Assembly (NCBI RefSeq): GCF_000196175.1
Contig: NC_005363.1
Location: forward strand, 2,108,001-2,172,000
DNA: 64,000 nucleotides
Reading direction: 5' to 3'
Source: Bdellovibrio bacteriovorus HD100
GTDB lineage: Bacteria > Bdellovibrionota > Bdellovibrionia > Bdellovibrionales > Bdellovibrionaceae
Part shown: in pieces, positions 1-64,000 of the stretch
Numbering within the stretch: the first letter of the stretch is position 1
Layout: each line of letters opens with the position of its first letter
Program-made: the position numbers and the translations under genes
The notes under the pieces: model-generated
The model's database searches: none
What the model was told of the DNA's origin: nothing
The model's input: only the letters and a program-made list of their open reading frames with translations

Positions 1-608
1 TCACCGCATTTGCGGGTGGGTGTATAGGACGAATAACCATACTGTCCGTACACGGCGGCAGAGCCGTCACAGTTCACCTTTTGCACGAAGCTTGATGACT
101 TCAGGGACACATCCCCTTTTTCAGGGATCATCACCTGACCCGAATCATCCACGCTGACCGAAGTTGGAATTTTGGTTTTCATCACCACGGCATTACCAAA
201 CAACGCCGCCGAGCCCGACGCCCCGGTCACAACAAATTTATCCTGCGCCATGGGCGCTGGTGTGGACGTTGTCATCCCGGTTTTCAAAACCAGATCACTT
301 GGGTAGTGCACGGTAAAGGCATAATCCCTGCCTCCCAGCACCAATGTGAATTGCGCAGTGATAATGGCTGATGCCGCCAGTGGATTTGTCACCCCCCGCA
401 GATTCGTGGGGAAGCAGGAGTTGTTCAGGCGGACCGTCACAACATCTTTGGCCGAACGGCTGACCATTCCAGACGCCGGCGCCGCCGTCACTGTTTCCCC
501 GGAACTGGCGCTGTTCACGGACATCGGGAAGTCTTTGTCTTCAGCCTGAGCCGCGCCAGAGATTAACATCCCTGCGATCAAGATCACTTTGAAATTGTTG
601 TTCCCCAT
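1..608 (-). CDS. Secreted protein of the pilin-like operon, partial (C-terminus outside window)
   Basis: The reading frame opens with ATG at 608-606 and runs without a stop to the window edge, giving about 202 residues. A GGGGGA ribosome binding site lies just upstream. The N-terminus is a classic signal peptide ending in AQA before EDKDF, so the product is exported. The mature part is rich in Ser, Thr and Val and has at least two cysteines (in NNSCF and VNCDG), suggesting a beta-rich periplasmic or surface protein. I do not recognise the family. It starts 19 bp after the stop of the preceding prepilin-like gene, so it is probably the fourth gene of that operon and may assist pilus or secretion-system assembly. 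That role is inferred from context only. Confidence 0.75.
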   Translation of the reverse strand, partial: MGNNNFKVILIAGMLISGAAQAEDKDFPMSVNSASSGETVTAAPASGMVSRSAKDVVTVRLNNSCFPTNLRGVTNPLAASAIITAQFTLVLGGRDYAFTVHYPSDLVLKTGMTTSTPAPMAQDKFVVTGASGSAALFGNAVVMKTKIPTSVSVDDSGQVMIPEKGDVSLKSSSFVQKVNCDGSAAVYGQYGYSSYTPTRKCG

Positions 609-627
609 AATTTCCCCCAAACACCAA

Positions 628-1614
628 CTACAGACTTGCCGTCGTCGTTGTATTAACTTTCTTAACTTTAAAATAAATCATTCTTTTCAGAATCGAGTCG
701 CGGCGAAGGCTTAACTCCTCCACCCGGTCCGCCAGCAGAACCGGAGTTCCCCAACCCCCGCCCGCATAGGCCACCTTGTACAGTCGCGCCATGCGCTTGC
801 TGCTGCCGGTGTCCTTCATTTCTTCCAGATAGTACTTGATCAGATGAACCGCCCGCAGACGGATCAGGCTCTGGCCACCACCGATGGAAGGTGCCCGGCG
901 CAGGAAAAGATCCGCTGAAGCCATATATTCGTCAGTCTCTGGATGTTTCATGTTCACAAGTGAACTGATACTGGAGTCTGAGACCGTCGTTATGCCATAG
1001 ACCGTTCCCACATAAATAGGACTGCGAGGAGGCACCTGCATGTTTGGCACCCCGCCGACCAGCGGGCGCAGGCGGGCTGGGGTATCCAGCATCACCGTGC
1101 GACCGTTGCTCCACATGGCGGGTCTTTGTGAAGCGACCTTGTCTTTGTAATTCAGGCCTTTAAACTCAAGACTTGCCGCCACGTTGAAGTCGTCCGGAGC
1201 CGGCCCCACTTCATAAGCCAGCACAGGGTCATAAACCAAGACACCGCCTGCCGCTACATCCTGGGTCATGATCACAAACTCTTTTCGTCCGGTGAGCTTC
1301 AGTGTGACTTCCCGTTCAAGACCATTTTTTATGGCATTGGCAGGAACATCCGGGTAGTAGTCAAAGAACTTCTTGCCGGAGTCATCCAGCACCGTGAGGT
1401 TGTTGTAGGATGGGTCGACGTTATTGAAGTCACCAAACAGAATACGCTCTGCCAGCTTGGTGTCGATGGAATCTTCAAGATCCTTCGTCATCTTGACCTG
1501 GTCCCGGGTGACAGACAGTTGCGTCGTCACCACAACACTGGTCAGAATGGCCACCAGGCCCACGCCGATCACTAGTTCGACTGCGGTTAAACCGCGATTG
1601 TTTAAGTTCTTCAT
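628..1614 (-). CDS. Prepilin-type N-terminal cleavage/methylation protein (PilW-like size)
   Basis: This 328-residue protein starts with a short basic leader followed by G8/LTAVE and a hydrophobic helix (VIGVGLVAILTSVVV). That is the prepilin peptidase site with the conserved Glu at mature position 5. Proteins of this kind are processed by PilD and inserted into a type IV pilus or pseudopilus fibre, usually as minor subunits. The length matches PilW-like minor pilins rather than a major pilin, but the globular part is not recognisable. The start codon overlaps the end of the upstream prepilin-like gene by 4 bp, indicating translational coupling. Confidence 0.8.
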   Translation of the reverse strand: MKNLNNRGLTAVELVIGVGLVAILTSVVVTTQLSVTRDQVKMTKDLEDSIDTKLAERILFGDFNNVDPSYNNLTVLDDSGKKFFDYYPDVPANAIKNGLEREVTLKLTGRKEFVIMTQDVAAGGVLVYDPVLAYEVGPAPDDFNVAASLEFKGLNYKDKVASQRPAMWSNGRTVMLDTPARLRPLVGGVPNMQVPPRSPIYVGTVYGITTVSDSSISSLVNMKHPETDEYMASADLFLRRAPSIGGGQSLIRLRAVHLIKYYLEEMKDTGSSKRMARLYKVAYAGGGWGTPVLLADRVEELSLRRDSILKRMIYFKVKKVNTTTTASL

Positions 1615-2072
1615 TTTGCACTCACCACGAAATGATAGTCTTTAAAGGCTTCACCCTTTTCGATCCAGGACTTGTGAGTCACACGCAATGTGACTTTATA
1701 AAGACCCCGAAACTCAGGATACGGCTGGATCACATAGCCATAGGTGCCCGCACAGGTGCCACAGTCCTTGCGCAAAGCGACCTTCCCGTTATCCCAGGCC
1801 ATCGGCAGTGTTTCCGGATTTAAAAGTTCAGAAACACTGCGGTTGGAGTCATAGTTGATTTGATAGTTTTCAACGCCCGACTTGATGTTTTCGGCGATGT
1901 CATTGACCTGCTTGTCCGTAGAGGACAGCAGCAGGGTGTTTTTGGTGGTGTTTCTCAGGGAAACCATGCCGCCAACAAAGGTCAGCCCCACCATCGTGAT
2001 CAAACCAAAGCCCACAATGGCTTCAACAATGGTCTGACCTTTTTGATTTCTGATCACGTTCTGCATTTTCAT
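1611..2072 (-). CDS. Prepilin-type N-terminal cleavage/methylation protein (PilV-like size)
   Basis: The 153-residue product carries the prepilin motif G12/QTIVE (Glu at mature +5) followed by a hydrophobic helix (AIVGFGLITMVGLTFVGG). The rest is a small soluble domain with a CGTC pair. It is a probable minor pilin or pseudopilin. Its ATG overlaps the stop codon of the 995-residue gene by one base (TAATG) and its end overlaps the next gene by 4 bp, so the three are almost certainly co-translated from one mRNA. The assignment to PilV rather than another minor pilin is inferred from size and order. Confidence 0.8.
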   Translation of the reverse strand: MKMQNVIRNQKGQTIVEAIVGFGLITMVGLTFVGGMVSLRNTTKNTLLLSSTDKQVNDIAENIKSGVENYQINYDSNRSVSELLNPETLPMAWDNGKVALRKDCGTCAGTYGYVIQPYPEFRGLYKVTLRVTHKSWIEKGEAFKDYHFVVSAK

Positions 2073-5059
2073 TAGATACCTCCCTCACGGGATTGTTCCA
2101 CCACGAAGAAACGCACCAGTCGGCGCTTACAGGTTGTATTCGATGCTGTGGTTCCAGCGGCAATACCACAGTCTGGATCCACCGCCGTCCACTGGAACGG
2201 ATCGGCTTTGGCACGCAGACTGATGGTATTACAGTTCATACGGTCCGCCACCGCTTTGATGGACGGGATCGGATGCCAGATCGGTTCGTTGTTTGTGGCA
2301 TTGCAATCCGCCCCGCTAAAGGAGCGCAGAATACGCGGACTTCCCGCCGCCCGCAGTTCACGCGTGGCCTGCGGATGATAAACACTGCTCCAGTTGATCC
2401 CGGCCTTGATTGCCGACGGATCAATTTTCATACGCCCCACAATAAAGGTGCCGATGATTCTCAATGGAGCACTGCGCTTCTCAATGATCAGTTCGTCACA
2501 GGTCATGAAACCCGTCACAAAGGTGGAGCTGGCCTTGATCACGCACTTACCGACGATGGATCGAACCTGGAAGGTCGCATTATTGATAGTCATGTTGTCA
2601 AACTCAAAGGCCGACAGGGCCGGATCAGACTTGATAGTACTGCCACTGTCACCGGCAAAGTTCCAGGAGGTGCGTGCCGTTGCGGCAAAGCTCACATCCC
2701 AACCGGCACCGCCAAAGGCCGCTGACGTCATCGTGCCGTAGGCCTTTGAACACTCGGTCATCATTTGTTCAAGGTCGTTGGTTTCAGCCAGCTGAACCGC
2801 AGAGCCTCCGGATGGTGTTCGAGAAATGGCTCCTGGGAAATTCAGCTGGGTTTTGCTGCTATTAAAAGTCATGTTGATATAACCCATCAACTTGGTGTTG
2901 ACGTTGTTGGGATCAATCGGGTTGCTTTTATAATAAGTACTGTCGTAAGCCAGAACCCCCAGGAAGGGCTCGGAGTAGTTCCCGTTCTTGTCGATCATGT
3001 TCTGAACATTTGTGGCACTGATGTCCAAGTCCAGTTTGTCGAAGTAATAGGATTTACTGGCACGAGAAACCTCCACCACAATTTTTGGCGGATTGGTCTT
3101 CTGCAGCTCATAGGTGTTTAATGCCGTCTTATCAGTGTCCAGCTGCTTTGATGCCAGATTCACAACTGAGGATTGCGCAGGGATCTTGTTGTTTTCAAGA
3201 TCACTGATGAGCTTTTTCAGATCACTGATCGCTTTTTCAAGCTCCGCCACCAGCTTCTCATCACGATAGTCAATTGTAGTCCCGCCAGTGCCAGTGCTGC
3301 CTGTACCTGTACCTGTTCCCGCGGTTTCGGTGCCTGAGTCTTCAACTTTGGTTTCTGTTTCCAGTTTCTCCACAGTCTTGGTGCCGGACTCAGTGCCGGT
3401 ACCGGTACCAGTTCCAGTGCCCGTGCCACTTTCAGTGGACGTGGGCTTCACTGGTTTTGCCATTTCTTCTGCCAGGTCTGCCTGCTTGTCTTTTAAATCC
3501 GCACGATAGGCGGTCAAATTTTTTGTCAGGTCGGTTTCTGCCTTCACGGCCGCATCATAGGTGGCCTGGGAAGTTTTGATTTTGTTTCTAAGTGAGGTCT
3601 CAAAAGCGGCTGATCCCACTTCCGGTGTGAACGTCACCGTCCCCGAACGTGGTACCTGAACTTCAACCGTGCGGTCACCGACCGCCATGATAAGCTTCAC
3701 CACCGCATCATTGTAATCAGCGGCATCCACAACCACCTTGCCGTTGCCCCATTTGGTTTTATCAACCGTCAGCGCGTTACTTTGACGGCTGAAATAGTTC
3801 CAATTGGAAAGATACAGGCGATAGTCGGCACTGTTGTAGCCGGAATCCAGCATGCGCGCACCCAGTTCCGATTTATAGATACTGGTCACGTCCGCCTGCT
3901 TCTGACTCATGTCCTGACACATTTGCATCAGCGTTTTATCAACATTCACACTCTTGTTTTTATCCGCAAGATAAATCAGGCCCGCATCCAGACCACCGTC
4001 ATTCTCAACCCCCTTCAGGAAGCCCCCGAAAGTGCGAACGTCAGCCCAGAAGCGATCCCCCATTTGACCGGAGTTTCTTGGTGAATACTTGCCCTTGGCC
4101 GTCATGATGTCACCGTTACCCATATATACACGGTCAGCAAACGTGACTCCGGCATAATTGATCGAATCCGGCGTCGCATCGTCAGCAGCTTCGTCCGTTG
4201 GCAGATAGATGTTGCGGTTCACAAACACCGGACTTTGGAAAACCAAACCGGAGCTGCCCGCAAGCTCTTTGCGGCTGGTGAACTTATGCAAAGCCACGTC
4301 CCCGGCATTCATAGTCGAATCCCAGGCGCGGTCCATATACAAATCCTGAGGAATCAGCAAAGCAAATGAACCCACCTCGCGTGGATAGATGACGATCTGA
4401 GATCTCAGGGTCAGCTCTTTGTTGCCCACCTTGATAGGGGTGACATTGCCCAGCGAGTCCACCAGATCCGCACGGGCATCGACGTACACTTCACGACCGG
4501 CCTTCGGCAGGTTGATGCTTTCATTGCGTGTCAGGGTCACTCGCACTGCGGCCACCTTGACCACTTCACCCTTGTCATTGCGAACCGATTTCAAACTGTT
4601 AAGCACCGGGAAAAGCGGATGTGAGGTCGTCGCCTTATCCACTTCCAACAGGCGCACGATTGTCTTCAAACGGATTTTATTCTGAGTCAAAGCGCCGGCT
4701 TCCATCGGACCGACGTTCTTTCCATCACTCACCAGCTGGCGAATGAAATTCTCCTGCTCGGTGGACATGATCAGACGCTCAACACTTCCCGTGTGCGCCA
4801 GATTACACTCTGCCCCCAGGTCATTCATCAGCAAGTTGTCATTGGAAAAACAGTACTTCTGACGGACTCCGAAGATGACGTAATCCATGGCGCTGTTCAA
4901 GGCGAATCGCAGGTTTACGACATTGGAGGTCTTACTGACCTGCTGCCTTTGCCCGATCACGTAATTGGTTAAAAAGTAAAAAGACGTGCTCATCACCGCG
5001 GTGGCCGCGAGGATTTGCAGCAATATATTACCTTTGGTGTTACGTACCGAATTCAGCAT
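2072..5059 (-). CDS. Very large prepilin-like protein (995 aa)
   Basis: The N-terminus shows a basic leader, then G10/NILLQ and a hydrophobic helix (ILAATAVMSTSFYFLTNYV). This looks like a prepilin peptidase site, but mature position 5 is Gln instead of the usual Glu. The remaining ~950 residues are far longer than a normal pilin. They contain a coiled-coil-like stretch around residues 500-535, a Gly-Thr-rich low-complexity linker at about 543-600 (GTGTGTGTGT, then SGTGTG-type repeats), a second charged helix at about 600-650, and a C-terminal region with several cysteines. PilX/PilY1-like tip proteins or large pseudopilins such as GspK are possible analogues. It is the first gene of the operon, with AAGGA 9 bp before the ATG. 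Confidence 0.75.
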   Translation of the reverse strand: MLNSVRNTKGNILLQILAATAVMSTSFYFLTNYVIGQRQQVSKTSNVVNLRFALNSAMDYVIFGVRQKYCFSNDNLLMNDLGAECNLAHTGSVERLIMSTEQENFIRQLVSDGKNVGPMEAGALTQNKIRLKTIVRLLEVDKATTSHPLFPVLNSLKSVRNDKGEVVKVAAVRVTLTRNESINLPKAGREVYVDARADLVDSLGNVTPIKVGNKELTLRSQIVIYPREVGSFALLIPQDLYMDRAWDSTMNAGDVALHKFTSRKELAGSSGLVFQSPVFVNRNIYLPTDEAADDATPDSINYAGVTFADRVYMGNGDIMTAKGKYSPRNSGQMGDRFWADVRTFGGFLKGVENDGGLDAGLIYLADKNKSVNVDKTLMQMCQDMSQKQADVTSIYKSELGARMLDSGYNSADYRLYLSNWNYFSRQSNALTVDKTKWGNGKVVVDAADYNDAVVKLIMAVGDRTVEVQVPRSGTVTFTPEVGSAAFETSLRNKIKTSQATYDAAVKAETDLTKNLTAYRADLKDKQADLAEEMAKPVKPTSTESGTGTGTGTGTGTESGTKTVEKLETETKVEDSGTETAGTGTGTGSTGTGGTTIDYRDEKLVAELEKAISDLKKLISDLENNKIPAQSSVVNLASKQLDTDKTALNTYELQKTNPPKIVVEVSRASKSYYFDKLDLDISATNVQNMIDKNGNYSEPFLGVLAYDSTYYKSNPIDPNNVNTKLMGYINMTFNSSKTQLNFPGAISRTPSGGSAVQLAETNDLEQMMTECSKAYGTMTSAAFGGAGWDVSFAATARTSWNFAGDSGSTIKSDPALSAFEFDNMTINNATFQVRSIVGKCVIKASSTFVTGFMTCDELIIEKRSAPLRIIGTFIVGRMKIDPSAIKAGINWSSVYHPQATRELRAAGSPRILRSFSGADCNATNNEPIWHPIPSIKAVADRMNCNTISLRAKADPFQWTAVDPDCGIAAGTTASNTTCKRRLVRFFVVEQSREGGI

Positions 5060-5101
5060 ATAAATGGTTCCTTATTTTCTAGGCCCGTACCTTTATCGGT
5101 A

Positions 5102-5131
5102 ATTATGTGAAAAAACTGATGGAAATCGCAA
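5102..5131 (-). promoter_or_regulatory. Candidate sigma70-type promoter of the pilin-like operon
   Basis: On the minus strand TTGCGA (5131-5126) is followed after 18 bp by CATAAT (5107-5102), about 45 bp upstream of the ATG at 5059. The match is reasonable but such motifs occur by chance, and no transcript evidence is available. Confidence 0.3.
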
Positions 5132-5238
5132 AGTTTTATGAATTTGAAATGTAGCTTCGTCTCACTCTGAAGCGAAGTGTGCCGACTGTGGAAAGAAGTG
5201 ATTCCAAATCTGACTCAGACAGAGATTCGGAAAAAGAA

Positions 5239-5259
5239 AAGCCCGGCAGTGCCGGGCTT
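5239..5259 (-). terminator. Rho-independent terminator of the CDF transporter gene
   Basis: Perfect 10-base arms AAGCCCGGCA and TGCCGGGCTT, separated by one base, are flanked by A-rich DNA on the left. On the minus strand this gives a GC-rich hairpin followed by a U-rich run. It lies 28 bp past the stop of the metal exporter gene and could also work on the other strand. Confidence 0.75.
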
Positions 5260-5286
5260 AAAAATATGTTTCATTTATAAACAGTC

Positions 5287-6219
5287 TTAGTGGTGTTCCG
5301 GATCCGCGCAGTTCGTGCCGTCAGATTCTGTTTCGATGGTGGCTTCGATAATACCAAAATCACGCACTCTTTTTTTGACCTGATTTTTGACTTTTTCAAT
5401 ATCCACAGGGCCGGCACTGCCGGCCACAACCACGTGTCCGGTAAAGATGTGATTTTCTCCGTCCAAAGACCACAAATGCGCATGGTGCACGCCGACAACA
5501 TGCTCCACTTCCAGTATGGCCTTTTCAACATCCAGCACCTGAATATGACTTGGTGATGCCATCAAAAATACCTTCAATGCCTCGCGCAGATTGCGAACCA
5601 CATTGTACAGAATCCACGCTGCCAGAACGATCGCCATGCCCGCATCCAACTGTGGCACATCAAAGAACTTCATAACCAGGGCACCGATCAACACCATCAC
5701 CCAGCCCAGAACATCTTCGATCATATGCCACATCAGCATCTTTTCATTCAAGGATTCACCCTTGGACACACGATATGCGGCAAAACCATTCACCGCCACC
5801 CCCAAAAATGCCAGCAGGATCATGCCGTCGGCATGCGGCTGCTGCGGGGCGAACAATCGCGGCACCGCCTCGACCAAAATAAAAATCGAACCCAGCACCA
5901 GAATCAATCCGGTGATCACCGCCCCAAGGGTGGAGAAACGACGGTATCCATAGGAAAATTTGCCATCACTTTGTCTGTGCGACACTTTTTCCAGAATGAT
6001 CGCCAAAAGCATCGCAATGGCATCACCAAAATCATGAAGTGCATCCGACAAAATCGCCACACTGTTCGTCCAAAGACCGCCAATCAGTTCAATCACCGCA
6101 AATGTCAGATTCAGCACCAGTGCAAAGGTCATGCGCCCCACAGCCGCGCCGTGGGAGTGGTGATGATGGTGTCCATGGGAATGTGAATGGTGGTGATGCG
6201 CGTGCTTGGATTCAGACAT
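5287..6219 (-). CDS. CDF-family divalent metal cation/H+ antiporter (CzcD/ZitB type)
   Basis: The 310-residue protein is a cation diffusion facilitator that would export Zn2+ (possibly Co2+ or Cd2+) from cytoplasm to periplasm in exchange for protons. The N-terminal 25 residues are a His-rich tail (HHHHSHSHGHHHHH). Six membrane segments follow. The transport site is visible as SDALHD with FGD (H62, D66) in TM2 and WHMIED (H165, D169) in TM5, the H-D/H-D set typical of zinc CDFs. The C-terminal ~90 residues are the cytoplasmic ferredoxin-like regulatory domain, ending in another His pair. The gene is flanked by its own terminator and stands alone. Confidence 0.92.
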   Translation of the reverse strand: MSESKHAHHHHSHSHGHHHHHSHGAAVGRMTFALVLNLTFAVIELIGGLWTNSVAILSDALHDFGDAIAMLLAIILEKVSHRQSDGKFSYGYRRFSTLGAVITGLILVLGSIFILVEAVPRLFAPQQPHADGMILLAFLGVAVNGFAAYRVSKGESLNEKMLMWHMIEDVLGWVMVLIGALVMKFFDVPQLDAGMAIVLAAWILYNVVRNLREALKVFLMASPSHIQVLDVEKAILEVEHVVGVHHAHLWSLDGENHIFTGHVVVAGSAGPVDIEKVKNQVKKRVRDFGIIEATIETESDGTNCADPEHH

Positions 6220-6308
6220 AGCTCATTTAACGCTTTTCTGGGATTGGAAGTCAATCGAACAGCCTTGAATTGACCCCCTGATACGGTCGTGATAGTTCAA
6301 AAGTCACT

Positions 6309-7217
6309 ATGAAACGCACTCAATACAAGCAATTTGCATTTGGCCTGCTCGTTTACACCCTTCTGGTGATCCTTTGGGGTGCCTGGGTCAGAATTTCTCA
6401 CTCTGGAGACGGCTGCGGCGACACCTGGCCACTGTGCCATGGGCAACTGATTCCAGAAGCTGAACGTGGAAAAACCTGGGTTGAGTACGGTCACCGTCTG
6501 ATGTCCGGAATTTACGGCCTGGTGGTGATTTACTTCTGGTGGGTGGCACGCAAGCTTTATCCCAAAGGTCACTATGCCCGCAAAGCCGCTCTGGCCACTT
6601 TGATCTTCACCATTTCTGAAGCCCTGCTGGGAGCCAAGCTGGTTTTGTTCGGCCTGGTCACCACAAACGATACACCTTATCGCGCTTTCATCATGGCTTT
6701 GCACCAGATCAACTCTTTCCTACTGACCGGATCGGTGGCGCTGACTTATGCGGCGGCCTTGCTGACTGAAGATCTGCGAATTCCAACAACTCAGGATCGT
6801 CGCTATCGCCTGATGCCGTGGGTGATTGTCATAATCGGAATCACCGGCGCCTGGGCCTCCCTGTCCAACTCCCTGTTCCCGACGGACAATCTTCTGCAAG
6901 GGTTGATGGATGATTTCTCAAGCGAATCCCACTTCCTGGTCCGCCTTCGTGGGTTCCACCCGGTCCTGGCTTTGTTGGGTGGCGGCGGCCTTGCGCTGTT
7001 CTTCTGGCTGAAGGCGCAGACCACGGAATCCCAACTGGTGCAGAAACGCTCCGTACAAATGAGTCTGTTGTTAATTGCGGGAATTTTGTTTGGAATTGCG
7101 ACGCTGCTTCTGCATGCGCCAGTGTGGATGAAAATCGTGCATCTGGCTTTGGCTCACACGATCTGGGTGGTGTTGCTGCAATGGGTGTTCTTCATCCGCA
7201 GCAACAAACTTACGTAG
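6309..7217 (+). CDS. ctaA: Heme A synthase (COX15/CtaA family)
   Basis: This 302-residue membrane protein has eight predicted hydrophobic segments and the CtaA signatures GAWVRISHSG with DGCGDTWPLCHG (paired Cys 36 and 43) and EYGHRL (His 62). A second conserved histidine region occurs at ALHQINS in the middle. The family oxidises the C8 methyl of heme O to the formyl group of heme A for aa3/caa3 oxidases. The stop codon overlaps the end of the converging LON-domain gene by 8 bp. No heme O synthase or oxidase genes are in the window. Confidence 0.9.
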   Translation: MKRTQYKQFAFGLLVYTLLVILWGAWVRISHSGDGCGDTWPLCHGQLIPEAERGKTWVEYGHRLMSGIYGLVVIYFWWVARKLYPKGHYARKAALATLIFTISEALLGAKLVLFGLVTTNDTPYRAFIMALHQINSFLLTGSVALTYAAALLTEDLRIPTTQDRRYRLMPWVIVIIGITGAWASLSNSLFPTDNLLQGLMDDFSSESHFLVRLRGFHPVLALLGGGGLALFFWLKAQTTESQLVQKRSVQMSLLLIAGILFGIATLLLHAPVWMKIVHLALAHTIWVVLLQWVFFIRSNKLT

Positions 7218-7827
7218 TCAGTTCGTTGGACTCCATCAGACGGTGCAGGAAGTGCACCTTCTCGTTGATGTCGTCGTATTCCAGAACCATCTGCTGCAAA
7301 TCGTAATCACGCACCAGATAGGATGCAAAACTCCCCACAATCTCTTCGGGGTGGGTGAGGTTTCTCATAAAAATATCCCTCTGAGCCGGGTCCGGAATAT
7401 GCGTCTGGATCCAGCGGGTCAGAATCTTATGCAGGGAATTCAGCTCCAACCTTAGGCTGGGCTCAAGCACGGTTTTTTCTGGAATGATCTGTCCCTCACA
7501 AACCATGTACGGAGTCCCTCGATCAAGGACCTTGCCCAGACGTAACTTGCCCTGCCCCTGAATAAAGACCAAAAGGGTCCCGTTCAGGCGCTCTTCGATA
7601 ATCTGAGCATACCCGTATCCAGCGACCTCACGCACAAAGGGAACGGTCTCTCCTGGACGCACTGGAGTGACTTTAGAAGGATCTTCAATAAACCCCACAG
7701 CAATCGGGGTCTGGGTCTCGACAGCTTCCTTGATCATGGAAAGATAACGGGGCTCAAAGATGTTCAGAGGCTTAGTTGTCCTTGGGAACAAGGTCACATT
7801 GACTAGAGGAAAAAGAAAGACTTCCAT
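7210..7827 (-). CDS. LON N-terminal (substrate-binding) domain protein
   Basis: Of the possible starts I choose ATG 7827-7825 because AAGAGGAG lies about 9 bp upstream and the protein then begins directly with the conserved MEVFLFPLVNVTLFP strand. The upstream extension would run antisense through the neighbouring gene. The 205-residue product contains only the PUA-like Lon N domain (FPL..LFP..KPLNIFEPRY near the start, GYGYAQI in the middle) plus a helical tail. It lacks the AAA+ and Ser-Lys protease parts of Lon. Stand-alone Lon-N proteins are widespread, and their role (peptide or protein binding) is poorly defined. Confidence 0.88.
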   Translation of the reverse strand: MEVFLFPLVNVTLFPRTTKPLNIFEPRYLSMIKEAVETQTPIAVGFIEDPSKVTPVRPGETVPFVREVAGYGYAQIIEERLNGTLLVFIQGQGKLRLGKVLDRGTPYMVCEGQIIPEKTVLEPSLRLELNSLHKILTRWIQTHIPDPAQRDIFMRNLTHPEEIVGSFASYLVRDYDLQQMVLEYDDINEKVHFLHRLMESNELTT

Positions 7828-7906
7828 GCGAACACGACTCCTCTTGCTTGAACTTTGATTATAAGGACTGTAGCCTGTAATTGCTATGGAAAAGGTGGAT
7901 ATATCA

Positions 7907-8296
7907 ATGCGAAATGTGGTCTTTTTTGATGGCGTCTGCCACCTTTGCAATGGTTTTGTCGATGCTGTGATCAGCAAGGACAAAAACCACACTTTCCTCT
8001 TTGCACCTTTGCAAGGAACGACCGCGGAAGAAGTTCTGAGTGCTCAGGACCGGACCAATCTTGATACAGTGATTTACTTTGAGTCAGGCAAACTTTATTA
8101 CCGGTCCGCTGCCATTTTGAAGATCCTCACCGGCCTGGGTGGAGCTTACAAACTGTTTGGCCTGGCCTGGATCATCCCCGGCCCCTTGCGGGATGTGCTT
8201 TACAAACTGATCGCTAAAAACCGCTATTCCTGGTTTGGTGAACGTGAGTTTTGTCGCCTTCCCACCCCTGCAGAGCGCTCTTATCTTTTGCCGTAA
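7907..8296 (+). CDS. DCC-family thiol-disulfide oxidoreductase-like protein (DUF393)
   Basis: The 129-residue protein begins MRNVVFFDGVCHLCNG, which carries the DGxCxxC motif (C11 and C14) that defines the DCC/DUF393 family with a thioredoxin-like fold. I prefer ATG 7907 over ATG 7886 because AAAGGTGG sits 8 bp upstream of the former. Later conserved features are YYRSAAIL and the C-terminal NRYSWFG..EFCR. The physiological substrate is unknown for the family. Its 3' end overlaps that of the converging NUDIX gene by 16 bp. Confidence 0.87.
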   Translation: MRNVVFFDGVCHLCNGFVDAVISKDKNHTFLFAPLQGTTAEEVLSAQDRTNLDTVIYFESGKLYYRSAAILKILTGLGGAYKLFGLAWIIPGPLRDVLYKLIAKNRYSWFGEREFCRLPTPAERSYLLP

Positions 8297-8700
8297 CCAT
8301 TCAGAATCTTCTCTACAAACGGACGATCCGCTGCCGACAGGGACATCACATCAATTTCTTCAGCTCGCTGCCATCTGAAGTCATCATGCTCGGTCAATAC
8401 CAGATCCTCGCCACCCTTTACTGACGCCCAATACACCCGGAGACGAATGGTCTTGGACGGATAAGCAAAGTCCACTTCACCAATCAGGTCATGCACCCGG
8501 ATATTGAGGGCCAGCTCCTCGGTGATCTCTCGGGCCAGGGCCTGCTCCGGAGCCTCTCCGGCCTCCACCTTCCCACCCGGGAACTCCCAGAACCCTGCCC
8601 CCGACTGATCCGGGCCACGGCGAACCACAAGAATACGCCCCTCGGGGTCTTCCTGTCTTTGAATCACGGCGGCTACAACTAACACCGGCTGCTTGGTCAT
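8281..8700 (-). CDS. NUDIX hydrolase, MutT-like (8-oxo-dGTP diphosphatase candidate)
   Basis: The protein is 139 residues, the normal size of MutT. The NUDIX box is visible from GGKVEAGEAPEQA through REITEELAL. It fits GX5EX7REUXEEXGU except that the final Gly is Ala. Upstream FWEFPGGK and downstream YWASVKGGE also match the MutT subgroup, which cleans oxidised nucleotides from the pool. Other nucleoside diphosphate substrates cannot be excluded. It is a single gene facing left. Confidence 0.87.
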   Translation of the reverse strand: MTKQPVLVVAAVIQRQEDPEGRILVVRRGPDQSGAGFWEFPGGKVEAGEAPEQALAREITEELALNIRVHDLIGEVDFAYPSKTIRLRVYWASVKGGEDLVLTEHDDFRWQRAEEIDVMSLSAADRPFVEKILNGYGKR

Positions 8701-8849
8701 GAGATTTCCTTCTGTAAGACCAAAGTATATAAGCGGTTTTTGAGTTTTTTAAGGATTTGTTTTACCCTAAGAAAGATTCACGCGCAGTATTGGTGCTTCC
8801 TAAATATGAAGCCCCTTGATAACATCAAAGTTTTGAGGGAACACGCATC

Positions 8850-10457
8850 ATGATCGACTCGGGCAACTCGTACTTTATTCTCCTCGTCAGCGGGGTGGCA
8901 CTCTTCCTTTACGGAATGAGCATGGCCTCCAGCTCTTTGGAGAAACTGATGGCCGGAAAAATCACCGGCCTTTTAAATCATCTTTCGCAAAGTAAATTTC
9001 TGGCCATTCTGACCGGGGTGGTGCTGACCACCCTGATGCAAAGCTCGGGGGCGGTGACCTCCATGCTGGTGGGCTTGGGCTCGGCCCGCGTGGTCAACCT
9101 GCGCCAGGTGATGGGGGTCATCATCGGCACCGCCATCGGCACCACGCTGACGGTTCAGTTGATCTCTTTGGATCTGACCCAGTACGCCCTGCCGGTGTTC
9201 ACCCTGGCTTTTGCTTTCTATTTCAAGGCCAAAAAAACAGTCTTCAAAAATCTGTCCCTGGTCTTCATGGGGTTTGGCCTGCTGTTCTTCGGAATGAAGC
9301 TGATCTCGATTTCCTCCCACCACTTTGCGGAAAATCCAATGTTGACGGAGGTCTTCCAAAGTCTGCGTGACAATCCGGGTTATTCACTGCTGATCTCAGT
9401 CGTGTTCTGCGCCTTCGTACAAAGCTCGGCAGTGACGATTGGTCTGGCGATGAGTTTGGCGACCGTCAAAGCGATCACCTTCTACGATGCGATGTTGTGG
9501 GTGTATGGTGCCAATATCGGAACCACTTCCGTGGCCCTGATTGCAGCGGCTGGCGGCAATTACATCGGCCGACAGGTGGCTTGGGCGCACTTCTTCTATA
9601 AAACCTTAAGCGTGGTGATCTTCTACCCGTTTACGCAGATCTTTATCGACTTCCTGATGACGTTTGACACCACTCAGACCCGTTCCATCGCCAATGCGCA
9701 CTTGATCTTCAACGTATTGTCTTCAATCATCTTCTTCCCGTTCATCAACAAGGGTGCCGAGCTGATTGAAAAAATGTTCCCGAAAGCGGCGTCTGAAGAG
9801 TTCGGAACCGAGTTCGTGAACATGAACAACTACCAGAGCTCCGCTTTGGCGATCTCTTATGCCAACCGCGAAATCATGCGCACGGCGGACATCGTTCTGG
9901 GCATGATCAAGGACTCCATTCGTCTGTTTGAAACGAATGACCCGAAGGACTTTGACTCCATCAAAGACCGCGATAATAAGGTCGACTTCCTGTATCGCGA
10001 AACCAAGATGTTCCTTCTGGACCATGCCAACAAGTCCACGACGGTGGTCCACCAAAACGTCATGAACATGATCATGTTCCTCAGTGACGTAGAGCGCGCC
10101 GCTGACGCCATCGACATCAACATCCTGGCTTTGGCGATCAAAAAGAACGCACTGAAGCTGGAGTTCTCGGACGAGGGCTGGGCCGAAATTCGCCAGATGC
10201 ACGAACAAGTGGTGAAAGTGGCGTCCATGGCCATCAATGCCTATCAGAACAAGGAACTGGCCGAAGCCGCTATCCAGCTGAAACGTGATCTGGCCAAAAC
10301 CGAGATCTCTTTGCGTGAAAACCACATCAGCCGTTTGAACAGAGGTTTAAACACTTCAATCAACACCAGTTCGATCCACTTGGATTTGCTAAGTGAATAC
10401 CGTCGAATTGCAAGTCTTCTGTGCAACCATGCCTACAATCAAAGGTCCCAGTCATGA
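8850..10457 (+). CDS. Na+/phosphate cotransporter family protein with C-terminal PhoU-like domain
   Basis: This 535-residue protein has two inverted membrane repeats, each carrying the QSS motif of Na/Pi-II cotransporters: TTLMQSSGAVTSML near residue 60 and CAFVQSSAVTIGL near residue 190. Residues from about 330 on form a soluble helical bundle typical of PhoU-like domains. The family imports phosphate with sodium (NptA/YjbB group), though some members export. GAGGGA lies about 10 bp before ATG 8850. The stop overlaps the following DUF486 gene by 4 bp. Confidence 0.9.
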   Translation: MIDSGNSYFILLVSGVALFLYGMSMASSSLEKLMAGKITGLLNHLSQSKFLAILTGVVLTTLMQSSGAVTSMLVGLGSARVVNLRQVMGVIIGTAIGTTLTVQLISLDLTQYALPVFTLAFAFYFKAKKTVFKNLSLVFMGFGLLFFGMKLISISSHHFAENPMLTEVFQSLRDNPGYSLLISVVFCAFVQSSAVTIGLAMSLATVKAITFYDAMLWVYGANIGTTSVALIAAAGGNYIGRQVAWAHFFYKTLSVVIFYPFTQIFIDFLMTFDTTQTRSIANAHLIFNVLSSIIFFPFINKGAELIEKMFPKAASEEFGTEFVNMNNYQSSALAISYANREIMRTADIVLGMIKDSIRLFETNDPKDFDSIKDRDNKVDFLYRETKMFLLDHANKSTTVVHQNVMNMIMFLSDVERAADAIDINILALAIKKNALKLEFSDEGWAEIRQMHEQVVKVASMAINAYQNKELAEAAIQLKRDLAKTEISLRENHISRLNRGLNTSINTSSIHLDLLSEYRRIASLLCNHAYNQRSQS

Positions 10458-10801
10458 TGAATAACGCCATTGCCCCGATCGGCCTGCTGATCATCTCCAA
10501 TATCTTTATGACATTTGCCTGGTACGGGCATTTAAAGACATTGAAGTCTTCCGCCCTGTGGCTGGTGATTCTGATCAGCTGGGGAGTGGCTTTCTTTGAA
10601 TACGTGTTTCAAGTGCCGGCCAACCGCCTGGGGTCTGACCACTACACTTTGCCTCAACTTAAGATCATCCAGGAAGTCATCACCATGGTGGTCTTTGCAG
10701 GTTTTTCGGTTCTCTATATGAAACAGTCCCTGAAGCTGGACTTCCTCTGGGCGGGATTATGCCTGGTTGGAGCGGTTTATTTTATTTTCCGCAATCCTTA
10801 G
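10454..10801 (+). CDS. DUF486 family small membrane protein
   Basis: Start ATG 10454 overlaps the upstream stop as ATGA and is preceded by AAAGG at 8 bp. It gives 115 residues, the usual length of DUF486 proteins. Four hydrophobic segments are visible, with the family-like stretches TFAWYGHLK, AFFEYVFQVPANR and LPQLKIIQEV. The fold resembles a half-size drug/metabolite transporter. The substrate is unknown. Coupling to the Na/Pi cotransporter gene suggests co-expression but proves no shared function. Confidence 0.85.
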   Translation: MMNNAIAPIGLLIISNIFMTFAWYGHLKTLKSSALWLVILISWGVAFFEYVFQVPANRLGSDHYTLPQLKIIQEVITMVVFAGFSVLYMKQSLKLDFLWAGLCLVGAVYFIFRNP

Positions 10802-10844
10802 AAATAAATCCCGTTTTTGCCTCATTTTAGGATACGATTAAAGT

Positions 10845-12434
10845 ATGAAGTTCATTTATGTCCTGGAAGATGATGAACGTATCCAGAAGGATCTATTTGA
10901 GACCTTAAAAAATATAGATTCCGGGCTTTCTATTCGCTTTTTCCTGAGCCTTGCAGAATTCCATGAATGGCTGAAAATTTCCGTCACTGAGGGCCCCAAA
11001 GCACTGGCCACTGGCGGCCGCCGTTTTGCCGACGACACGTCTCCGGATGTGACACCGGCAAACACCCACGAACTGCGTCTGGTGATTGCAAAAAATGAAT
11101 TCCTGGGCGTACAAAACATGGGTCTGATCAAACGGGCCCGTGAATTCTTCCTGCGCAAGAAAATGTGCTCACCTCAAGAACCCACTGCTCTGATTATTAC
11201 CGCTTTCGACAGCCCGGATTTTGATATTTCTCTGGCGGAAGAGCGCATTATCAATAATGTGATATTCAAACCCTTCGACAAACTGATTCTGCGCCAGCAC
11301 CTGGAGTTTGCCCTGTCTGGCCATCACCCGGTCAGCTCCACAGCCGTGGCTTCGATGCAAATCAGCTCTACCATCGAAATGCTGAAGGAAGTTGAACTGC
11401 ACGGTATTAATGAAATTGGCTTCTCCACTGTAAACAACCACGAGATTCGCATTGGCGCTATGACCAAGTATTACAGTGAATCCTTCACCACCGACCACAA
11501 ACGTTCCGTACTGGCCTATTGCCATTCCTGCAAAGAGATCTCACCAAAAGAGTTCCTGTGCGAGTTCCTGTTTTTTGGCGCTGACAATCAACAACTCACT
11601 CAGATCCGCAAAACCATTCTGACCGACAAGGGCCACACCCTGGAAACAGTGAAAAACACTCTGGGCAACAAAACCCGCATCCTGCTTCTGGATGAAGATG
11701 TGCCACTGTCCATTGAAATGAAGACCTTCCTGAGTGAACGATTTGAAAACACCGAGGTCTTCACTTACTCCAACTACGGACAGATGCTGTCAGACCTGGC
11801 CAACAAAGAAACCCCGAACCGTCAGGAACTGCCGGCGCAATTTGACATGATCTTTGTGAACTACGCAGACTTTGAAGTTGAAAAGCAGAAAAAATGGGAG
11901 CAGATCCAGCAATACCTCAAGGACCGCTGCAAGACCTATAATCTTGAATTCAGCGAGCCTCCGGATCTTTACATGATCTCTCGCAAACGCCTGGTCACCG
12001 ACGAAGTGAAGGTGTTGTCCACGTGGGTGAAAGAGATCTTCTTCACGCCTCTGGACAAAACCTATATATTTAAAAAGCTGCTAAAAACAAGAACATCACT
12101 GGTGAATAAAACCGAAACCACCATCGCCGGCCACAAGGACAACAGCGCCCTGAAAGTGGCAAACCCGGTGGAAATCACGCAGATTTCTGAAGCGGGACTG
12201 ATCATGAAGTACTACCGCGAAATCAGTATTGGTGCCTTCCGTGAATTCGTCCTGTGGCGCCCCGAAGAGCTGGAAACCCCGGAAATCATCGGCACCGTCA
12301 ACTACACCGAAAAAGACAAAGGCGGCGGAGACTATTTCCTGAACCACTTCGTCTTCTTCGGAATGAAAGACTACTACCTAAAACACATCCGCCTCTGGCT
12401 GCGCGAAGCCTACATCAAAACCAAAGAAAAATAA
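10845..12434 (+). CDS. Double receiver-like / PilZ-like regulatory protein (529 aa)
   Basis: The protein appears to be an internal duplication. Residues 1-165 resemble a CheY receiver (YVLEDDER at the start, LIITAF and FKPFD at the end) but contain a ~50-residue insert, and the phospho-acceptor strand reads LVIAKNEFLG without the usual Asp. Residues ~276-410 are a second receiver-like unit (RILLLDED, FDMIFVNYADF). Each is followed by a PilZ-like beta segment: MTKYYSES...FLCEFLFFGADNQQLTQIR and IMKYYREI...FLNHFVFFGMKDYYLKHIR, whose matching KYY and F.FFG..... IR blocks show the repeat. A cyclic-di-GMP or protein-interaction role is plausible, but the canonical RxxxR/DxSxxG c-di-GMP motif is not evident. 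No kinase is adjacent. Confidence 0.7.
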   Translation: MKFIYVLEDDERIQKDLFETLKNIDSGLSIRFFLSLAEFHEWLKISVTEGPKALATGGRRFADDTSPDVTPANTHELRLVIAKNEFLGVQNMGLIKRAREFFLRKKMCSPQEPTALIITAFDSPDFDISLAEERIINNVIFKPFDKLILRQHLEFALSGHHPVSSTAVASMQISSTIEMLKEVELHGINEIGFSTVNNHEIRIGAMTKYYSESFTTDHKRSVLAYCHSCKEISPKEFLCEFLFFGADNQQLTQIRKTILTDKGHTLETVKNTLGNKTRILLLDEDVPLSIEMKTFLSERFENTEVFTYSNYGQMLSDLANKETPNRQELPAQFDMIFVNYADFEVEKQKKWEQIQQYLKDRCKTYNLEFSEPPDLYMISRKRLVTDEVKVLSTWVKEIFFTPLDKTYIFKKLLKTRTSLVNKTETTIAGHKDNSALKVANPVEITQISEAGLIMKYYREISIGAFREFVLWRPEELETPEIIGTVNYTEKDKGGGDYFLNHFVFFGMKDYYLKHIRLWLREAYIKTKEK

Positions 12435-12502
12435 GTGCCTGGTTGTTTTTTCTGGCAAGCCAGCGTTAAACGCGGCCTAGCCAGAAAAAAGAACCTGGCA
12501 CC
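12434..12502. terminator. Long imperfect inverted repeat between converging genes
   Basis: Arms of 26 bases (12434-12459 and 12477-12502) pair at 22 positions and include a T6/A6 segment inside the stem. The loop is about 17 bases. The element fills the whole gap between the receiver/PilZ-like gene and copA and is likely a bidirectional terminator. The distal part carries GAACCTGGCACCTTT, related to motifs at other gene ends in this window. Confidence 0.65.
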
Positions 12503-12503
12503 T

Positions 12504-14678
12504 TTAGATCTTCTTTCTTTTCAGCAACAACGAGTTGCTGACTACAGAGACTGAGCTCATGGCCATGGCGGCACCCGCGATGACAGGATTGAGCATTCCT
12601 AATGCGGCCAGTGGGATACCCAGAACGTTATAGATAAAGGCGAAGAACAGGTTCTGGCGGATTTTCTTTAACGTCAGGTGCGAAAGCTGAATGGCTTGCG
12701 CCACTGATCTCAGATCGTTTTTCATCAAAGTGACGTCCGCAGTTTCAATGGCAATGTCCGTGCCCGAGGACATCGAGAAACTGACATCGGCCATGGCCAG
12801 CGCTGGCGCATCGTTGATCCCATCACCCACCATTGCCACCCGCAGCTTTTTGCGCTTCAAGGTCACAATCACATTGGCTTTGTCGGCTGGCTTCACACTG
12901 TGTTTAAAGTCCGTGATGCCCGCCTGACGGGAAATTTCGCGGGCTGTGCCTTCATTATCCCCGGTCAGCATCATCACTTTCACGCCGCGCTTTTGAATTT
13001 CGGCAATAGCCTCTTTGGAACTTTCACGAATTCGGTCAGCCACAGCAATATACCCGAGCACGCGGGCTTCATCCGCCAGCACCATCAAAGTCTGGCCCTT
13101 GCTCTCGAGCTCTTTCAACAAATCCTGATTCAGAGAAAACTCCGGAGCCACCCAGGCACTTCTTCCCAGCTTCAGGGATTGATTGCCGATTTGCCCTTCA
13201 ACTCCCTGACCCATCACGCTTTTGAAGTTTTGCACTGTGTGCAGGCTCAGCCCCTCTTTACGGGCTTCTTCCAAAATGGCGTGCGCCAGAGGATGCGAGG
13301 ACCCGGCTTCAAGGCTTGCAGCGAAAGACAGCACCTGATTGCGATCCTGCCCGGCAGTCACATGAATTTCAGTCACCACGGGTTTTCCCTCGGTGATTGT
13401 GCCCGTCTTATCCAAAACCAAGATGTCAATTTTTTCTGCCAGCTCGAGAGCTTTGGCATCGCGGAACAAAACACCGGCCTGCGCCCCCTTGCCAATGCCC
13501 ACGACCACCGCCGTTGGCGTGGCCAGTCCCAAAGCACATGGACACGCAATCACCAGAACTGACACTGACGAGATCAAGGCCATAGTCAAATCACCGGTCC
13601 ACAGCCAGGTGCCAATGAAGGTCAAAACACTGATACCCACAACGACCGGCACAAAGACCGCAGAGATCTTATCCGCAAGTCGCTGAATGGGAGCCTTGGA
13701 TCCCTGGGCGGTCGTCACAATTTTGATGATTTGCGCCAACTGCGTCTTGCTTCCCACTCCTGTGGCCTTGATACGCAGGCTGCCTTCCTGATTCAGCGTT
13801 GCCGCATACACCCGGTCATCAATACCTTTTTGTACCGGCATACTTTCCCCGGTCAGCATGGATTCGTCGACCGAAGAAACACCCTGCACCACCAATCCGT
13901 CCACGGGAATGGATTCACCATTTTTCACAATCACGATGTCACCGGCAACCAGTTCGGTGATATCCAGGGCAACGACTTCTCCGTTTCTTTCCACCATGGC
14001 TTGTTTCGGCTGCAGTCGCAGCAGGCCTTCCACCGCTTCTGAAGTTTTGCCCTTCGCACGGCTTTCCATCAGTTTACCCAGCAGGATCAGGGTGATCACG
14101 GCCGTGCTGGCCTCGAAGTAAACGTGATGATGATGCCAGTCCATGACCGTCATCACCGCGCTTAAGCCATAAGCCATCGTAGTTCCCAAAGCCACCAGCA
14201 CATCCATGTTGGCACTGCCGGATTTCAACGCGTAATAGGAGCCACGATAGAATCTCCAACCAACCCAGAACTGCACCGGCGTGGCCAGAATCCACTGCAC
14301 CCAGCGCGGGATCATCTCATGCGCGGCCCCGGTCAGCATCATGGCCATCTCGACCAAAAAAGGAGCTGTCAGAATGGCAGAGACAATGAATAGACGCAGC
14401 TCTTTACGGTATTCCGCGGCGGCCTCTTCCTTTATCTTTTGTGCATCGACCTCTGAATTCACCTCAAAAGCCTGATATCCGAGCTCCTGGATTGTTTTAA
14501 TCAGATTTCCCACAGTCAAAGGGCTGTCGCCCAGATTCACCTGGGCCTTTTCAGTCGCAAAATTGACTGTCGCCGTGACTCCCGGCAAACCATTCAATGT
14601 CTTTTCAATTTTACCCGCACAATTCACGCAGGACATGCCAATCAATTGCAATTCGGCGCTGTTACCTTGAGTTTCCAT
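12504..14678 (-). CDS. copA: Copper-translocating P1B-type ATPase
   Basis: The 724-residue enzyme pumps Cu+ from cytoplasm to periplasm using ATP. It has one N-terminal heavy-metal-associated domain with GMSCVNC (C17, C20). The transduction motif TGES, the membrane CPC motif in [14 protein letters not shown], the phosphorylation site DKTGT, and the hinge [10 protein letters not shown] are all present, along with the HP dipeptide in SSHPLA. The C-terminal helix has MSxSSVxVxxNSLLL, as in Cu+ exporters. The gene follows csoR by a few bases, forming a metal-inducible csoR-copA operon. Confidence 0.96.
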
Positions 14679-14684
14679 AACACC

Positions 14685-14966
14685 CTACTTACTGACGAGA
14701 TTCATAATCTCGTCGATTTTTCTTGAGACTTCTTTTTCATCTTTGGATTTAATTGCGGTTTTCACACAACCGTGGACATGGGTCTTCATAATCTCGTTTT
14801 CCATCGCCTGCAGGGCTTTGGCTGCCGCCCGGATCTGAAAGACTATGTCAGGACAGTAACGACGCTCTTCAATCATGTTTTGGATGCCATCCAACTGACC
14901 GCGGACACGGTTTAAACGCTTTAAATGACCGCTGTGGTCGGGATGCTGGCCGGATTCTTTTTTCAT
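14685..14966 (-). CDS. csoR: CsoR-family copper-sensing transcriptional repressor
   Basis: This 93-residue all-helical protein belongs to the CsoR/RcnR/FrmR group. The Cu(I) ligand set is visible as C38 (RYCPD), H63 and C67 (THVHGC), the same spacing as in characterised CsoR. That argues against the nickel (RcnR) or formaldehyde (FrmR) branches. Apo-CsoR binds GC-rich palindromes with ATACCC/GGGTAT half-sites and releases on Cu(I) binding. One such palindrome lies 28 bp upstream of its own start codon, so autorepression and control of copA are expected. GAGG is 7 bp before the ATG. Confidence 0.93.
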   Translation of the reverse strand: MKKESGQHPDHSGHLKRLNRVRGQLDGIQNMIEERRYCPDIVFQIRAAAKALQAMENEIMKTHVHGCVKTAIKSKDEKEVSRKIDEIMNLVSK

Positions 14967-14993
14967 GACACACCTCGATTTCAGTTCCAGTAT

Positions 14994-15010
14994 ATACCCC
15001 CCTGGGGTAT
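14994..15010. promoter_or_regulatory. CsoR-type operator (ATACCCC-N3-GGGGTAT)
   Basis: A perfect 7-bp palindrome ATACCCC (14994-15000) / GGGGTAT (15004-15010) with a CCT spacer sits in the divergent region between csoR and the RND operon. It matches the general form of known CsoR operators. Its position close to the csoR start suggests control of the csoR-copA side. Confidence 0.8.
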
Positions 15011-15065
15011 GTATTTCAAGAGGCTCTGGTGAAAAAAATATTTCCTCATGTTGTCACAAGGGCGT

Positions 15066-15087
15066 ATACCCCCTCCTAGTAGGGTGT
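15066..15087. promoter_or_regulatory. Second, less symmetric CsoR-like site in front of the RND operon
   Basis: ATACCC (15066-15071) and GGGTGT (15082-15087) form a 5-of-6 inverted repeat with a 10-bp spacer that includes further C-rich bases. It lies 22 bp before the RND start codon, a good place to repress that operon. Weaker than the first site and inferred only from the pattern. Confidence 0.5.
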
Positions 15088-15109
15088 GCGGAGGCATTAA
15101 AGTAGACCT

Positions 15110-18100
15110 ATGCTTGATAGAATTATTAAATACTCTCTGACTCATCGTCTCATTGTGATCGCTGTGGCTGCTTTGATGGTTGCCTATGGAGGCTGGGCCC
15201 TGGTGCACCTGCCTGTCGATGTTTTCCCGGATCTGAATCGACCCACAGTAAATATTATGACCGAGGCCCATGGCCTGGCGCCGGAAGAGGTTGAGACTCT
15301 TGTCACCTTCCCGCTGGAGACCGCCTTGAATGGCTTGCCGGGTGTGGAGCGGGTTCGCTCGTCATCAGGTGTGGGTTTAAGTGTCATCTATGTTGAGTTC
15401 GGATGGGACACAGATATCTATAGAAACCGCCAGATGGTTCAGGAAAAGATCGCCCTGGCCAAAGAGAAGCTGCCTAAAAATATTTCCCCGACTTTGGGGC
15501 CCATATCCTCTATTATGGGCGAAATCCAGTTTGTGGGATTAAGCTCGCCGGACAATAAAGTCTCAAGCATGGAGCTGCGCACACTCGCCGACTGGACGCT
15601 TCGTCCCCGCCTGATGAGCATTCCCGGTGTTTCCCAAGTCATCTCCATCGGCGGTGGCGTTCGCCAATACCAAATTCTTATTTCCGCCGAAAAGCTGCAA
15701 AAACTGCAGCTGACCATGGATGAGGTTGAACACAACCTTTCAGATGTTTCGCAAAACTCCACCGGTGGCTTTATCGATCTTGAAGGACAGGAATTCCTGA
15801 TTCGCAATATTGGTGCGGTGAAAGAAAAAGAAGAGATCATGAATTCGGTGGTTGGTATGCACTTGGGCCGCCCGGTTCTGGTGAAAGAAATTGCCGATGT
15901 CGTTGAAGGCCCCCAGACCAAACGTGGCGATGGCAGCATCAACGGCAAACCCGGCGTGATTCTGACCGTCCAAAAGCAGCCCGGCGCCAACACTCTGGAG
16001 CTGACCGAGAAAATCGACGAGGCGTTAAAACAATTCGCCACGACCCTGCCTGAAGGTGTGGAGCTGCAACCCAACCTTTTCAAGCAGTCTTTATTCATTG
16101 AAACCGCCATCGACAACGTAAAAATGGCCCTGCGTGACGGGGTCTTCCTGGTCTTCATCGTTCTATTCCTGTTCCTGATGAACTTCCGCACCACTGCGAT
16201 CACGATGACGGCCATACCGCTGTCCTTCGTATTGACCGCCATTGTATTTAAGTTCTTCGACCTGTCAGTAAACACCATGACCCTTGGAGGCTTGGCGATC
16301 GCCATCGGGGAACTGGTGGATGATGCCATTGTGGACGTGGAAAACGTCTATCGTCGCCTGCGCGAAAACAAACTTCTGGCCAATCCGCGAAATTCCCTGG
16401 TTGTGATCTATGAGGCGTCTTCCGAGGTTCGTAACTCTATCGTGATTGCGACTTTGATTGTGGTGTTGGTGTTCGTGCCACTATTCAGCATGGGTGGCAT
16501 CGAAGGCCGTCTGTTTGTTCCGCTGGGAATCTCCTACATCGTTTCATTGCTAGCGTCCATGGTGGTTTCCCTGACTGTGACTCCGGCCCTGTGTTCTTAC
16601 TTCCTTTCCAAGGGCGAACTGCTTGAACACAAAGATGGTGCTTTGGTGCGCTGGCTGAAAAAACATCAGGAGCAATTGCTTAACAAAACTTTGGACAACC
16701 CCAAACCGGTGCTGTGGGCGTCGGGCCTGTTGTTCGCAGGATCAGTTGCGCTGTCCTTGCTTGTGGGACGCGACTTCCTGCCACACTTCAATGAAGGTTC
16801 CGCCGTCATCAGCGTCATTGCCCCGCCAGGCATCTCGCTGCCTGAATCCAACAAAATCGGCACCCAGGCCGAGTTGCTTATCATGAAGACACCAGAAGTC
16901 ATGACCCTCTCTCGCCGCACAGGCCGAGCCGAGCTGGATGAGCACGCCGAAGGCGTCAACACCTCTGAAATCGAAGTGGATTTCAAGGAAAAAGGACGCC
17001 CTCGAGAGCAGGTTCTGGAGGAAATACGCAAAAATCTCGAAACCATCCCGAACGTGGGCGTCAACGTGGGGCAACCCATCTCTCATCGACTGGATCACCT
17101 GCTTTCCGGCGTCCGCGCACAAATCGCCATCAAAGTCTTTGGACCGGAGCTTTCCACTCTGCGCGCCAAGGGCGCGGAAGTATATCAGGCCATCAAAGAC
17201 GTTCCGGGCCTGGTTGACCTTCAGGTCGAACAGCAGGTTCTGATTCCACAAGTCAAAATTCACCTCTTGCGTGACGAGGCCGCCCGCTATGGCATCACCG
17301 TTGGGGACCTGGCCCAGCTGCTTGAAAAAGCTCTGCAGGGTGAAGTCGTCGGACAAATTCTGGAAGGCCATAAAACTGTTGATGTCTTCATGCGCTTTGA
17401 TGACAAGTCCCGCACGGATCTGGAGCTGATCAAACGCACGCCGGTGAAAATCATGCCGGATGGAAGCCGCATCACTGTTGAAAAAGTCGCTGACGTGTAC
17501 GAATCCACGGGCCCCAACATCATCCAGCGTGAAAACGCCCAGCGACGCATTGTCGTTCAGGCCAACTCGACCGATCGTTCTTTGGATGCAATTATTGGCG
17601 ATATCAAAAAGAACATTGAAACCAAAGTTGAAATGCCCGCCGGATATTATGTCGTGTACGGCGGACAATTCGAAAGTCAGCAGCAGGCCTCTGCCATGAT
17701 GACTGTCCTGGGGCTGATCTCAATTCTGACGATCTTCCTTATTCTGTATGCGCATTTCAAATCGACGTTTATCTCCATCCAGATCATGCTGAATATCCCC
17801 ATGGCCTTTATCGGCGGCATCATTGCTATTTATGTCACGGGCGGAACGCTGAGCATTGCCAGCCTGGTGGCCTTCGTCACCCTGTGTGGTATCGCCTCCC
17901 GCAACGGTATCATGATGATCTCGCACTATCTGCACCTGATGAAGCACGAGGGCGAAGAGTTCTCCAAGCACATGGTCGTGCGCGGATCACTGGAACGCCT
18001 GGTTCCAGTCCTAATGACAGCGCTGACTGCGATCCTGGGCCTGTTGCCTTTGGCACTTTCCCCAGGAGCCCCGGGCCGCGAGATCCTGCATCCGGTGGCC

Positions 18101-18235
18101 ATCGTGATCGTCGGCGGCCTATTAAGCAGCACCTTGCTGGATATGTACCTGACTCCAGCTATTTTCTGGAAGTTTGGTAAAAATTCCGCTTTAAAACATA
18201 TTGAAGAAACTGAAAAACAAGGAGTCCTTTCATGA
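15110..18235 (+). CDS. Heavy-metal efflux RND permease (CusA/CzcA type)
   Basis: The 1041-residue protein has the RND layout: a first TM, a large periplasmic loop, TM2-6, a second loop and TM7-12. The start is at residue 1 (MLDRIIKYSLTHRL). The charged relay is seen in TM4 as GELVDDAIVDVEN near residues 400-412, a pattern of metal (HME) rather than drug (HAE) permeases. Copper or silver is the likely substrate because it faces csoR-copA across CsoR-type operators. Zn/Co cannot be excluded. The ribosome binding site is weak, since GGAGG is 15 bp away. The stop overlaps the next gene as ATGA. No periplasmic adaptor gene accompanies it. Confidence 0.92.
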   Translation: MLDRIIKYSLTHRLIVIAVAALMVAYGGWALVHLPVDVFPDLNRPTVNIMTEAHGLAPEEVETLVTFPLETALNGLPGVERVRSSSGVGLSVIYVEFGWDTDIYRNRQMVQEKIALAKEKLPKNISPTLGPISSIMGEIQFVGLSSPDNKVSSMELRTLADWTLRPRLMSIPGVSQVISIGGGVRQYQILISAEKLQKLQLTMDEVEHNLSDVSQNSTGGFIDLEGQEFLIRNIGAVKEKEEIMNSVVGMHLGRPVLVKEIADVVEGPQTKRGDGSINGKPGVILTVQKQPGANTLELTEKIDEALKQFATTLPEGVELQPNLFKQSLFIETAIDNVKMALRDGVFLVFIVLFLFLMNFRTTAITMTAIPLSFVLTAIVFKFFDLSVNTMTLGGLAIAIGELVDDAIVDVENVYRRLRENKLLANPRNSLVVIYEASSEVRNSIVIATLIVVLVFVPLFSMGGIEGRLFVPLGISYIVSLLASMVVSLTVTPALCSYFLSKGELLEHKDGALVRWLKKHQEQLLNKTLDNPKPVLWASGLLFAGSVALSLLVGRDFLPHFNEGSAVISVIAPPGISLPESNKIGTQAELLIMKTPEVMTLSRRTGRAELDEHAEGVNTSEIEVDFKEKGRPREQVLEEIRKNLETIPNVGVNVGQPISHRLDHLLSGVRAQIAIKVFGPELSTLRAKGAEVYQAIKDVPGLVDLQVEQQVLIPQVKIHLLRDEAARYGITVGDLAQLLEKALQGEVVGQILEGHKTVDVFMRFDDKSRTDLELIKRTPVKIMPDGSRITVEKVADVYESTGPNIIQRENAQRRIVVQANSTDRSLDAIIGDIKKNIETKVEMPAGYYVVYGGQFESQQQASAMMTVLGLISILTIFLILYAHFKSTFISIQIMLNIPMAFIGGIIAIYVTGGTLSIASLVAFVTLCGIASRNGIMMISHYLHLMKHEGEEFSKHMVVRGSLERLVPVLMTALTAILGLLPLALSPGAPGREILHPVAIVIVGGLLSSTLLDMYLTPAIFWKFGKNSALKHIEETEKQGVLS

Positions 18236-18630
18236 AACGCACCCTGAAAAGCCTGATCCTTCTGGCATCTCTGTCACTGTCTCCGCTGGCGCTGGCCCAC
18301 GAAGGCCATGATGTGCCCGGCACATTGAAAGCCCAGCATGGCGGCATTCCAAAAACCGGAAAGCTGCTCAATATGGAAATGCTGGCGATTGAAAACAAAG
18401 TGCAATTCTTCCCGCGCGCTCACGAGGGCGAAAGTGTTGACATTAAAAAGATCAAAATCACCGGCACCGCCAAATCCCCTAAGGGAAAACCGGCGACACT
18501 TCAGTTCACACCGACCGCAAATTCATTCGACACGACCGTGGACTTTCAGGGATCCCACCGCGTGAATCTTGAGATCAAGGTCGACTATGAAGGCAAATCC
18601 GACACCTTCAAGTTTCTGGTAGAGAAGTAA
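18232..18630 (+). CDS. Small periplasmic protein of the metal-efflux operon
   Basis: The 132-residue product starts with a signal peptide (LASLSLSPLALA) and the mature end begins HEGHDVPG, then KAQHGGIPKTGKLLNMEML. The HGG-containing opening followed by a beta-rich domain resembles the N-terminal metal-binding extension seen in some CzcB-type adaptor proteins. Here it exists as a separate protein. It probably binds the metal in the periplasm and passes it to the permease, by inference. It is translationally coupled to the RND gene (4-bp overlap) and 11 bp from the TolC gene. Confidence 0.75.
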   Translation: MKRTLKSLILLASLSLSPLALAHEGHDVPGTLKAQHGGIPKTGKLLNMEMLAIENKVQFFPRAHEGESVDIKKIKITGTAKSPKGKPATLQFTPTANSFDTTVDFQGSHRVNLEIKVDYEGKSDTFKFLVEK

Positions 18631-18641
18631 AAGGAGTTCCT

Positions 18642-19856
18642 ATGAAGTGGCAATGGGGTTTGATCACCCTGTTCTTCAGTCTTAGTGCGACTGCGCAAAA
18701 TCTGACCAGCCTGCAACAGCAACTGGCCAGCAACAATCCGGAATTGCGCGCAAGCATTGCTCGCCAACAGGCCGGCCAAAGTCAGGTCAAGGCCCAGTGG
18801 AGCCCTTTCCTGCCCGAGCTTTCCGCTTCTGCGGGATACGGCAAAGAGAATACTTTGCACGACAAGGACGATGGATACGTTGGCTACCTAAGCGGCCAGT
18901 GGAACATCTATCGCGGCGGTCAGGACTGGAAACAGAAAAGCATCGCCACACAAGAAAGCCTCATCGCGGATCTCGATCTCGAGATCACATCCCGCCGTTT
19001 GCACCGCGAACTGGGGGAGGCCTACTACGAGGCCCTGCTGAACACGCATTTCATTTCAGTCGACTCAGAAAAGCTGCAATTCCTGCACAACTTGCGCGCC
19101 ATGGCTCAGAAAAAAATCAATGCCGGCCTGACTTCCAATGTGGATGCCATAGAGCTGGATCTGGAAGAAAGCACCCTGTCAGCTGAGATCGAGACCCATA
19201 AGACCGATCTATTGGTCTCCAAAGACAAAATCAAAATCCTGATCAACAGCGACAGCGCGGTTCAACTGACTGCGCAAGAGTCCTTCCCACGCGTCAGTGA
19301 GGCTGACTTTTCAAAATCAGAACTCACTCGCAATCCGACCCTGCGAAAGCAAGAGGCCCTGGAGCAAAGCTCGCAGCTTCGTCGCCAGCAAACTCAAAGC
19401 GAATACCTTCCCAGCATTGACATCAATGCCCAGTACGGCCGCCTGGTTCCTCAGTATGAAGACCCTTTGAAAGGGACCGAGTCCCGGGTTTCACTTCTGA
19501 TGACCTGGACTCTTTTCTCTGGGCTTGAAACACGCTTTAAAAGTGCCGCCGCCGCAGACATCGAAAAAGCCCAGGGCTTCGAAAAAGCCGGCACCCGCCT
19601 GCAACTGGAGACACAAGTTTCCAGCCTGCGCAACAAGGCCCGCGAACTTTTGCAACTGCGCACGTTACTGGAAAGACGCCAGACACTGACTCAGAAATAC
19701 TATGACCTGACGCTGTCTGAATACCGCCGTGGTGTTAAAAACTCTGCGGACCTTGCCAGCGCCACCAACAGCCTTTTTGACAACCGCACCCGCCTGCTGG
19801 AAGTCCAAAAAGAACTTGCGATCCTGAAACTGAAATTTGACGAACTGACCCTTTAA
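18642..19856 (+). CDS. TolC-family outer membrane efflux protein
   Basis: The 404-residue protein has a signal peptide (MKWQWGLITLFFSLSATAQ) and the two alpha-helical repeats typical of outer membrane efflux proteins. Conserved pieces include LASNNPELRA near the mature start, YGKENTL, GLTSNVDAIELDLEES, the second NPTLRKQEALEQSS and YRRGVKNSADLASA at the end. It forms the trimeric outer-membrane channel of a tripartite pump. The gene is preceded by AAAGGAG and sits 10-11 bp from genes on both sides, so it belongs to the RND operon. The adaptor that normally bridges it to the permease is not encoded here. Confidence 0.9.
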   Translation: MKWQWGLITLFFSLSATAQNLTSLQQQLASNNPELRASIARQQAGQSQVKAQWSPFLPELSASAGYGKENTLHDKDDGYVGYLSGQWNIYRGGQDWKQKSIATQESLIADLDLEITSRRLHRELGEAYYEALLNTHFISVDSEKLQFLHNLRAMAQKKINAGLTSNVDAIELDLEESTLSAEIETHKTDLLVSKDKIKILINSDSAVQLTAQESFPRVSEADFSKSELTRNPTLRKQEALEQSSQLRRQQTQSEYLPSIDINAQYGRLVPQYEDPLKGTESRVSLLMTWTLFSGLETRFKSAAAADIEKAQGFEKAGTRLQLETQVSSLRNKARELLQLRTLLERRQTLTQKYYDLTLSEYRRGVKNSADLASATNSLFDNRTRLLEVQKELAILKLKFDELTL

Positions 19857-19866
19857 GGAGAACACC

Positions 19867-20295
19867 ATGAAATTGCTAGCAACTCTTATTCTACTTCCCG
19901 CACTGTCCTGGGCCCATGGCGAAGACAAACCGGGCCCTCACGGCGGTCACATTCAAATGCCCGGCGCCTTTCACACTGAAATCACCGTGGACAAAGACCA
20001 AAGCGTGCACGTTTATCTGCTGGATATGAACTTTGCAAATCCGACCATCAAAGATTCCTCTGTGGCTGTGACCGCAAAGAATAAAAAGTCCGAAATAAAA
20101 TACACCTGCTCCGTGATGGGCAATGACCACTATCACTGCATCCCGAATGGAAAAGTCCCGGCCAAAACGAATTTGATTGTTCAAGCAACAAGAGAAAAAG
20201 CCGTAGGCAACGAAGCCGTTTACAAACTGCCTCTACCAGCCTTCAAAGAATCGAAAAAGGAATCCAAAAAAGAAGACCACTCCCACCACCACTAA
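19867..20295 (+). CDS. His-rich periplasmic protein, last gene of the metal-efflux operon
   Basis: The 142-residue protein has a signal peptide ending in LSWA, then HGEDKPGPHGGHIQMPGAFHTEI. The HGG motif followed by a beta-rich domain resembles the 132-residue protein encoded upstream in the same operon, so the two look like divergent members of one family. The C-terminus is a Lys/Glu segment ending in HSHHH, and two cysteines occur in TCSVMGNDHYHC. It is a likely metal-binding or chaperone protein. Function is inferred from composition and context. Confidence 0.75.
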   Translation: MKLLATLILLPALSWAHGEDKPGPHGGHIQMPGAFHTEITVDKDQSVHVYLLDMNFANPTIKDSSVAVTAKNKKSEIKYTCSVMGNDHYHCIPNGKVPAKTNLIVQATREKAVGNEAVYKLPLPAFKESKKESKKEDHSHHH

Positions 20296-20311
20296 GCAAA
20301 AACGTGCTGGG

Positions 20312-20383
20312 CCTAGGCGGCTCAAAAAGACCCAGATGCAAGGCGGAGGCGAAGTCAGATGGGCCTTTTTCAGCCGCCTAAGG
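20312..20383. terminator. Convergent-gene terminator containing a repeated motif
   Basis: AGGCGGCT (20315-20322) pairs with AGCCGCCT (20372-20379), and AAAAAG and CTTTTT blocks pair inside. It separates the metal operon from the DUF366 gene, whose stop codon lies in the right arm. The loop contains GATGCAAGGCGGAGG (20335-20349) and GGGCCTTTTTCA (20361-20372), both repeated exactly at 26465-26559. Confidence 0.65.
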
Positions 20384-20947
20384 GACGGGGCGGACTTTTT
20401 GGGTGGCTATGGTAATGGATTCGAATTCGCGACGGAACAGGGACATCAGGTCTTCAGCCACGCGCACTGGATCCAATTGCAGATCCTGCAAAGACAGGGT
20501 TTCAACCGGAGTGCCCTTGTTGGTGACGTTCATCGCGAAGTGAACCATCACGGACACTGGCGAACGAGTCGCAATGCTGATGCTAAGTTTTTTGGTATCC
20601 AGATAGATATCATCGCCGTCACGGCGAACTGATTTGCCGGTCAGAAGACCCTTCCCGTGAGTCTGCACATAGTCTTTCGCAATCGAAGCAAACAGGCGCT
20701 GCAAAGCCACGCCTGAAAATAAATCCCTGTCAAAGACCTCGATAATAAAATGAAGCATTTCATCGGACTGGATCACCGCTTTTTCAAGCAGATCCTCACC
20801 ATCCACCATGTGATCAAATGGGATAGAACAAGCCCCCACCCACGACACAATGGAGGGCCCCAGAATTCCATGATCCAGATACGCAAACAAAGAACGTAGC
20901 TGGGAACCGTCATAGGCAAATTTCTTTTCAATAAATGAAGTTTCCAT
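20378..20947 (-). CDS. DUF366 family protein
   Basis: I choose ATG 20947 because AAGGAG is 8 bp upstream. The GTG at 20953 would leave only two bases of spacing. The 189-residue product resembles the conserved cytoplasmic DUF366 family (COG2029), with DHGILGPSIVSWVGAC, FDHMVDGEDL and a C-terminal DLMSLFRREFESITIATQKVRP. No biochemical role is known to me. It directly follows queC, which hints at a link to deazapurine or queuosine metabolism. Its recognition is moderately sure. Confidence 0.75.
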   Translation of the reverse strand: METSFIEKKFAYDGSQLRSLFAYLDHGILGPSIVSWVGACSIPFDHMVDGEDLLEKAVIQSDEMLHFIIEVFDRDLFSGVALQRLFASIAKDYVQTHGKGLLTGKSVRRDGDDIYLDTKKLSISIATRSPVSVMVHFAMNVTNKGTPVETLSLQDLQLDPVRVAEDLMSLFRREFESITIATQKVRPVP

Positions 20948-20952
20948 CCGCA

Positions 20953-21648
20953 CTACTCCTTAAAAAGATGTTTCACATCAATGTTGGCTGAAGCAAAAGC
21001 CCGTTTGGAACGAAGACAGGATTCACACTGCCCGCACCACTTGTCACCCGAGAAGTAACAAGGCCAGATCAGCTCCCAGGGAACTTTCAGGCCCTGCCCC
21101 AGGCGAACGATATCCGGCTTTTTCAAGTGAGCCGTATAACAGCCCACCGTCACGTGATTGGACGTGGAATACCACAGGGACTTAGTCGCTTGTTCCAAAA
21201 ATTCACGGGAATTGTCCGGGAAGGTGGCAGCCTCTTCGGCATTAAATCCCGGGATCACGGCATCGGCACCCAATGCTTCGGCGTAAGCCGCTGCGATATT
21301 CAAAAAAATCCCATTGCGATTGGGAACCCAGACCGACTTGGCCGTCTCTTCAGATTTTTGCTGATTGTCGATTTCAACGGCAGATCCCGTGGGAACGGCC
21401 TGATCCTCGACCAGCAAAGAAGACTTGTTAAAATCCTTGAACCACGGAAGCTCGACAACTTTATGCGGAATCCCCAGATGCTTGGCGATGTTCGCCGAAG
21501 CTTCCAGTTCTTTCTTGGCGGCGCGCTGACCGTAATTGAAAGTCAAAGCCAGAACAATTTCATGATGGTGTTTGATAGCCTCGTAAGCGTTCACCGTCGA
21601 GTCCAAACCCGCCGACAAAAGCACTACGACCTTTTTGTTTTTTTTCAT
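20953..21648 (-). CDS. queC: 7-cyano-7-deazaguanine synthase
   Basis: The 231-residue enzyme converts 7-carboxy-7-deazaguanine to preQ0 using ATP and ammonia, on the path to queuosine. The PP-loop is LSAGLDSTVNA near the N-terminus. The C-terminal zinc site is CYFSGDKWCGQCESCLRSK with four cysteines. ATG 21648 is chosen because it overlaps the recJ stop as ATGA and begins just before the conserved strand MKKNKKVVVLLSAG. The longer in-frame start would lie inside recJ. Downstream DUF366 may be co-translated. tgt and queA lie 5-7 kb upstream in the same direction. Confidence 0.94.
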   Translation of the reverse strand: MKKNKKVVVLLSAGLDSTVNAYEAIKHHHEIVLALTFNYGQRAAKKELEASANIAKHLGIPHKVVELPWFKDFNKSSLLVEDQAVPTGSAVEIDNQQKSEETAKSVWVPNRNGIFLNIAAAYAEALGADAVIPGFNAEEAATFPDNSREFLEQATKSLWYSTSNHVTVGCYTAHLKKPDIVRLGQGLKVPWELIWPCYFSGDKWCGQCESCLRSKRAFASANIDVKHLFKE

Positions 21649-23372
21649 GTGGCTGCCTTTAAATCCCGAATAAGAATCTGAACTGTCTTTTGCCCGGCAA
21701 AATAGTTCCACTGCAGTTCACCCAGAACATGGTAGAACCCTGGCACATTCGTCAAGGTATCCAGCTGGCGCGGTGTCGGCGTGAACAACAAAGCTTCCGC
21801 GGAAGCCCCGCCATCGGCATCAGCAATCTTCAATCGAAGATGACCGCCCTTCAGCTCGCGCTTGGACAAAACCTGAACATTGGTAAAATGAATCAAAGGA
21901 ATCGAGAACCCCGCCCCGAACGGACCGACGAAATCATACCACTTCATCAGAGCTTCGCTGACTTCGGAAAGCCCGGCTTCAACATCATAGAAGATTTCAA
22001 GCGGTTTTGGCTTTTCGCGCAAATCCGAGAAATGATCCGCTAGTTTCCCCACGAAAGTGGAAACCTTGGTTTCAGCAATTTCAAAACCCGCCGCGGCCGA
22101 GTGACCTCCGAAACGACTGAGCAATTCCTGCGCCGAAGACATCGCTTCCACCAGGCAGGCTTCCTGACCTTGTGGCAAACGGGCACTGCCCACGATCATG
22201 CCATCATCACCCACCGCACCCACAAAGGCCGGTTTGTTATAGACTTGGGTCAGCTTGGTCGCGATCAATCCAAGAACGCCTCGATGGAAATTTCTGGAAG
22301 CCACAAAGACGAAATCCTGATGAGGCCAGCCTTGAAGTAATTGTTGAGCTTCAGCTTCCGCATCCCCCTGCAACTGCACGCGGGTGGAATTATTCTTCAT
22401 CACTTGTCGAACCATATCGCGGGCTTGGCTTGGATCATCCAACAGGAATATATCAATCGGAAGAATGCCGGATTCCATGCGCGAAAGCGCATTCAGTTTT
22501 GGAGCAAAACGAATTGCCACATCCTGACTGGTCAATGGGCGTCCGGTCAGATCCAATTCTTCAAGCAATGCTCGAAGTCCGGCGCGCTTGGTTTCAGCCA
22601 GCTTCACCAGGCCGTGTTTTACCAGCACGCGGTTGTCATCCACCAGCGGAACCATGTCTGTCAGAGTGCCAATGGTAAAGTAATCTAGTACCTCTTTTAA
22701 ATCCCAATTGTTTTTAGGCAGTTGTGGATGATCGTGGAAGTGACGTTTCAATCCACGCAAAAGATAGAAGGCAACACCGGCACCACAAAGATAACCCAAT
22801 CCCGACGGACAATCGCCTTGATTGGGATTCACCACCACAAAGGCAGAAGGAATGGTATCGGCAGGCAAATGGTGGTCGGTCAGAATAACATCCACACCCA
22901 GTTCATTGGCTTTATCAATCGCCGCGTGCGCGGTGATACCAACGTCTACAGTGATGATCAGACTGACACCTTGCTTTTTCAGTTCTTCCACAGCATGGGC
23001 ATGGAAGCCGTAACCTTCAGCCAGACGTTTGGGCTGATAGTGCAAAACATCGGGGAAACCCAAGGCCAGCATGCCGGTTTTCAGCAACGCCAGACCGGAA
23101 GTTCCATCCAGATCGAAGTCAGCATAGATGCAGATTTTTTCTTTATTCAGGTACGCCTGACCCAGGCGCTCAAGAGCTTGAGACATCCCCTTAAGTACAA
23201 GAGGATCTTTCAAATCAGCGAGCTTCGGGAAAAGAAGCTTCTCAACATGGGAAGCTTCGGCAAAACCGCGGGCTGCAAGAACCTTCGTGATGAGCTTCGG
23301 CCATTGCCCCTCGACATTCGAGGGGATGACTGGCTCATTTTCAGATTCCCGCAGCGTCCACAAAGGATTCAT
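21645..23372 (-). CDS. recJ: Single-stranded-DNA-specific exonuclease RecJ
   Basis: The 575-residue protein has the DHH phosphoesterase core: ADFDLDGTSGLALL (a variant of the DxDxDG motif), TVDVGI, and LTDHHLP. The DHHA1 region carries GGHSAAAGFEI and the C-terminal OB-fold region follows. RecJ degrades ssDNA 5' to 3' in recombination and mismatch repair. The length fits the family. It starts about 10 bp after the secF stop and couples to queC by a 4-bp overlap. Confidence 0.94.
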   Translation of the reverse strand: MNPLWTLRESENEPVIPSNVEGQWPKLITKVLAARGFAEASHVEKLLFPKLADLKDPLVLKGMSQALERLGQAYLNKEKICIYADFDLDGTSGLALLKTGMLALGFPDVLHYQPKRLAEGYGFHAHAVEELKKQGVSLIITVDVGITAHAAIDKANELGVDVILTDHHLPADTIPSAFVVVNPNQGDCPSGLGYLCGAGVAFYLLRGLKRHFHDHPQLPKNNWDLKEVLDYFTIGTLTDMVPLVDDNRVLVKHGLVKLAETKRAGLRALLEELDLTGRPLTSQDVAIRFAPKLNALSRMESGILPIDIFLLDDPSQARDMVRQVMKNNSTRVQLQGDAEAEAQQLLQGWPHQDFVFVASRNFHRGVLGLIATKLTQVYNKPAFVGAVGDDGMIVGSARLPQGQEACLVEAMSSAQELLSRFGGHSAAAGFEIAETKVSTFVGKLADHFSDLREKPKPLEIFYDVEAGLSEVSEALMKWYDFVGPFGAGFSIPLIHFTNVQVLSKRELKGGHLRLKIADADGGASAEALLFTPTPRQLDTLTNVPGFYHVLGELQWNYFAGQKTVQILIRDLKAAT

Positions 23373-23381
23373 GAAAAACCC

Positions 23382-24320
23382 TTAAGCCGCTTTAGCTTTT
23401 TTGAACTGGAGCTTGTCCATCAAAAGTACGAAAGGAGCCGCTACGTAGATAGAAGAGTAAGTACCGAAGAAGATACCAACACAGATAGAGAACGCGATGT
23501 CTTCAACTGTGCCATCAGCAAAGATGTAAAGGCAAAGAGCAGATACGAAAGTGGTCCCGGACGTGATCAAAGTACGCACCAACATTTCGTTGATGGACTT
23601 GTTGATAACGAACTTAAAGCCCTTGTCGTGGTTACCAGTGTCAACCTCACGAATACGGTCAAATACGACGATGGTGTCATTCAGAGAGAAACCAATCAGT
23701 GTCATGATCGCAGCCAGGATGGACACATTCACTTCTTTACCAACAAGAACGAAGACCGCCAAAGTGATCACCGCATCGTGGAACAAGCAAAGCACTGCGC
23801 CCGGAGCGAACTTGTAGTCAAAACGAAGTGCCACGTAGATCAGGATCACCAGCAAGCAATAGAAGACTGCCAGCAAACCGTTACGCTTCAACTCTGCCCC
23901 CACTTGAGGACCCACAGTATCAATACGACGGATGTCCGGATTGGAAGCAACAAACTTTTCTGCAATGATACCACGAACCTTACCCAAGTCCGCATTCAGG
24001 ATTTCATTGGTTTCTTTGTCCGTTTTACCTTCACGGCCCTGGAAACGAATGATGAATTCGTTGCCTTCACCGAAAGATTGAACACCCACTTCACCCAAAT
24101 CCAAACCCGCGACAGAATCACGAACCTGATCAATGGTCACACCCTGGTCAAACTTCACCTGGATCTCAGTACCACCTTTAAAGTCGATACCGTAGCTGAT
24201 GCCGTGAACTGCAAGATAAATCAAAGAAGCAACAACCAGGACCAGGGACACGCCCCCGAAGAACCAGGCTTTACCGACGAAATCAAAACGTCCAAAGGAT
24301 TCTGTATTTTTATTAGACAT
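23382..24320 (-). CDS. secF: Protein translocase subunit SecF
   Basis: The 312-residue membrane protein has the SecF layout of six TMs with a large periplasmic loop after TM1. Recognisable parts are YGIDFKGGTEIQV after TM1, and TLIGFSLNDTIVVFDRIRE with SINEMLVRTLITSGTT in the C-terminal half. Together with SecD and YajC it uses the proton gradient to help pull exported proteins into the periplasm. It follows secD by 9 bp in a yajC-secD-secF operon. Confidence 0.96.
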   Translation of the reverse strand: MSNKNTESFGRFDFVGKAWFFGGVSLVLVVASLIYLAVHGISYGIDFKGGTEIQVKFDQGVTIDQVRDSVAGLDLGEVGVQSFGEGNEFIIRFQGREGKTDKETNEILNADLGKVRGIIAEKFVASNPDIRRIDTVGPQVGAELKRNGLLAVFYCLLVILIYVALRFDYKFAPGAVLCLFHDAVITLAVFVLVGKEVNVSILAAIMTLIGFSLNDTIVVFDRIREVDTGNHDKGFKFVINKSINEMLVRTLITSGTTFVSALCLYIFADGTVEDIAFSICVGIFFGTYSSIYVAAPFVLLMDKLQFKKAKAA

Positions 24321-24329
24321 ATATACCTA

Positions 24330-26024
24330 CTAAACCGACAACTTCTTAAGGTTGAACTTATTCACCAAAGTATCAACGATCACCTTGGACACAAACACGT
24401 TTGCGAACATGGACGTCACGATACCGATCAAAAGAGTGACCGCGAAACCACGCACCGGCCCTGTACCGAAGTACAACAGAACCACAGCGGTTGCCGCCGT
24501 CGTCACGTTGGCATCGATGATCGCAGACATCGCACGGTTGTAGCCTTCAGCCACAGCCACCTTGATTCCATGCCCCATTCGCAGTTCTTCCCGGATCCGC
24601 TCATTGATCAGAACGTTGGCATCAACTGCAAAGCCCACTGTCAATGCGATACCCGCAATACCTGGCAATGTCAGAGTCGCACCGAAAGTCGTCAACAAAG
24701 CAAAGATACCCAGGATATTCAGACCCAACGCCACGGAAGCCACAACACCCATGGATTTATAGTAAGCAATCATGAAGATAATGATGATCGCCGCACCAAC
24801 ATAAGAACCCAGTTTGGCTTTACCAATCGCATCGGCACCCAAAGTAGGCCCCACACGACGCTCTTCAAGTTGCTCCAAAGAAGCTGGCAACGCACCCGCA
24901 CGCAGGGAAGTGGAGATCATTTTCGCCTCTTCCATCATGCCGTTACGGTCACGTCCGCCACCCAAAGTGATCACCGCTGAACCACCCGCGATACGATCAC
25001 GGACACTTGGTGCAGATTTAACGATCTTATCCAAAACGATGGCCATTTGTTTGCCCACGTTATTGCCAGTCAGATCCGCGAACTTCTGAGCACCCGCAGA
25101 GTTGAATTGCAGGGACACTTGTGGAGAACCGTATTGGTCATAACCCACGAAAGCGTCATCCAAAGCGCCGCCCCCAAGGTCTGTGTCAGTTTTCAGAAGA
25201 TAAGGGATGGCACCCGCATCGATAGTCGTCGCATTCGGAGCTTTTTCAAAGTAAACAACCGTTTTTTCAGGAAGTTTGCCAGCCAAAGCCTCGTTCACGC
25301 GAGTCACATAATCTGAATACTTGGTGTTTTCCATGTTGAAATTGCCGGCTTTTTCAACTTCGGCAATCATCACCTGAAGTTCCTGAGGTGTCTTTTCATG
25401 GGACACGATCATGAAATCCAGTTTCGCAGTTGTGTTGATAAGCTGTTTCGCTTTTTCAGCGTCAGCCATACCCGGCAACTGGATCAGGATGCGGTTGGCA
25501 CCCTGCTGGGAAATCGAAGGCTCTGCCACACCGAATTCATCGATACGGTTACGGATGGTTTCGATGGACTGCTGAATAACACGATTTTTGTAGTCATTCA
25601 GGTAAGCATCGAAGTAACGAGCCGTCACAGATGTGTCTGTAGAGCTCACAACCTGCAAAACAGTTGAATATTTGTCGGAAATGAATTTCTCAACAGCAGC
25701 TTTACCAGCGGCATCAGCCACCACAACCTGAACCTCTCCGGATTCTGGCTTTTCGGACTTAACGTCAGCATAGGCCACGTTATCCTTGGTCATTTCCGCT
25801 TTAATGGTGCTGATCAGACGAGTGGTGCTTTCTTTAACCACCCCATCCACGTCCACACCCATAACAAGGTGCAAACCACCCTGAATGTCCAGACCATAAT
25901 TCAGCTTTTGCTTCGAAGGCCACCAGGACACTTCCGACAGATTTACCAAGTTAGGCAATACCCACACCAAAGATGCGGCAACGCCCAATACTGCTACAAA
26001 CGTTCTCCAGCGAAGACCTTCCAT
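24330..26024 (-). CDS. secD: Protein translocase subunit SecD
   Basis: The 564-residue product shows the SecD signatures LNYGLDIQGGLHLVMGVD after TM1, IRNRIDEFGVAEPSI and RILIQLPG in the periplasmic P1 domain, and GFAVDANVLINERIREEL in the TM4-5 region. It is slightly shorter than the E. coli protein. The start codon overlaps the yajC stop by one base (TAATG). Function is proton-driven assistance of Sec export. Confidence 0.96.
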   Translation of the reverse strand: MEGLRWRTFVAVLGVAASLVWVLPNLVNLSEVSWWPSKQKLNYGLDIQGGLHLVMGVDVDGVVKESTTRLISTIKAEMTKDNVAYADVKSEKPESGEVQVVVADAAGKAAVEKFISDKYSTVLQVVSSTDTSVTARYFDAYLNDYKNRVIQQSIETIRNRIDEFGVAEPSISQQGANRILIQLPGMADAEKAKQLINTTAKLDFMIVSHEKTPQELQVMIAEVEKAGNFNMENTKYSDYVTRVNEALAGKLPEKTVVYFEKAPNATTIDAGAIPYLLKTDTDLGGGALDDAFVGYDQYGSPQVSLQFNSAGAQKFADLTGNNVGKQMAIVLDKIVKSAPSVRDRIAGGSAVITLGGGRDRNGMMEEAKMISTSLRAGALPASLEQLEERRVGPTLGADAIGKAKLGSYVGAAIIIIFMIAYYKSMGVVASVALGLNILGIFALLTTFGATLTLPGIAGIALTVGFAVDANVLINERIREELRMGHGIKVAVAEGYNRAMSAIIDANVTTAATAVVLLYFGTGPVRGFAVTLLIGIVTSMFANVFVSKVIVDTLVNKFNLKKLSV

Positions 26025-26365
26025 TATTTCTTTTCCTCTTGAGTTGCTGCTTTCTGAGATGTTGCGATCTGGCTGCGAAGCATTTTCACCTTAACACCGT
26101 CTGCGATCTCCAAAGTCACAAACTGTTCAGTGATGCCTTCTACACGGCCCAGGATGCCGGAGGAAGTGACAACTTCGTCACCTCTTTTGATTTCAGTCAG
26201 GAACTTCTGGTGTTCTTTCTGACGCTTGGACTGAGGGCGAATGATAAGGAAATAGAAGATGACGAAGATAAAGATGAACGGCACAAACATTTCGAAAGCC
26301 GATGGCTGGCCGCCAGGAGCTGCTGATTGTGCATGAGCTGTGGATACAAGAAGTCCGTATAACAT
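26024..26365 (-). CDS. yajC: Preprotein translocase subunit YajC
   Basis: A 113-residue protein with one TM (MFVPFIFIFVIFYFLIIRPQSKRQKEHQKFL), the hallmark of YajC, followed by a small basic domain with GDEVVTSSGILGRV. I choose ATG 26365 because GGAGG lies 5 bp upstream. The upstream ATG 26377 would overlap that ribosome binding site. It is the first gene of the yajC-secD-secF set. Confidence 0.94.
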   Translation of the reverse strand: MLYGLLVSTAHAQSAAPGGQPSAFEMFVPFIFIFVIFYFLIIRPQSKRQKEHQKFLTEIKRGDEVVTSSGILGRVEGITEQFVTLEIADGVKVKMLRSQIATSQKAATQEEKK

Positions 26366-26453
26366 TGATTCCTCCATAAACTGACAATTCTAACTGACGT
26401 TAAAATTCAGCATTATTCTTGGGAAGAATCAATACTTTAGTAGAAAGTCGATC

Positions 26454-26559
26454 AAAAAGGTTCGGATGCAAGGCGGAGGGCCTTCCCGCAGCGCAGGCGT
26501 GCTCTCTGCACGCCGGAGTGAGGACAAGGCCCGACAACGCAGCAGGCGGGCCTTTTTCA
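26454..26559. repeat. GC-rich inverted-repeat element between tgt and yajC
   Basis: The element has nested complementary pairs. AAAAAGG near 26455 pairs with CCTTTTT at 26551-26557, GGGCCTT (26478-26484) with AAGGCCC (26526-26532), and GGCGTGC (26496-26502) with GCACGCC (26508-26514). It also carries GATGCAAGGCGGAGG and GGGCCTTTTTCA, identical to a copy at 20335-20372. It probably terminates the tgt transcript and belongs to a dispersed intergenic repeat family. Confidence 0.6.
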
Positions 26560-26565
26560 TCGGCT

Positions 26566-28765
<2,200 letters not shown>

Positions 28766-28848
28766 AGGTGGGCTTTGATACCATAAAACGCCATGGCGCG
28801 GCAGTTTTTTGTGGCCCGGCCCTATGGAAAGGGTTTAAAACAACAACC

Positions 28849-29697
28849 ATGACTTTAGGACCCCTGTTACTTTTACTCTCTGCCCTGCTCCATGCAGCCT
28901 GGAATGGCCTGGCCAAAGCCTCTAAAGACAAGGAAAGCTTCCTTTTTCTGACCATTTTACTGAGTGGTTTGCTGACAGCGGCCAGCCTGCCAATCAGCGG
29001 GACGGGGTTCATTTTTCCAGACAACCGCGCCTTTGCCATCGCTGTTCTTTCAGGCGTTTTTGAGGGGTTCTATTTCCTGACGTTGTCCAAAGCATTGCGA
29101 GCTTCAAGCCTTGGGAAATCCTACGCCATCATGCGCGGAGGCGCCATGGTGCTGGTGTGGATGTATTCCACCGTACTTTTGGGGGAACGGGCCCACGGAC
29201 TGCAGTTCCTGGGAGCTGTTTTTGTGCTTTTGGGAATTCTGGCCATGAATTTTCAGGATCTGCTGAAAGGAAAACGGCAGAATCTGAAAAACGATATCTG
29301 GGCCTATATCAGCGCAATCTTTATCGCTGGATATCATCTGGCCTATCATGAGGCCCTGACCGAGAACACCGATCCAAAACCTCTCTTTTTGGTGGCAATG
29401 ATCGTATCACTGCCATTTCTGCTTTACGGAATCCGCAGTGCTCCTTGGCAGCGCTTAAAAGCCACCATGACTTCACACCCGGCCCGGGTTCTTTTGTGCG
29501 GCAGTTTCGCGACGGCTTCGTTTTTAATTTTCCTTTACGGCCTCAAAGTTTCCGCACCGGGGTTTGCGATTTCGCTGCGCAACTCCTCGATCTTTTTTGC
29601 GGTTCTCTTTTCGGTATTCTTAAAAGAGTCCCTCACCCGAACCCAAATCCTGGGGGCGACCACCATCGGACTTGGCGCTTTGCTGCTAAGCCTTTAA
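28849..29697 (+). CDS. EamA/DMT-family transporter
   Basis: From ATG 28849 the protein has 282 residues and begins in the first membrane helix (MTLGPLLLLLSALLHAAWNG). An earlier in-frame start adds 27 non-hydrophobic residues overlapping the queA upstream region. About ten hydrophobic segments in two EamA repeats are visible, with ALLHAAWNGLAK in the first and a matching repeat ending LGATTIGLGALLL. The transported metabolite cannot be predicted. There is no good ribosome binding site at either start. Confidence 0.83.
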   Translation: MTLGPLLLLLSALLHAAWNGLAKASKDKESFLFLTILLSGLLTAASLPISGTGFIFPDNRAFAIAVLSGVFEGFYFLTLSKALRASSLGKSYAIMRGGAMVLVWMYSTVLLGERAHGLQFLGAVFVLLGILAMNFQDLLKGKRQNLKNDIWAYISAIFIAGYHLAYHEALTENTDPKPLFLVAMIVSLPFLLYGIRSAPWQRLKATMTSHPARVLLCGSFATASFLIFLYGLKVSAPGFAISLRNSSIFFAVLFSVFLKESLTRTQILGATTIGLGALLLSL

Positions 29698-29769
29698 AAA
29701 AATCTGGACTGTTTGCGGAGTTCAGCGTCTCCTATCATTGTTATTTCACAACAAAAAGGAATGCTTCAA

Positions 29770-30192
29770 ATGAACAAGGTCTCTCTTCGCTTAGGTCTGA
29801 TCACAGCAGCCACTCTTTTCACCGCAGCCTGCGCCCACCACCCGGATGTTCGCGCCGGAGCTGACGGCGTTCACCGCGTCGTCATCGCCAGCGAAGACAC
29901 CGAACAGGGCTCCCGCGAAGCCATCCGTCAGGCAAACAGCTTCTGCAAAGAACGCAACCAAACAGCCGCTTTCATCAACGAAAACTCCCAATACAAAGGC
30001 GACTATGATGAAAAGACTTATAAAACCGCAAAAAAAGCCAGCAAAGCAGCCCAAGTCCTGGGCAGCGCGACCTATGTTTTGGGTGGCCAAACAGAATCCA
30101 CCGCCGGCGGGATCGTAGGCCTAGGCGGCGCCGTCGCCGACGGAGTTCTGGGTAACGGCTACAACGTCGAAATGAAATTCAAATGCATGTAA
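29770..30192 (+). CDS. Predicted lipoprotein
   Basis: ATG 29770 is preferred since AAGGA is 9 bp upstream. The resulting 140-residue protein has a lipoprotein signal peptide with lipobox LFTAAC, so it would be lipid-anchored at the following Cys. The mature part has alternating Lys/Ala-rich helix (residues ~75-95), two further cysteines (NSFCKE and the C-terminal KCM), and a Gly-rich stretch (GGIVGLGGAVADGVLGNG) resembling glycine-zipper segments of small envelope lipoproteins. The family is not recognised. Confidence 0.75.
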   Translation: MNKVSLRLGLITAATLFTAACAHHPDVRAGADGVHRVVIASEDTEQGSREAIRQANSFCKERNQTAAFINENSQYKGDYDEKTYKTAKKASKAAQVLGSATYVLGGQTESTAGGIVGLGGAVADGVLGNGYNVEMKFKCM

Positions 30193-30230
30193 AAAAATGG
30201 GCGGGTCGTTGATCTGCCTTTAACACGACG

Positions 30231-30371
30231 ATTTGGGGCCCGAGCTAGGCCCCTGTCGGCGCGCCGTTCGGCACGGCATCCTGCCTCGTCGCTTCCGCCT
30301 GCGGCGGAGGGCCATCCAGGCCCCGCGAAGGCCTCTCTCTGGCCGCCAGGGTCCTTCCTCGCTCCCCAAAT
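30231..30371. repeat. GC-rich element bounded by ATTTGGGG/CCCCAAAT
   Basis: ATTTGGGG (30231-30238) is inverted exactly at 30364-30371 and encloses ~125 bp of GC-rich DNA. That DNA has inner complementary pieces such as CCGCC and GGCGG near 30295-30308. It may be a small repeat element or a structured RNA. No transposase is present, and I saw no direct repeat that would mark an insertion. Confidence 0.5.
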
Positions 30372-30513
30372 TTTGCTATTTACGAACGAACAACGCCCCT
30401 GATTTTCGGCGCCAACCTACACAGCTCAGTGCAAAAACAAAAAAATATAAAACAGAGAGTCACGCGCGCGGGCACGTTTAAAAAAACGAAAGCCAAACTG
30501 TTTTTAGTAATGA

Positions 30514-30688
30514 GGGCCTTGAGCAGAGGTCTTTAAGCCTGCCCGAAAGCGGGCCTTCGGTGGCGCATGGGGGAGGTGGGCCCTCCTGTTGGAGGGTGCC
30601 GACCTCGAACCGGGACGCAGTCCCGGCACCGATTGAGCATGGACGGTGCCGCTGTAGCGGCAGGCTTAAAGGCCTCTGCTCAAGGCCC
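30514..30688 (+). ncRNA. Candidate structured RNA closed by a 30-bp stem
   Basis: The arms 30514-30543 and 30659-30688 are complementary over 30 positions. The single difference (T30530 against G30672) becomes a G-U pair if the plus strand is transcribed, but an A-C mismatch on the minus strand. The enclosed 115 bases hold further hairpins: a GAGGT/ACCTC stem over GGC-CCTCC/GGAGG-GTGCC, CGGGAC-GCA-GTCCCG, GGCACCG/CGGTGCC and GCCGCT/AGCGGC. Total size is about 175 nt. It starts 35 bp beyond the stop of the converging glutamate-synthase-like gene, so a 3'-UTR element of that gene is an alternative. Confidence 0.45.
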
Positions 30689-30722
30689 GCCCCCGCTCGA
30701 AGTATTTGTATTTAGATTTGTT

Positions 30723-32219
30723 TTAAACGCCTGGATGGATTTCGGCGTAGGTCTTAATGGTGTCGTCTTCGACACGTTTGTACAGGTGGCTGCGGTTCAA
30801 GTCTTGGTGACGGGCCACACCCATCGCGCCGATCACGTGGGCTACGGATTCCAACGTTTCCTGATGGAAATTCTTCACACGCACGCGCTTGGTTGGGATG
30901 TGCAGACCGCGAACCAGATTTGGATCTTGAGTTGCAACACCCGTCGGGCATTTGTTGTTGTTACAGCGAAGGGCCTGAATACAACCCAAGGCCAGCAGCA
31001 TGGATCTTGCCGCGTATGTCGCATCTGCGCCCAGGCACAACAACTTGATGATATCAAATGCCGTCGTGATCTTACCGGTGGCGATGACTTTGATTTTGTC
31101 CTTCAAGCCGGCTTTTTTCAGCGTGTCGACAACGATCACCAAAGCATCCATACCTGGCATGCCGATGTAATTGGTGAATTCCAGCGGCGCAGCACCTGTT
31201 CCACCTTCGGCTCCATCCACGACGATAAAGTCCGGATAGATTTTTTCAACGGACATCAGGCTGACCAGCTCTTCGAACTCATTGCGGTGGCCAAGGCACA
31301 GTTTGATCCCGATAGGCTTCCCGCCGGAAAGTTCACGCAGCTTTGTGATAAAGGCCAGCATGCCGCGGCTGTCGCTGAACGCCTTGTGGCCCGGAGGTGA
31401 AATCACATCCTTACCCATTGGCACGTTACGGATATTGGCGATTTCCTGGGTCACTTTTTTCCCGGACAGCATACCGCCATGACCGGGCTTTGCGCCTTGA
31501 GAAAGTTTAATCTCAATCATCTTCACTTGTGGGTGAGCCGCGTTTTTCTTGAACAATTCCGGATCAAAATCACCGTCATGAGTGCGGCAACCGAAATAAC
31601 CCGTTCCGATTTGCCAGATCAGATCGCCGCCCGGCTCCAAATGGTAAGGGGAAATACCACCCTCGCCGGTGTTGTGCGCAAACCCCCCGTCTTTGGCGCC
31701 ACCGTTCAAAGCCAGAATGCTGGCCGTGGAAAGAGAACCAAAGCTCATCGCAGAAATATTCAAAAGCGACATGGAATAAGGCTGTTTGCACAGATCCGTC
31801 CCGATCGTAACACGCAGATCTTTGCGATCGACATGCTTTGGATACATGGAATGAGTCACGAACTCATAGCCTTGCGCATACACGTTGTGCTGGGTTCCAA
31901 ATGGAACCGTGTCCAACACTTTCTTTGCACGCTGATAAACCACGGAACGCTGTTCACGGTTGAACGGTTTTCCATCGGTGTTGGATTCGATAAAGTATTG
32001 ATTTATTTCAGGTCGGATGGATTCCAGAATATAACGGAAGTGACCAAACACCGGGAAATTCGCCTTGATGGCATGACGATTCTGATGGAGGTCGCGGAAC
32101 CCCAGCAGGAAGAAAGGCACAAACAAGAACAGGGAATAAAGTCCTGGTGTCCAATAAAGATAGAACAACACATTCAGACCCACTGCCACCGCAAATGCGA
32201 TATAAAACTCTCTTCTCAT
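30723..32219 (-). CDS. FMN-binding glutamate-synthase-domain protein, membrane-anchored
   Basis: ATG 32219 has GAGG 5 bp upstream and begins a 498-residue protein with two N-terminal membrane helices (FYIAFAVAVGLNVLFYLYW and LYSLFLFVPFFLLGF). The rest matches the central/FMN domain of glutamate synthase large subunits: GEGGISPYH, KPGHGGMLSGKKV, GAEGGTGAAP and the 3Fe-4S cysteines in LGCIQALRCNNNKCPTGVATQDP. No amidotransferase domain or small subunit is present, so this is the stand-alone archaeal-type GltB-like family, whose reaction is uncertain. Confidence 0.88.
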   Translation of the reverse strand: MRREFYIAFAVAVGLNVLFYLYWTPGLYSLFLFVPFFLLGFRDLHQNRHAIKANFPVFGHFRYILESIRPEINQYFIESNTDGKPFNREQRSVVYQRAKKVLDTVPFGTQHNVYAQGYEFVTHSMYPKHVDRKDLRVTIGTDLCKQPYSMSLLNISAMSFGSLSTASILALNGGAKDGGFAHNTGEGGISPYHLEPGGDLIWQIGTGYFGCRTHDGDFDPELFKKNAAHPQVKMIEIKLSQGAKPGHGGMLSGKKVTQEIANIRNVPMGKDVISPPGHKAFSDSRGMLAFITKLRELSGGKPIGIKLCLGHRNEFEELVSLMSVEKIYPDFIVVDGAEGGTGAAPLEFTNYIGMPGMDALVIVVDTLKKAGLKDKIKVIATGKITTAFDIIKLLCLGADATYAARSMLLALGCIQALRCNNNKCPTGVATQDPNLVRGLHIPTKRVRVKNFHQETLESVAHVIGAMGVARHQDLNRSHLYKRVEDDTIKTYAEIHPGV

Positions 32220-32323
32220 TTCAGCCTCAAGACCCTCTCGCCTAATAAACTGTGTGCTTGCCGACAAGTATCGGACACAAAGCACAGCCAATCTAGTCCA
32301 ACTGGACTGAAAAGGCAAAAGGG

Positions 32324-32349
32324 AAAGACCCGGCTGACACCGGGTCTTT
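32324..32349 (-). terminator. Rho-independent terminator after the beta-barrel protein gene
   Basis: Perfect 10-base arms AAAGACCCGG and CCGGGTCTTT with a CTGACA loop lie 16 bp past the stop of the gene at 32365, followed on the minus strand by TTTCCCTTTT. Confidence 0.75.
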
Positions 32350-32364
32350 CTTTCATCTTAAAAC

Positions 32365-32955
32365 TTAGAATGTCAGAGGAAAGCTCACACTGAGCAGACC
32401 GACCTTGTTCTTGAACTTGCCAAGCTCCCCGGTCACGGGACCCGCCTGTTCCAGCTTGGAAGTGTCGTATTCCAGGTCCATATACTCAAGGTTCACACTG
32501 ACGATCAGGATTTTGATGCCAACCCCCACTTTGGGCCCCTTGGCACCTTCAAATTTCACGTCAACGCCTCCATCCTCTTCCGGATCCAGATCGCCTCCAA
32601 AGATGTATCCACCCCAGATGCGAAGCCCCACCACCGGCATTTGCGCGCCGATCACCGCACCATAAAGGGTCGATGTCGCTTCGGCCGAATAGTCCGTGGA
32701 CGCCGAACTTTCAAACTTAGGTTTGGAATAAGACCCATCCAGTCCGACAAAAAAGATGTCATTGGCGTGGTAACCCAACTTCAAATTAAAGCCCAGCCCC
32801 TGACCTGTTCCGGTGGAGTCATCCAAGGGCGCAGGCCACTCCAGCTCGTTATCCCCTTTTTCAAAGGTGATTCCGGGCTCTATATAAAATCCTGCGTGGG
32901 CCGGCACACCTGCCACAAGTGCCCATCCCAGAACTATCGCACTGAATGCCTTCAT
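32365..32955 (-). CDS. Predicted outer-membrane beta-barrel protein
   Basis: The 196-residue protein starts with a signal peptide (MKAFSAIVLGWALVAGVPAHA). The mature sequence alternates polar and hydrophobic residues and contains strand-like repeats such as GLGFNLKLGYHAND, FFVGLDGSYSKPKF and VGVGIKILIVSVNLEYMDLEY. It ends in a hydrophobic strand with terminal Phe (LLSVSFPLTF), as needed for Bam recognition. It is probably an eight-strand barrel. The specific family and role are not recognised. Confidence 0.8.
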   Translation of the reverse strand: MKAFSAIVLGWALVAGVPAHAGFYIEPGITFEKGDNELEWPAPLDDSTGTGQGLGFNLKLGYHANDIFFVGLDGSYSKPKFESSASTDYSAEATSTLYGAVIGAQMPVVGLRIWGGYIFGGDLDPEEDGGVDVKFEGAKGPKVGVGIKILIVSVNLEYMDLEYDTSKLEQAGPVTGELGKFKNKVGLLSVSFPLTF

Positions 32956-32982
32956 AAAGCCTCCCTACCAATTCACATGTGG

Positions 32983-33525
32983 CTATTTCATATAAAGCAT
33001 AATGACAGCTTTGGATGACTTGGCTTTTTGATTGAAGAAGCCTGTCTCATCCTGAGTTCGCGGTGCCGCGCCGCTGTCTTCCATCGCCGTTTTGGTTTTG
33101 GCCGTGTCCGTGTGCATGAACTTCTGAAGAGCGTTTGGGCGCTCTGTCATATTGTAAGTGTTTACGGAACCAACTTTTAGTTCATCCTTGATAAAATTCT
33201 TCACCACCCGGGCACGGTCATTGGCCAAGGTCACATCCTGTTTGGAAGCCTTTGCACCTTCAGTGGGATATTCACGATCGGCCCAAACCGCCACTTTCAA
33301 TTCATCAATTTTGCCTTTTTGCTTGGCTTCACTCACCATTTTACGAATGTCCTCTTTGGCTGAATCCGTCAAAGTGGACTTCCCTTCATCGAAAGAAATT
33401 TCTGAAACCATTTTTGCGCCCAGGGTTTTCCCGGCAGACTCCGTGGCACTGTCCACCGCCCAAGATGTGCTTGCAGAAACGACCACCGCCAAAACCAAAG
33501 AGCCAATCACAGATTGAATATTCAT
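32983..33525 (-). CDS. OmpA-like periplasmic protein (first of two tandem paralogues)
   Basis: The 180-residue product has a signal peptide (VLAVVVSASTSWA) and then an OmpA-like C-terminal fold. ISFDEGKSTLTDSAKEDI matches the F..gs..L...a...l segment, VAVWADREYP replaces the usual hGhtD strand, and LANDRARVVKNFI matches the peptidoglycan-binding helix. The key DNA-style Asp/Arg pattern of OmpA is partly kept (NDRARVV). The second copy lies 50 bp upstream. A cell-wall-linked role is inferred. The C-terminal tail QKAKSSKAVIMLYMK is shared with that copy. Confidence 0.78.
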   Translation of the reverse strand: MNIQSVIGSLVLAVVVSASTSWAVDSATESAGKTLGAKMVSEISFDEGKSTLTDSAKEDIRKMVSEAKQKGKIDELKVAVWADREYPTEGAKASKQDVTLANDRARVVKNFIKDELKVGSVNTYNMTERPNALQKFMHTDTAKTKTAMEDSGAAPRTQDETGFFNQKAKSSKAVIMLYMK

Positions 33526-33575
33526 TTCATTCTCCTTTGTTGTTGTTTAAGTCTACAAATGACAGCATTCCGAGC

Positions 33576-34124
33576 TTATTCCATAATCACCATCACAATT
33601 GATTTGGAGGCTTTTGAAGGAACCTTTGCCATTTTGTCAGTCGTTGGGATTCCCGCTGTCTCCAAATTCTTTTTAATACGGGAATCCGATGTATTCAGCA
33701 TGTCCTCCAACAGATTCGGTCTTTCCGCCATGCTGTACAGATCCACATCCGGCGATCTGTCATAAGACTTGATATAGTTTTCTATGGCCTTGTTTCGTTC
33801 CTTCACAAGCTTGACCTCCGCCGAAGACAGTTTTTTTGTCTCGGTGGAAGGATAGTCCTTGTCACCCCAGGTGATGACTTTGATTTCCTTGATAGTGCCG
33901 GTTTTCTTCGCTTCATCGATCAAACGCTGCAAATCACCTTTGGCGTCAGAGCTCAAAGTACTGGAGCCTTTGCTAAATCCAAATTCCGTCACATGGGAGG
34001 CTTCTTCCTGAACAGCCACGGTTTTCGCTTCGGCGCTGGGCAAAGTTTCAACCGTCTTTTTTTCTTTGTATGAACAAGACACGGCCGCAGCAGCAAACAA
34101 TGCAATCATCAAATAAGTTCTCAT
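33576..34124 (-). CDS. OmpA-like lipoprotein (second tandem paralogue)
   Basis: This 182-residue protein is the clear paralogue of its downstream neighbour. Both share FxxGxSTLxxxAKxD, AKxxGxIxExKVxxWxDxxYPxxxxK, the ERPN motif and a C-terminal SKxxVMxxM-type tail. It differs in carrying a lipobox (AAAAVSC) and so is lipid-anchored. The peptidoglycan-binding helix (LVKERNKAIENYI) lacks the Arg pattern of the other copy. It is likely the result of a tandem duplication with divergence in localisation. Confidence 0.78.
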   Translation of the reverse strand: MRTYLMIALFAAAAVSCSYKEKKTVETLPSAEAKTVAVQEEASHVTEFGFSKGSSTLSSDAKGDLQRLIDEAKKTGTIKEIKVITWGDKDYPSTETKKLSSAEVKLVKERNKAIENYIKSYDRSPDVDLYSMAERPNLLEDMLNTSDSRIKKNLETAGIPTTDKMAKVPSKASKSIVMVIME

Positions 34125-34289
34125 GGTGGATCCTTTCTAAAAGTTGTTGAGCACCTGAAAGACTAAGATCTTTTTTCCACCGGGCCTACTTGTTCAGTCA
34201 TGTATATGAACAACCCTTCGCAGATGTAAGCATAAAATCTTTGCCCCCACATTCTGAACTCCGCTTAATAATCCAAAAAGGAGCATGAC

Positions 34290-34466
34290 ATGACCCCACC
34301 TCGACCCAACGAAATTCCAGTTCCACAAGACCCTCCATCCCCTCAGCCACGTCCGTCCCCGGTAAAAGAACCACCTCCTGCCAAGGTCGTACCGGAAATT
34401 GATCCAGGCGGGCCCAGAGAAAATCCATCCAAAGATCCGGGCACGCCCCCGCCTGCGGAAGGATGA
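34290..34466 (+). CDS. Small proline-rich protein (58 aa)
   Basis: ATG 34290 is preceded by AAAAAGGAG with 6-7 bp spacing, one of the best ribosome binding sites in the window, and opens a 58-codon frame ending TGA 34464-34466. About one third of the residues are proline (PVPQDPPSPQPRPSPVKEPPP), with charged residues between them and no hydrophobic segment or signal peptide. It is probably an unstructured cytoplasmic protein. The strong ribosome site and biased composition support it being real. Function is unknown. It sits 80 bp before yihY. Confidence 0.65.
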   Translation: MTPPRPNEIPVPQDPPSPQPRPSPVKEPPPAKVVPEIDPGGPRENPSKDPGTPPPAEG

Positions 34467-34545
34467 CTGAGTGTGTTTATTTGCAAAGACTTTTACCTTC
34501 CTCCCACCCTTCATGGGTCCGATAATCGAGGAGTGAGGGCTTTGC

Positions 34546-35400
34546 ATGACGAAAGTGAAGAATTTCGTATTCACATTCGCAGAAAGATTCAGTGACTGCC
34601 ACACCATGACCTGGGCAGCCTCGGTGGCTTTTTACACCTGCTTTTCACTGGCTCCGCTGGTGATGATCTCATTGGCAGTTGTCACCAACCTGGGACTGGA
34701 ACTGCAGCTGGCTTTTATGAACGAAGTGCGGTCTTTGGTGGGACCGACTGCCGCTCAAGCGATGGAAACGGTGGTGAGAAATGCCAACGACCGGGTTGAC
34801 CTGCGGTCATTGGCCGGATTGTTGGGCACCGTCACTCTGGTGCTGTCGGCAGGATTGATCTTTGGCGAAATGCGCGCAGCCCTCACTGAAATCCTGGGAC
34901 ACAAAGTGGAAGAAGAGGAGCTGAGTTTTCTTCACGCCACGATCACCTACTTGAAGAGCCGTCTGTTGCAAATCGGTCTGGCCTTCGGATTTATTTTTGC
35001 GATGATGGTGTCCCTGCTGGTCACCGCTGTGCTCAACACCGTGGTTCGCGTCGGCATACTGGAAAAGGGTGGAGGCGCTTTTCTGGTCAACATTGTCCTC
35101 TCTGTTCTTGTTTATATTTTACTTTTCACCGGCATCTTTCATTTTTTACCCGTGCCCCGACTGGCGCTGCGTGACGCCTTTCACGCCGGAGTGATCACGG
35201 CCTTGCTTTTTGTGATCGGAAAAGAAGTGGTCGGACTTTATCTGGGCGGAAGCTTCATCACTTCCTCCTATGGGGCCGCTGGGTCCATCGTCGTCCTGCT
35301 TGCCTGGGTCTACTATTCGACTTTGATTGTTTTTATAGGCGCACATTCGATTTATTCCTGGAGAAAGGAGATCTCCCATGCTGCCACATCAACAGAATAA
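34546..35400 (+). CDS. YihY/BrkB family inner-membrane protein
   Basis: The 284-residue protein has six to seven hydrophobic segments and matches the YihY family: TWAASVAFYTCFSLAPLVM near residue 25, FITSSYGAAGSIVVLLAWVYYSTLIVFIGAH near the C-terminus. The family was once annotated as ribonuclease BN by mistake and its function is unresolved. Its last 23 bp overlap the following oxidoreductase gene, suggesting an operon reaching to the BON proteins. Confidence 0.9.
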   Translation: MTKVKNFVFTFAERFSDCHTMTWAASVAFYTCFSLAPLVMISLAVVTNLGLELQLAFMNEVRSLVGPTAAQAMETVVRNANDRVDLRSLAGLLGTVTLVLSAGLIFGEMRAALTEILGHKVEEEELSFLHATITYLKSRLLQIGLAFGFIFAMMVSLLVTAVLNTVVRVGILEKGGGAFLVNIVLSVLVYILLFTGIFHFLPVPRLALRDAFHAGVITALLFVIGKEVVGLYLGGSFITSSYGAAGSIVVLLAWVYYSTLIVFIGAHSIYSWRKEISHAATSTE

Positions 35401-36991
35401 CCCGTCATTCTGGCAAAACACCAAAGCACCCGAGTTCCCGCCTTTACTGGAAGACACATCCACAGATATCTGTGTTGTCGGTGCCGGCATAGCGGGGCTG
35501 CTGAACAGTTATGTACTGCTGAAGAATGGCTTTCAGGTGACAATTCTGGAACGCGACACTCTGGGACACAACGAAACCAGCCGCACCAGCGCCCATCTTT
35601 CCAATGTGCTGGACGAGGGATTGTCCCGCCTGCTGGACAATCTGGGAGAAGAAAACGCCCGAAAAGCCATAGCCAGCCACAGTGATGCCATTGACCTGAT
35701 AGAAAAAATTGTTGCAGAAGAAAATATCGACTGCGACTTCCGCCGCATTGATGGCTATCTTTACCTGAGCCACGAAAGCAACAAAGACTATCTTAAGGAA
35801 GAAGGCCAGGCCGCCGCAAAGCTGGGCTTTAAGGATGTGGAGCTTCTGGCATCACCTCCTTACTTCGCCGAATTCGGTCCGGCTCTGCGCTTTCCCCGTC
35901 AGGCACGCATCCATATTCAGAAATTTATAAACGGTCTTTTGCAAGCCATCGTCGCCATGGGCGGAAAAGTCCACAGCCAGTCCCCGGCCGTGGAATTCAA
36001 GGATGGCGGCCTGCCTTCCGTCAAAACCGAAAATGGCCAGTACGTATACGCCAGACATGTGGTGGTCTGCACGAATGTACCGGTCAATGACCGCGTGCTA
36101 GTTCATACCATGGAAGCTGCATACCGCACCTACATCATTGGCATCGAAGTTCCGCACGATGCCTTCCCGGACATTCTGATGTGGGACACCTCACACCCCT
36201 ACCACTATGTCCGAAAGATTGAAAATCATTCTGAAGGCAAAGACCTGATGCTGATCGGTGGCGAAGACCATCGTGTGGGCCAGGAGGATCACCCGGAAAG
36301 CAAATTCGAAACGCTTCATGACTGGGCGCTGTTCAATCTCGGCATTTCCGGACCGATTGCCTATCAATGGTCCGGGCAGATTATCGAACCCGTGGATGGC
36401 CTCGCCCATATCGGGCGCAATCCGGGAAACCGCAACACTTACATCGTCAGTGGCGACTCCGGGCATGGGCTGACCCATGCGGCCGTGGGAGCCATGGTGA
36501 TCCGCGATCTGATTCAGAAACATCCCAACGACTGGGCCCATCTTTATTCACCTTCCCGGTTCAAGATGAAAAATCTGGGAAAGGTCATCTCTGCCAACAT
36601 GAACGCACTCACCCAATACCGCGATCGAATCATGCTGCGGGATGAACTTAAAAATATCACCGCCCGCCCCGGCGAGGGAAGGCTGGTGCATCAAGGGGCA
36701 AAAACATTTGCTGTCTACACGAATGAAAAAAATGAAACCGCCACCCTCAATGCCGTGTGCCCTCATCTGGGCGGTATCGTGCACTGGAATGAGGCGGAAA
36801 AAACCTGGGACTGTCCGTGCCATGGCTCCCGTTTTGCCTGCACTGGCGAAGTGATCAACGGCCCGGCAATTTCGGGACTGAAAACAGCCGTTATGAAAAA
36901 GACACAGGAAAAACCGGCGTCCATCGCCATGCCTGATGAAAGGACAGAATATGAAAAAGCAAAGCCGCGTGACACCTCTGCGGAAAGATAA
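35378..36991 (+). CDS. FAD-dependent oxidoreductase with C-terminal Rieske [2Fe-2S] domain
   Basis: ATG 35378 has AAAGGAG at ideal distance. The 537-residue protein begins with a FAD-binding Rossmann motif (CVVGAGIAGL, residues 32-41, and ILERD), followed by a DAO-type domain (SGDSGHGLTHAAVG near residue 360). It ends in a Rieske domain with CPHLGG (C460, H462) and CPCHGS (about residue 479). This fusion is known in bacteria, often among stress-related genes, without an assigned substrate. It probably transfers electrons from the iron-sulfur cluster to or from FAD. Confidence 0.9.
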   Translation: MLPHQQNNPSFWQNTKAPEFPPLLEDTSTDICVVGAGIAGLLNSYVLLKNGFQVTILERDTLGHNETSRTSAHLSNVLDEGLSRLLDNLGEENARKAIASHSDAIDLIEKIVAEENIDCDFRRIDGYLYLSHESNKDYLKEEGQAAAKLGFKDVELLASPPYFAEFGPALRFPRQARIHIQKFINGLLQAIVAMGGKVHSQSPAVEFKDGGLPSVKTENGQYVYARHVVVCTNVPVNDRVLVHTMEAAYRTYIIGIEVPHDAFPDILMWDTSHPYHYVRKIENHSEGKDLMLIGGEDHRVGQEDHPESKFETLHDWALFNLGISGPIAYQWSGQIIEPVDGLAHIGRNPGNRNTYIVSGDSGHGLTHAAVGAMVIRDLIQKHPNDWAHLYSPSRFKMKNLGKVISANMNALTQYRDRIMLRDELKNITARPGEGRLVHQGAKTFAVYTNEKNETATLNAVCPHLGGIVHWNEAEKTWDCPCHGSRFACTGEVINGPAISGLKTAVMKKTQEKPASIAMPDERTEYEKAKPRDTSAER

Positions 36992-37385
36992 GCGCCCTGC
37001 CCGTGAAGCCAGCGTCCATTGCTATCATGACCTGGATTCTCAAAAAGAGCTGCAGTCCAGCCGCCCGGACATTGCCCGTCAGCGCCAGGGCACCACCGGC
37101 TGCACCCAGAGTTTCCGTCCGGCGCTGGATGATGCACGCTTCGGTTCATCCTCAAGCAAGGACACAGAACTCAGTGACAAAAATATCAGCCAGGAGGTCC
37201 GGCAGTCATTGGCCATGGAAGCTGACATCGACGTGGCTGATGTGGAAGTGGTCGTGGCCCATGGGGAGGTCACACTCAGGGGTGTGGTTGCAGACCGCAA
37301 AATGAAAAGATTCGTGGAAGAACAAGTGGCCCGTTGCTCGGGGGTCAAAGACATACACAATGATCTTCACTTCAAACGAAAGTAG
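36951..37385 (+). CDS. BON-domain protein
   Basis: ATG 36951 is chosen since AAAGGA lies 6 bp upstream. It overlaps the oxidoreductase end by 41 bp in another frame. The 144-residue product has a basic, low-complexity N-terminus without a signal peptide and a C-terminal BON domain (residues ~75-142): ISQEVRQSLAMEADIDVADVE, GEVTLRGVVADRKMKRFVEE and SGVKDIHNDL. BON domains bind phospholipid or other ligands and typify OsmY-like stress proteins. A homologue lies at 38249. Confidence 0.85.
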   Translation: MKKQSRVTPLRKDKRPAREASVHCYHDLDSQKELQSSRPDIARQRQGTTGCTQSFRPALDDARFGSSSSKDTELSDKNISQEVRQSLAMEADIDVADVEVVVAHGEVTLRGVVADRKMKRFVEEQVARCSGVKDIHNDLHFKRK

Positions 37386-37507
37386 GTATCCAGGGACCCC
37401 ACCAAGGTCCCAGGTCCTGCATGGTCTCTGACAGAAACAACGAAGTTCTATACTCTGCCGAGCGGCCCCGCGCGACAATGGAGGAAAACCCAAGCAAGGA
37501 GGATTTT

Positions 37508-37765
37508 ATGGCAGCAGAGTATGCAGGGAACTCTTCCACGCACTATGGCAGCCCCAAACAAAGAAGACCCACAACACCGACGCACAAACCATCCCTGGCG
37601 GAATCTTCACCGCTGAGCTTCAGCAACATCTATCAGCAGGCCGGAGGAATCCTGGAAAGCGGGCGTAAGTACGCAGTGAAGCACCCGTACCAGATTATAC
37701 TGGGAGCTGTAAGTGTGGCGGGCGTCGGCGCACTGGCGGCATATATTTTAAAAAGAAGACATTAA
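37508..37765 (+). CDS. Small membrane-anchored protein, ElaB/DUF883-like
   Basis: ATG 37508 has AAGGAGG 6 bp upstream and yields 85 residues. The N-terminal half is polar and Ser/Pro-rich. A short helix (FSNIYQQAGGILESGRKYAVKHPYQ) leads into one C-terminal TM (IILGAVSVAGVGALAAYIL) followed by KRRH. This layout resembles the ElaB/YqjD/DUF883 proteins, which are ribosome- or membrane-associated and induced in stationary phase, but sequence identity is not certain. Confidence 0.75.
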   Translation: MAAEYAGNSSTHYGSPKQRRPTTPTHKPSLAESSPLSFSNIYQQAGGILESGRKYAVKHPYQIILGAVSVAGVGALAAYILKRRH

Positions 37766-37793
37766 TCAACAAACCACCATCAGGAGGCACTCT

Positions 37794-38090
37794 ATGAAAC
37801 TCACAGCACTCGTTATCCTGTCCATGCTGCTGCCATCACTTTACGCTCAGGCGCAGTACAGATCTTCCGAACCCCAGTATCAGTCGCGCCCGATGCCCAC
37901 CGGACCTCAGGAACGACGTCCTCAACCCAACCCCCGCACTTCTCGTAGCACATTGGATCAGGACTGGGATCGACGTCAGGACGAAATGATCCGTCGGCAG
38001 GAACAGATCGACAGAGAAATGCGCGGTCGTCAGGCGCCACGTGACATTGATTCACAAAATCTGATGCCGGATGGAAGAAGCTGGGATTAG
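37794..38090 (+). CDS. Small secreted Arg/Gln-rich protein
   Basis: The 98-residue protein has a signal peptide (LTALVILSMLLPSLYAQA) and a mature sequence rich in Arg, Gln, Pro and Asp with a predicted charged helix (DQDWDRRQDEMIRRQEQIDREMRGR). GGAGG precedes the ATG. No known family is recognised. It is the last gene before a terminator and shares the small-envelope-protein character of its neighbours. Confidence 0.72.
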   Translation: MKLTALVILSMLLPSLYAQAQYRSSEPQYQSRPMPTGPQERRPQPNPRTSRSTLDQDWDRRQDEMIRRQEQIDREMRGRQAPRDIDSQNLMPDGRSWD

Positions 38091-38121
38091 ACTGAAAACT
38101 GAAATTCCAAAAAGTATCAAG

Positions 38122-38150
38122 AGGGCCTTCCTGCAGAAGGCCCTTCTTGT
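38122..38150 (+). terminator. Rho-independent terminator of the yihY-BON operon
   Basis: GGGCCTTC (38123-38130) and GAAGGCCC (38136-38143) form a stem over a CTGCA loop, followed by TTCTTGTT. It ends the gene run from 34546 to 38090. Confidence 0.75.
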
Positions 38151-38248
38151 TCCAGGTCAAATTTGTTTTATAAAACATTACATAAAGGAAGATGGTCATC
38201 CCGACAGGCTCCCATCAACATTATCGCTCCAACAACAAAGGAGTTCAA

Positions 38249-38941
38249 ATGAGACACGACCCACGTGAGCCACGGAACGTGCGGGGCGAAAGCCACCGCC
38301 GCGATGAACAACGCCCCTTCCGTCGCGAAGCTTCCCCGCGCAGAGACTGGTATGAGCAAGACGAAATGGACGAACGCTCCGGCTACCGCGATGAAGGCTA
38401 TCGTCCCTCCTCGGAATATCGCGCATCCGAATATCGCGACACCTCTGATTATCGTCGCGACTTTAACGACTCCAGTCCTGACTACGGCCGCACTCAGGAG
38501 TCCCGCGAGTTGTCGCGTGGCAGCCGCGCCATTGACGGCAACCGCCATGGTTCTTCTTATGAATCAGCCTCCAGCGGCCGCAGTGAGGAACGCTCTCGGT
38601 ACTTCGGACGTGGTCCCAAGTCCTACAAACGCTCTGATGAACGCATCAAGGAAGATGTGTGTGAAATGCTGACTCGCGATAACAACATCGATGCGGAAGG
38701 CATTGACGTTGAAGTAAAAGATGGCGAAGTCACTTTGACGGGAACTGTTCCCGAGCGTCGCATGAAACATTTGGCGGAAGACTGCGCCGAAGGCTGTTAT
38801 GGCGTCAAAGACGTCATCAACAACATCCGCGTCAGCCGCGACACAGCCTCCCCGGATCGCTCTGATCGCACTTCCGGCATGGGAGCCAAGAAGTCCTCTT
38901 CATCGACTTCATCGACCTCCCCGAACGCACCAAACCACTAA
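38249..38941 (+). CDS. BON-domain protein with long Arg/Ser/Tyr-rich N-terminus
   Basis: ATG 38249 has AAAGGAG 5 bp upstream. The first ~140 of 230 residues are a highly charged, Arg/Glu/Ser/Tyr-rich disordered region with SEYRASEYRDTSDYRRD repeats. Residues ~145-212 form a BON domain close to that at 36951: DERIKEDVCEMLTRDNNIDAEGID, GEVTLTGTVPERRMKHLAED and YGVKDVINNI. The tail is Ser-rich (KKSSSSTSSTS). No signal peptide is visible. Likely a stress or nucleic-acid/membrane-associated protein by composition, not by evidence. Confidence 0.85.
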   Translation: MRHDPREPRNVRGESHRRDEQRPFRREASPRRDWYEQDEMDERSGYRDEGYRPSSEYRASEYRDTSDYRRDFNDSSPDYGRTQESRELSRGSRAIDGNRHGSSYESASSGRSEERSRYFGRGPKSYKRSDERIKEDVCEMLTRDNNIDAEGIDVEVKDGEVTLTGTVPERRMKHLAEDCAEGCYGVKDVINNIRVSRDTASPDRSDRTSGMGAKKSSSSTSSTSPNAPNH

Positions 38942-38946
38942 AGAGC

Positions 38947-38973
38947 AAAGGGAGGCCGTCGTGGCCTCCCTTT
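38947..38973 (+). terminator. Rho-independent terminator after the second BON gene
   Basis: Perfect 11-base arms AAAGGGAGGCC and GGCCTCCCTTT over a GTCGT loop directly follow the stop codon. Confidence 0.8.
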
Positions 38974-39167
38974 ATGAGCCCCCCTATGGAATATGCTGCA
39001 TTTTAAGCCTTTACGGGCAAAAGTGTGTTGCGAGAAAGCACCACAGATCCCGTAAAAAAAGATACAGTTCTTGGATGCACGGCCAATAAATTTCCAGGAT
39101 GTTGCAACTTGCCAGGACCTATTGGATAATTTTCTCATCGATTAAACACTATCCTCGAGAGAATATT

Positions 39168-40286
39168 ATGAGCATTCAACAAGTTCCTTTTATCACCCTG
39201 AATCGTTTTGAACCTGGTTTCCGTGATGAGTTTCTAAGCGGCGTAGCCAGCCTTTTTGATAAAACTCAATTCGTAGGCGGCCCGATCGTCGGTGAAATGG
39301 AAGCCAACCTTGCTGCATACACAAAATCCAAACATGCTATCGGCTGCGCCAATGGCACTGACGCCATCCAGATTGCCTTGCGTGCAGTGGGCGTTAACAA
39401 GAACGACAAGGTCCTTGTGCCTGATATGACTTTCTGGGCGACATTTGAAGCCGTTGTCAACGTGGGCGCCAACCCTGTTACTGTGGACGTGAACCGTGAA
39501 ACATGCCACTGGGACCTTGCCACTTTCAAACAGGCTGTTGAGCAATTCAAACCCAAAGCAGCCGTGATGGTTCACCTTTACGGCTGGGCTTCTGCTGACA
39601 CCCTGGAAATCCGCAAGTTCGCCAAAGAAGCTGGCGTTCTTCTGATCGAAGACGGAGCCCAGTGCTTCGGCACTGAGATTGACGGCCAGTCCATCCTGGG
39701 CACTGCTTTGATCTCCACCACCAGCTTCTATCCGGCAAAAGTTCTGGGCGCATCCGGTGATGCGGGTGCCATCTTCACTACCAATGACGAATATGCAAAG
39801 AACTGCCGCACTTTGATCAACCACGGCAGAACGGACCACTACTCCCACGGCATGATCGGTTGGAACTCCCGTATCGGGGCTTACGAATCTTTGTTCCTGA
39901 ACATGTCCTTGAAACACATCGATGCGCGCATTCAAAGCCGCATGAACGCCGTGAAGTTCTATGAAGAGTCCTTGAAAGGACTTCCTCTGAAACCCGTGCG
40001 TGCGACTTCCAAAGTAAAGGAAAACGGTTACTGCGCCGTTGCGATGATCGAACCTTCTTTGCGCGCTTCTTTGATTGATTCGTTGAAAAAAGCCAACGTG
40101 GGTTACGGCACCATCTATCCGGGAGCCATGAGCCATCAATCCGGTTCTGCGGGCCACCTGGCTGGCAAAATCGACAACGGAAATGCCCATCATATTTCTC
40201 AGGCTGTATTGAATCTTCCTTGTTATGCTTACATCACACAGGAAGAGCTCCAGTACGTTTGCGACACAGTTAAGAAGCACTTCTAG
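39168..40286 (+). CDS. DegT/DnrJ/EryC1-family sugar aminotransferase
   Basis: From ATG 39168 (preceded by GAGAG) the protein has 372 residues. It is a PLP-dependent aminotransferase of nucleotide-keto-sugars used in O-antigen or glycan synthesis. Motifs: FVGGPIVGEMEANLA, GCANGTDAIQIAL, VLVPDMTFWATFEAV, LIEDGAQCFG, and the PLP-lysine region TTSFYPAKVLGASGDAGA. GRTDHYSHGMIGWNSRIGAYES matches the family's conserved R.. and N residues. The exact sugar cannot be told. No other glycan genes are adjacent. The 3' end overlaps ligD by 17 bp. Confidence 0.9.
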   Translation: MSIQQVPFITLNRFEPGFRDEFLSGVASLFDKTQFVGGPIVGEMEANLAAYTKSKHAIGCANGTDAIQIALRAVGVNKNDKVLVPDMTFWATFEAVVNVGANPVTVDVNRETCHWDLATFKQAVEQFKPKAAVMVHLYGWASADTLEIRKFAKEAGVLLIEDGAQCFGTEIDGQSILGTALISTTSFYPAKVLGASGDAGAIFTTNDEYAKNCRTLINHGRTDHYSHGMIGWNSRIGAYESLFLNMSLKHIDARIQSRMNAVKFYEESLKGLPLKPVRATSKVKENGYCAVAMIEPSLRASLIDSLKKANVGYGTIYPGAMSHQSGSAGHLAGKIDNGNAHHISQAVLNLPCYAYITQEELQYVCDTVKKHF

Positions 40287-42594
40287 CCTTCTGCACTGGC
40301 AGAACCGGGGCCCGGGCGAAATAGTTCGCCCACGGGTCCCGCCCCTTCTTCAGAATCTGCAATGCCCTCTTCAGGGTGACCGCATCGCCACTTTTATATT
40401 TTTTCAACTGAGTCCAAGCCACCGGCAAAGCCACCGAGCTTCTGTCGCGCGCGCGCAATGAATAGGGCAAAACACTGGTCGAGCCCTTGGAATTGCGAAG
40501 GTAATCAATAAAAATCCGTCCGACACGAATCTTCTTTGCCATCTTGCTGACAAACCGATCCGGAAAACGATGCTCCCAATTCAATGCCAGGCTGTGCGTG
40601 AAGCGCTTCACTTCCTCCCACGAAGGGCCCGGACGGAACGGGACATGAATATGCAACCCCTTGCCTCCGCTCAGCTTCACAAAGCTGCGAAGCCCCAACA
40701 ACTCCAGATCTTTCTTTATCAAGAGGGCCGCTGAAACCACCTCACCCCAGGCCACACCAGGCCCCGGATCCAAATCCAACACAAACTGGTCAGGCTTTCC
40801 CGGAGCCTCTGCTCTGCTGTTTCGACTGTGAATTTCGTAGGCCCCCATCTGCACCAGTTCCAGAAGCCCGCGGGCATCTTTCACATACAAAGCATCATCT
40901 TTTTCAAAGACCGCAATGGTGTCAGCCTTCGCGTTGAGATGCTTTTGAAAAAAACACTTTCCCGCAGATCCATCCGGACAGCGCACTAATGCCAACAGGC
41001 GATTTTCAAAGTACGGCCGCATCCGCTCAACCATGGCGATATAGTATTCAGCCACCTCAAGCTTGGTGATTCCTTCCGCGGCAAAAAGCACTTTGTCGGG
41101 ATTGGTCAGCAACAGGGCATCCGAAGTCACTTCCGGTGCGGGCTTGTCTTTGCGAAGCTGCACAAACACCGGCGCCCGCAAATGCATTCCATGAGTCCAA
41201 CTGGCAAAGGAAACCTCGGCCAGCAACTCGGGCCGCACCCATACGGCACCGGACTTCGGCGGGTCTCCTGCCGAGAAAGGTTTTTTGGCAACTTTGATAC
41301 GATCCAACTGTTTTTTAATTGAGGTTATACTGTTCTGACTAAAGCCCGTCCCCACTTTTCCCACAAAACGAAACTGTCCTTTTTCATAGACACCCAAAAG
41401 CAACGCTCCAAAATCACTGCGACTGCCGCGACCTGGAACATAGCCGCCAATAACGAACTCCTGCCGGTTTAAAAACTTGCTTTTCACCCACTCACCTTTG
41501 CGACCGGAGATGTAGGTGCTATCAAGCTTTTTCGAAATCACTCCCTCAAGCCCCTGACGCCGCAGTTTTTTCCACGAGGCTGCATTCAACTTGAGCTGCT
41601 GACTGAGTCGAAGATTTTTGTGTTTTCCTTTTAAAATTCCCTGAAGCTTCCTCCGTCGCTCTTTCAACGACTGATCCCGCAGGTCCTCGCCGTTTAGCAT
41701 CAGCAAATCAAAAGCGACATATGTCAGCTCCTGGTCCGGATCCGAATCAAAGTAGTTTTGCAGTTTTTGAAAGTGACTTCGCCCCTGGCGATCCAAAACC
41801 ACAACCTCACCATCAAGGACCGCGGACTGAACATTCAGAGTGGCCAGACTTTGAACGACTGTTTCCATCTTACCGGACCACTCATGCCCGGCCCTTGTAT
41901 ACAGTTTCACCTTCGCCCCCTGCAGATGGGCCTGAATGCGATAACCGTCCCACTTGACCTCGTGCCACCATTGGGGTCCCCGGGGTGGCTCAGCCACCAG
42001 CAATGCCAACATGGGCTGAACAAATGAAAATGAGGTTCTGGTGTGAACTCGCCGCCGCACGGTGGATTTATCTCCGATCAGCGGCGCCTCATACCCCGCC
42101 CGGGCGAAGCGGTCTTCCCGCTTCACCAAAAGCCACTGCACCTGCCGCCCCTGCATTCTGGTGCGAATCAAATCCCAGGTGCCCTTCAGTCTTTTGCCTT
42201 TAAGTTCAAACTCCAGATGACCTTTTTTAAATCCTGCCGCGACCGGAGCTTTCGGAATCCATGTTCCTGTATCCCAGATATACACAGGACCGGCCCCGTA
42301 CTGCTTTTCCGGAATGACACCTTCAAAGGTACCGTACTCCAAAGGATGATCCTCCACCTGCACAGCAAGACGTTTTAAGTGTGGATCCAGACTGGGCCCC
42401 TTCGGAACCGCCCAGCTTTTCAAAACCCCCTGCCATTCCAGCCGAAAATCATAATGCAAGTGAGAGGCATGATGTTCCTGCACGACAAACATCAACTGCT
42501 CTTTTGTCGCCTTTAACGGCTTTTTCGTTTTCCGGGCCGGCGGCTCCCGAGTCTTTTTAAAATCTCGCTTGCGGTGATATTCCTTCAGTGGCAT
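40270..42594 (-). CDS. ligD: ATP-dependent DNA ligase LigD (PE-Lig-Pol)
   Basis: The 774-residue protein has three domains in the Pseudomonas-like order. The 3'-phosphoesterase domain is at ~30-180 (HHASHLHYDFRLE, AVPKGPS). The ATP-dependent ligase domain is at ~190-480, with catalytic K214 in EVKWDGYR and the later GLEGVISKKLDS. The archaeo-eukaryotic primase-type polymerase is at ~490-770, with DLDPGPG carrying the metal-binding Asp pair and KLSGGKGLHIHVP. With Ku it repairs double-strand breaks by end joining. It lies 5 bp after the ku gene and forms a two-gene operon. Confidence 0.96.
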   Translation of the reverse strand: MPLKEYHRKRDFKKTREPPARKTKKPLKATKEQLMFVVQEHHASHLHYDFRLEWQGVLKSWAVPKGPSLDPHLKRLAVQVEDHPLEYGTFEGVIPEKQYGAGPVYIWDTGTWIPKAPVAAGFKKGHLEFELKGKRLKGTWDLIRTRMQGRQVQWLLVKREDRFARAGYEAPLIGDKSTVRRRVHTRTSFSFVQPMLALLVAEPPRGPQWWHEVKWDGYRIQAHLQGAKVKLYTRAGHEWSGKMETVVQSLATLNVQSAVLDGEVVVLDRQGRSHFQKLQNYFDSDPDQELTYVAFDLLMLNGEDLRDQSLKERRRKLQGILKGKHKNLRLSQQLKLNAASWKKLRRQGLEGVISKKLDSTYISGRKGEWVKSKFLNRQEFVIGGYVPGRGSRSDFGALLLGVYEKGQFRFVGKVGTGFSQNSITSIKKQLDRIKVAKKPFSAGDPPKSGAVWVRPELLAEVSFASWTHGMHLRAPVFVQLRKDKPAPEVTSDALLLTNPDKVLFAAEGITKLEVAEYYIAMVERMRPYFENRLLALVRCPDGSAGKCFFQKHLNAKADTIAVFEKDDALYVKDARGLLELVQMGAYEIHSRNSRAEAPGKPDQFVLDLDPGPGVAWGEVVSAALLIKKDLELLGLRSFVKLSGGKGLHIHVPFRPGPSWEEVKRFTHSLALNWEHRFPDRFVSKMAKKIRVGRIFIDYLRNSKGSTSVLPYSLRARDRSSVALPVAWTQLKKYKSGDAVTLKRALQILKKGRDPWANYFARAPVLPVQKARSAS

Positions 42595-42599
42595 GCGAC

Positions 42600-43430
42600 T
42601 TAGGCTCTTGCCCGCACTTTACGGCGGGCGGTTTTCTTTTTGGCCATCAGGCTTTTTTGCAGCAGGGGCATCAGATCAATAACGTTGTCAGTGGTGGCGA
42701 TTTTTTCTTCTTTCGCCTCACTGACCCGATGACCCTGCCCGCCTTTGACTTTGCGCTGGATGGTTTTCATCACATCCTGATAGTAGGTGTCCTTGTATTG
42801 TTCAGGCTTCCATTCGCTGGTCATGCCTTCAACCAGCTCTTCAGCCATCTTCAGCTCTTTGGGGCTATAAGAAGGCTTTTTGGCCGAGGCCGCCAGAAAG
42901 TGAACCTGCTTTTCACTTTTGACCTCATGGGAAAAGCGCAGAAGCTCAAGCACCAGATAAGGACCTCGTGGCATGATCAGCGCAAGGTGCTGCTTGATCC
43001 GGATGACCAGTTTGCCGATAGCGACCTTGCGGGTGCCTTCCAAGGCGTCGCGCAAAAGGTAATAACCTTTCTCGGCCCCCTTTTGTGGGACCAGGTAATA
43101 GGGCCGGTCAAAGAACATCGGATCCACTTCATCCAGCAGGACAAAATCTTCGATATCGATGGTTTGGGTGGCTTTGGCATTGGCTTTTTTCAGCTCACTT
43201 TCAGTCATGATAACATATCGACCGGACTGGTACTCGTAGCCTTTAACAATACGATCACTGGGAACTTCCTTGCCCGTTTTGGCATTGACCTTCAGATAGC
43301 GGATGCGCGCCAGGTCCTTTTTATCCAGCATGGAAAAATGGACCTCTTTTTCACTTTGAGCACTTTGCAGGCTCACGGGAATGTTCAAAAGTCCGAAACT
43401 GATAGAGCCTTTCCAAATGCTTCCGGCCAT
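42600..43430 (-). CDS. ku: Non-homologous end-joining protein Ku
   Basis: The 276-residue protein begins MAGSIWKGSISFGLLNIPVSL, the hallmark start of bacterial Ku, with later KGYEY, FDRPYYLVPQ and IGKLVIR. The C-terminal tail is basic (KKKTARRKVRARA), as in Ku proteins that recruit LigD and bind DNA. It forms a homodimeric ring on DNA ends. AAAAGGAG precedes the ATG. It is co-transcribed with ligD. Confidence 0.95.
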   Translation of the reverse strand: MAGSIWKGSISFGLLNIPVSLQSAQSEKEVHFSMLDKKDLARIRYLKVNAKTGKEVPSDRIVKGYEYQSGRYVIMTESELKKANAKATQTIDIEDFVLLDEVDPMFFDRPYYLVPQKGAEKGYYLLRDALEGTRKVAIGKLVIRIKQHLALIMPRGPYLVLELLRFSHEVKSEKQVHFLAASAKKPSYSPKELKMAEELVEGMTSEWKPEQYKDTYYQDVMKTIQRKVKGGQGHRVSEAKEEKIATTDNVIDLMPLLQKSLMAKKKTARRKVRARA

Positions 43431-43530
43431 AAAGTTCTCCTTTTAAAAAGGACAAACCATCCCCGGATATTTGAAAAGTTTTATACGTCGGATTTGCCAA
43501 CAAGCCCGGCGGATCCGTCCAGTCCAGTGA

Positions 43531-44484
<954 letters not shown>

Positions 44485-44491
44485 AAGGTAC

Positions 44492-44513
44492 CTGCTTACT
44501 TTTGCTTAAGCAG
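44492..44513 (+). other. Small hairpin in the kdsA 3' region
   Basis: CTGCTTA (44492-44498) and TAAGCAG (44507-44513) pair perfectly over an 8-base loop, directly after AAAAGGTACC, a motif also seen at other gene ends here. It immediately precedes the terminator hairpin. Confidence 0.45.
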
Positions 44514-44518
44514 TGCGC

Positions 44519-44542
44519 AAAAGCCCCATCACTGGGGCTTTT
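44519..44542. terminator. Bidirectional terminator shared by kdsA and trmO
   Basis: AAAAGCCCCA and TGGGGCTTTT form a 10-bp stem over TCAC. It ends kdsA on the plus strand and contains the trmO stop codon on the minus strand. Confidence 0.82.
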
Positions 44543-45290
44543 ACTTTTTCAGATCCTGAATGTCATAGACATAAAGCCCCGACTCGCGAAGTTCATACTT
44601 CACATCATTTCCCAGAACATCAATGCCATATCGCTGTCCCCACGATGCCGAGTCGGTCACCGGGTTTTGACGTTTTTGGAACGCGGGACGAGGATCAAGC
44701 TCCATCACATCCACAATCAAAGCACGCAAATTCTGCGCTCCTTGAGGATCACGTTTTAGAATTTCATTTTCAGCTTCATCCGAAAAAATAACCGGATAAC
44801 GAGGAATAGGTGCAGACGCCCAGCCCGCGCTGGCATGAGGAATTGAATCTGCATAAGCGATGTAGGGTTTGATATCCAGCACCGGCGTGCCATCCACAAG
44901 ATCCACACCACCGATATGAATCTCAGGGCCACCTTCGGCATCAAAATCAATCTTTTCAACTACGACCGCCGAAAGCCCGATCGGATTCGGGCGGTGCGGA
45001 GAACGCGAAGCCAGAACACCGACTTTGCGGTTGCCCCCCAATCGTGGCGGACGAATGCTGGGTTTCCAGCCCTTGCCACCATGATCATGAAAGACAAAGA
45101 CAATCCAGATATGAGTGAATTCTTCCAGCGAACGCAGAGCGGTTTTCAAATCCGGATCGGGGTTGATTTTAATCACCCCTTTGGCCTGCGCCGCAAGCCC
45201 GGGCTGGCGCGGAACTCCGAATCTGTCTTTGAACGGAGTTCGCACCACACCTATTGCCGAAAATTCAAAAGCATCTCCCAGCTGTTTCAT
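44541..45290 (-). CDS. trmO: tRNA t6A37 N6-methyltransferase TrmO (YaeB/TsaA family)
   Basis: The 249-residue protein has the family signature RPPRLGGNRKVGVLASRSPHRPNPIGLS, with GVVRTPFKDRFGVPRQPGL at the N-terminus and VDGTPVLDIKPYI. E. coli TrmO uses SAM to methylate t6A37 in tRNA-Thr(GGU). The start overlaps the ileS stop by one base, so it is the second gene of an ileS-trmO operon, grouping two tRNA functions. Confidence 0.9.
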   Translation of the reverse strand: MKQLGDAFEFSAIGVVRTPFKDRFGVPRQPGLAAQAKGVIKINPDPDLKTALRSLEEFTHIWIVFVFHDHGGKGWKPSIRPPRLGGNRKVGVLASRSPHRPNPIGLSAVVVEKIDFDAEGGPEIHIGGVDLVDGTPVLDIKPYIAYADSIPHASAGWASAPIPRYPVIFSDEAENEILKRDPQGAQNLRALIVDVMELDPRPAFQKRQNPVTDSASWGQRYGIDVLGNDVKYELRESGLYVYDIQDLKK

Positions 45291-48200
45291 TATCTTGGCA
45301 GGTTGGTCACGCCGATTTTGATCACCTGACCGTCAATGTCTGATGTTTCGGTGTGTTTGCCGTTAGGCTCTGCCGTCAACGCCAGGATGTTCAGGTTTTT
45401 CGTCAGCGTCTCGCCCGTAATCATGTCCTTGTGGGCATTCAATGCATCCAGCAAAGCACCGTCACACGCGATTTCCAAAGTGATCTTGTCATCCATCTGG
45501 AAGTCCGCCGTTTTACGGGCGACCTGGATCTTACGCATGATTTCTCGAGCAAGACCTTCACGTTCCTGCTCTGGAGTCACGGTCGGATCCACCTCGATGG
45601 ATACGATCTGATGAACGGACAAATTCGCATTGTCACCTTTAGGTGCACGACGGATTTCCACATCAGACAGACTGATCTCTTCACCTTCGATAACAACAAC
45701 ACCGCCGCCTTCAAGCTTCAGGATGTTTTCCAGGGACATGGACATGATGCCCGCGCCCACAGCTTTCATCTTAGGTCCCAGACGTTTACCCAACACCGGG
45801 AAGTTCGCCTTGGCCGTCACCTGAACGAATTGATCTTCATTCGGGTTGTAGACAACTTTGCGGAAGTTCAGTTCGTCCACGAAGAACGGTTCGAACTTTT
45901 TCAACGTTTCCAGAAGTTCTGCACTTCTGTGGATGATCTTGATTTCATTCAGCGGGATTTTTGCTTTCACGCCGATTTTTTCACGGTGATTACGACCCAG
46001 GGTCACCAACGTATCCATGGCTTTCACGGCTTCTTCCAGCTCAGGACGAAGCATGGAAAGATCTGCCGTCGGGAAGGATTCCAAATGAACAGAATCTTTC
46101 TTGTCTTTCAGAACCTGCGCCAGATTCTTGTAAGTCACTTCAGACATGAACGGAGCAAACGGCGCCATCAAACGTGACAAGGTCACCAGAACCTCGTGCA
46201 AAGTCTCGTAAGCATAGCGTTTGGTTTCCGGCATGCCGTCTTGCCAGAACAAGCTGCGGTTGAAGCGGATGTACGTGTTGGTCAGGTCCTCAATGAACTG
46301 AAGCAAGTGAGGCACAACGTTGTACAGACGATAGGCGTCCATTTCCTTGTGCGTGTTTGCAATCAGACCGTTCAGACGGGACAAAACCCACTGGTCCAGA
46401 ATGTTCGGTGACTTCTTCGCATCGCCCTTTGGAACAAAGCCATCGATATTGGCATAGTTCGCAAAGAAGGAATAAGAGTTCCACCATCTTAGCAGAATCT
46501 TACGAACGATGTCGTAAACGCCTTTTTCAGAGAACTTCAGTTCCTGGGCTTTCACCACCGGAGAATCGATCAGGTACAAACGCAAAGCGTCCGCACCGTG
46601 CTGATTCAACACTTCCATTGGATCCGGATAGTTTTTCAAGGACTTGGACATCTTGCGACCGTCTTCAGCCAGAACCAAACCGTTCACCACCACGTTTTTA
46701 AACGGAGCCTGATTGAACAACGCCGTTCCGATGATGGAAAGCGTGTAGAACCAACCGCGCGTCTGATCCAGACCTTCCGCGATGAAGTCTGCTGGGAAGG
46801 CTTTCTTGAAGTCTTCCACAGACGTTTCAGGATAACCCCACTGCGCATAAGGCATGGAGCCGGATTCAAACCAGCAATCCAATACGCCATCCACACGCTT
46901 CAACGGCGACTTGCCCGTTGGAGATGGAATGGTGATTTTATCCACGAATTCGATGTGCAAATCGTCGACCTTCTGGCCGGATAGTTTCTCTAGTTCGGCA
47001 CGGGAACCGATACACATCACTTCGCCTTCAGCATTTCGCCAGATTGGCAGTGGTGTCCCCCAGAAACGGTTGCGCGAAATCGCCCAGTCACGAGCACCCT
47101 CCAGCCAGTTGCCGAAGCGGCCATCACGCAGATGATCCGGAACCCAGGAAGTCTGTTTGTTGTTTGCAATCAGCTCTTCTTTGATTTTTTCAACGGCCAC
47201 AAACCATGAAGACACCGCACGATAAATCAGTGGCGTGTCGGAACGATAACAGAACGGGTAACTATGCTGAATAGTGTCTTGCTTAAACAGGTTCCCGCGT
47301 TTTTTAAGATCCGCGATGATGTCCTTGTCGGCTTCCTTCACGCGTTTTCCAGCGTAGTCAGGCACTTCCATTGTGAACATACCGTCGTCATCCACCGGAT
47401 TGACCATCGGGATGCCGGCTTTCGCACAAGCATAGTAATCTTCTTCACCGAACGCAGGCGCCATGTGCACCACACCCGTACCACTTTCAGTGGTCACGTG
47501 ATCAGAAGAGATAATGCGGAACGCGCCTTTGTCAGCGCGATCGCCGAAGTAAGGGAACAAAGGTTCGTAAGTCAGACCCACCAGCTCTGTGCCCTTCATC
47601 ATCTGAAGAACTTCCACTTCCTCATCCGCTTTTTTGAAGACAGAAGAAAGCAAAGCCTGCGCCATGATCAGCTTGCGGCCCGTGGCTTTTTCTTGAACCT
47701 TGACGTATTCGATGTCATTGCCAACCGCCAACGCCAGGTTGGAAGGCAATGTCCAAGGAGTCGTCGTCCACGCCATGATCGCCGTGTCGGGCTGATTCAC
47801 CAACTTGAACATCACCGTGATCGCCGGATCCTGAACCATTTTGTAGTTCTGATTGGCTTCAAAGTTTGAAAGCGATGTCGAGATCCCTACAGAGTAAGGA
47901 ACGACTTTGTAGCCCTCATAGATCAGGCCTTTATTGAAGAGCTGCTGGAACACCCACCACACGGACTGCATGAAAGACACGTCCATTGTGAAGTACGGAT
48001 TTTCCATATCCACCCAGCGCCCCACACGGCGAACCGTGGTTTTCCATTCAGTGGAGTAACGTTTTACAATCGAACGACAGGCGTCGTTGTAATTGGCGAC
48101 ACCCATCTTGAAAACGTCTTTGCGACTTTCAATTTTATGAGTCTTGTTGATTTCATACTCGACCGGAAGACCGTGACAATCCCAGCCAAAACGACGAGGT

Positions 48201-48460
48201 ACAGTGTAGCCCTTCATCGTCCAGTAACGAGGAACAACGTCCTTCAACACACCCGCCAGCAAGTGACCATAGTGCGGAAGACCGGTTGCAAACGGAGGAC
48301 CGTCATAGAAGCTGTAGGTTTTTTTGCCTTCAGGATTCAATGATTGCGCAAAAATTTTCTCCTGATCCCAGAAGTCCAAAATGGTCTCTTCCTGCTTGGC
48401 AAGATTCACATCTGGTTTTACGGCTGAATACGGTGTCGAACGTGTGTTTGCATTTGTCAT
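45290..48460 (-). CDS. ileS: Isoleucyl-tRNA synthetase, eukaryal/type 2
   Basis: The 1056-residue class I synthetase has HYGH at residues 63-66 (HIGH motif in FATGLPHYGHLLAG) and RKMSKSLKNYPDP (KMSKS). The sequence WDCHGLPVEYEIN, FMQSVWWVFQQLFNKGL and STSLSNFEANQNYK, plus the length above 1000, place it with IleRS type 2, the eukaryal-like form. Bacterial type 1 is ~940 residues with a C-terminal Cys4 zinc motif that is not seen here. Type 2 enzymes are generally mupirocin-insensitive. It charges tRNA-Ile and edits valine. Confidence 0.95.
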   Translation of the reverse strand: MTNANTRSTPYSAVKPDVNLAKQEETILDFWDQEKIFAQSLNPEGKKTYSFYDGPPFATGLPHYGHLLAGVLKDVVPRYWTMKGYTVPRRFGWDCHGLPVEYEINKTHKIESRKDVFKMGVANYNDACRSIVKRYSTEWKTTVRRVGRWVDMENPYFTMDVSFMQSVWWVFQQLFNKGLIYEGYKVVPYSVGISTSLSNFEANQNYKMVQDPAITVMFKLVNQPDTAIMAWTTTPWTLPSNLALAVGNDIEYVKVQEKATGRKLIMAQALLSSVFKKADEEVEVLQMMKGTELVGLTYEPLFPYFGDRADKGAFRIISSDHVTTESGTGVVHMAPAFGEEDYYACAKAGIPMVNPVDDDGMFTMEVPDYAGKRVKEADKDIIADLKKRGNLFKQDTIQHSYPFCYRSDTPLIYRAVSSWFVAVEKIKEELIANNKQTSWVPDHLRDGRFGNWLEGARDWAISRNRFWGTPLPIWRNAEGEVMCIGSRAELEKLSGQKVDDLHIEFVDKITIPSPTGKSPLKRVDGVLDCWFESGSMPYAQWGYPETSVEDFKKAFPADFIAEGLDQTRGWFYTLSIIGTALFNQAPFKNVVVNGLVLAEDGRKMSKSLKNYPDPMEVLNQHGADALRLYLIDSPVVKAQELKFSEKGVYDIVRKILLRWWNSYSFFANYANIDGFVPKGDAKKSPNILDQWVLSRLNGLIANTHKEMDAYRLYNVVPHLLQFIEDLTNTYIRFNRSLFWQDGMPETKRYAYETLHEVLVTLSRLMAPFAPFMSEVTYKNLAQVLKDKKDSVHLESFPTADLSMLRPELEEAVKAMDTLVTLGRNHREKIGVKAKIPLNEIKIIHRSAELLETLKKFEPFFVDELNFRKVVYNPNEDQFVQVTAKANFPVLGKRLGPKMKAVGAGIMSMSLENILKLEGGGVVVIEGEEISLSDVEIRRAPKGDNANLSVHQIVSIEVDPTVTPEQEREGLAREIMRKIQVARKTADFQMDDKITLEIACDGALLDALNAHKDMITGETLTKNLNILALTAEPNGKHTETSDIDGQVIKIGVTNLPR

Positions 48461-48506
48461 AGGTCCTTAATAACTATCAGGTTTTCAAGGAACTTGCACG
48501 CCTAGA

Positions 48507-48580
48507 AGCCCGCTTTCCGGGACCAGCTTGCAGTTTTGGCAATGCGTCAGCCGCGGGCTCCCCGGTCGCCGCCAAAACTG
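48507..48580 (-). promoter_or_regulatory. Structured leader upstream of ileS
   Basis: CAGTTTTGGC (48531-48540) and GCCAAAACTG (48571-48580) form a perfect 10-bp stem. A competing 7-bp pair joins AGCCCGC (48507-48513) and GCGGGCT (48553-48559), whose right arm lies in the first stem's loop. Mutually exclusive stems in a leader suggest attenuation, but no T-box consensus or U-run terminator is evident. Confidence 0.4.
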
Positions 48581-48680
48581 ACACTTCACGGTGCTTGTTT
48601 AGAGGATGAACAGGGTCCTTTTCGCTGGGACTGCATTATTTGAATCTGGCCATGGAACGGATTCTGCTAGTTAAAGCCCG

Positions 48681-49400
48681 ATGACTAAGCTGGTTTTCCT
48701 GACTCTTATTCTGATTTCCACAGTGGCGTTCGGTAAATCCGAGCAGGCCACCTATAGCGATTTACGCCCCCGCCTGCTTTTACAGGCCACCGCCGACCTG
48801 TCCCAGGTGGTCACCCAGCCCGAACTTCTGCAACCACCAGAAAAAACCGTCGATATGGCCCTGACTGAATACGACCAGTCTCCCATCCGCAAAGGCCGCT
48901 TGTATCGCGTTAGTTACGTTCACTCTTTTGATTCCTATGGCCTGAAAGACCACAAGAAAGTCGACACCGTTTACACGCTGTCCTTGGTGGAGCTGGGTAA
49001 AAACCTGCAACCCACCGGAGTCACTTATTTTGTGGGAGCCAAGGCGGACCCTGAATCTGTGATTGGTAATTTCAATAAGATCCCCGACCAGCTTTACAGA
49101 AGCCCGACCCTGCAAACCGGGCGCGCAGCCGTGCGAGATCACGTGGTGAATTCAGCATCGGTGATCCTTAATGGCAGAACCATTGCGGCCTACAACAAGT
49201 TTGAAGTCATCGCCATCAGCAAAGAGTACATCCCCTTCACTCTGGCCTTCAAATACACGCTGAAACTGCGTGAAGTCAGAACCAAGAACATTTACACGCT
49301 GGCGGCGCCAGAGCGCCAAAAGCTTCCACTGTGGGCACACCTAGTGGCCCCAGGGAACGAGCGCGTGATCAAGTTCCCAGGTGGCGAGCTTCACTACTAG
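48681..49400 (+). CDS. Secreted protein of unknown function
   Basis: The 239-residue product has a signal peptide (LVFLTLILISTVAFGK) and a mature domain with many beta-prone stretches and no cysteines (RLYRVSYVHSF, VYTLSLVELG, FEVIAISKEY, FKYTLKLREVR). It has no TM beyond the signal. I do not recognise a family. It is divergent from ileS across a 220-bp gap and is not obviously part of an operon. Confidence 0.75.
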   Translation: MTKLVFLTLILISTVAFGKSEQATYSDLRPRLLLQATADLSQVVTQPELLQPPEKTVDMALTEYDQSPIRKGRLYRVSYVHSFDSYGLKDHKKVDTVYTLSLVELGKNLQPTGVTYFVGAKADPESVIGNFNKIPDQLYRSPTLQTGRAAVRDHVVNSASVILNGRTIAAYNKFEVIAISKEYIPFTLAFKYTLKLREVRTKNIYTLAAPERQKLPLWAHLVAPGNERVIKFPGGELHY

Positions 49401-49430
49401 CGCGAAGCCTACTGATTTTCTTTTGAAATT

Positions 49431-50120
49431 TTAAGGCAAATTCGTGGCGCGAAGACCGTTCAGGGTGACTTCATCAAATACGTGAGTGGCGTCGTTGTAG
49501 TTCCACAGGTGACCGTTTTCCAGGTCGAAGTAAACCCCGAAAAGCTCCAGTCCGCGGTTTTTGATCGCATCCTGAATGAACGGGAACGAACGTAGATTCT
49601 GCAAAGAAATCACGATGGATTCTTTTTCACAATCGCGGCAATGCGTGTCCAGATCCCCATGTGGATCTTTCTCAAGAACCTTCAGCTTCGCTGTTTCGGC
49701 GATGGTCATCCACTGCGCCACAAAGCCGCCCTTAAGGACGTTTTCAGGCTGGAACAGGGAGCGGATACCACCGCACTGACGGTGCCCCAGAACCACGATG
49801 TTTTCGACTTTCAAATTGGCCACGGCAAATTCGATTGCGGCACTGACCCCGTGGAAACCCATATTGGATTCATACGGTGGCACCAGATTGGCGACGTTGC
49901 GAACCACAAACATTTCACCCGGAGAAGAAGAGAACAAAATAGCCGGATCAACACGGGAATCGCTGCAGGCAATCATCAATGTCTTTGGACTTTGACCGAT
50001 GCTGGAAAGGTGTTCGTACAGGTGAGAATCCTGATTGTTAAAGAATCGCTGCTGAAAGCGATGAAAACCAACAACCATCTTCAGAATTTCTTTTTTAAGA
50101 GTGCGTTCCTGTAAAGCCAT
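49431..50120 (-). CDS. Beta-class carbonic anhydrase
   Basis: From ATG 50120 the protein has 229 residues. An earlier frame start adds 16 unlikely residues. The zinc ligands and catalytic dyad are visible as ACSDSRVDP (Cys, Asp, Arg) and GHRQCGG (His, Cys), with FVVRNVANLVPP and AAIEFAVANLKVENIVVLGH between. It interconverts CO2 and bicarbonate in the cytoplasm. A pair of cysteines in DTHCRDCEKES is unusual but not diagnostic. It is a single gene. Confidence 0.93.
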   Translation of the reverse strand: MALQERTLKKEILKMVVGFHRFQQRFFNNQDSHLYEHLSSIGQSPKTLMIACSDSRVDPAILFSSSPGEMFVVRNVANLVPPYESNMGFHGVSAAIEFAVANLKVENIVVLGHRQCGGIRSLFQPENVLKGGFVAQWMTIAETAKLKVLEKDPHGDLDTHCRDCEKESIVISLQNLRSFPFIQDAIKNRGLELFGVYFDLENGHLWNYNDATHVFDEVTLNGLRATNLP

Positions 50121-50231
50121 GGGATTTCTGTACCACCGGATTGGACAGGCGAAAAGAATTTTATACATTCTACATCAAAGAAAACCCGGCCCACCTAACC
50201 AGTTGCGTCGCATGCGTCCAAGCACTCGAAA

Positions 50232-50501
50232 TCACGTCGACTCCTGCTTATTTTTTAGGGTCCGTCGCACCGCCTGACAGAGCGACCGGATGGCATAGGC
50301 CTTAAAGTCATCGGCCGGATCGCAGGCGTCTTCGAACACGACTTCGATGCTCTCCAGATAGTTGCAGATTTCCTTCATCGAAGGGTCCTCTTCCGCCCGG
50401 GATAAAAGGGTGTCAGAAATGGACAATGCATGCCACCAGCGCTCCCAGTTTTCGACCTTGCTGGATTCTGTTGTCAGCACTTCTTCTTTTTTCATATTCA
50501 T
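50232..50501 (-). CDS. Small acidic protein of unknown function
   Basis: Starting at ATG 50501 (GGGA upstream) or ATG 50495, the frame encodes about 88-90 residues, mostly helical, acidic in the middle and basic at the end (SLCQAVRRTLKNKQES). There is no signal peptide or TM. Trp residues (ENWERWWHAL) give a distinct motif, but I recognise no family. It may be a small cytoplasmic regulator. The frame has normal codon use for the window. Confidence 0.55.
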   Translation of the reverse strand: MNMKKEEVLTTESSKVENWERWWHALSISDTLLSRAEEDPSMKEICNYLESIEVVFEDACDPADDFKAYAIRSLCQAVRRTLKNKQEST

Positions 50502-50781
50502 CCGATTCCCATAAAACAAAGGCAACCGCCCTGCTTCAAATTAAAGAAGCAGAACTCCATCCATAATTTTTTCCGATTTGACCAAGAAGCGGAAGAAAGG
50601 CGAGCCCAGCTCAAGCCTTTCTTCGCAAAACTACTCTGAGACAGAAAAACTAATTACAAACATAGGCTGACAGTATCACAGACCCGAAAAAAAGTCCACA
50701 CTCCTACAGTGCAACTTCGAGAGGTGAAAATTCATCGACAAATTCATGTTCACGCGCCGGCAGTAGTGCTACATTTTTCAG

Positions 50782-51426
50782 ATGAAGTTATTCTTATCTT
50801 CCTACCAAATCGGAAATGCGCCAGAAAAACTGACTGAACTTATCGGTTCAAATAAGAGGGCCGCACTTATCATGAATGCGACCGATCCTTTTGGGAACGA
50901 ACAAAGACCGGACTATGTATAAAAATACAAAATGGCCTTCGCAGAGCTTGGAATCGAAATGGAAGAACTGGATCTGCGAAACTACTTTAATGCAAAAGCC
51001 GATCTGCAATCTGCTTTATCTAATTATGGATTGATGTGGGCCGCAGGCGGAAATACATTTGCCCTACGATGGGCGATGAACAAATCCGGTCTCGACACAC
51101 TCCTCCCGAATTTATTACAGACATCGGATCTGGTATATGGTGGATTCAGTGCTGGCGCCTGCGTCTTAAGCCCGACAATCAAGGGAATTCATCTAGCCGA
51201 CGAACCAGAAAAAATCCCCGCAACCGAACTACGATGGGAAGGCCTCGGGCTCATTGATTTTTGCATAGCCCCACACTATCGTTCCAACCACCCAGAATCC
51301 CCAGCAATGGAAAACGTCATAGCCTACTACAAAACCCACAACATCAAATACAAAACCCTCCACGACGGCGAAGCCATTCGCATCAACCAAGGAAAAACAG
51401 AACTCGTAGGACACCCAACCCCCTGA
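50782..51426 (+). pseudogene. Peptidase E (S51 family), interrupted by one in-frame stop
   Basis: From ATG 50782 the frame reads MKLFLSSYQIGN..RAALIMNATDPFG, then meets TAA at 50920-50922. It continues in the same frame with KYKMAFAELGIEMEELDLR, GFSAGACVLSP and CIAPHYRSNHPES to 51426. GFSAG holds the nucleophile Ser of peptidase E and AAGGNTF matches the family. The two halves join into one normal-length (~214 aa) protein, so a single nonsense change broke it. Restart at ATG 50932 would lack the first strand. Base composition is more AT-rich than the neighbours. Alternatively the stop is read through or is a sequencing error. Confidence 0.75.
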
Positions 51427-51449
51427 GCTTCCACCCACGCAGTGAACGG

Positions 51450-51486
51450 CCCTCTGCGCGCAGCGCTCTTTGGGGCTCTTGCCCTC
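51450..51486. repeat. Inverted partial copy of the tRNA-Leu 3' end
   Basis: These 37 bases match the 3' end of the tRNA-Leu gene plus its flank (complement of 51603-51639) at 33 positions, including a perfect 16-bp block CTCTTTGGGGCTCTTG against 51608-51623. The copy includes the acceptor-stem 3' strand and CCA position in altered form. The orientation is inverted relative to the tRNA, so the pair can also form a long stem. Confidence 0.75.
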
Positions 51487-51623
51487 ATTGGCAAGTTCCG
51501 CAGGCCTTTGCAGTAAACTGAACCACCCAAAGACGCCGACGAACCCAAAAGCGACCTAAACAAGTAAAATAAAGAAAAGAGCGAGGACTGTCCGAAGCCA
51601 AGGAGGACAAGAGCCCCAAAGAG

Positions 51624-51706
51624 TGGTGCGCGGAGAGGGACTTGAACCCTCACGCTTGCGCATACGCCCCTCAAACGTACGTGTCTACCAATTCCACCAT
51701 CCGCGC
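51624..51706 (-). tRNA. tRNA-Leu (anticodon GAG)
   Basis: The minus strand folds as a class II tRNA. The acceptor stem is GCGCGGA/TCCGCGC, the D-arm region is TGGTGGAATTGGTAGACAC, and the anticodon arm TACGT-TTGAGGG-GCGTA gives GAG at positions 34-36. The variable arm is CGC-AA-GCG, the T-arm is GAGGG-TTCAAGT-CCCTC, and CCA is encoded. GAG reads CUC/CUU leucine codons. Confidence 0.95.
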
Positions 51707-51870
51707 GCACCTATAAGAAATTCTGATAGAGGGAACAACTAATTAACCATTTTGACCCCTCAGAGTCAATAGGATGCCCTTTGAGCCCCGGCCAGTAACT
51801 AGACCTTTTTTTGCCCACAAATTTAGCAAAAAAGATTAACCCCAACCCCACCCCTCCCTGTCATATCAAT

Positions 51871-51888
51871 AAGAGCACGGACGCTCTT
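51871..51888 (+). other. Hairpin at the head of the small-ORF transcript
   Basis: AAGAGC (51871-51876) and GCTCTT (51883-51888) pair over ACGGAC, 25 bp before the first tiny ORF. Confidence 0.4.
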
Positions 51889-51913
51889 ACAACGGAAACA
51901 AGGGGACGCTAGG

Positions 51914-51958
51914 ATGGCACCTCAGGAATCCGAGGCCAAGGAAGGCCGCAAAAAGTAA
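51914..51958 (+). CDS. Possible 14-codon leader ORF
   Basis: ATG 51914 opens a 14-residue frame (MAPQESEAKEGRKK) ending TAA, 14 bp before the next small ORF. Upstream AAGGGG is 9-10 bp away. Very short ORFs arise by chance, so the support is mainly position within the same transcript. Confidence 0.3.
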   Translation: MAPQESEAKEGRKK

Positions 51959-51972
51959 AGGAAGGAGAGTAC

Positions 51973-52095
51973 ATGACAGACTTACAAGATGTAGCGATGT
52001 TCTGCCTCTTCTACTCGGGAGTCGTGATGTACGCTCTCTGGATAACGGTGGCACGAAGCCCCGCCCGGGTTGAAGCAAGGAAGAGACGATACTGA
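51973..52095 (+). CDS. Small single-TM protein (40 aa)
   Basis: ATG 51973 has GGAAGGAG 6 bp upstream, a very strong ribosome binding site. The 40-residue product has an acidic start (MTDLQD), one TM (VAMFCLFYSGVVMYALWITVA) and a basic tail (RSPARVEARKRRY), the positive-inside layout of a small inner-membrane protein. No family is recognised. It is followed by two strong hairpins and a terminator, so it likely forms its own short transcript. Confidence 0.6.
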   Translation: MTDLQDVAMFCLFYSGVVMYALWITVARSPARVEARKRRY

Positions 52096-52116
52096 AACTA
52101 AAAAATTATTTTGGGC

Positions 52117-52154
52117 GACTCAGTGAAGGTTTGGTGGTTCCCTTCACACGAGTC
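52117..52154 (+). other. 12-bp hairpin in the 3' UTR of the small-ORF transcript
   Basis: GACTC-A-GTGAAGG (52117-52129) pairs with CCTTCAC-AC-GAGTC (52141-52154), two helices of 5 and 7 bp with small bulges and an 11-base loop. It directly abuts the terminator hairpin. Confidence 0.6.
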
Positions 52155-52155
52155 C

Positions 52156-52184
52156 GGGGGGCCGATGAGGCCCCCCATTTTTTA
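52156..52184 (+). terminator. Strong Rho-independent terminator
   Basis: GGGGGGCC and GGCCCCCC form an 8-bp GC stem over GATGA, followed by ATTTTTTATTT. It separates the small-ORF transcript from the YbdK-type gene. Confidence 0.9.
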
Positions 52185-52266
52185 TTTGAGCGCACCAAGT
52201 CATAATATTCCCACATTTTCTCCATTAAAATTTGCCCCGGAGGTCATAACTCCCTAAGGTGATTTT

Positions 52267-53403
52267 ATGACTAAGCCTCAACCCATTCCTTTTGGAAAAT
52301 CGGACTTATTCTCGCTGGGTGTAGAAGTTGAGCTTCAAATCATTCACCCGGAAACCCGCAACCTCTTTCCCATCTCTCCGGATATCCTGGAAGAATGGTC
52401 CTTACAAAGCCCGCATCTGAAACCTGAAGTGTTTCAAAGTATGCTGGAAATCGACACCCCGATCTGCAAAAATGTGCAGGAAGTGGAATATGAGCTGCTG
52501 CTGACCAGCCGCGAGCTTTTGCGTATCTGTAAAAAACACGGAGCCCGCCTGGCCTCCAACGGCACCCACCCGTTCGCGAAGTGGCATCATCGTATATTTT
52601 ACCCATCGGATCGCTATGAGTATCTGCTGGAGCGCAACCAACACATCGCGCGCCGCCTGATGATTTACGGTCTGCATGTGCATCTGGGAATGAAAGATGG
52701 TGATCACTGCATCGCCATGATGAATGAATTCCTGTACTATCTGCCGCACATGCTGGCAATGTCGGCAAGCTCCCCGTTCTGGACCGGGCATGACACCGGC
52801 CTGGCCTCATCACGCATCACCGTGTTTGAAGCACATCCAGCCGGAGGCACCCCGTGCCGAGTCGAAAACTGGGCTCAATTTGAAGACATCGTTCAAAAAC
52901 TGACCCGCAGTAACTCCATCGGAAGTTTCAAAGATATCTGGTGGGACATCCGTCCAAGCCCGAACTATGGAACTTTGGAAATCCGCATCTGTGACGGCGT
53001 TCCGGGCATCCGTAAGACCACGCGCCTGGTGGCGTTCATTCATCTGTTGGCGAAACATCTGCAAAAACGTCTGGAACAGGGGATTCGCCGCCAGACGCCG
53101 GATGACTGGATGGTGCGCGAAAACAAATGGCGCGCTTCCCGCCATGGCCTGGATTGCGAAGTGCTGATTGATAACGACGGCATGACAAAAAATCTGCGCG
53201 AAGACATCAAAGATCTGTTGGCTGCGATGAAAGAGGATGCCGCCGAGATGGGCTACACAGAATATCTAAAACAACTGGTGGAAGAGGATCTGACCCATCC
53301 TTCCTATGAAATCCAGCGCGCGCTCTTTGAAAAAACGGGATCGCTCGAGCACGTCGTCGACTCACTTTGCGACGTCTTTGAAAAGGATCTCGACGTCGTC
53401 TGA
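52267..53403 (+). CDS. Carboxylate-amine ligase, YbdK/glutamate-cysteine ligase 2 family
   Basis: The 378-residue protein matches the GCS2 family in length and motifs: LGVEVELQIIHPET at the N-terminus, ASNGTHPFAKW, YGLHVHLGM, WWDIRPSPNYGTLEIRICD and NKWRASRHGLD. E. coli YbdK has weak glutamate-cysteine ligase activity in vitro and its physiological substrate is unclear. GTGATTTTATG offers only a weak ribosome site. It is a single gene. Confidence 0.9.
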   Translation: MTKPQPIPFGKSDLFSLGVEVELQIIHPETRNLFPISPDILEEWSLQSPHLKPEVFQSMLEIDTPICKNVQEVEYELLLTSRELLRICKKHGARLASNGTHPFAKWHHRIFYPSDRYEYLLERNQHIARRLMIYGLHVHLGMKDGDHCIAMMNEFLYYLPHMLAMSASSPFWTGHDTGLASSRITVFEAHPAGGTPCRVENWAQFEDIVQKLTRSNSIGSFKDIWWDIRPSPNYGTLEIRICDGVPGIRKTTRLVAFIHLLAKHLQKRLEQGIRRQTPDDWMVRENKWRASRHGLDCEVLIDNDGMTKNLREDIKDLLAAMKEDAAEMGYTEYLKQLVEEDLTHPSYEIQRALFEKTGSLEHVVDSLCDVFEKDLDVV

Positions 53404-53410
53404 TGGCAGG

Positions 53411-53442
53411 ACCCTTGCTTTGTTAAGACATCATGCAAGGGT
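53411..53442 (+). terminator. Terminator-like hairpin overlapping the next start codon
   Basis: ACCCTTGC (53411-53418) and GCAAGGGT (53435-53442) pair perfectly over 16 bases and are followed by TCTTTTT. The right arm begins inside the ATG (53433-53435) of the downstream gene, so the same hairpin could end the ybdK-like transcript and hide that start codon. Confidence 0.6.
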
Positions 53443-54605
53443 TCTTTTTCAAAACCTTTATAAAGCTGTTTAAAACCGCCTTTGTCACATTCGTGGTCAG
53501 CCTGTTGCCGTTCTTCGCTGCTGCAGAGAACTTCGACACCTGCATGGACCACGCCCTGAAAAGCTCTTTCCCGCGCATTGCCGTGGGGGAAAAGTCGCGT
53601 CTCTTTGTGAGATGCTCCACTGAAAAAAGCCAGCCCGAGGCCGGGCAGCCACGCCCGCGCTATACAACCTCTGAAATCAAAGCCCTCAGCCAGGCCTTTG
53701 AAAACATCACGGACTGCCTGGAGATTGATCCTCAGTGGCTGTTTCCGAAGCTGATGATGGAAAGCGGTTTTCATGTGCAGATTCAGAATCCCAATGGGGA
53801 TGCCGGCATCGGTCAACTGACCGGAAAAGCCATCGCCGATGTGGATCAGGTGTTGCCCGGGTATAAAGAACAGATCTTTAAAAGCAGCAAAAAATCCTGC
53901 CAGTGGATCAAATCCCGCACCCAGTACCGTGGCGCCAGCTTCTGGCGTCCGCTGCTGAAAGAAAGCAAATGCTCTTTGATGTCGAAGAATTCAAATCCGG
54001 TGAAGAACCTGCTTTATGCGGGGATCTTCCACAAAATGAACGAAAGATACGTCGACAACGAATTCGCCAAACGCAACATCCCCGCTTTGCTGCGTGAAGC
54101 GGGCTATCCTCGCCAGGACTATGTCCAGCTCAAACGCATTCTGATCACTCTGGGATATAACACCGGAGGCGCCGTAGCGGTAAAGAATCTGCAGGATTAT
54201 CTGTTCAGCCGTATTGATTTCATTCGTCGTAAAAGCCAGGAATTCAACATTCAGCTGCTGGGAAGCCTGACAGCAGAAGACCGCGCCCAGGCGCTGTCTT
54301 ACGTGCAGGCCAAAGACTTTGACTTCAAAAAAGGCCTGGGAGAATTCCAAAAACACAAAAACAGTCTGAAACAACAACTGCGTGAACAAAACCGCCAGCT
54401 GAGCGATGAACAAGTCGATGTGGCAGTTTCCCGCGTCTTAAGAAACGTGTCGGCGTCAATGTACAGCTTCCCCGAATGGCTGCAAGTGTGGCAAAGTCAC
54501 GGCGGGCCCGGATATGTTTCAAGTCTTGCCCAAACGGCCGTGCACCTTGAAAAGCGCTTTGGTCGCACATGTTCAAATCCCGACAACTATCGCGTGATTG
54601 AATAA
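53433..54605 (+). CDS. Secreted lytic-transglycosylase-like protein
   Basis: The 390-residue protein begins with a signal peptide (FKTAFVTFVVSLLPFFAAA). Residues ~95-240 resemble the SLT lysozyme-like fold: PKLMMESGFHVQIQNPNGDAGIGQLTGKAI carries the E-S catalytic Glu motif and the G.GQLT motif, and LGYNTGGAVAV resembles the A.YN.G motif. Such enzymes cleave peptidoglycan glycan strands to anhydro-MurNAc. The C-terminal ~130 residues are helical and unassigned. The start lacks a ribosome binding site and lies in a hairpin. Confidence 0.8.
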   Translation: MQGFFFKTFIKLFKTAFVTFVVSLLPFFAAAENFDTCMDHALKSSFPRIAVGEKSRLFVRCSTEKSQPEAGQPRPRYTTSEIKALSQAFENITDCLEIDPQWLFPKLMMESGFHVQIQNPNGDAGIGQLTGKAIADVDQVLPGYKEQIFKSSKKSCQWIKSRTQYRGASFWRPLLKESKCSLMSKNSNPVKNLLYAGIFHKMNERYVDNEFAKRNIPALLREAGYPRQDYVQLKRILITLGYNTGGAVAVKNLQDYLFSRIDFIRRKSQEFNIQLLGSLTAEDRAQALSYVQAKDFDFKKGLGEFQKHKNSLKQQLREQNRQLSDEQVDVAVSRVLRNVSASMYSFPEWLQVWQSHGGPGYVSSLAQTAVHLEKRFGRTCSNPDNYRVIE

Positions 54606-54711
54606 CGAAATTGGGCGCTGTCTCACTCTGAAACGCTCGGTCCAACACAGAATCAACCATAACAAAGCTCAGCCCCACAAAGCAGGCATCGCTTTTGAAT
54701 AGAACTCTGCT

Positions 54712-55734
54712 ATGGGATACAGCATGTGGATTCTATTATTGGTTCTAAGTTTTGCCAGATTCGCCTGGGCTACGGGTGATCTGGTTCGTCTTTATGAGTG
54801 GAGTCCGGGAAACACCCTGGCGCCCATCATCCTTCCGGTGAAGTCCGGCGAAACACCACAACAGGCCGCCACCCGCTATATGCGCGAGCTGCAAAGACAA
54901 CCCGAACTGATGGAGCTTTTCGAAGGCAGAACTCCAGACTTGGCTTTGTCAGGCTTTAAACCATTGAATGAAAACTCCCGCGAATCGCGTGCACTCTTAA
55001 TTGCCAATCTTCCCAAGGATTACGGCATGAATTCCCAGCGCGTGATCAACTTCAAAAAAATCTTTTCGCAAAGCCGCCAAAGTTCATTCATTCTGCCCAT
55101 GAACGCCAATCTGGGACTGAGCCTTGAAGAAACCCGCGATCTGTTCAAACAAATCTCGGAAAAATTCCCATTCATGGTGGCCATGGGTGGTGATGACGTT
55201 GAGCCGACTCTTTATAAAAAACAAAACACTCACTCCCGCAACACCATCCCGACGCGTGATCAGTTCGAGATTCAACTGATCAAGTCTTATGTTGCACAAG
55301 AAAAAGGCTTTCTTCTGGGCGTCTGCCGTGGTTCGCAGATTTCAGCGGTGGCCTTGGGTTATCAACTGATGCAGGATGTGCCATTCCATGTGGGTGAGAA
55401 AGTCAGCCACGGCAATGACTGGCATGAAATTCAGGTGCATAAAACCAAACACAACCTGCTGGGATCCCTGGTGCCGAACGCCGAGGGAAAACTCGTGGTG
55501 AACTCCCTGCACCACCAGGCCGTGATCTATAAAGAAAATGGCCCGCTGCAATTGGCAGCACAAGGGCACGATGGTGTGACCGAAGCGACAGAGTTCAAAA
55601 ATGGCCGTGGACTTTTACTGCAGTTCCACCCGGAACTGATGGGCAACGAACTGGGCTCAAAGATACTGTGGCGTATCGTGCAACAAAAAAATGTTGTCAT
55701 GCCGTCTCGCTGCTCCAAGATCTTTGCGTTGTAA
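54712..55734 (+). CDS. Exported class I glutamine amidotransferase-like (PuuD-type) protein
   Basis: The 340-residue protein has a signal peptide (MWILLLVLSFARFAWA), unusual for this family. The catalytic Cys is in GVCRGSQ, and QFHPEL supplies the His and Glu of the triad, as in gamma-glutamyl-GABA hydrolase (PuuD). MGGDDVEPTLY matches the oxyanion region of PuuD-like enzymes. It may hydrolyse gamma-glutamyl compounds in the periplasm, which is inferred. It is close to, but separate from, the transglycosylase and aldehyde dehydrogenase genes. Confidence 0.85.
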   Translation: MGYSMWILLLVLSFARFAWATGDLVRLYEWSPGNTLAPIILPVKSGETPQQAATRYMRELQRQPELMELFEGRTPDLALSGFKPLNENSRESRALLIANLPKDYGMNSQRVINFKKIFSQSRQSSFILPMNANLGLSLEETRDLFKQISEKFPFMVAMGGDDVEPTLYKKQNTHSRNTIPTRDQFEIQLIKSYVAQEKGFLLGVCRGSQISAVALGYQLMQDVPFHVGEKVSHGNDWHEIQVHKTKHNLLGSLVPNAEGKLVVNSLHHQAVIYKENGPLQLAAQGHDGVTEATEFKNGRGLLLQFHPELMGNELGSKILWRIVQQKNVVMPSRCSKIFAL

Positions 55735-55790
55735 CAGGGCCGCCTGCACTTAGAGATTGCCTCCTGCGGCCAGTGTTCTAACATAAAGAC

Positions 55791-57194
55791 ATGCTGGAAC
55801 GGATCTTTCTTCATCAAAAACAGTTTGCACTTAAACTTCGTGGCGAAAGCCTGGATGTCCGCATCGAGGCGTTGGAAGCTCTTGAAAAATCCATCGAGCT
55901 GCACAAGCAGGACATCATCGACGCCCTGAAGAAAGACTTCCAAAAGCCTGAAGCCGAAACCCTGCTTTCAGAAATTTATCCGGTGTTAAAAGAAATCACC
56001 TACGCCAAAAAGAATCTTTCTCGTTGGGCGAAGGGCCGCCGCGTTCCCACTCCGCTGACATTGTTTGGAAGCAAAAGTTATATCGTCCCTGAGGCTCGTG
56101 GCGTGTGCCTTTTGATTGCGCCCTGGAACTACCCATTCCAGCTGGCCTTCTCCCCTCTGGTTTCAGCCATTGCCTCCGGGAATTGTGCCATCATGAAACC
56201 CTCTGAACAAACCCGGCACACCAGCAGTATTATTAAAAAAATCACTACCGAAGCCTTCCACCCGGATCACGTCTTTGTTGCTGAAGGCGGTCCTGAAACC
56301 ACACAGGAGCTGCTAAGCTTCGCCTTTGATCATATCTTCTTCACGGGCAGCACTCGCGTGGGAAAAATTGTGATGACCGCGGCCGCAAAAAACCTTGCCA
56401 GTGTGACTCTGGAACTGGGAGGCAAATCCCCGACCATCGTGGATGCCACAGCCAATCTGGCTGAAGCCGCAGAAAAAATCGCCTGGGCAAAATTTATCAA
56501 TGCCGGCCAGACCTGTGTTGCGCCGGACTATCTGTTTGTACACGAAAGTGTTCAGCACAATTTCAAAAAGCATCTGATTGCAGCTCTGGAAAAGTTTTAC
56601 GGCAAGTCCGCAGAGCAGCGAAAACAATCCCCGGATTTTGCCCGCATGATTTCTTTCAATCACTCGCAGCGCCTCAAGGACCTGATTGACGAAGCTGTCA
56701 GCAAAAATGCGAAAGTCTTCTTTGGTGGCGAGTCCCAACCGGAAGAACACTACTGCGGCCCGACTCTGATTGAGGGTGTGGATCCGCACTCTCTGATCAT
56801 GCAAGAAGAGATCTTTGGTCCGATTCTGCCGGTCATGACTTTCAAGGAAATCTCGGAAGTGATTCATTTTATCAATGAGCGCCCCAAACCCCTGGCCCTT
56901 TACTGCTATACACACAGTCAGATGAACATGGAAAAAATTGAAAAGGAAACCAGCTCCGGGGGCCTGGTCTATAACGACTCTGTGATTCACTTTGCGAATC
57001 CACACCTGCCCTTTGGTGGCGTCAATCACAGCGGCATGGGAAGCTATCACGGAAAACACGGCTTCCTGGAGTTCTCCCATCAAAAAGCCGTGCTAAAGCA
57101 GTCTTTCCTGGGAAAACTTCTGCGAGTGATGTACCCGCCTTATACAGAATTTAAAATGACGGCTCTGAAAAACCTGATCCGATTCAGTCTTTAG
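55791..57194 (+). CDS. Aldehyde dehydrogenase, class 3-like
   Basis: The 467-residue enzyme oxidises aldehydes with NAD(P)+. Visible motifs are LLIAPWNYPFQLA, FTGSTRVGKIVM, the catalytic Glu in LELGGKSPTIV, the catalytic Cys in INAGQTCVAPDY, EEIFGPILPV and the family-3 C-terminus HSGMGSYHGKHGFLEFSHQKAV with YPPYTEFK. The short length and lack of the ALDH1 oligomer tail fit ALDH3/fatty or aromatic aldehyde enzymes. The substrate cannot be fixed. Its stop is 6 bp from the end of the converging antiporter gene. Confidence 0.93.
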   Translation: MLERIFLHQKQFALKLRGESLDVRIEALEALEKSIELHKQDIIDALKKDFQKPEAETLLSEIYPVLKEITYAKKNLSRWAKGRRVPTPLTLFGSKSYIVPEARGVCLLIAPWNYPFQLAFSPLVSAIASGNCAIMKPSEQTRHTSSIIKKITTEAFHPDHVFVAEGGPETTQELLSFAFDHIFFTGSTRVGKIVMTAAAKNLASVTLELGGKSPTIVDATANLAEAAEKIAWAKFINAGQTCVAPDYLFVHESVQHNFKKHLIAALEKFYGKSAEQRKQSPDFARMISFNHSQRLKDLIDEAVSKNAKVFFGGESQPEEHYCGPTLIEGVDPHSLIMQEEIFGPILPVMTFKEISEVIHFINERPKPLALYCYTHSQMNMEKIEKETSSGGLVYNDSVIHFANPHLPFGGVNHSGMGSYHGKHGFLEFSHQKAVLKQSFLGKLLRVMYPPYTEFKMTALKNLIRFSL

Positions 57195-57199
57195 TAAAT

Positions 57200-59419
57200 C
57201 TAAGTCAGTTGCAGGATCTTTTCGCGATCGCCCACAATCCACAGCAAATCCCCGCGCTTCAGCGTTTCGCTGGAGTCCGGGTTTAAAATACGACCACCTT
57301 CGCGCTCAATCCCGACTACTAGGCCGTGAGTGATCTCACGCAGTCCACATTCACGAATACTTTTATTCAGGAACGGTGACTCCTCGGTCAGCAGGTACTG
57401 CTCAAGGCTGTACTCGGCCTCGGGCTCTGTCAAAGCCACCTCCGGAACCTCGGACTGAATAAATCCTTTAAACAAAATTAACTGCTCATCCGTCCCGATG
57501 ACAAAGACATGATCGTGAGGCATCAGGCATTCCACCCGTCCCGGTGCCGTAATACGACGGCGCCCGCGTTCAATCAGAGCGACAGTCACCCCGTACTTTT
57601 CACGAATCGAAAGCTGATGCAAAGGCACACCGACATAGGGTGCCTCTGGCGGAATCAAAAATTCTGTGATGTGCGCATCCCAAGGGGCCAGCGAACGGCT
57701 GTTCTTACGGGCGTGAACCTTTTTAACATCGTCATTCAGATTGGTTAAAAAACGTCTTTCAAACCATCCGTAAATATCCTGCAGCTTTTGCGATAAAACG
57801 TATCCCACCACCACAACCATCCACAGGGTGATTGCCACGGCCCACATCAGCGGCACAAACTGCCCTACCATCGCCCCCAGCAAACCCACCGCCAGCATGA
57901 TTCGGGAAACCAGGAAGACATAGTTGTGGCTGCCCTTACCCTGCTCGACCAAAAGGGCCTCGAACTGTTTGGTGCGCCCGAAGGCCAAAGCCCACAAAAA
58001 CGGCGCACTCATCACCAGGGTTGCACTCAAAGTTAAGAACTTGGCCGGCCCTTCTTCCATCTGACGCTCCAAAAGGAATGGCAGGAACACCCGGGCCATG
58101 GTCAAAAACACCGCCACAACAACGACCGCGTTCAGAAGAACTTTCAGGACATAGGCACGCACCTGCTCACGCCATTCGCGGTTTCCGGACATGGAAAACG
58201 AAAGCACACTGTAGCTGTCGATGGACTGGATAAAGCGGGCCGGTAAAATTTTTTCAAGCCACGCATAGGTCTTTTCCGCAGAGCGGGCCATATAAGGAGT
58301 CGTGAATGCCGTCAGCACCGACACCGCCACCGCAATCGGATAAATCTTTTCACTGATAACCTTAAGACTCAGACCCAAGGTCGCGATAATAAAGGAAAAC
58401 TCCCCGATCTGCGCCAGACTCATCCCGGACTGCAATGAGGACTTGAAGGTCTGCCCCGACAGCACCGAACCTAAAGTGACACTTAAAGTCTTACCCACAA
58501 CGACCACCGCTGAAAGCAGCAGCACTTCTTTCCAGTAAATAGAAATCACCTGTGGATCAATCAGCATCCCGACCGAGATAAAGAACACAGCCGAGAACAG
58601 ATTCTTGATCGGAGCAATCAGGTGGTGAATGCGCTCCCCTTCAATGGTTTCAGCCAAAATGGAGCCCGTGATGAACGCCCCCAAAGCGGAAGAAAACCCG
58701 ACGTTGCTGGCAAAGACCACCATCATCAGGCAAAGCCCCACAGCCACCACCAGCACAGTTTCTTCAGACAAAAGCTTTTGCGTGCGCTTTAAGAAACTTG
58801 GCAAAAGGAAGATCCCCGCCACAAACCAGATCGAAAGGAAGAAGGACAGCTTCAGCACCGCCCCCAGCATCTCGGTGCCCGAAAAGTCCCGGGTCAGCGC
58901 CACAGTGGTCAGCAAGACCATCAAAAGAACGGCCACTAGGTCCTCAATGACCAGAACCCCAAAGACCATCCCCACGAATTTCATATTCTTCATGCCCAGC
59001 TCTTCCACTGTGCGGATGATAATGGAGGTTGAGGAAATAGAAAGAATTCCCCCCAGGAACAAGCTGTCCATGGTGCTCCACCCCAGCAGGCGGCCGGTGG
59101 TGAAACCAAAGAGGATCATCAAAGAGACTTCAAACAACGCCGTGAAACTGGCCGATCCCCCGACGCGTAATAGTTTTTTAAAGCTGAACTCAAGCCCCAG
59201 GGCGAACAAAAGGAAGATCACACCGATTTCAGCCCACAGATTGATGCTGGCCACCCCGATCACTGTCGGGAAGATCGAGATCTTCGGCCCCACCAGAAAA
59301 CCAGCGACCAGATATCCAAGAACTATGGGTTGATTGAGTTTTTTAAATAGAAGAGTAACAAGCCCCGCAGTACCAAGAATCAGGGCCAGGTCGTGAATCA
59401 TCGCCGGTAAATGCTGCAT
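57200..59419 (-). CDS. Kef-type cation/H+ antiporter with C-terminal TrkA-C domains
   Basis: The 739-residue protein has a CPA2 Na/H exchanger domain of ~12 TMs (VLGYLVAGFLVGP, FALGLEFSFKKL, SSTSIIIRTVEELG, ALGAFITGSILAET), then more membrane segments, and a cytoplasmic part with two TrkA-C (RCK-C)-like domains, around residues 590-650 and 670-739. No KefB-type TrkA-N Rossmann domain is seen. It probably exchanges K+ or Na+ for protons. The start has no clear ribosome site. ATG 59401 is an alternative. Confidence 0.9.
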   Translation of the reverse strand: MQHLPAMIHDLALILGTAGLVTLLFKKLNQPIVLGYLVAGFLVGPKISIFPTVIGVASINLWAEIGVIFLLFALGLEFSFKKLLRVGGSASFTALFEVSLMILFGFTTGRLLGWSTMDSLFLGGILSISSTSIIIRTVEELGMKNMKFVGMVFGVLVIEDLVAVLLMVLLTTVALTRDFSGTEMLGAVLKLSFFLSIWFVAGIFLLPSFLKRTQKLLSEETVLVVAVGLCLMMVVFASNVGFSSALGAFITGSILAETIEGERIHHLIAPIKNLFSAVFFISVGMLIDPQVISIYWKEVLLLSAVVVVGKTLSVTLGSVLSGQTFKSSLQSGMSLAQIGEFSFIIATLGLSLKVISEKIYPIAVAVSVLTAFTTPYMARSAEKTYAWLEKILPARFIQSIDSYSVLSFSMSGNREWREQVRAYVLKVLLNAVVVVAVFLTMARVFLPFLLERQMEEGPAKFLTLSATLVMSAPFLWALAFGRTKQFEALLVEQGKGSHNYVFLVSRIMLAVGLLGAMVGQFVPLMWAVAITLWMVVVVGYVLSQKLQDIYGWFERRFLTNLNDDVKKVHARKNSRSLAPWDAHITEFLIPPEAPYVGVPLHQLSIREKYGVTVALIERGRRRITAPGRVECLMPHDHVFVIGTDEQLILFKGFIQSEVPEVALTEPEAEYSLEQYLLTEESPFLNKSIRECGLREITHGLVVGIEREGGRILNPDSSETLKRGDLLWIVGDREKILQLT

Positions 59420-59454
59420 AAATAAATTATGCCCACACTTCCACTCAAGGCACT

Positions 59455-59477
59455 AAAAAAGTACCAGGTACCTTTTT
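59455..59477. repeat. Palindromic AAAAAGTACC/GGTACCTTTTT motif
   Basis: Left and right arms of 11 bases match at ten positions around a single central base. The GGTACCTTTT end recurs near 44485 and, as GGCACCTTT, near 12497. It lies between the antiporter start and the subtilisin terminator. Confidence 0.5.
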
Positions 59478-59500
59478 CCGAAGCAGCGCGCCAGAAAAAC

Positions 59501-59531
59501 AAAACGGCCTTCCCGAAGGAAAGCCGTTTTT
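59501..59531 (-). terminator. Rho-independent terminator of the subtilisin gene
   Basis: AAAACGGCCTTCC and GGAAAGCCGTTTT form a 13-position stem with one mismatch over CGAA, 26 bp past the protease stop codon, with A/T runs on both sides. Confidence 0.75.
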
Positions 59532-59556
59532 AAAAGATCGGAATTTGAGGCGAAAA

Positions 59557-61176
59557 TTACTTCGCGTCGATCGCAGCTTGAACAGCCGCTTCCGCATTCA
59601 CGATACCAGCGCCCAACTCGTTAGCAGAGTTTGGAGACAGTGGAGTCGCAGTGCGCTTCAAGATTTCTTTCACTTGAGCACCAGTCAAAGCTTTGTTCGC
59701 AGCTTTCATCAAAGCAACCACACCAGATACGTGAGGAGTCGCCATGGAAGTCCCGTCGAACGGAGCGTAGTCAGTTGCCATAGTGTGCAAAGTTGCAGTT
59801 GCTACTTTACCGGAGTTGATTACACGAACCATCTCTAGACCAACAGTTTGTTCGATCATGAACACACCTACTGGAAGAACAGAACCGTCATCAGTCAAAG
59901 CACCCTGGATCAGGCCCGGAGCGTTGTTGTAAACAACCACACCAGCTGCACCCGCTTTGATTGCGTTCTTAACTTTGTCGCCGAAAGTGATTTCACCGCG
60001 AGAGATCAAAGCGTATTTGCCTTTAACGTCTACTTTAGCGAAGTCTTCTGGTTTACCCAAGTTAGCGTGAACAAGTACGTTCGTTTCTGGAGTCAGGATT
60101 TCTCTTGCACCCTGGAAAGTGGAAGAAGCCACTTTTACAGTTTTCTGACCGTTGGAAACGGATACTGCAGATTCACGACCTGTGCCTTGTGGTACGGAAG
60201 AAACAACCGCAACACCCGGAGCAACTACAGCCAATTCTGGACCGTATTGAGAGAAGTCTGCTTTGTTCAGGTTTACGTCAACTGCGCCTACTGCGATAAC
60301 AGTGGACAAAGCTGCAGGGTAAGAAACGCGGTTGGAACCGTTGTTACCAGAAGCCGCTACAACAGTGATACCAGCTTTATCAGCGGCAGCAACTGCAGTT
60401 CTTTCAGCAGGAGTGGACCAAGCGCCACCCAAAGACATGGAGATCACGTCCACTTTTTCCTGGATACCCCAGTTGATACCTTGAGCGATTGCTACGTTGG
60501 AGCAACCTTGCTCAGAGCACACGCGGCCCGCAAGAACTTTTGCTTTAGGAGCAACACCAGTGAAACCTGTGTTGTCCAGAACACCAGCGATAGTACCAGC
60601 TACGTGAGTACCGTGACCTACTTTATCAGAGAAGTCAGAACCGTTGCTGTCGCCAGTGAAGTCTTTACCTTTTTCGAAGTTAGCAGCCAAAGACGGGTGA
60701 GCTTCATCAATACCAGTGTCCAACACCAATACGCGAGCGCCAGCACCGCGGCCGGATTTGTTCCAAGCCTGAGTCGCTTTTACTGCATGGATACCCCATG
60801 GAGTTTTTTGACCCAATTTAGGCTGAGATTGACGGGATTGACCCAGGAAACCTTTTACTGGAGCTGGAGCGTCGTGGAAGATTTCCTTCTCAACGTAAGC
60901 CACTGCTGGATTCGCCTTCAATTTTTCAATTTGAGCGTCGTTGTCAGTATTAACAACTAGTGAGTTCAAATTCGCAAGACTGTCCTCAAGTTGACCTACG
61001 GCTTGAGATTGCACTCCCAAGTCCAAGCCCTTAGACGCATAAGACCCCTTCATCTTATAAGCCATGTGAGCTTTATTGAAAGACTGTTGGTCTTTCATGA
61101 TCACTAGAACGCGCTCTGCCTGAGCTGATGTCGCGAAAAGCACTGATACGATGAGTGCAAACACGTTGAATTTCAT
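59557..61176 (-). CDS. Secreted subtilisin-like serine protease with PA insert
   Basis: From ATG 61176 the 539-residue preproprotein has a signal peptide (VFALIVSVLFATSAQA), an I9-type propeptide (~25-110) and an S8 catalytic domain with Asp in VLVLDTGIDEAHPS, His in GHGTHVAGTIAG, oxyanion Asn in ASGNNG and Ser in GTSMATPHVSGV. A protease-associated (PA) insert (REILTPETNVLVHANLG to GLEMVRVIN) lies before the Ser. Codon choice (GCT, GTT, GGT, AAC) looks biased towards high expression. A 9-bp hairpin lies in its 5' UTR. It likely digests extracellular or prey protein, which is inferred. Confidence 0.93.
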   Translation of the reverse strand: MKFNVFALIVSVLFATSAQAERVLVIMKDQQSFNKAHMAYKMKGSYASKGLDLGVQSQAVGQLEDSLANLNSLVVNTDNDAQIEKLKANPAVAYVEKEIFHDAPAPVKGFLGQSRQSQPKLGQKTPWGIHAVKATQAWNKSGRGAGARVLVLDTGIDEAHPSLAANFEKGKDFTGDSNGSDFSDKVGHGTHVAGTIAGVLDNTGFTGVAPKAKVLAGRVCSEQGCSNVAIAQGINWGIQEKVDVISMSLGGAWSTPAERTAVAAADKAGITVVAASGNNGSNRVSYPAALSTVIAVGAVDVNLNKADFSQYGPELAVVAPGVAVVSSVPQGTGRESAVSVSNGQKTVKVASSTFQGAREILTPETNVLVHANLGKPEDFAKVDVKGKYALISRGEITFGDKVKNAIKAGAAGVVVYNNAPGLIQGALTDDGSVLPVGVFMIEQTVGLEMVRVINSGKVATATLHTMATDYAPFDGTSMATPHVSGVVALMKAANKALTGAQVKEILKRTATPLSPNSANELGAGIVNAEAAVQAAIDAK

Positions 61177-61197
61177 TACAATTCCCCCCATATCCAT

Positions 61198-61218
61198 GGA
61201 CTTCAACAATTGAAGTCC
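61198..61218 (-). promoter_or_regulatory. Perfect 9-bp hairpin in the subtilisin 5' UTR
   Basis: GGACTTCAA (61198-61206) and TTGAAGTCC (61210-61218) flank a 3-base loop just upstream of the GGGGGG ribosome site (about 61185-61190). It could be an mRNA stability or translation element, or a dimeric repressor operator. No identity is assigned. Confidence 0.5.
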
Positions 61219-61510
61219 TCATGGAGAGGCACTTCATTTCAGCTTGAAAGATTTATCAAGTACTCTTTTGGAACCACCTAAATATTTTTTTGGCACCAAA
61301 AAAGTGAAAAAATCTGTCATGAGGGAGGGGGTTCCAAAGTGGCACCCCAGTTCGATTTTAGGACCAGAGCGGCCTTTAGTATTAGATTCTCTTATAGATA
61401 CCATCATTTATTTGGAATTAGCTGCACAATATTAAATCAAAGTAAATGACAGTTTGCGTCGTCATCTTTTTGTTCATGAGCAGTTCTTGTACAGCCGAAG
61501 AGCCCCAGCG
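61219..61510. other. Gap upstream of the subtilisin gene
   Basis: About 290 bp between the hairpin and the end of the glycosyltransferase gene. It is AT-richer than the surroundings and presumably holds the protease promoter. I see no convincing gene. The frame at 61244-61435 lacks a ribosome site and family features. Confidence 0.6.
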
Positions 61511-62236
61511 TTAGGCCTTCTTAAGGCGACGGCGCATCTGCCGAATAGCAAACAGCATCTCAATGCTGTCGTGGACAATGCGCACACGAGACGATTCTTT
61601 GTGCTGCCAGCGAATCGGCACTTCACGAACGCGCAGACGGAATTTTTCCATGAACAAAATCAACTCCACATCCCAGGCGAAACGCTCGACGGAAAGCAGC
61701 GGCAGAATTTTTGTACGAAACACCTCTTCGTTGCGCACAAGCTTGAATCCGCACTGTGTGTCCTTATATGGAAGGCCGATGAAAAAGCGCATGATGCGAT
61801 TAAAGATTTTTCCCATTGTCTGACGAATCCAGTGCTGACGAACCTCAATCAGACTGTCCGGCAGGGCGCGAGATCCCATGATCAGATCCGCACTATCGGA
61901 GTACACCAGAAGCTTGTTCAGTTCTTCCCATGGTGTTGCCATATCCGCATCCGCCACTAAAATCCAATCTCCGCGGGCTTCAATAAGGCCTTTTTTAACT
62001 GCCGCCCCTTTGCCCCGATTCTCCTGCAGGCTGCAAAGACGAAGCAAGGGCCACTGGTCCCGGCCACTTTCAACAACCTCCCGCGTGCGATCGCGGGAGC
62101 CATCGTCTATCACCAGAACTTCACAGATTTCAGCCTTCAGCTCCCCCCTATCAGACAGCTCACGCAGCCGCTGCAAGGTGCCCGGCAGGCGATCTTCTTC
62201 GTTGTAAGCGGGAATGACCACTGAAACTTTCAGCAT
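61511..62236 (-). CDS. Family 2 glycosyltransferase (dolichyl/polyprenyl-P glucosyltransferase-like)
   Basis: The 241-residue GT-A protein starts SVVIPAYNEEDRLPGTL with VIDDGSRDRT, ENRGKGAAVKKGL and the DXD-type VADADMATPWEE. YKDTQCGFKLVR and FAWDVELILFMEKFRLRVREVPIRW are typical of the DPM1/ALG5-like group. It lacks C-terminal TMs. It probably transfers a sugar to polyprenyl phosphate or another lipid acceptor. The start overlaps the stop of the SpecificRecomb gene by one base (TGATG). Confidence 0.9.
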   Translation of the reverse strand: MLKVSVVIPAYNEEDRLPGTLQRLRELSDRGELKAEICEVLVIDDGSRDRTREVVESGRDQWPLLRLCSLQENRGKGAAVKKGLIEARGDWILVADADMATPWEELNKLLVYSDSADLIMGSRALPDSLIEVRQHWIRQTMGKIFNRIMRFFIGLPYKDTQCGFKLVRNEEVFRTKILPLLSVERFAWDVELILFMEKFRLRVREVPIRWQHKESSRVRIVHDSIEMLFAIRQMRRRLKKA

Positions 62237-64000
62237 CAGTGGCCATGATTTCCATTGGAGGATTTTGGCACAGTCGAGCCCACGGGCAGGAAGAAACTTA
62301 ATGGACTGCTGAAGAATCTTTTCATCACCGCCTGGCGAATGGCTTTACGCTGTGGCGGATTGATGCCACGGGCTTTGATCGCCACCCACAGTGCCATGCC
62401 AAAGCTGACTAAAACGTTCAACGCCCCAATAAAGAAGATTCCAATCACGGCACGCCAGAAATCCCAGGTTTTCATAAAGTCCACACCCAGAACCGGCAAA
62501 GCGCCCCCCAGAGTCCCCGAAGACAGAGTCACGTGGCGCACATCCAGATGCAGGCCGATGAATTTCATGATCTCCGGAGTCATCCCCAGCAAAATACCCA
62601 AAGAGATATTCCCGACAAGACCGGAGATGTTGTTTTCAAAAAACACGGCAACGCTGCGGGCCCCACGCTTGCCAAAAACCGCTTTCAGCGTCGGACTGCG
62701 TGCCAGGGTTTTGCGCAGGGAATTCAGCGCAAACCAATTGTCCGCCCAGCCGGCAAACAAACTTGAGAACCACAAAAGCACCCCGGTGAAGGCGGCGAAC
62801 AACAGGGCCGGGCCAAATATATCGACAGACTTAAAGGCATACACAGCCTTTTCATGGGACATCAAATGCCCGCCAAACAGCACGAAGAAAAGAGCATCAA
62901 TCAGGATCACACAGGGAACCACAAACATGACATTCCCCGCGATCGCCGCCACCTGTGAACGGATCAGATGAGTGATGTCCGTCACCAGATCATTCATCCC
63001 CTTTTCACTGTCCACATCCTGCATTTTTGCCGCCAGCGCCGGCGCCGTCATTGCTGGCTGCTTGGTCCCCAGGGTGAAACCGGCCAGATGGATGGCCACA
63101 AAACTCAGGGCATAGTTCATGGAGGCAAAAACCCCTTCCATGAAACTGGAAAGCCCCAGTGCCAGAATCCCGGTCTTAACATAAACCGTGATCGCCGTCA
63201 GCGCCCCGCCCCCGCCCGCAGCCTGAAGCATGCGGCGGTATTCATCCTTGGTGCGGGTGATGTAGTGTTCTCCCGTTTCCGCCGCACGTTCAACCACTTT
63301 ACGCGCCAACAAAGACACGTTCTGGGAAAGCAGCGACGAAATGCTGCGCAGATCCTGATTTTCCTCAATCAGCTTTGAAAGGAAGCTGGTGACTTTTTTG
63401 GAGTCCACGCGTTCATTCAGCAGAATTTCAAGCAGACTGTCGACCCGCTGTAAATAGGTGCGAAGACGCGCCATCTGGAACACCAGATTGACGCTGACGC
63501 CGTACTCATCCAGATGTTTGTGAACTTGCGCCATTTCACGACGACACTCCCAGATGATCATGCGGAAGCGCGACGCCTTTTCCAAAGCCAGATTGCGATC
63601 CCCGGCATGATAGGCATTCATAAATTCTTCCAGACCACGCACCAGCGCAAAAAACGCCGAATCGCGGAAGTTGGGTTTGTCCAGACGATAACGAATCGCC
63701 GGAGACAACCCGATCGCACGCACCTGAATGACCAGATAAACCAGGGCATCTTCCAGATCCATGCCGAAACGGTTCCAATCTTTTTCATCGGTGCCAACTT
63801 CATAATTGAAAAGCTCCACCAGACGTTCAAAGGTCGCCGGATCAATGGAAGCCACCCACAAGGGATCTTCTTTTTCCGGGAACAGAGCCCAGAACAAATA
63901 CCCCAGTTCATGATCCAACGGCGGGGTCGGCAGCATCTTCATCATCAGACGATCAGAAAGCTCACTCCACAGACCCAATTCCCTTGGCAGACCGGTTTCA
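62236..64000 (-). CDS. SpecificRecomb-family (PF10136-like) membrane protein, open at right edge
   Basis: The frame is open from 62236 to the window edge, so the true start may lie outside. A TTG at 63978 and ATGs at 63945-63942 are internal options without a ribosome site. At least 580 residues are encoded. The N-terminal ~300 are helical and soluble, and the C-terminal half has several TMs (SSFMEGVFASMNYALSFVAIHLAGFTLGTKQPAMTAPALAAKM is typical of the family). These proteins are annotated as site-specific recombinases from early Neisseria work, but the layout is that of an integral membrane protein and recombinase activity is doubtful. It is coupled to the GT2 gene. Confidence 0.8.
   Translation of the reverse strand, partial: ETGLPRELGLWSELSDRLMMKMLPTPPLDHELGYLFWALFPEKEDPLWVASIDPATFERLVELFNYEVGTDEKDWNRFGMDLEDALVYLVIQVRAIGLSPAIRYRLDKPNFRDSAFFALVRGLEEFMNAYHAGDRNLALEKASRFRMIIWECRREMAQVHKHLDEYGVSVNLVFQMARLRTYLQRVDSLLEILLNERVDSKKVTSFLSKLIEENQDLRSISSLLSQNVSLLARKVVERAAETGEHYITRTKDEYRRMLQAAGGGGALTAITVYVKTGILALGLSSFMEGVFASMNYALSFVAIHLAGFTLGTKQPAMTAPALAAKMQDVDSEKGMNDLVTDITHLIRSQVAAIAGNVMFVVPCVILIDALFFVLFGGHLMSHEKAVYAFKSVDIFGPALLFAAFTGVLLWFSSLFAGWADNWFALNSLRKTLARSPTLKAVFGKRGARSVAVFFENNISGLVGNISLGILLGMTPEIMKFIGLHLDVRHVTLSSGTLGGALPVLGVDFMKTWDFWRAVIGIFFIGALNVLVSFGMALWVAIKARGINPPQRKAIRQAVMKRFFSSPLSFFLPVGSTVPKSSNGNHGH

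Follow-up and report, generated by a model that had tools for sequence, protein, structure and literature searches.

A hairpin of Bdellovibrio bacteriovorus HD100 belongs to a dispersed family of palindromic elements with variable arms and a conserved core

The hairpin and its locus

The window is a stretch of 64,000 nt from B. bacteriovorus HD100 (NC_005363.1, positions 2,108,001 to 2,172,000). A long hairpin occupies positions 30514-30688, in a non-coding region bounded by two stop codons, at 30192 for an ORF on the + strand and at 30723 for a gene on the - strand. The features of the locus, in window positions, are as follows.

29770-30192, + strand: flanking gene 1, an ORF of 140 aa with a signal-peptide/lipoprotein-like start and without a family match
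30231-30371, - strand: second copy of the element, degenerate, head-to-head with the first (covariance model and DNA fold)
30231-30702, no strand: composite inverted pair that takes up most of the space separating the two convergent genes (model matches)
30514-30543, + strand: 5' arm of the closing stem, of variable, locus-specific sequence (arm pairing and fold)
30535-30667, + strand: family-model match, comprising the innermost nine stem pairs and the conserved three-hairpin core (84.2 bits; also 64.5 bits, E = 7.5e-15)
30573-30606, + strand: nested palindrome GAGGT-GGGCCCTCCTGTTGGAGGGTGCC-GACCTC, replacing the usual hairpin (DNA search and family alignment)
30610-30626, + strand: core hairpin CCGGGACGCAGTCCCGG, with strong covariation throughout the family
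30635-30650, + strand: core hairpin GAGCATGGACGGTGCC (family alignment and covariance model)
30659-30688, + strand: 3' arm of the closing stem (arm pairing and fold)
30689-30702, + strand: conserved 3' tail, family consensus CCCCGCTCGAAGC, with the - strand gene's stop codon 20 nt further on
30723-32318, - strand: flanking gene 2, encoding a protein with a glutamate synthase (GltB-like FMN) domain (PF01645, E = 7.6e-89)

The hairpin structure is confirmed. As originally predicted, all 30 positions of the arms pair on the plus strand (29 Watson-Crick pairs and one U30530-G30672 pair), and they enclose a loop of 115 nt. The + strand hairpin folds as RNA with an energy of -123.8 kcal/mol (z = -10.2), a value matched by none of 200 shuffled sequences, and the - strand with an energy of -111.3 (z = -9.1); as both strands fold well, fold strength alone cannot choose between them. 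In the orthologs of genomes G006 and G003, the closing-stem arms differ in sequence, but their pairing is retained.

The inner ~26 nt of the nested palindrome were also found at further loci, with different closing stems. The G006 ortholog has this palindrome and the G003 ortholog does not: a small dispersed palindrome has replaced one core hairpin in both HD100 and G006, the original hairpin being found in G003. This second dispersed palindrome, GGTGGGCCCTCCTGTGGAGGGTGCC, occurs in the window at 30573-30606 and at loci L006, L010, L016, L017 and L026-L029. Its closing stems are locus-specific and complementary (CTGC/GCAG, TTGC/GCAA, CTTA/TAAG and GAGGT/GACCTC), giving a miniature of the same design, with a conserved apex and a variable base.

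Two parts of the locus lay beyond the original prediction: the conserved tail and the partner copy on the - strand. The partner was detected as a covariance-model match at 30252-30350 (E = 6.1e-8; G000:2138252-2138350), and its stem extends to 30231-30371 (DNA fold, z = -4.2). The hairpin at 30514-30688 is, thus, one half of a head-to-head pair. The same arrangement was found at G000:1191848/1192174, and head-to-head pairs were also present in G002, G003, G005, G006, G008, G011, G012, G016, G017 and G023.

The window contains other palindromic sequences. A long quasi-palindrome at 51450-51639, with 43-nt arms 88% complementary and 104 nt apart, lies beside an apparent tRNA gene (- strand) and falls outside the element family according to the model. 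A dispersed palindromic repeat around AAAAGGTACCTGCTTACTTTT, at times bearing a small GGGCCCTCC palindrome, is present at 44483-44503 and 59456-59476, and at loci L010 and L017.

A dispersed family with a conserved core

DNA searches of the HD100 genome and of the genus showed that the interior of the element recurs at other loci with different arms. A covariance model built on eight copies (R1) identified copies in 22 of the 24 Bdellovibrio genomes and in one sister genus, and none in the remainder of the order. With a broader model (R2), a search of 369 genomes from the phylum extended this range by a single weak match, in another sister genus. Within the phylum searched, the family is limited to Bdellovibrio and these two sister genera. 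Copy number is ~2-26 per genome, with 14 copies in HD100 (R2 matches, E up to 0.1; one weak), and the element is about 180-200 bp long. These multiple, related, non-coding palindromic copies between genes constitute a dispersed intergenic palindromic repeat, and the hairpin in the window is one copy of it, not a lone RNA gene or a unique locus. A weak match to the family model at window positions 22136-22246 (- strand; 17.8 bits, E = 0.027) may be a decayed copy or due to chance. A separate dispersed repeat of ~53 bp was seen at locus L178 (about 1260-1312; query 661-713), with several copies in HD100 and G006 (86-96% identity).

The element was not found in phage and plasmid records. A loose DNA pattern gave only scattered matches in genomes and viral contigs, and the covariance model identified no convincing member among 70 pattern loci (all 60 viral loci and 10 genome loci), the best match (E = 0.006) being located off the pattern. 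A search of the locus against Rfam 15, suggested with the original prediction, yielded no family at the gathering score, the best match being MIR4374 (20.4 bits, for a cut-off of 105). The HD100 copies likewise matched no Rfam family, and the 6S RNA covariance model gave no match to the locus at E up to 10. As far as the literature searched shows, the family is apparently undescribed.

The anatomy of the element, and the stem and placement counts below, are based on 151 distinct copies. In 5' to 3' order, the element consists of (TAGCAAA)GATTTG, a stem of ~30 bp, a symmetric CGAAG/CGAAG internal loop, the core, the complementary arm, CAAATC and CCCCGCTCGAAGC. The core, GGCCTTCGGTGGCGCATGGATGCGCGAACCGGGGC...GCCCCGGCACCGACTGAGCACGGACGCGTGCC and variants of this sequence, forms three hairpins. 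The closing stem changes in sequence at nearly every locus, and the 5' arms are G+T-rich past the ninth pair. Covariation is extensive across the family, 18 of the 20 core pairs varying in type. The description of an undescribed, multi-hairpin, conserved and non-coding element was therefore upheld, whereas that of a single RNA gene was not.

Pairing statistics and evolution of the arms

A first count of stem pairs (132 G-U and 131 A-C) was dropped, as its alignments extended beyond the stem to include a conserved AAA/CCC mismatch. It was replaced by a strict count, which gave 3539 Watson-Crick, 56 G-U, 22 A-C and 81 other pairs over the 151 copies. In the core, G-U accounted for 0.34% and A-C for 0.14% of pairs. 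The control was a true RNA, RNase P RNA, taken from the same genomes (23 of the genus), and gave 7.4% G-U (9.3% at variable pairs) and 0.3% A-C; relative to it, G-U in the core is depleted ~20-fold. The large excess of G-U over A-C at varying pairs characteristic of an RNA-selected hairpin was not observed. A mild excess was seen on the window + strand (56:22), with the innermost nine pairs contributing most of it (41 versus 14), for copies including orthologs that are not independent and partly share these pairs by descent. RNA pairing rules do not describe the evolution of the element.

We compared the stems of orthologs in two close species, G002 and G005. Changes on both sides with conservation of pairing (72) outnumbered one-sided changes (21). 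In total, 16% of stem pairs had changed, versus 14% divergence in the adjacent non-stem flank (252/1802) and one change in 101 pairs for RNase P. With independent mutation at d = 14% per site, paired two-sided changes would be expected to amount to a few per cent of one-sided changes; they were more than three times as frequent. Selection for pairing would slow the evolution of the stem, whereas copying of one arm from the other would leave a neutral rate and two-sided changes, and copying thus fits these data. The stems change at the neutral rate, with both arms in lockstep, consistent with arm-to-arm copying at the DNA level. Template switching is a known process keeping hairpin arms perfect (PMC8794818, PMC8604942). 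As arms can change together by copying one another, perfect pairing by itself is not evidence of a working RNA. The original prediction took the single G-U pair as a trace of selection on RNA structure, an argument left unsupported by the low core G-U content and by arms that change together, at the neutral rate. The covariation between relatives that it called for does exist, as the G006 and G003 arms illustrate, but the pattern of change fits DNA copying rather than RNA selection.

Some of the differences between stems may have another origin. At larger distances, cores were often closer to paralogs from the same genome than to positional orthologs; the core of G002_L171, for example, was 94% like a copy in the same genome and 80% like the best positional ortholog. 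Between species, conserved gene neighbourhoods often contained copies with unrelated stems. Replacement of the whole copy, rather than arm correction, would account for some cases, such as G002_L171.

Transcripts and placement

RNA sequencing in HD100 identified eight attack-phase sRNAs (PMC3627812), and none of those in the published table, growth-phase sRNAs lying outside the scope of that study, is located at 2138514-2138688. The transcript sought on the plus strand was, thus, not present among them. The published HD100 coordinates are usable, as a c-di-GMP riboswitch was found at the position mapped for the HD100 merRNA. One of these transcripts, APsRNA6 (1,338,787-1,339,441, + strand; PMC3627812), contains another copy of the element (1,339,146-1,339,249), in the opposite orientation. 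It starts about 360 nt upstream of this copy, spans a 92-aa ORF and continues past the copy, and may be an mRNA, rather than an sRNA, that carries the element towards its 3' end. The end of APsRNA6 apparently falls close to another copy, a degenerate one; in locus L239 (G000:C1:1338000-1340400), the two copies lie at 1147-1250 and about 1406-1505.

Convergent genes flanked 59 of the 151 copies. The gene on the 3' side pointed at the element in 103 of 137 cases, at a median distance of 56 nt from the model end. For 63 of these 103 copies, the model end and the stop codon were 26-78 nt apart, and for 33 they were 90-166 nt apart; of the sequences inspected for the latter group, most have an ordinary intrinsic terminator between the gene and the element. 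An intrinsic terminator of its own, with a hairpin followed directly by a T-run, was found neither in the window element nor in the family copies, the sequences adjoining the stem being CCCCGCTCGAAGC at one end and TTTGC or another sequence at the other. Nothing clear emerged for replication-strand bias, judged by eye.

Search for empty sites and transposase genes

Three comparisons between close relatives revealed no clean empty site, the orthologous sites holding a divergent copy or other DNA. At L140 (G002:C1:1041600-1044800), G002 has the element and G005 and G009 have ~1.8-2 kb of other DNA, a difference attributable to replacement or deletion rather than to an empty site. No transposase gene was adjacent to the element. 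Y1/RAYT genes were present in 21 of the 24 genomes, but the ten RAYT (Y1) loci examined contained no match to the element at E up to 10, and copy number did not track Y1: three genomes with 6-11 copies had no Y1 match, and two with a Y1 match had no copy. An association with RAYT/Y1 was therefore not supported by adjacency or copy number.

Interpretation

We consider the element to be most probably (a probability of about 0.7) a dispersed, non-coding palindromic DNA repeat of Bdellovibrio, REP/MITE-like, with fast-changing lockstep arms and often head-to-head between convergent genes. This reading accounts for a multicopy family confined to the genus and two sister genera, with variable, near-perfect stems between conserved ends, for the scarcity of both G-U and A-C in a core in which almost all pairs vary, for the preponderance of two-sided changes at a rate close to that of the flank, and for unrelated stems in conserved neighbourhoods and cores closest to those of the same genome. 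We infer from these sequence comparisons that DNA is the level at which pairing is important or arises. The arms would extrude or lie single-stranded during replication, and template switching would repeatedly correct them against each other, turning ordinary point mutations into two-sided changes. The multiple copies, the similarity of cores within a genome and the nested palindromes point to spread or conversion, and the element may have dispersed in the manner of REPs or MITEs, as a non-autonomous repeat that moves or converts, through recognition of its conserved core and ends. For the host, it may at most mark or insulate the 3' ends of genes. The lack of a clean empty site, of an adjacent transposase and of copies at the ten RAYT loci examined argues against this reading, as does the + strand G-U excess, which a strand-blind DNA process does not predict, with the reservation about orthologs made above; moreover, some stem differences may reflect replacement by another copy.

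That + strand excess, the very stable fold, the covariation and the conserved unpaired motifs of the core would all suit a structured RNA of ~175 nt transcribed from the + strand with a selected fold, as originally proposed. We nevertheless regard such an RNA as quite unlikely, given the core G-U content, the neutral divergence of the stems on both sides together, the Rfam results and the published attack-phase sRNAs, the only one of which to overlap a copy starts far upstream, with an ORF. A need for pairing on both strands would also suppress G-U, and the rarity of both G-U and A-C, together with the convergent placement and the nearby stop codons facing the element, could therefore indicate a two-way transcription barrier, terminator or 3'-end stabilizer between convergent genes, with RNA hairpins selected on both strands. 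This possibility is unlikely, as no T-run follows the hairpin, an ordinary terminator mostly precedes the element in the more distant group, APsRNA6 passes through one copy, and selection for pairing should have pushed stem evolution below the neutral rate, which was not seen. Mobilization of a REP/REPIN-type element by the Bdellovibrio RAYT (Y1 transposase) genes would be in keeping with the head-to-head dimers, extragenic placement and palindromes, with the wide distribution of Y1 genes, and with the REP dimers known within long palindromes elsewhere (PMC3733652); it is also unlikely, because the element far exceeds the 20-40 bp of REPs, the ten RAYT loci examined have no flanking copy, and Y1 presence and copy number do not match.

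Conservation of the core sequence, which also counts against the preferred reading of a DNA repeat family, implies that something recognizes the core, and the core may have an RNA role. More speculatively, and quite improbably, the family could be a distinct class of DNA element kept or spread via a folded single-stranded intermediate, with a protein recognizing the branched core and one arm re-copied from the other in each cycle; every locus would then have its own perfect, fast-changing arms around a fixed core.

Of the sequence evidence for a functional RNA, covariation is usually held to be the strongest kind. More than 150 copies here combine strong covariation and perfect stems changing at the neutral rate with no RNA-like tolerance of wobble pairs, a clean natural case cautioning that perfect arms are insufficient grounds for naming RNA genes. 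Correction between arms could be measured in bacteria with this family as the system. For a model predatory bacterium, it is an additional, apparently undescribed repeat family, and it raises the testable question of what recognizes the conserved core.

Comparison with known systems

The element resembles REPs and REPINs in its dispersed intergenic palindromes, head-to-head dimers, location near gene 3' ends and lineage specificity, some REPs also lying in longer palindromes (PMC3733652, PMC3116915). It differs from them in having 180-200 bp and a three-hairpin core rather than the single hairpin of 20-40 bp of a REP, ~2-26 copies per genome, a locus-specific closing stem and no transposase flanked by it. 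The GTAG/CGTC tag of REPs was not found as such: CGAAG/CGTAG lies in the internal loop, on both sides, and is not an end tag. MITE-like repeats, such as Correia/NEMIS, ERIC and RUP, are short, non-coding, dispersed, foldable and intergenic, without a gene of their own, and the element shares these features. The terminal inverted repeats of Correia/NEMIS, ERIC and RUP are conserved, whereas the element has variable inverted-repeat arms and a conserved centre. In integron attC sites and parvovirus inverted terminal repeats, which function through a branched DNA fold, sequence-poor stems surround conserved features or lie inside them. The likeness of the element to them in these respects is an analogy; it has no associated integrase, cassette or Rep gene, and its conserved and variable parts are placed differently. 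Finally, perfect arms, multi-base two-sided changes and few wobble intermediates recall quasipalindrome correction (PMC8794818, PMC8604942, PMC7202029). Such correction is a mutational process and not an element, and here it would act on one family genus-wide.
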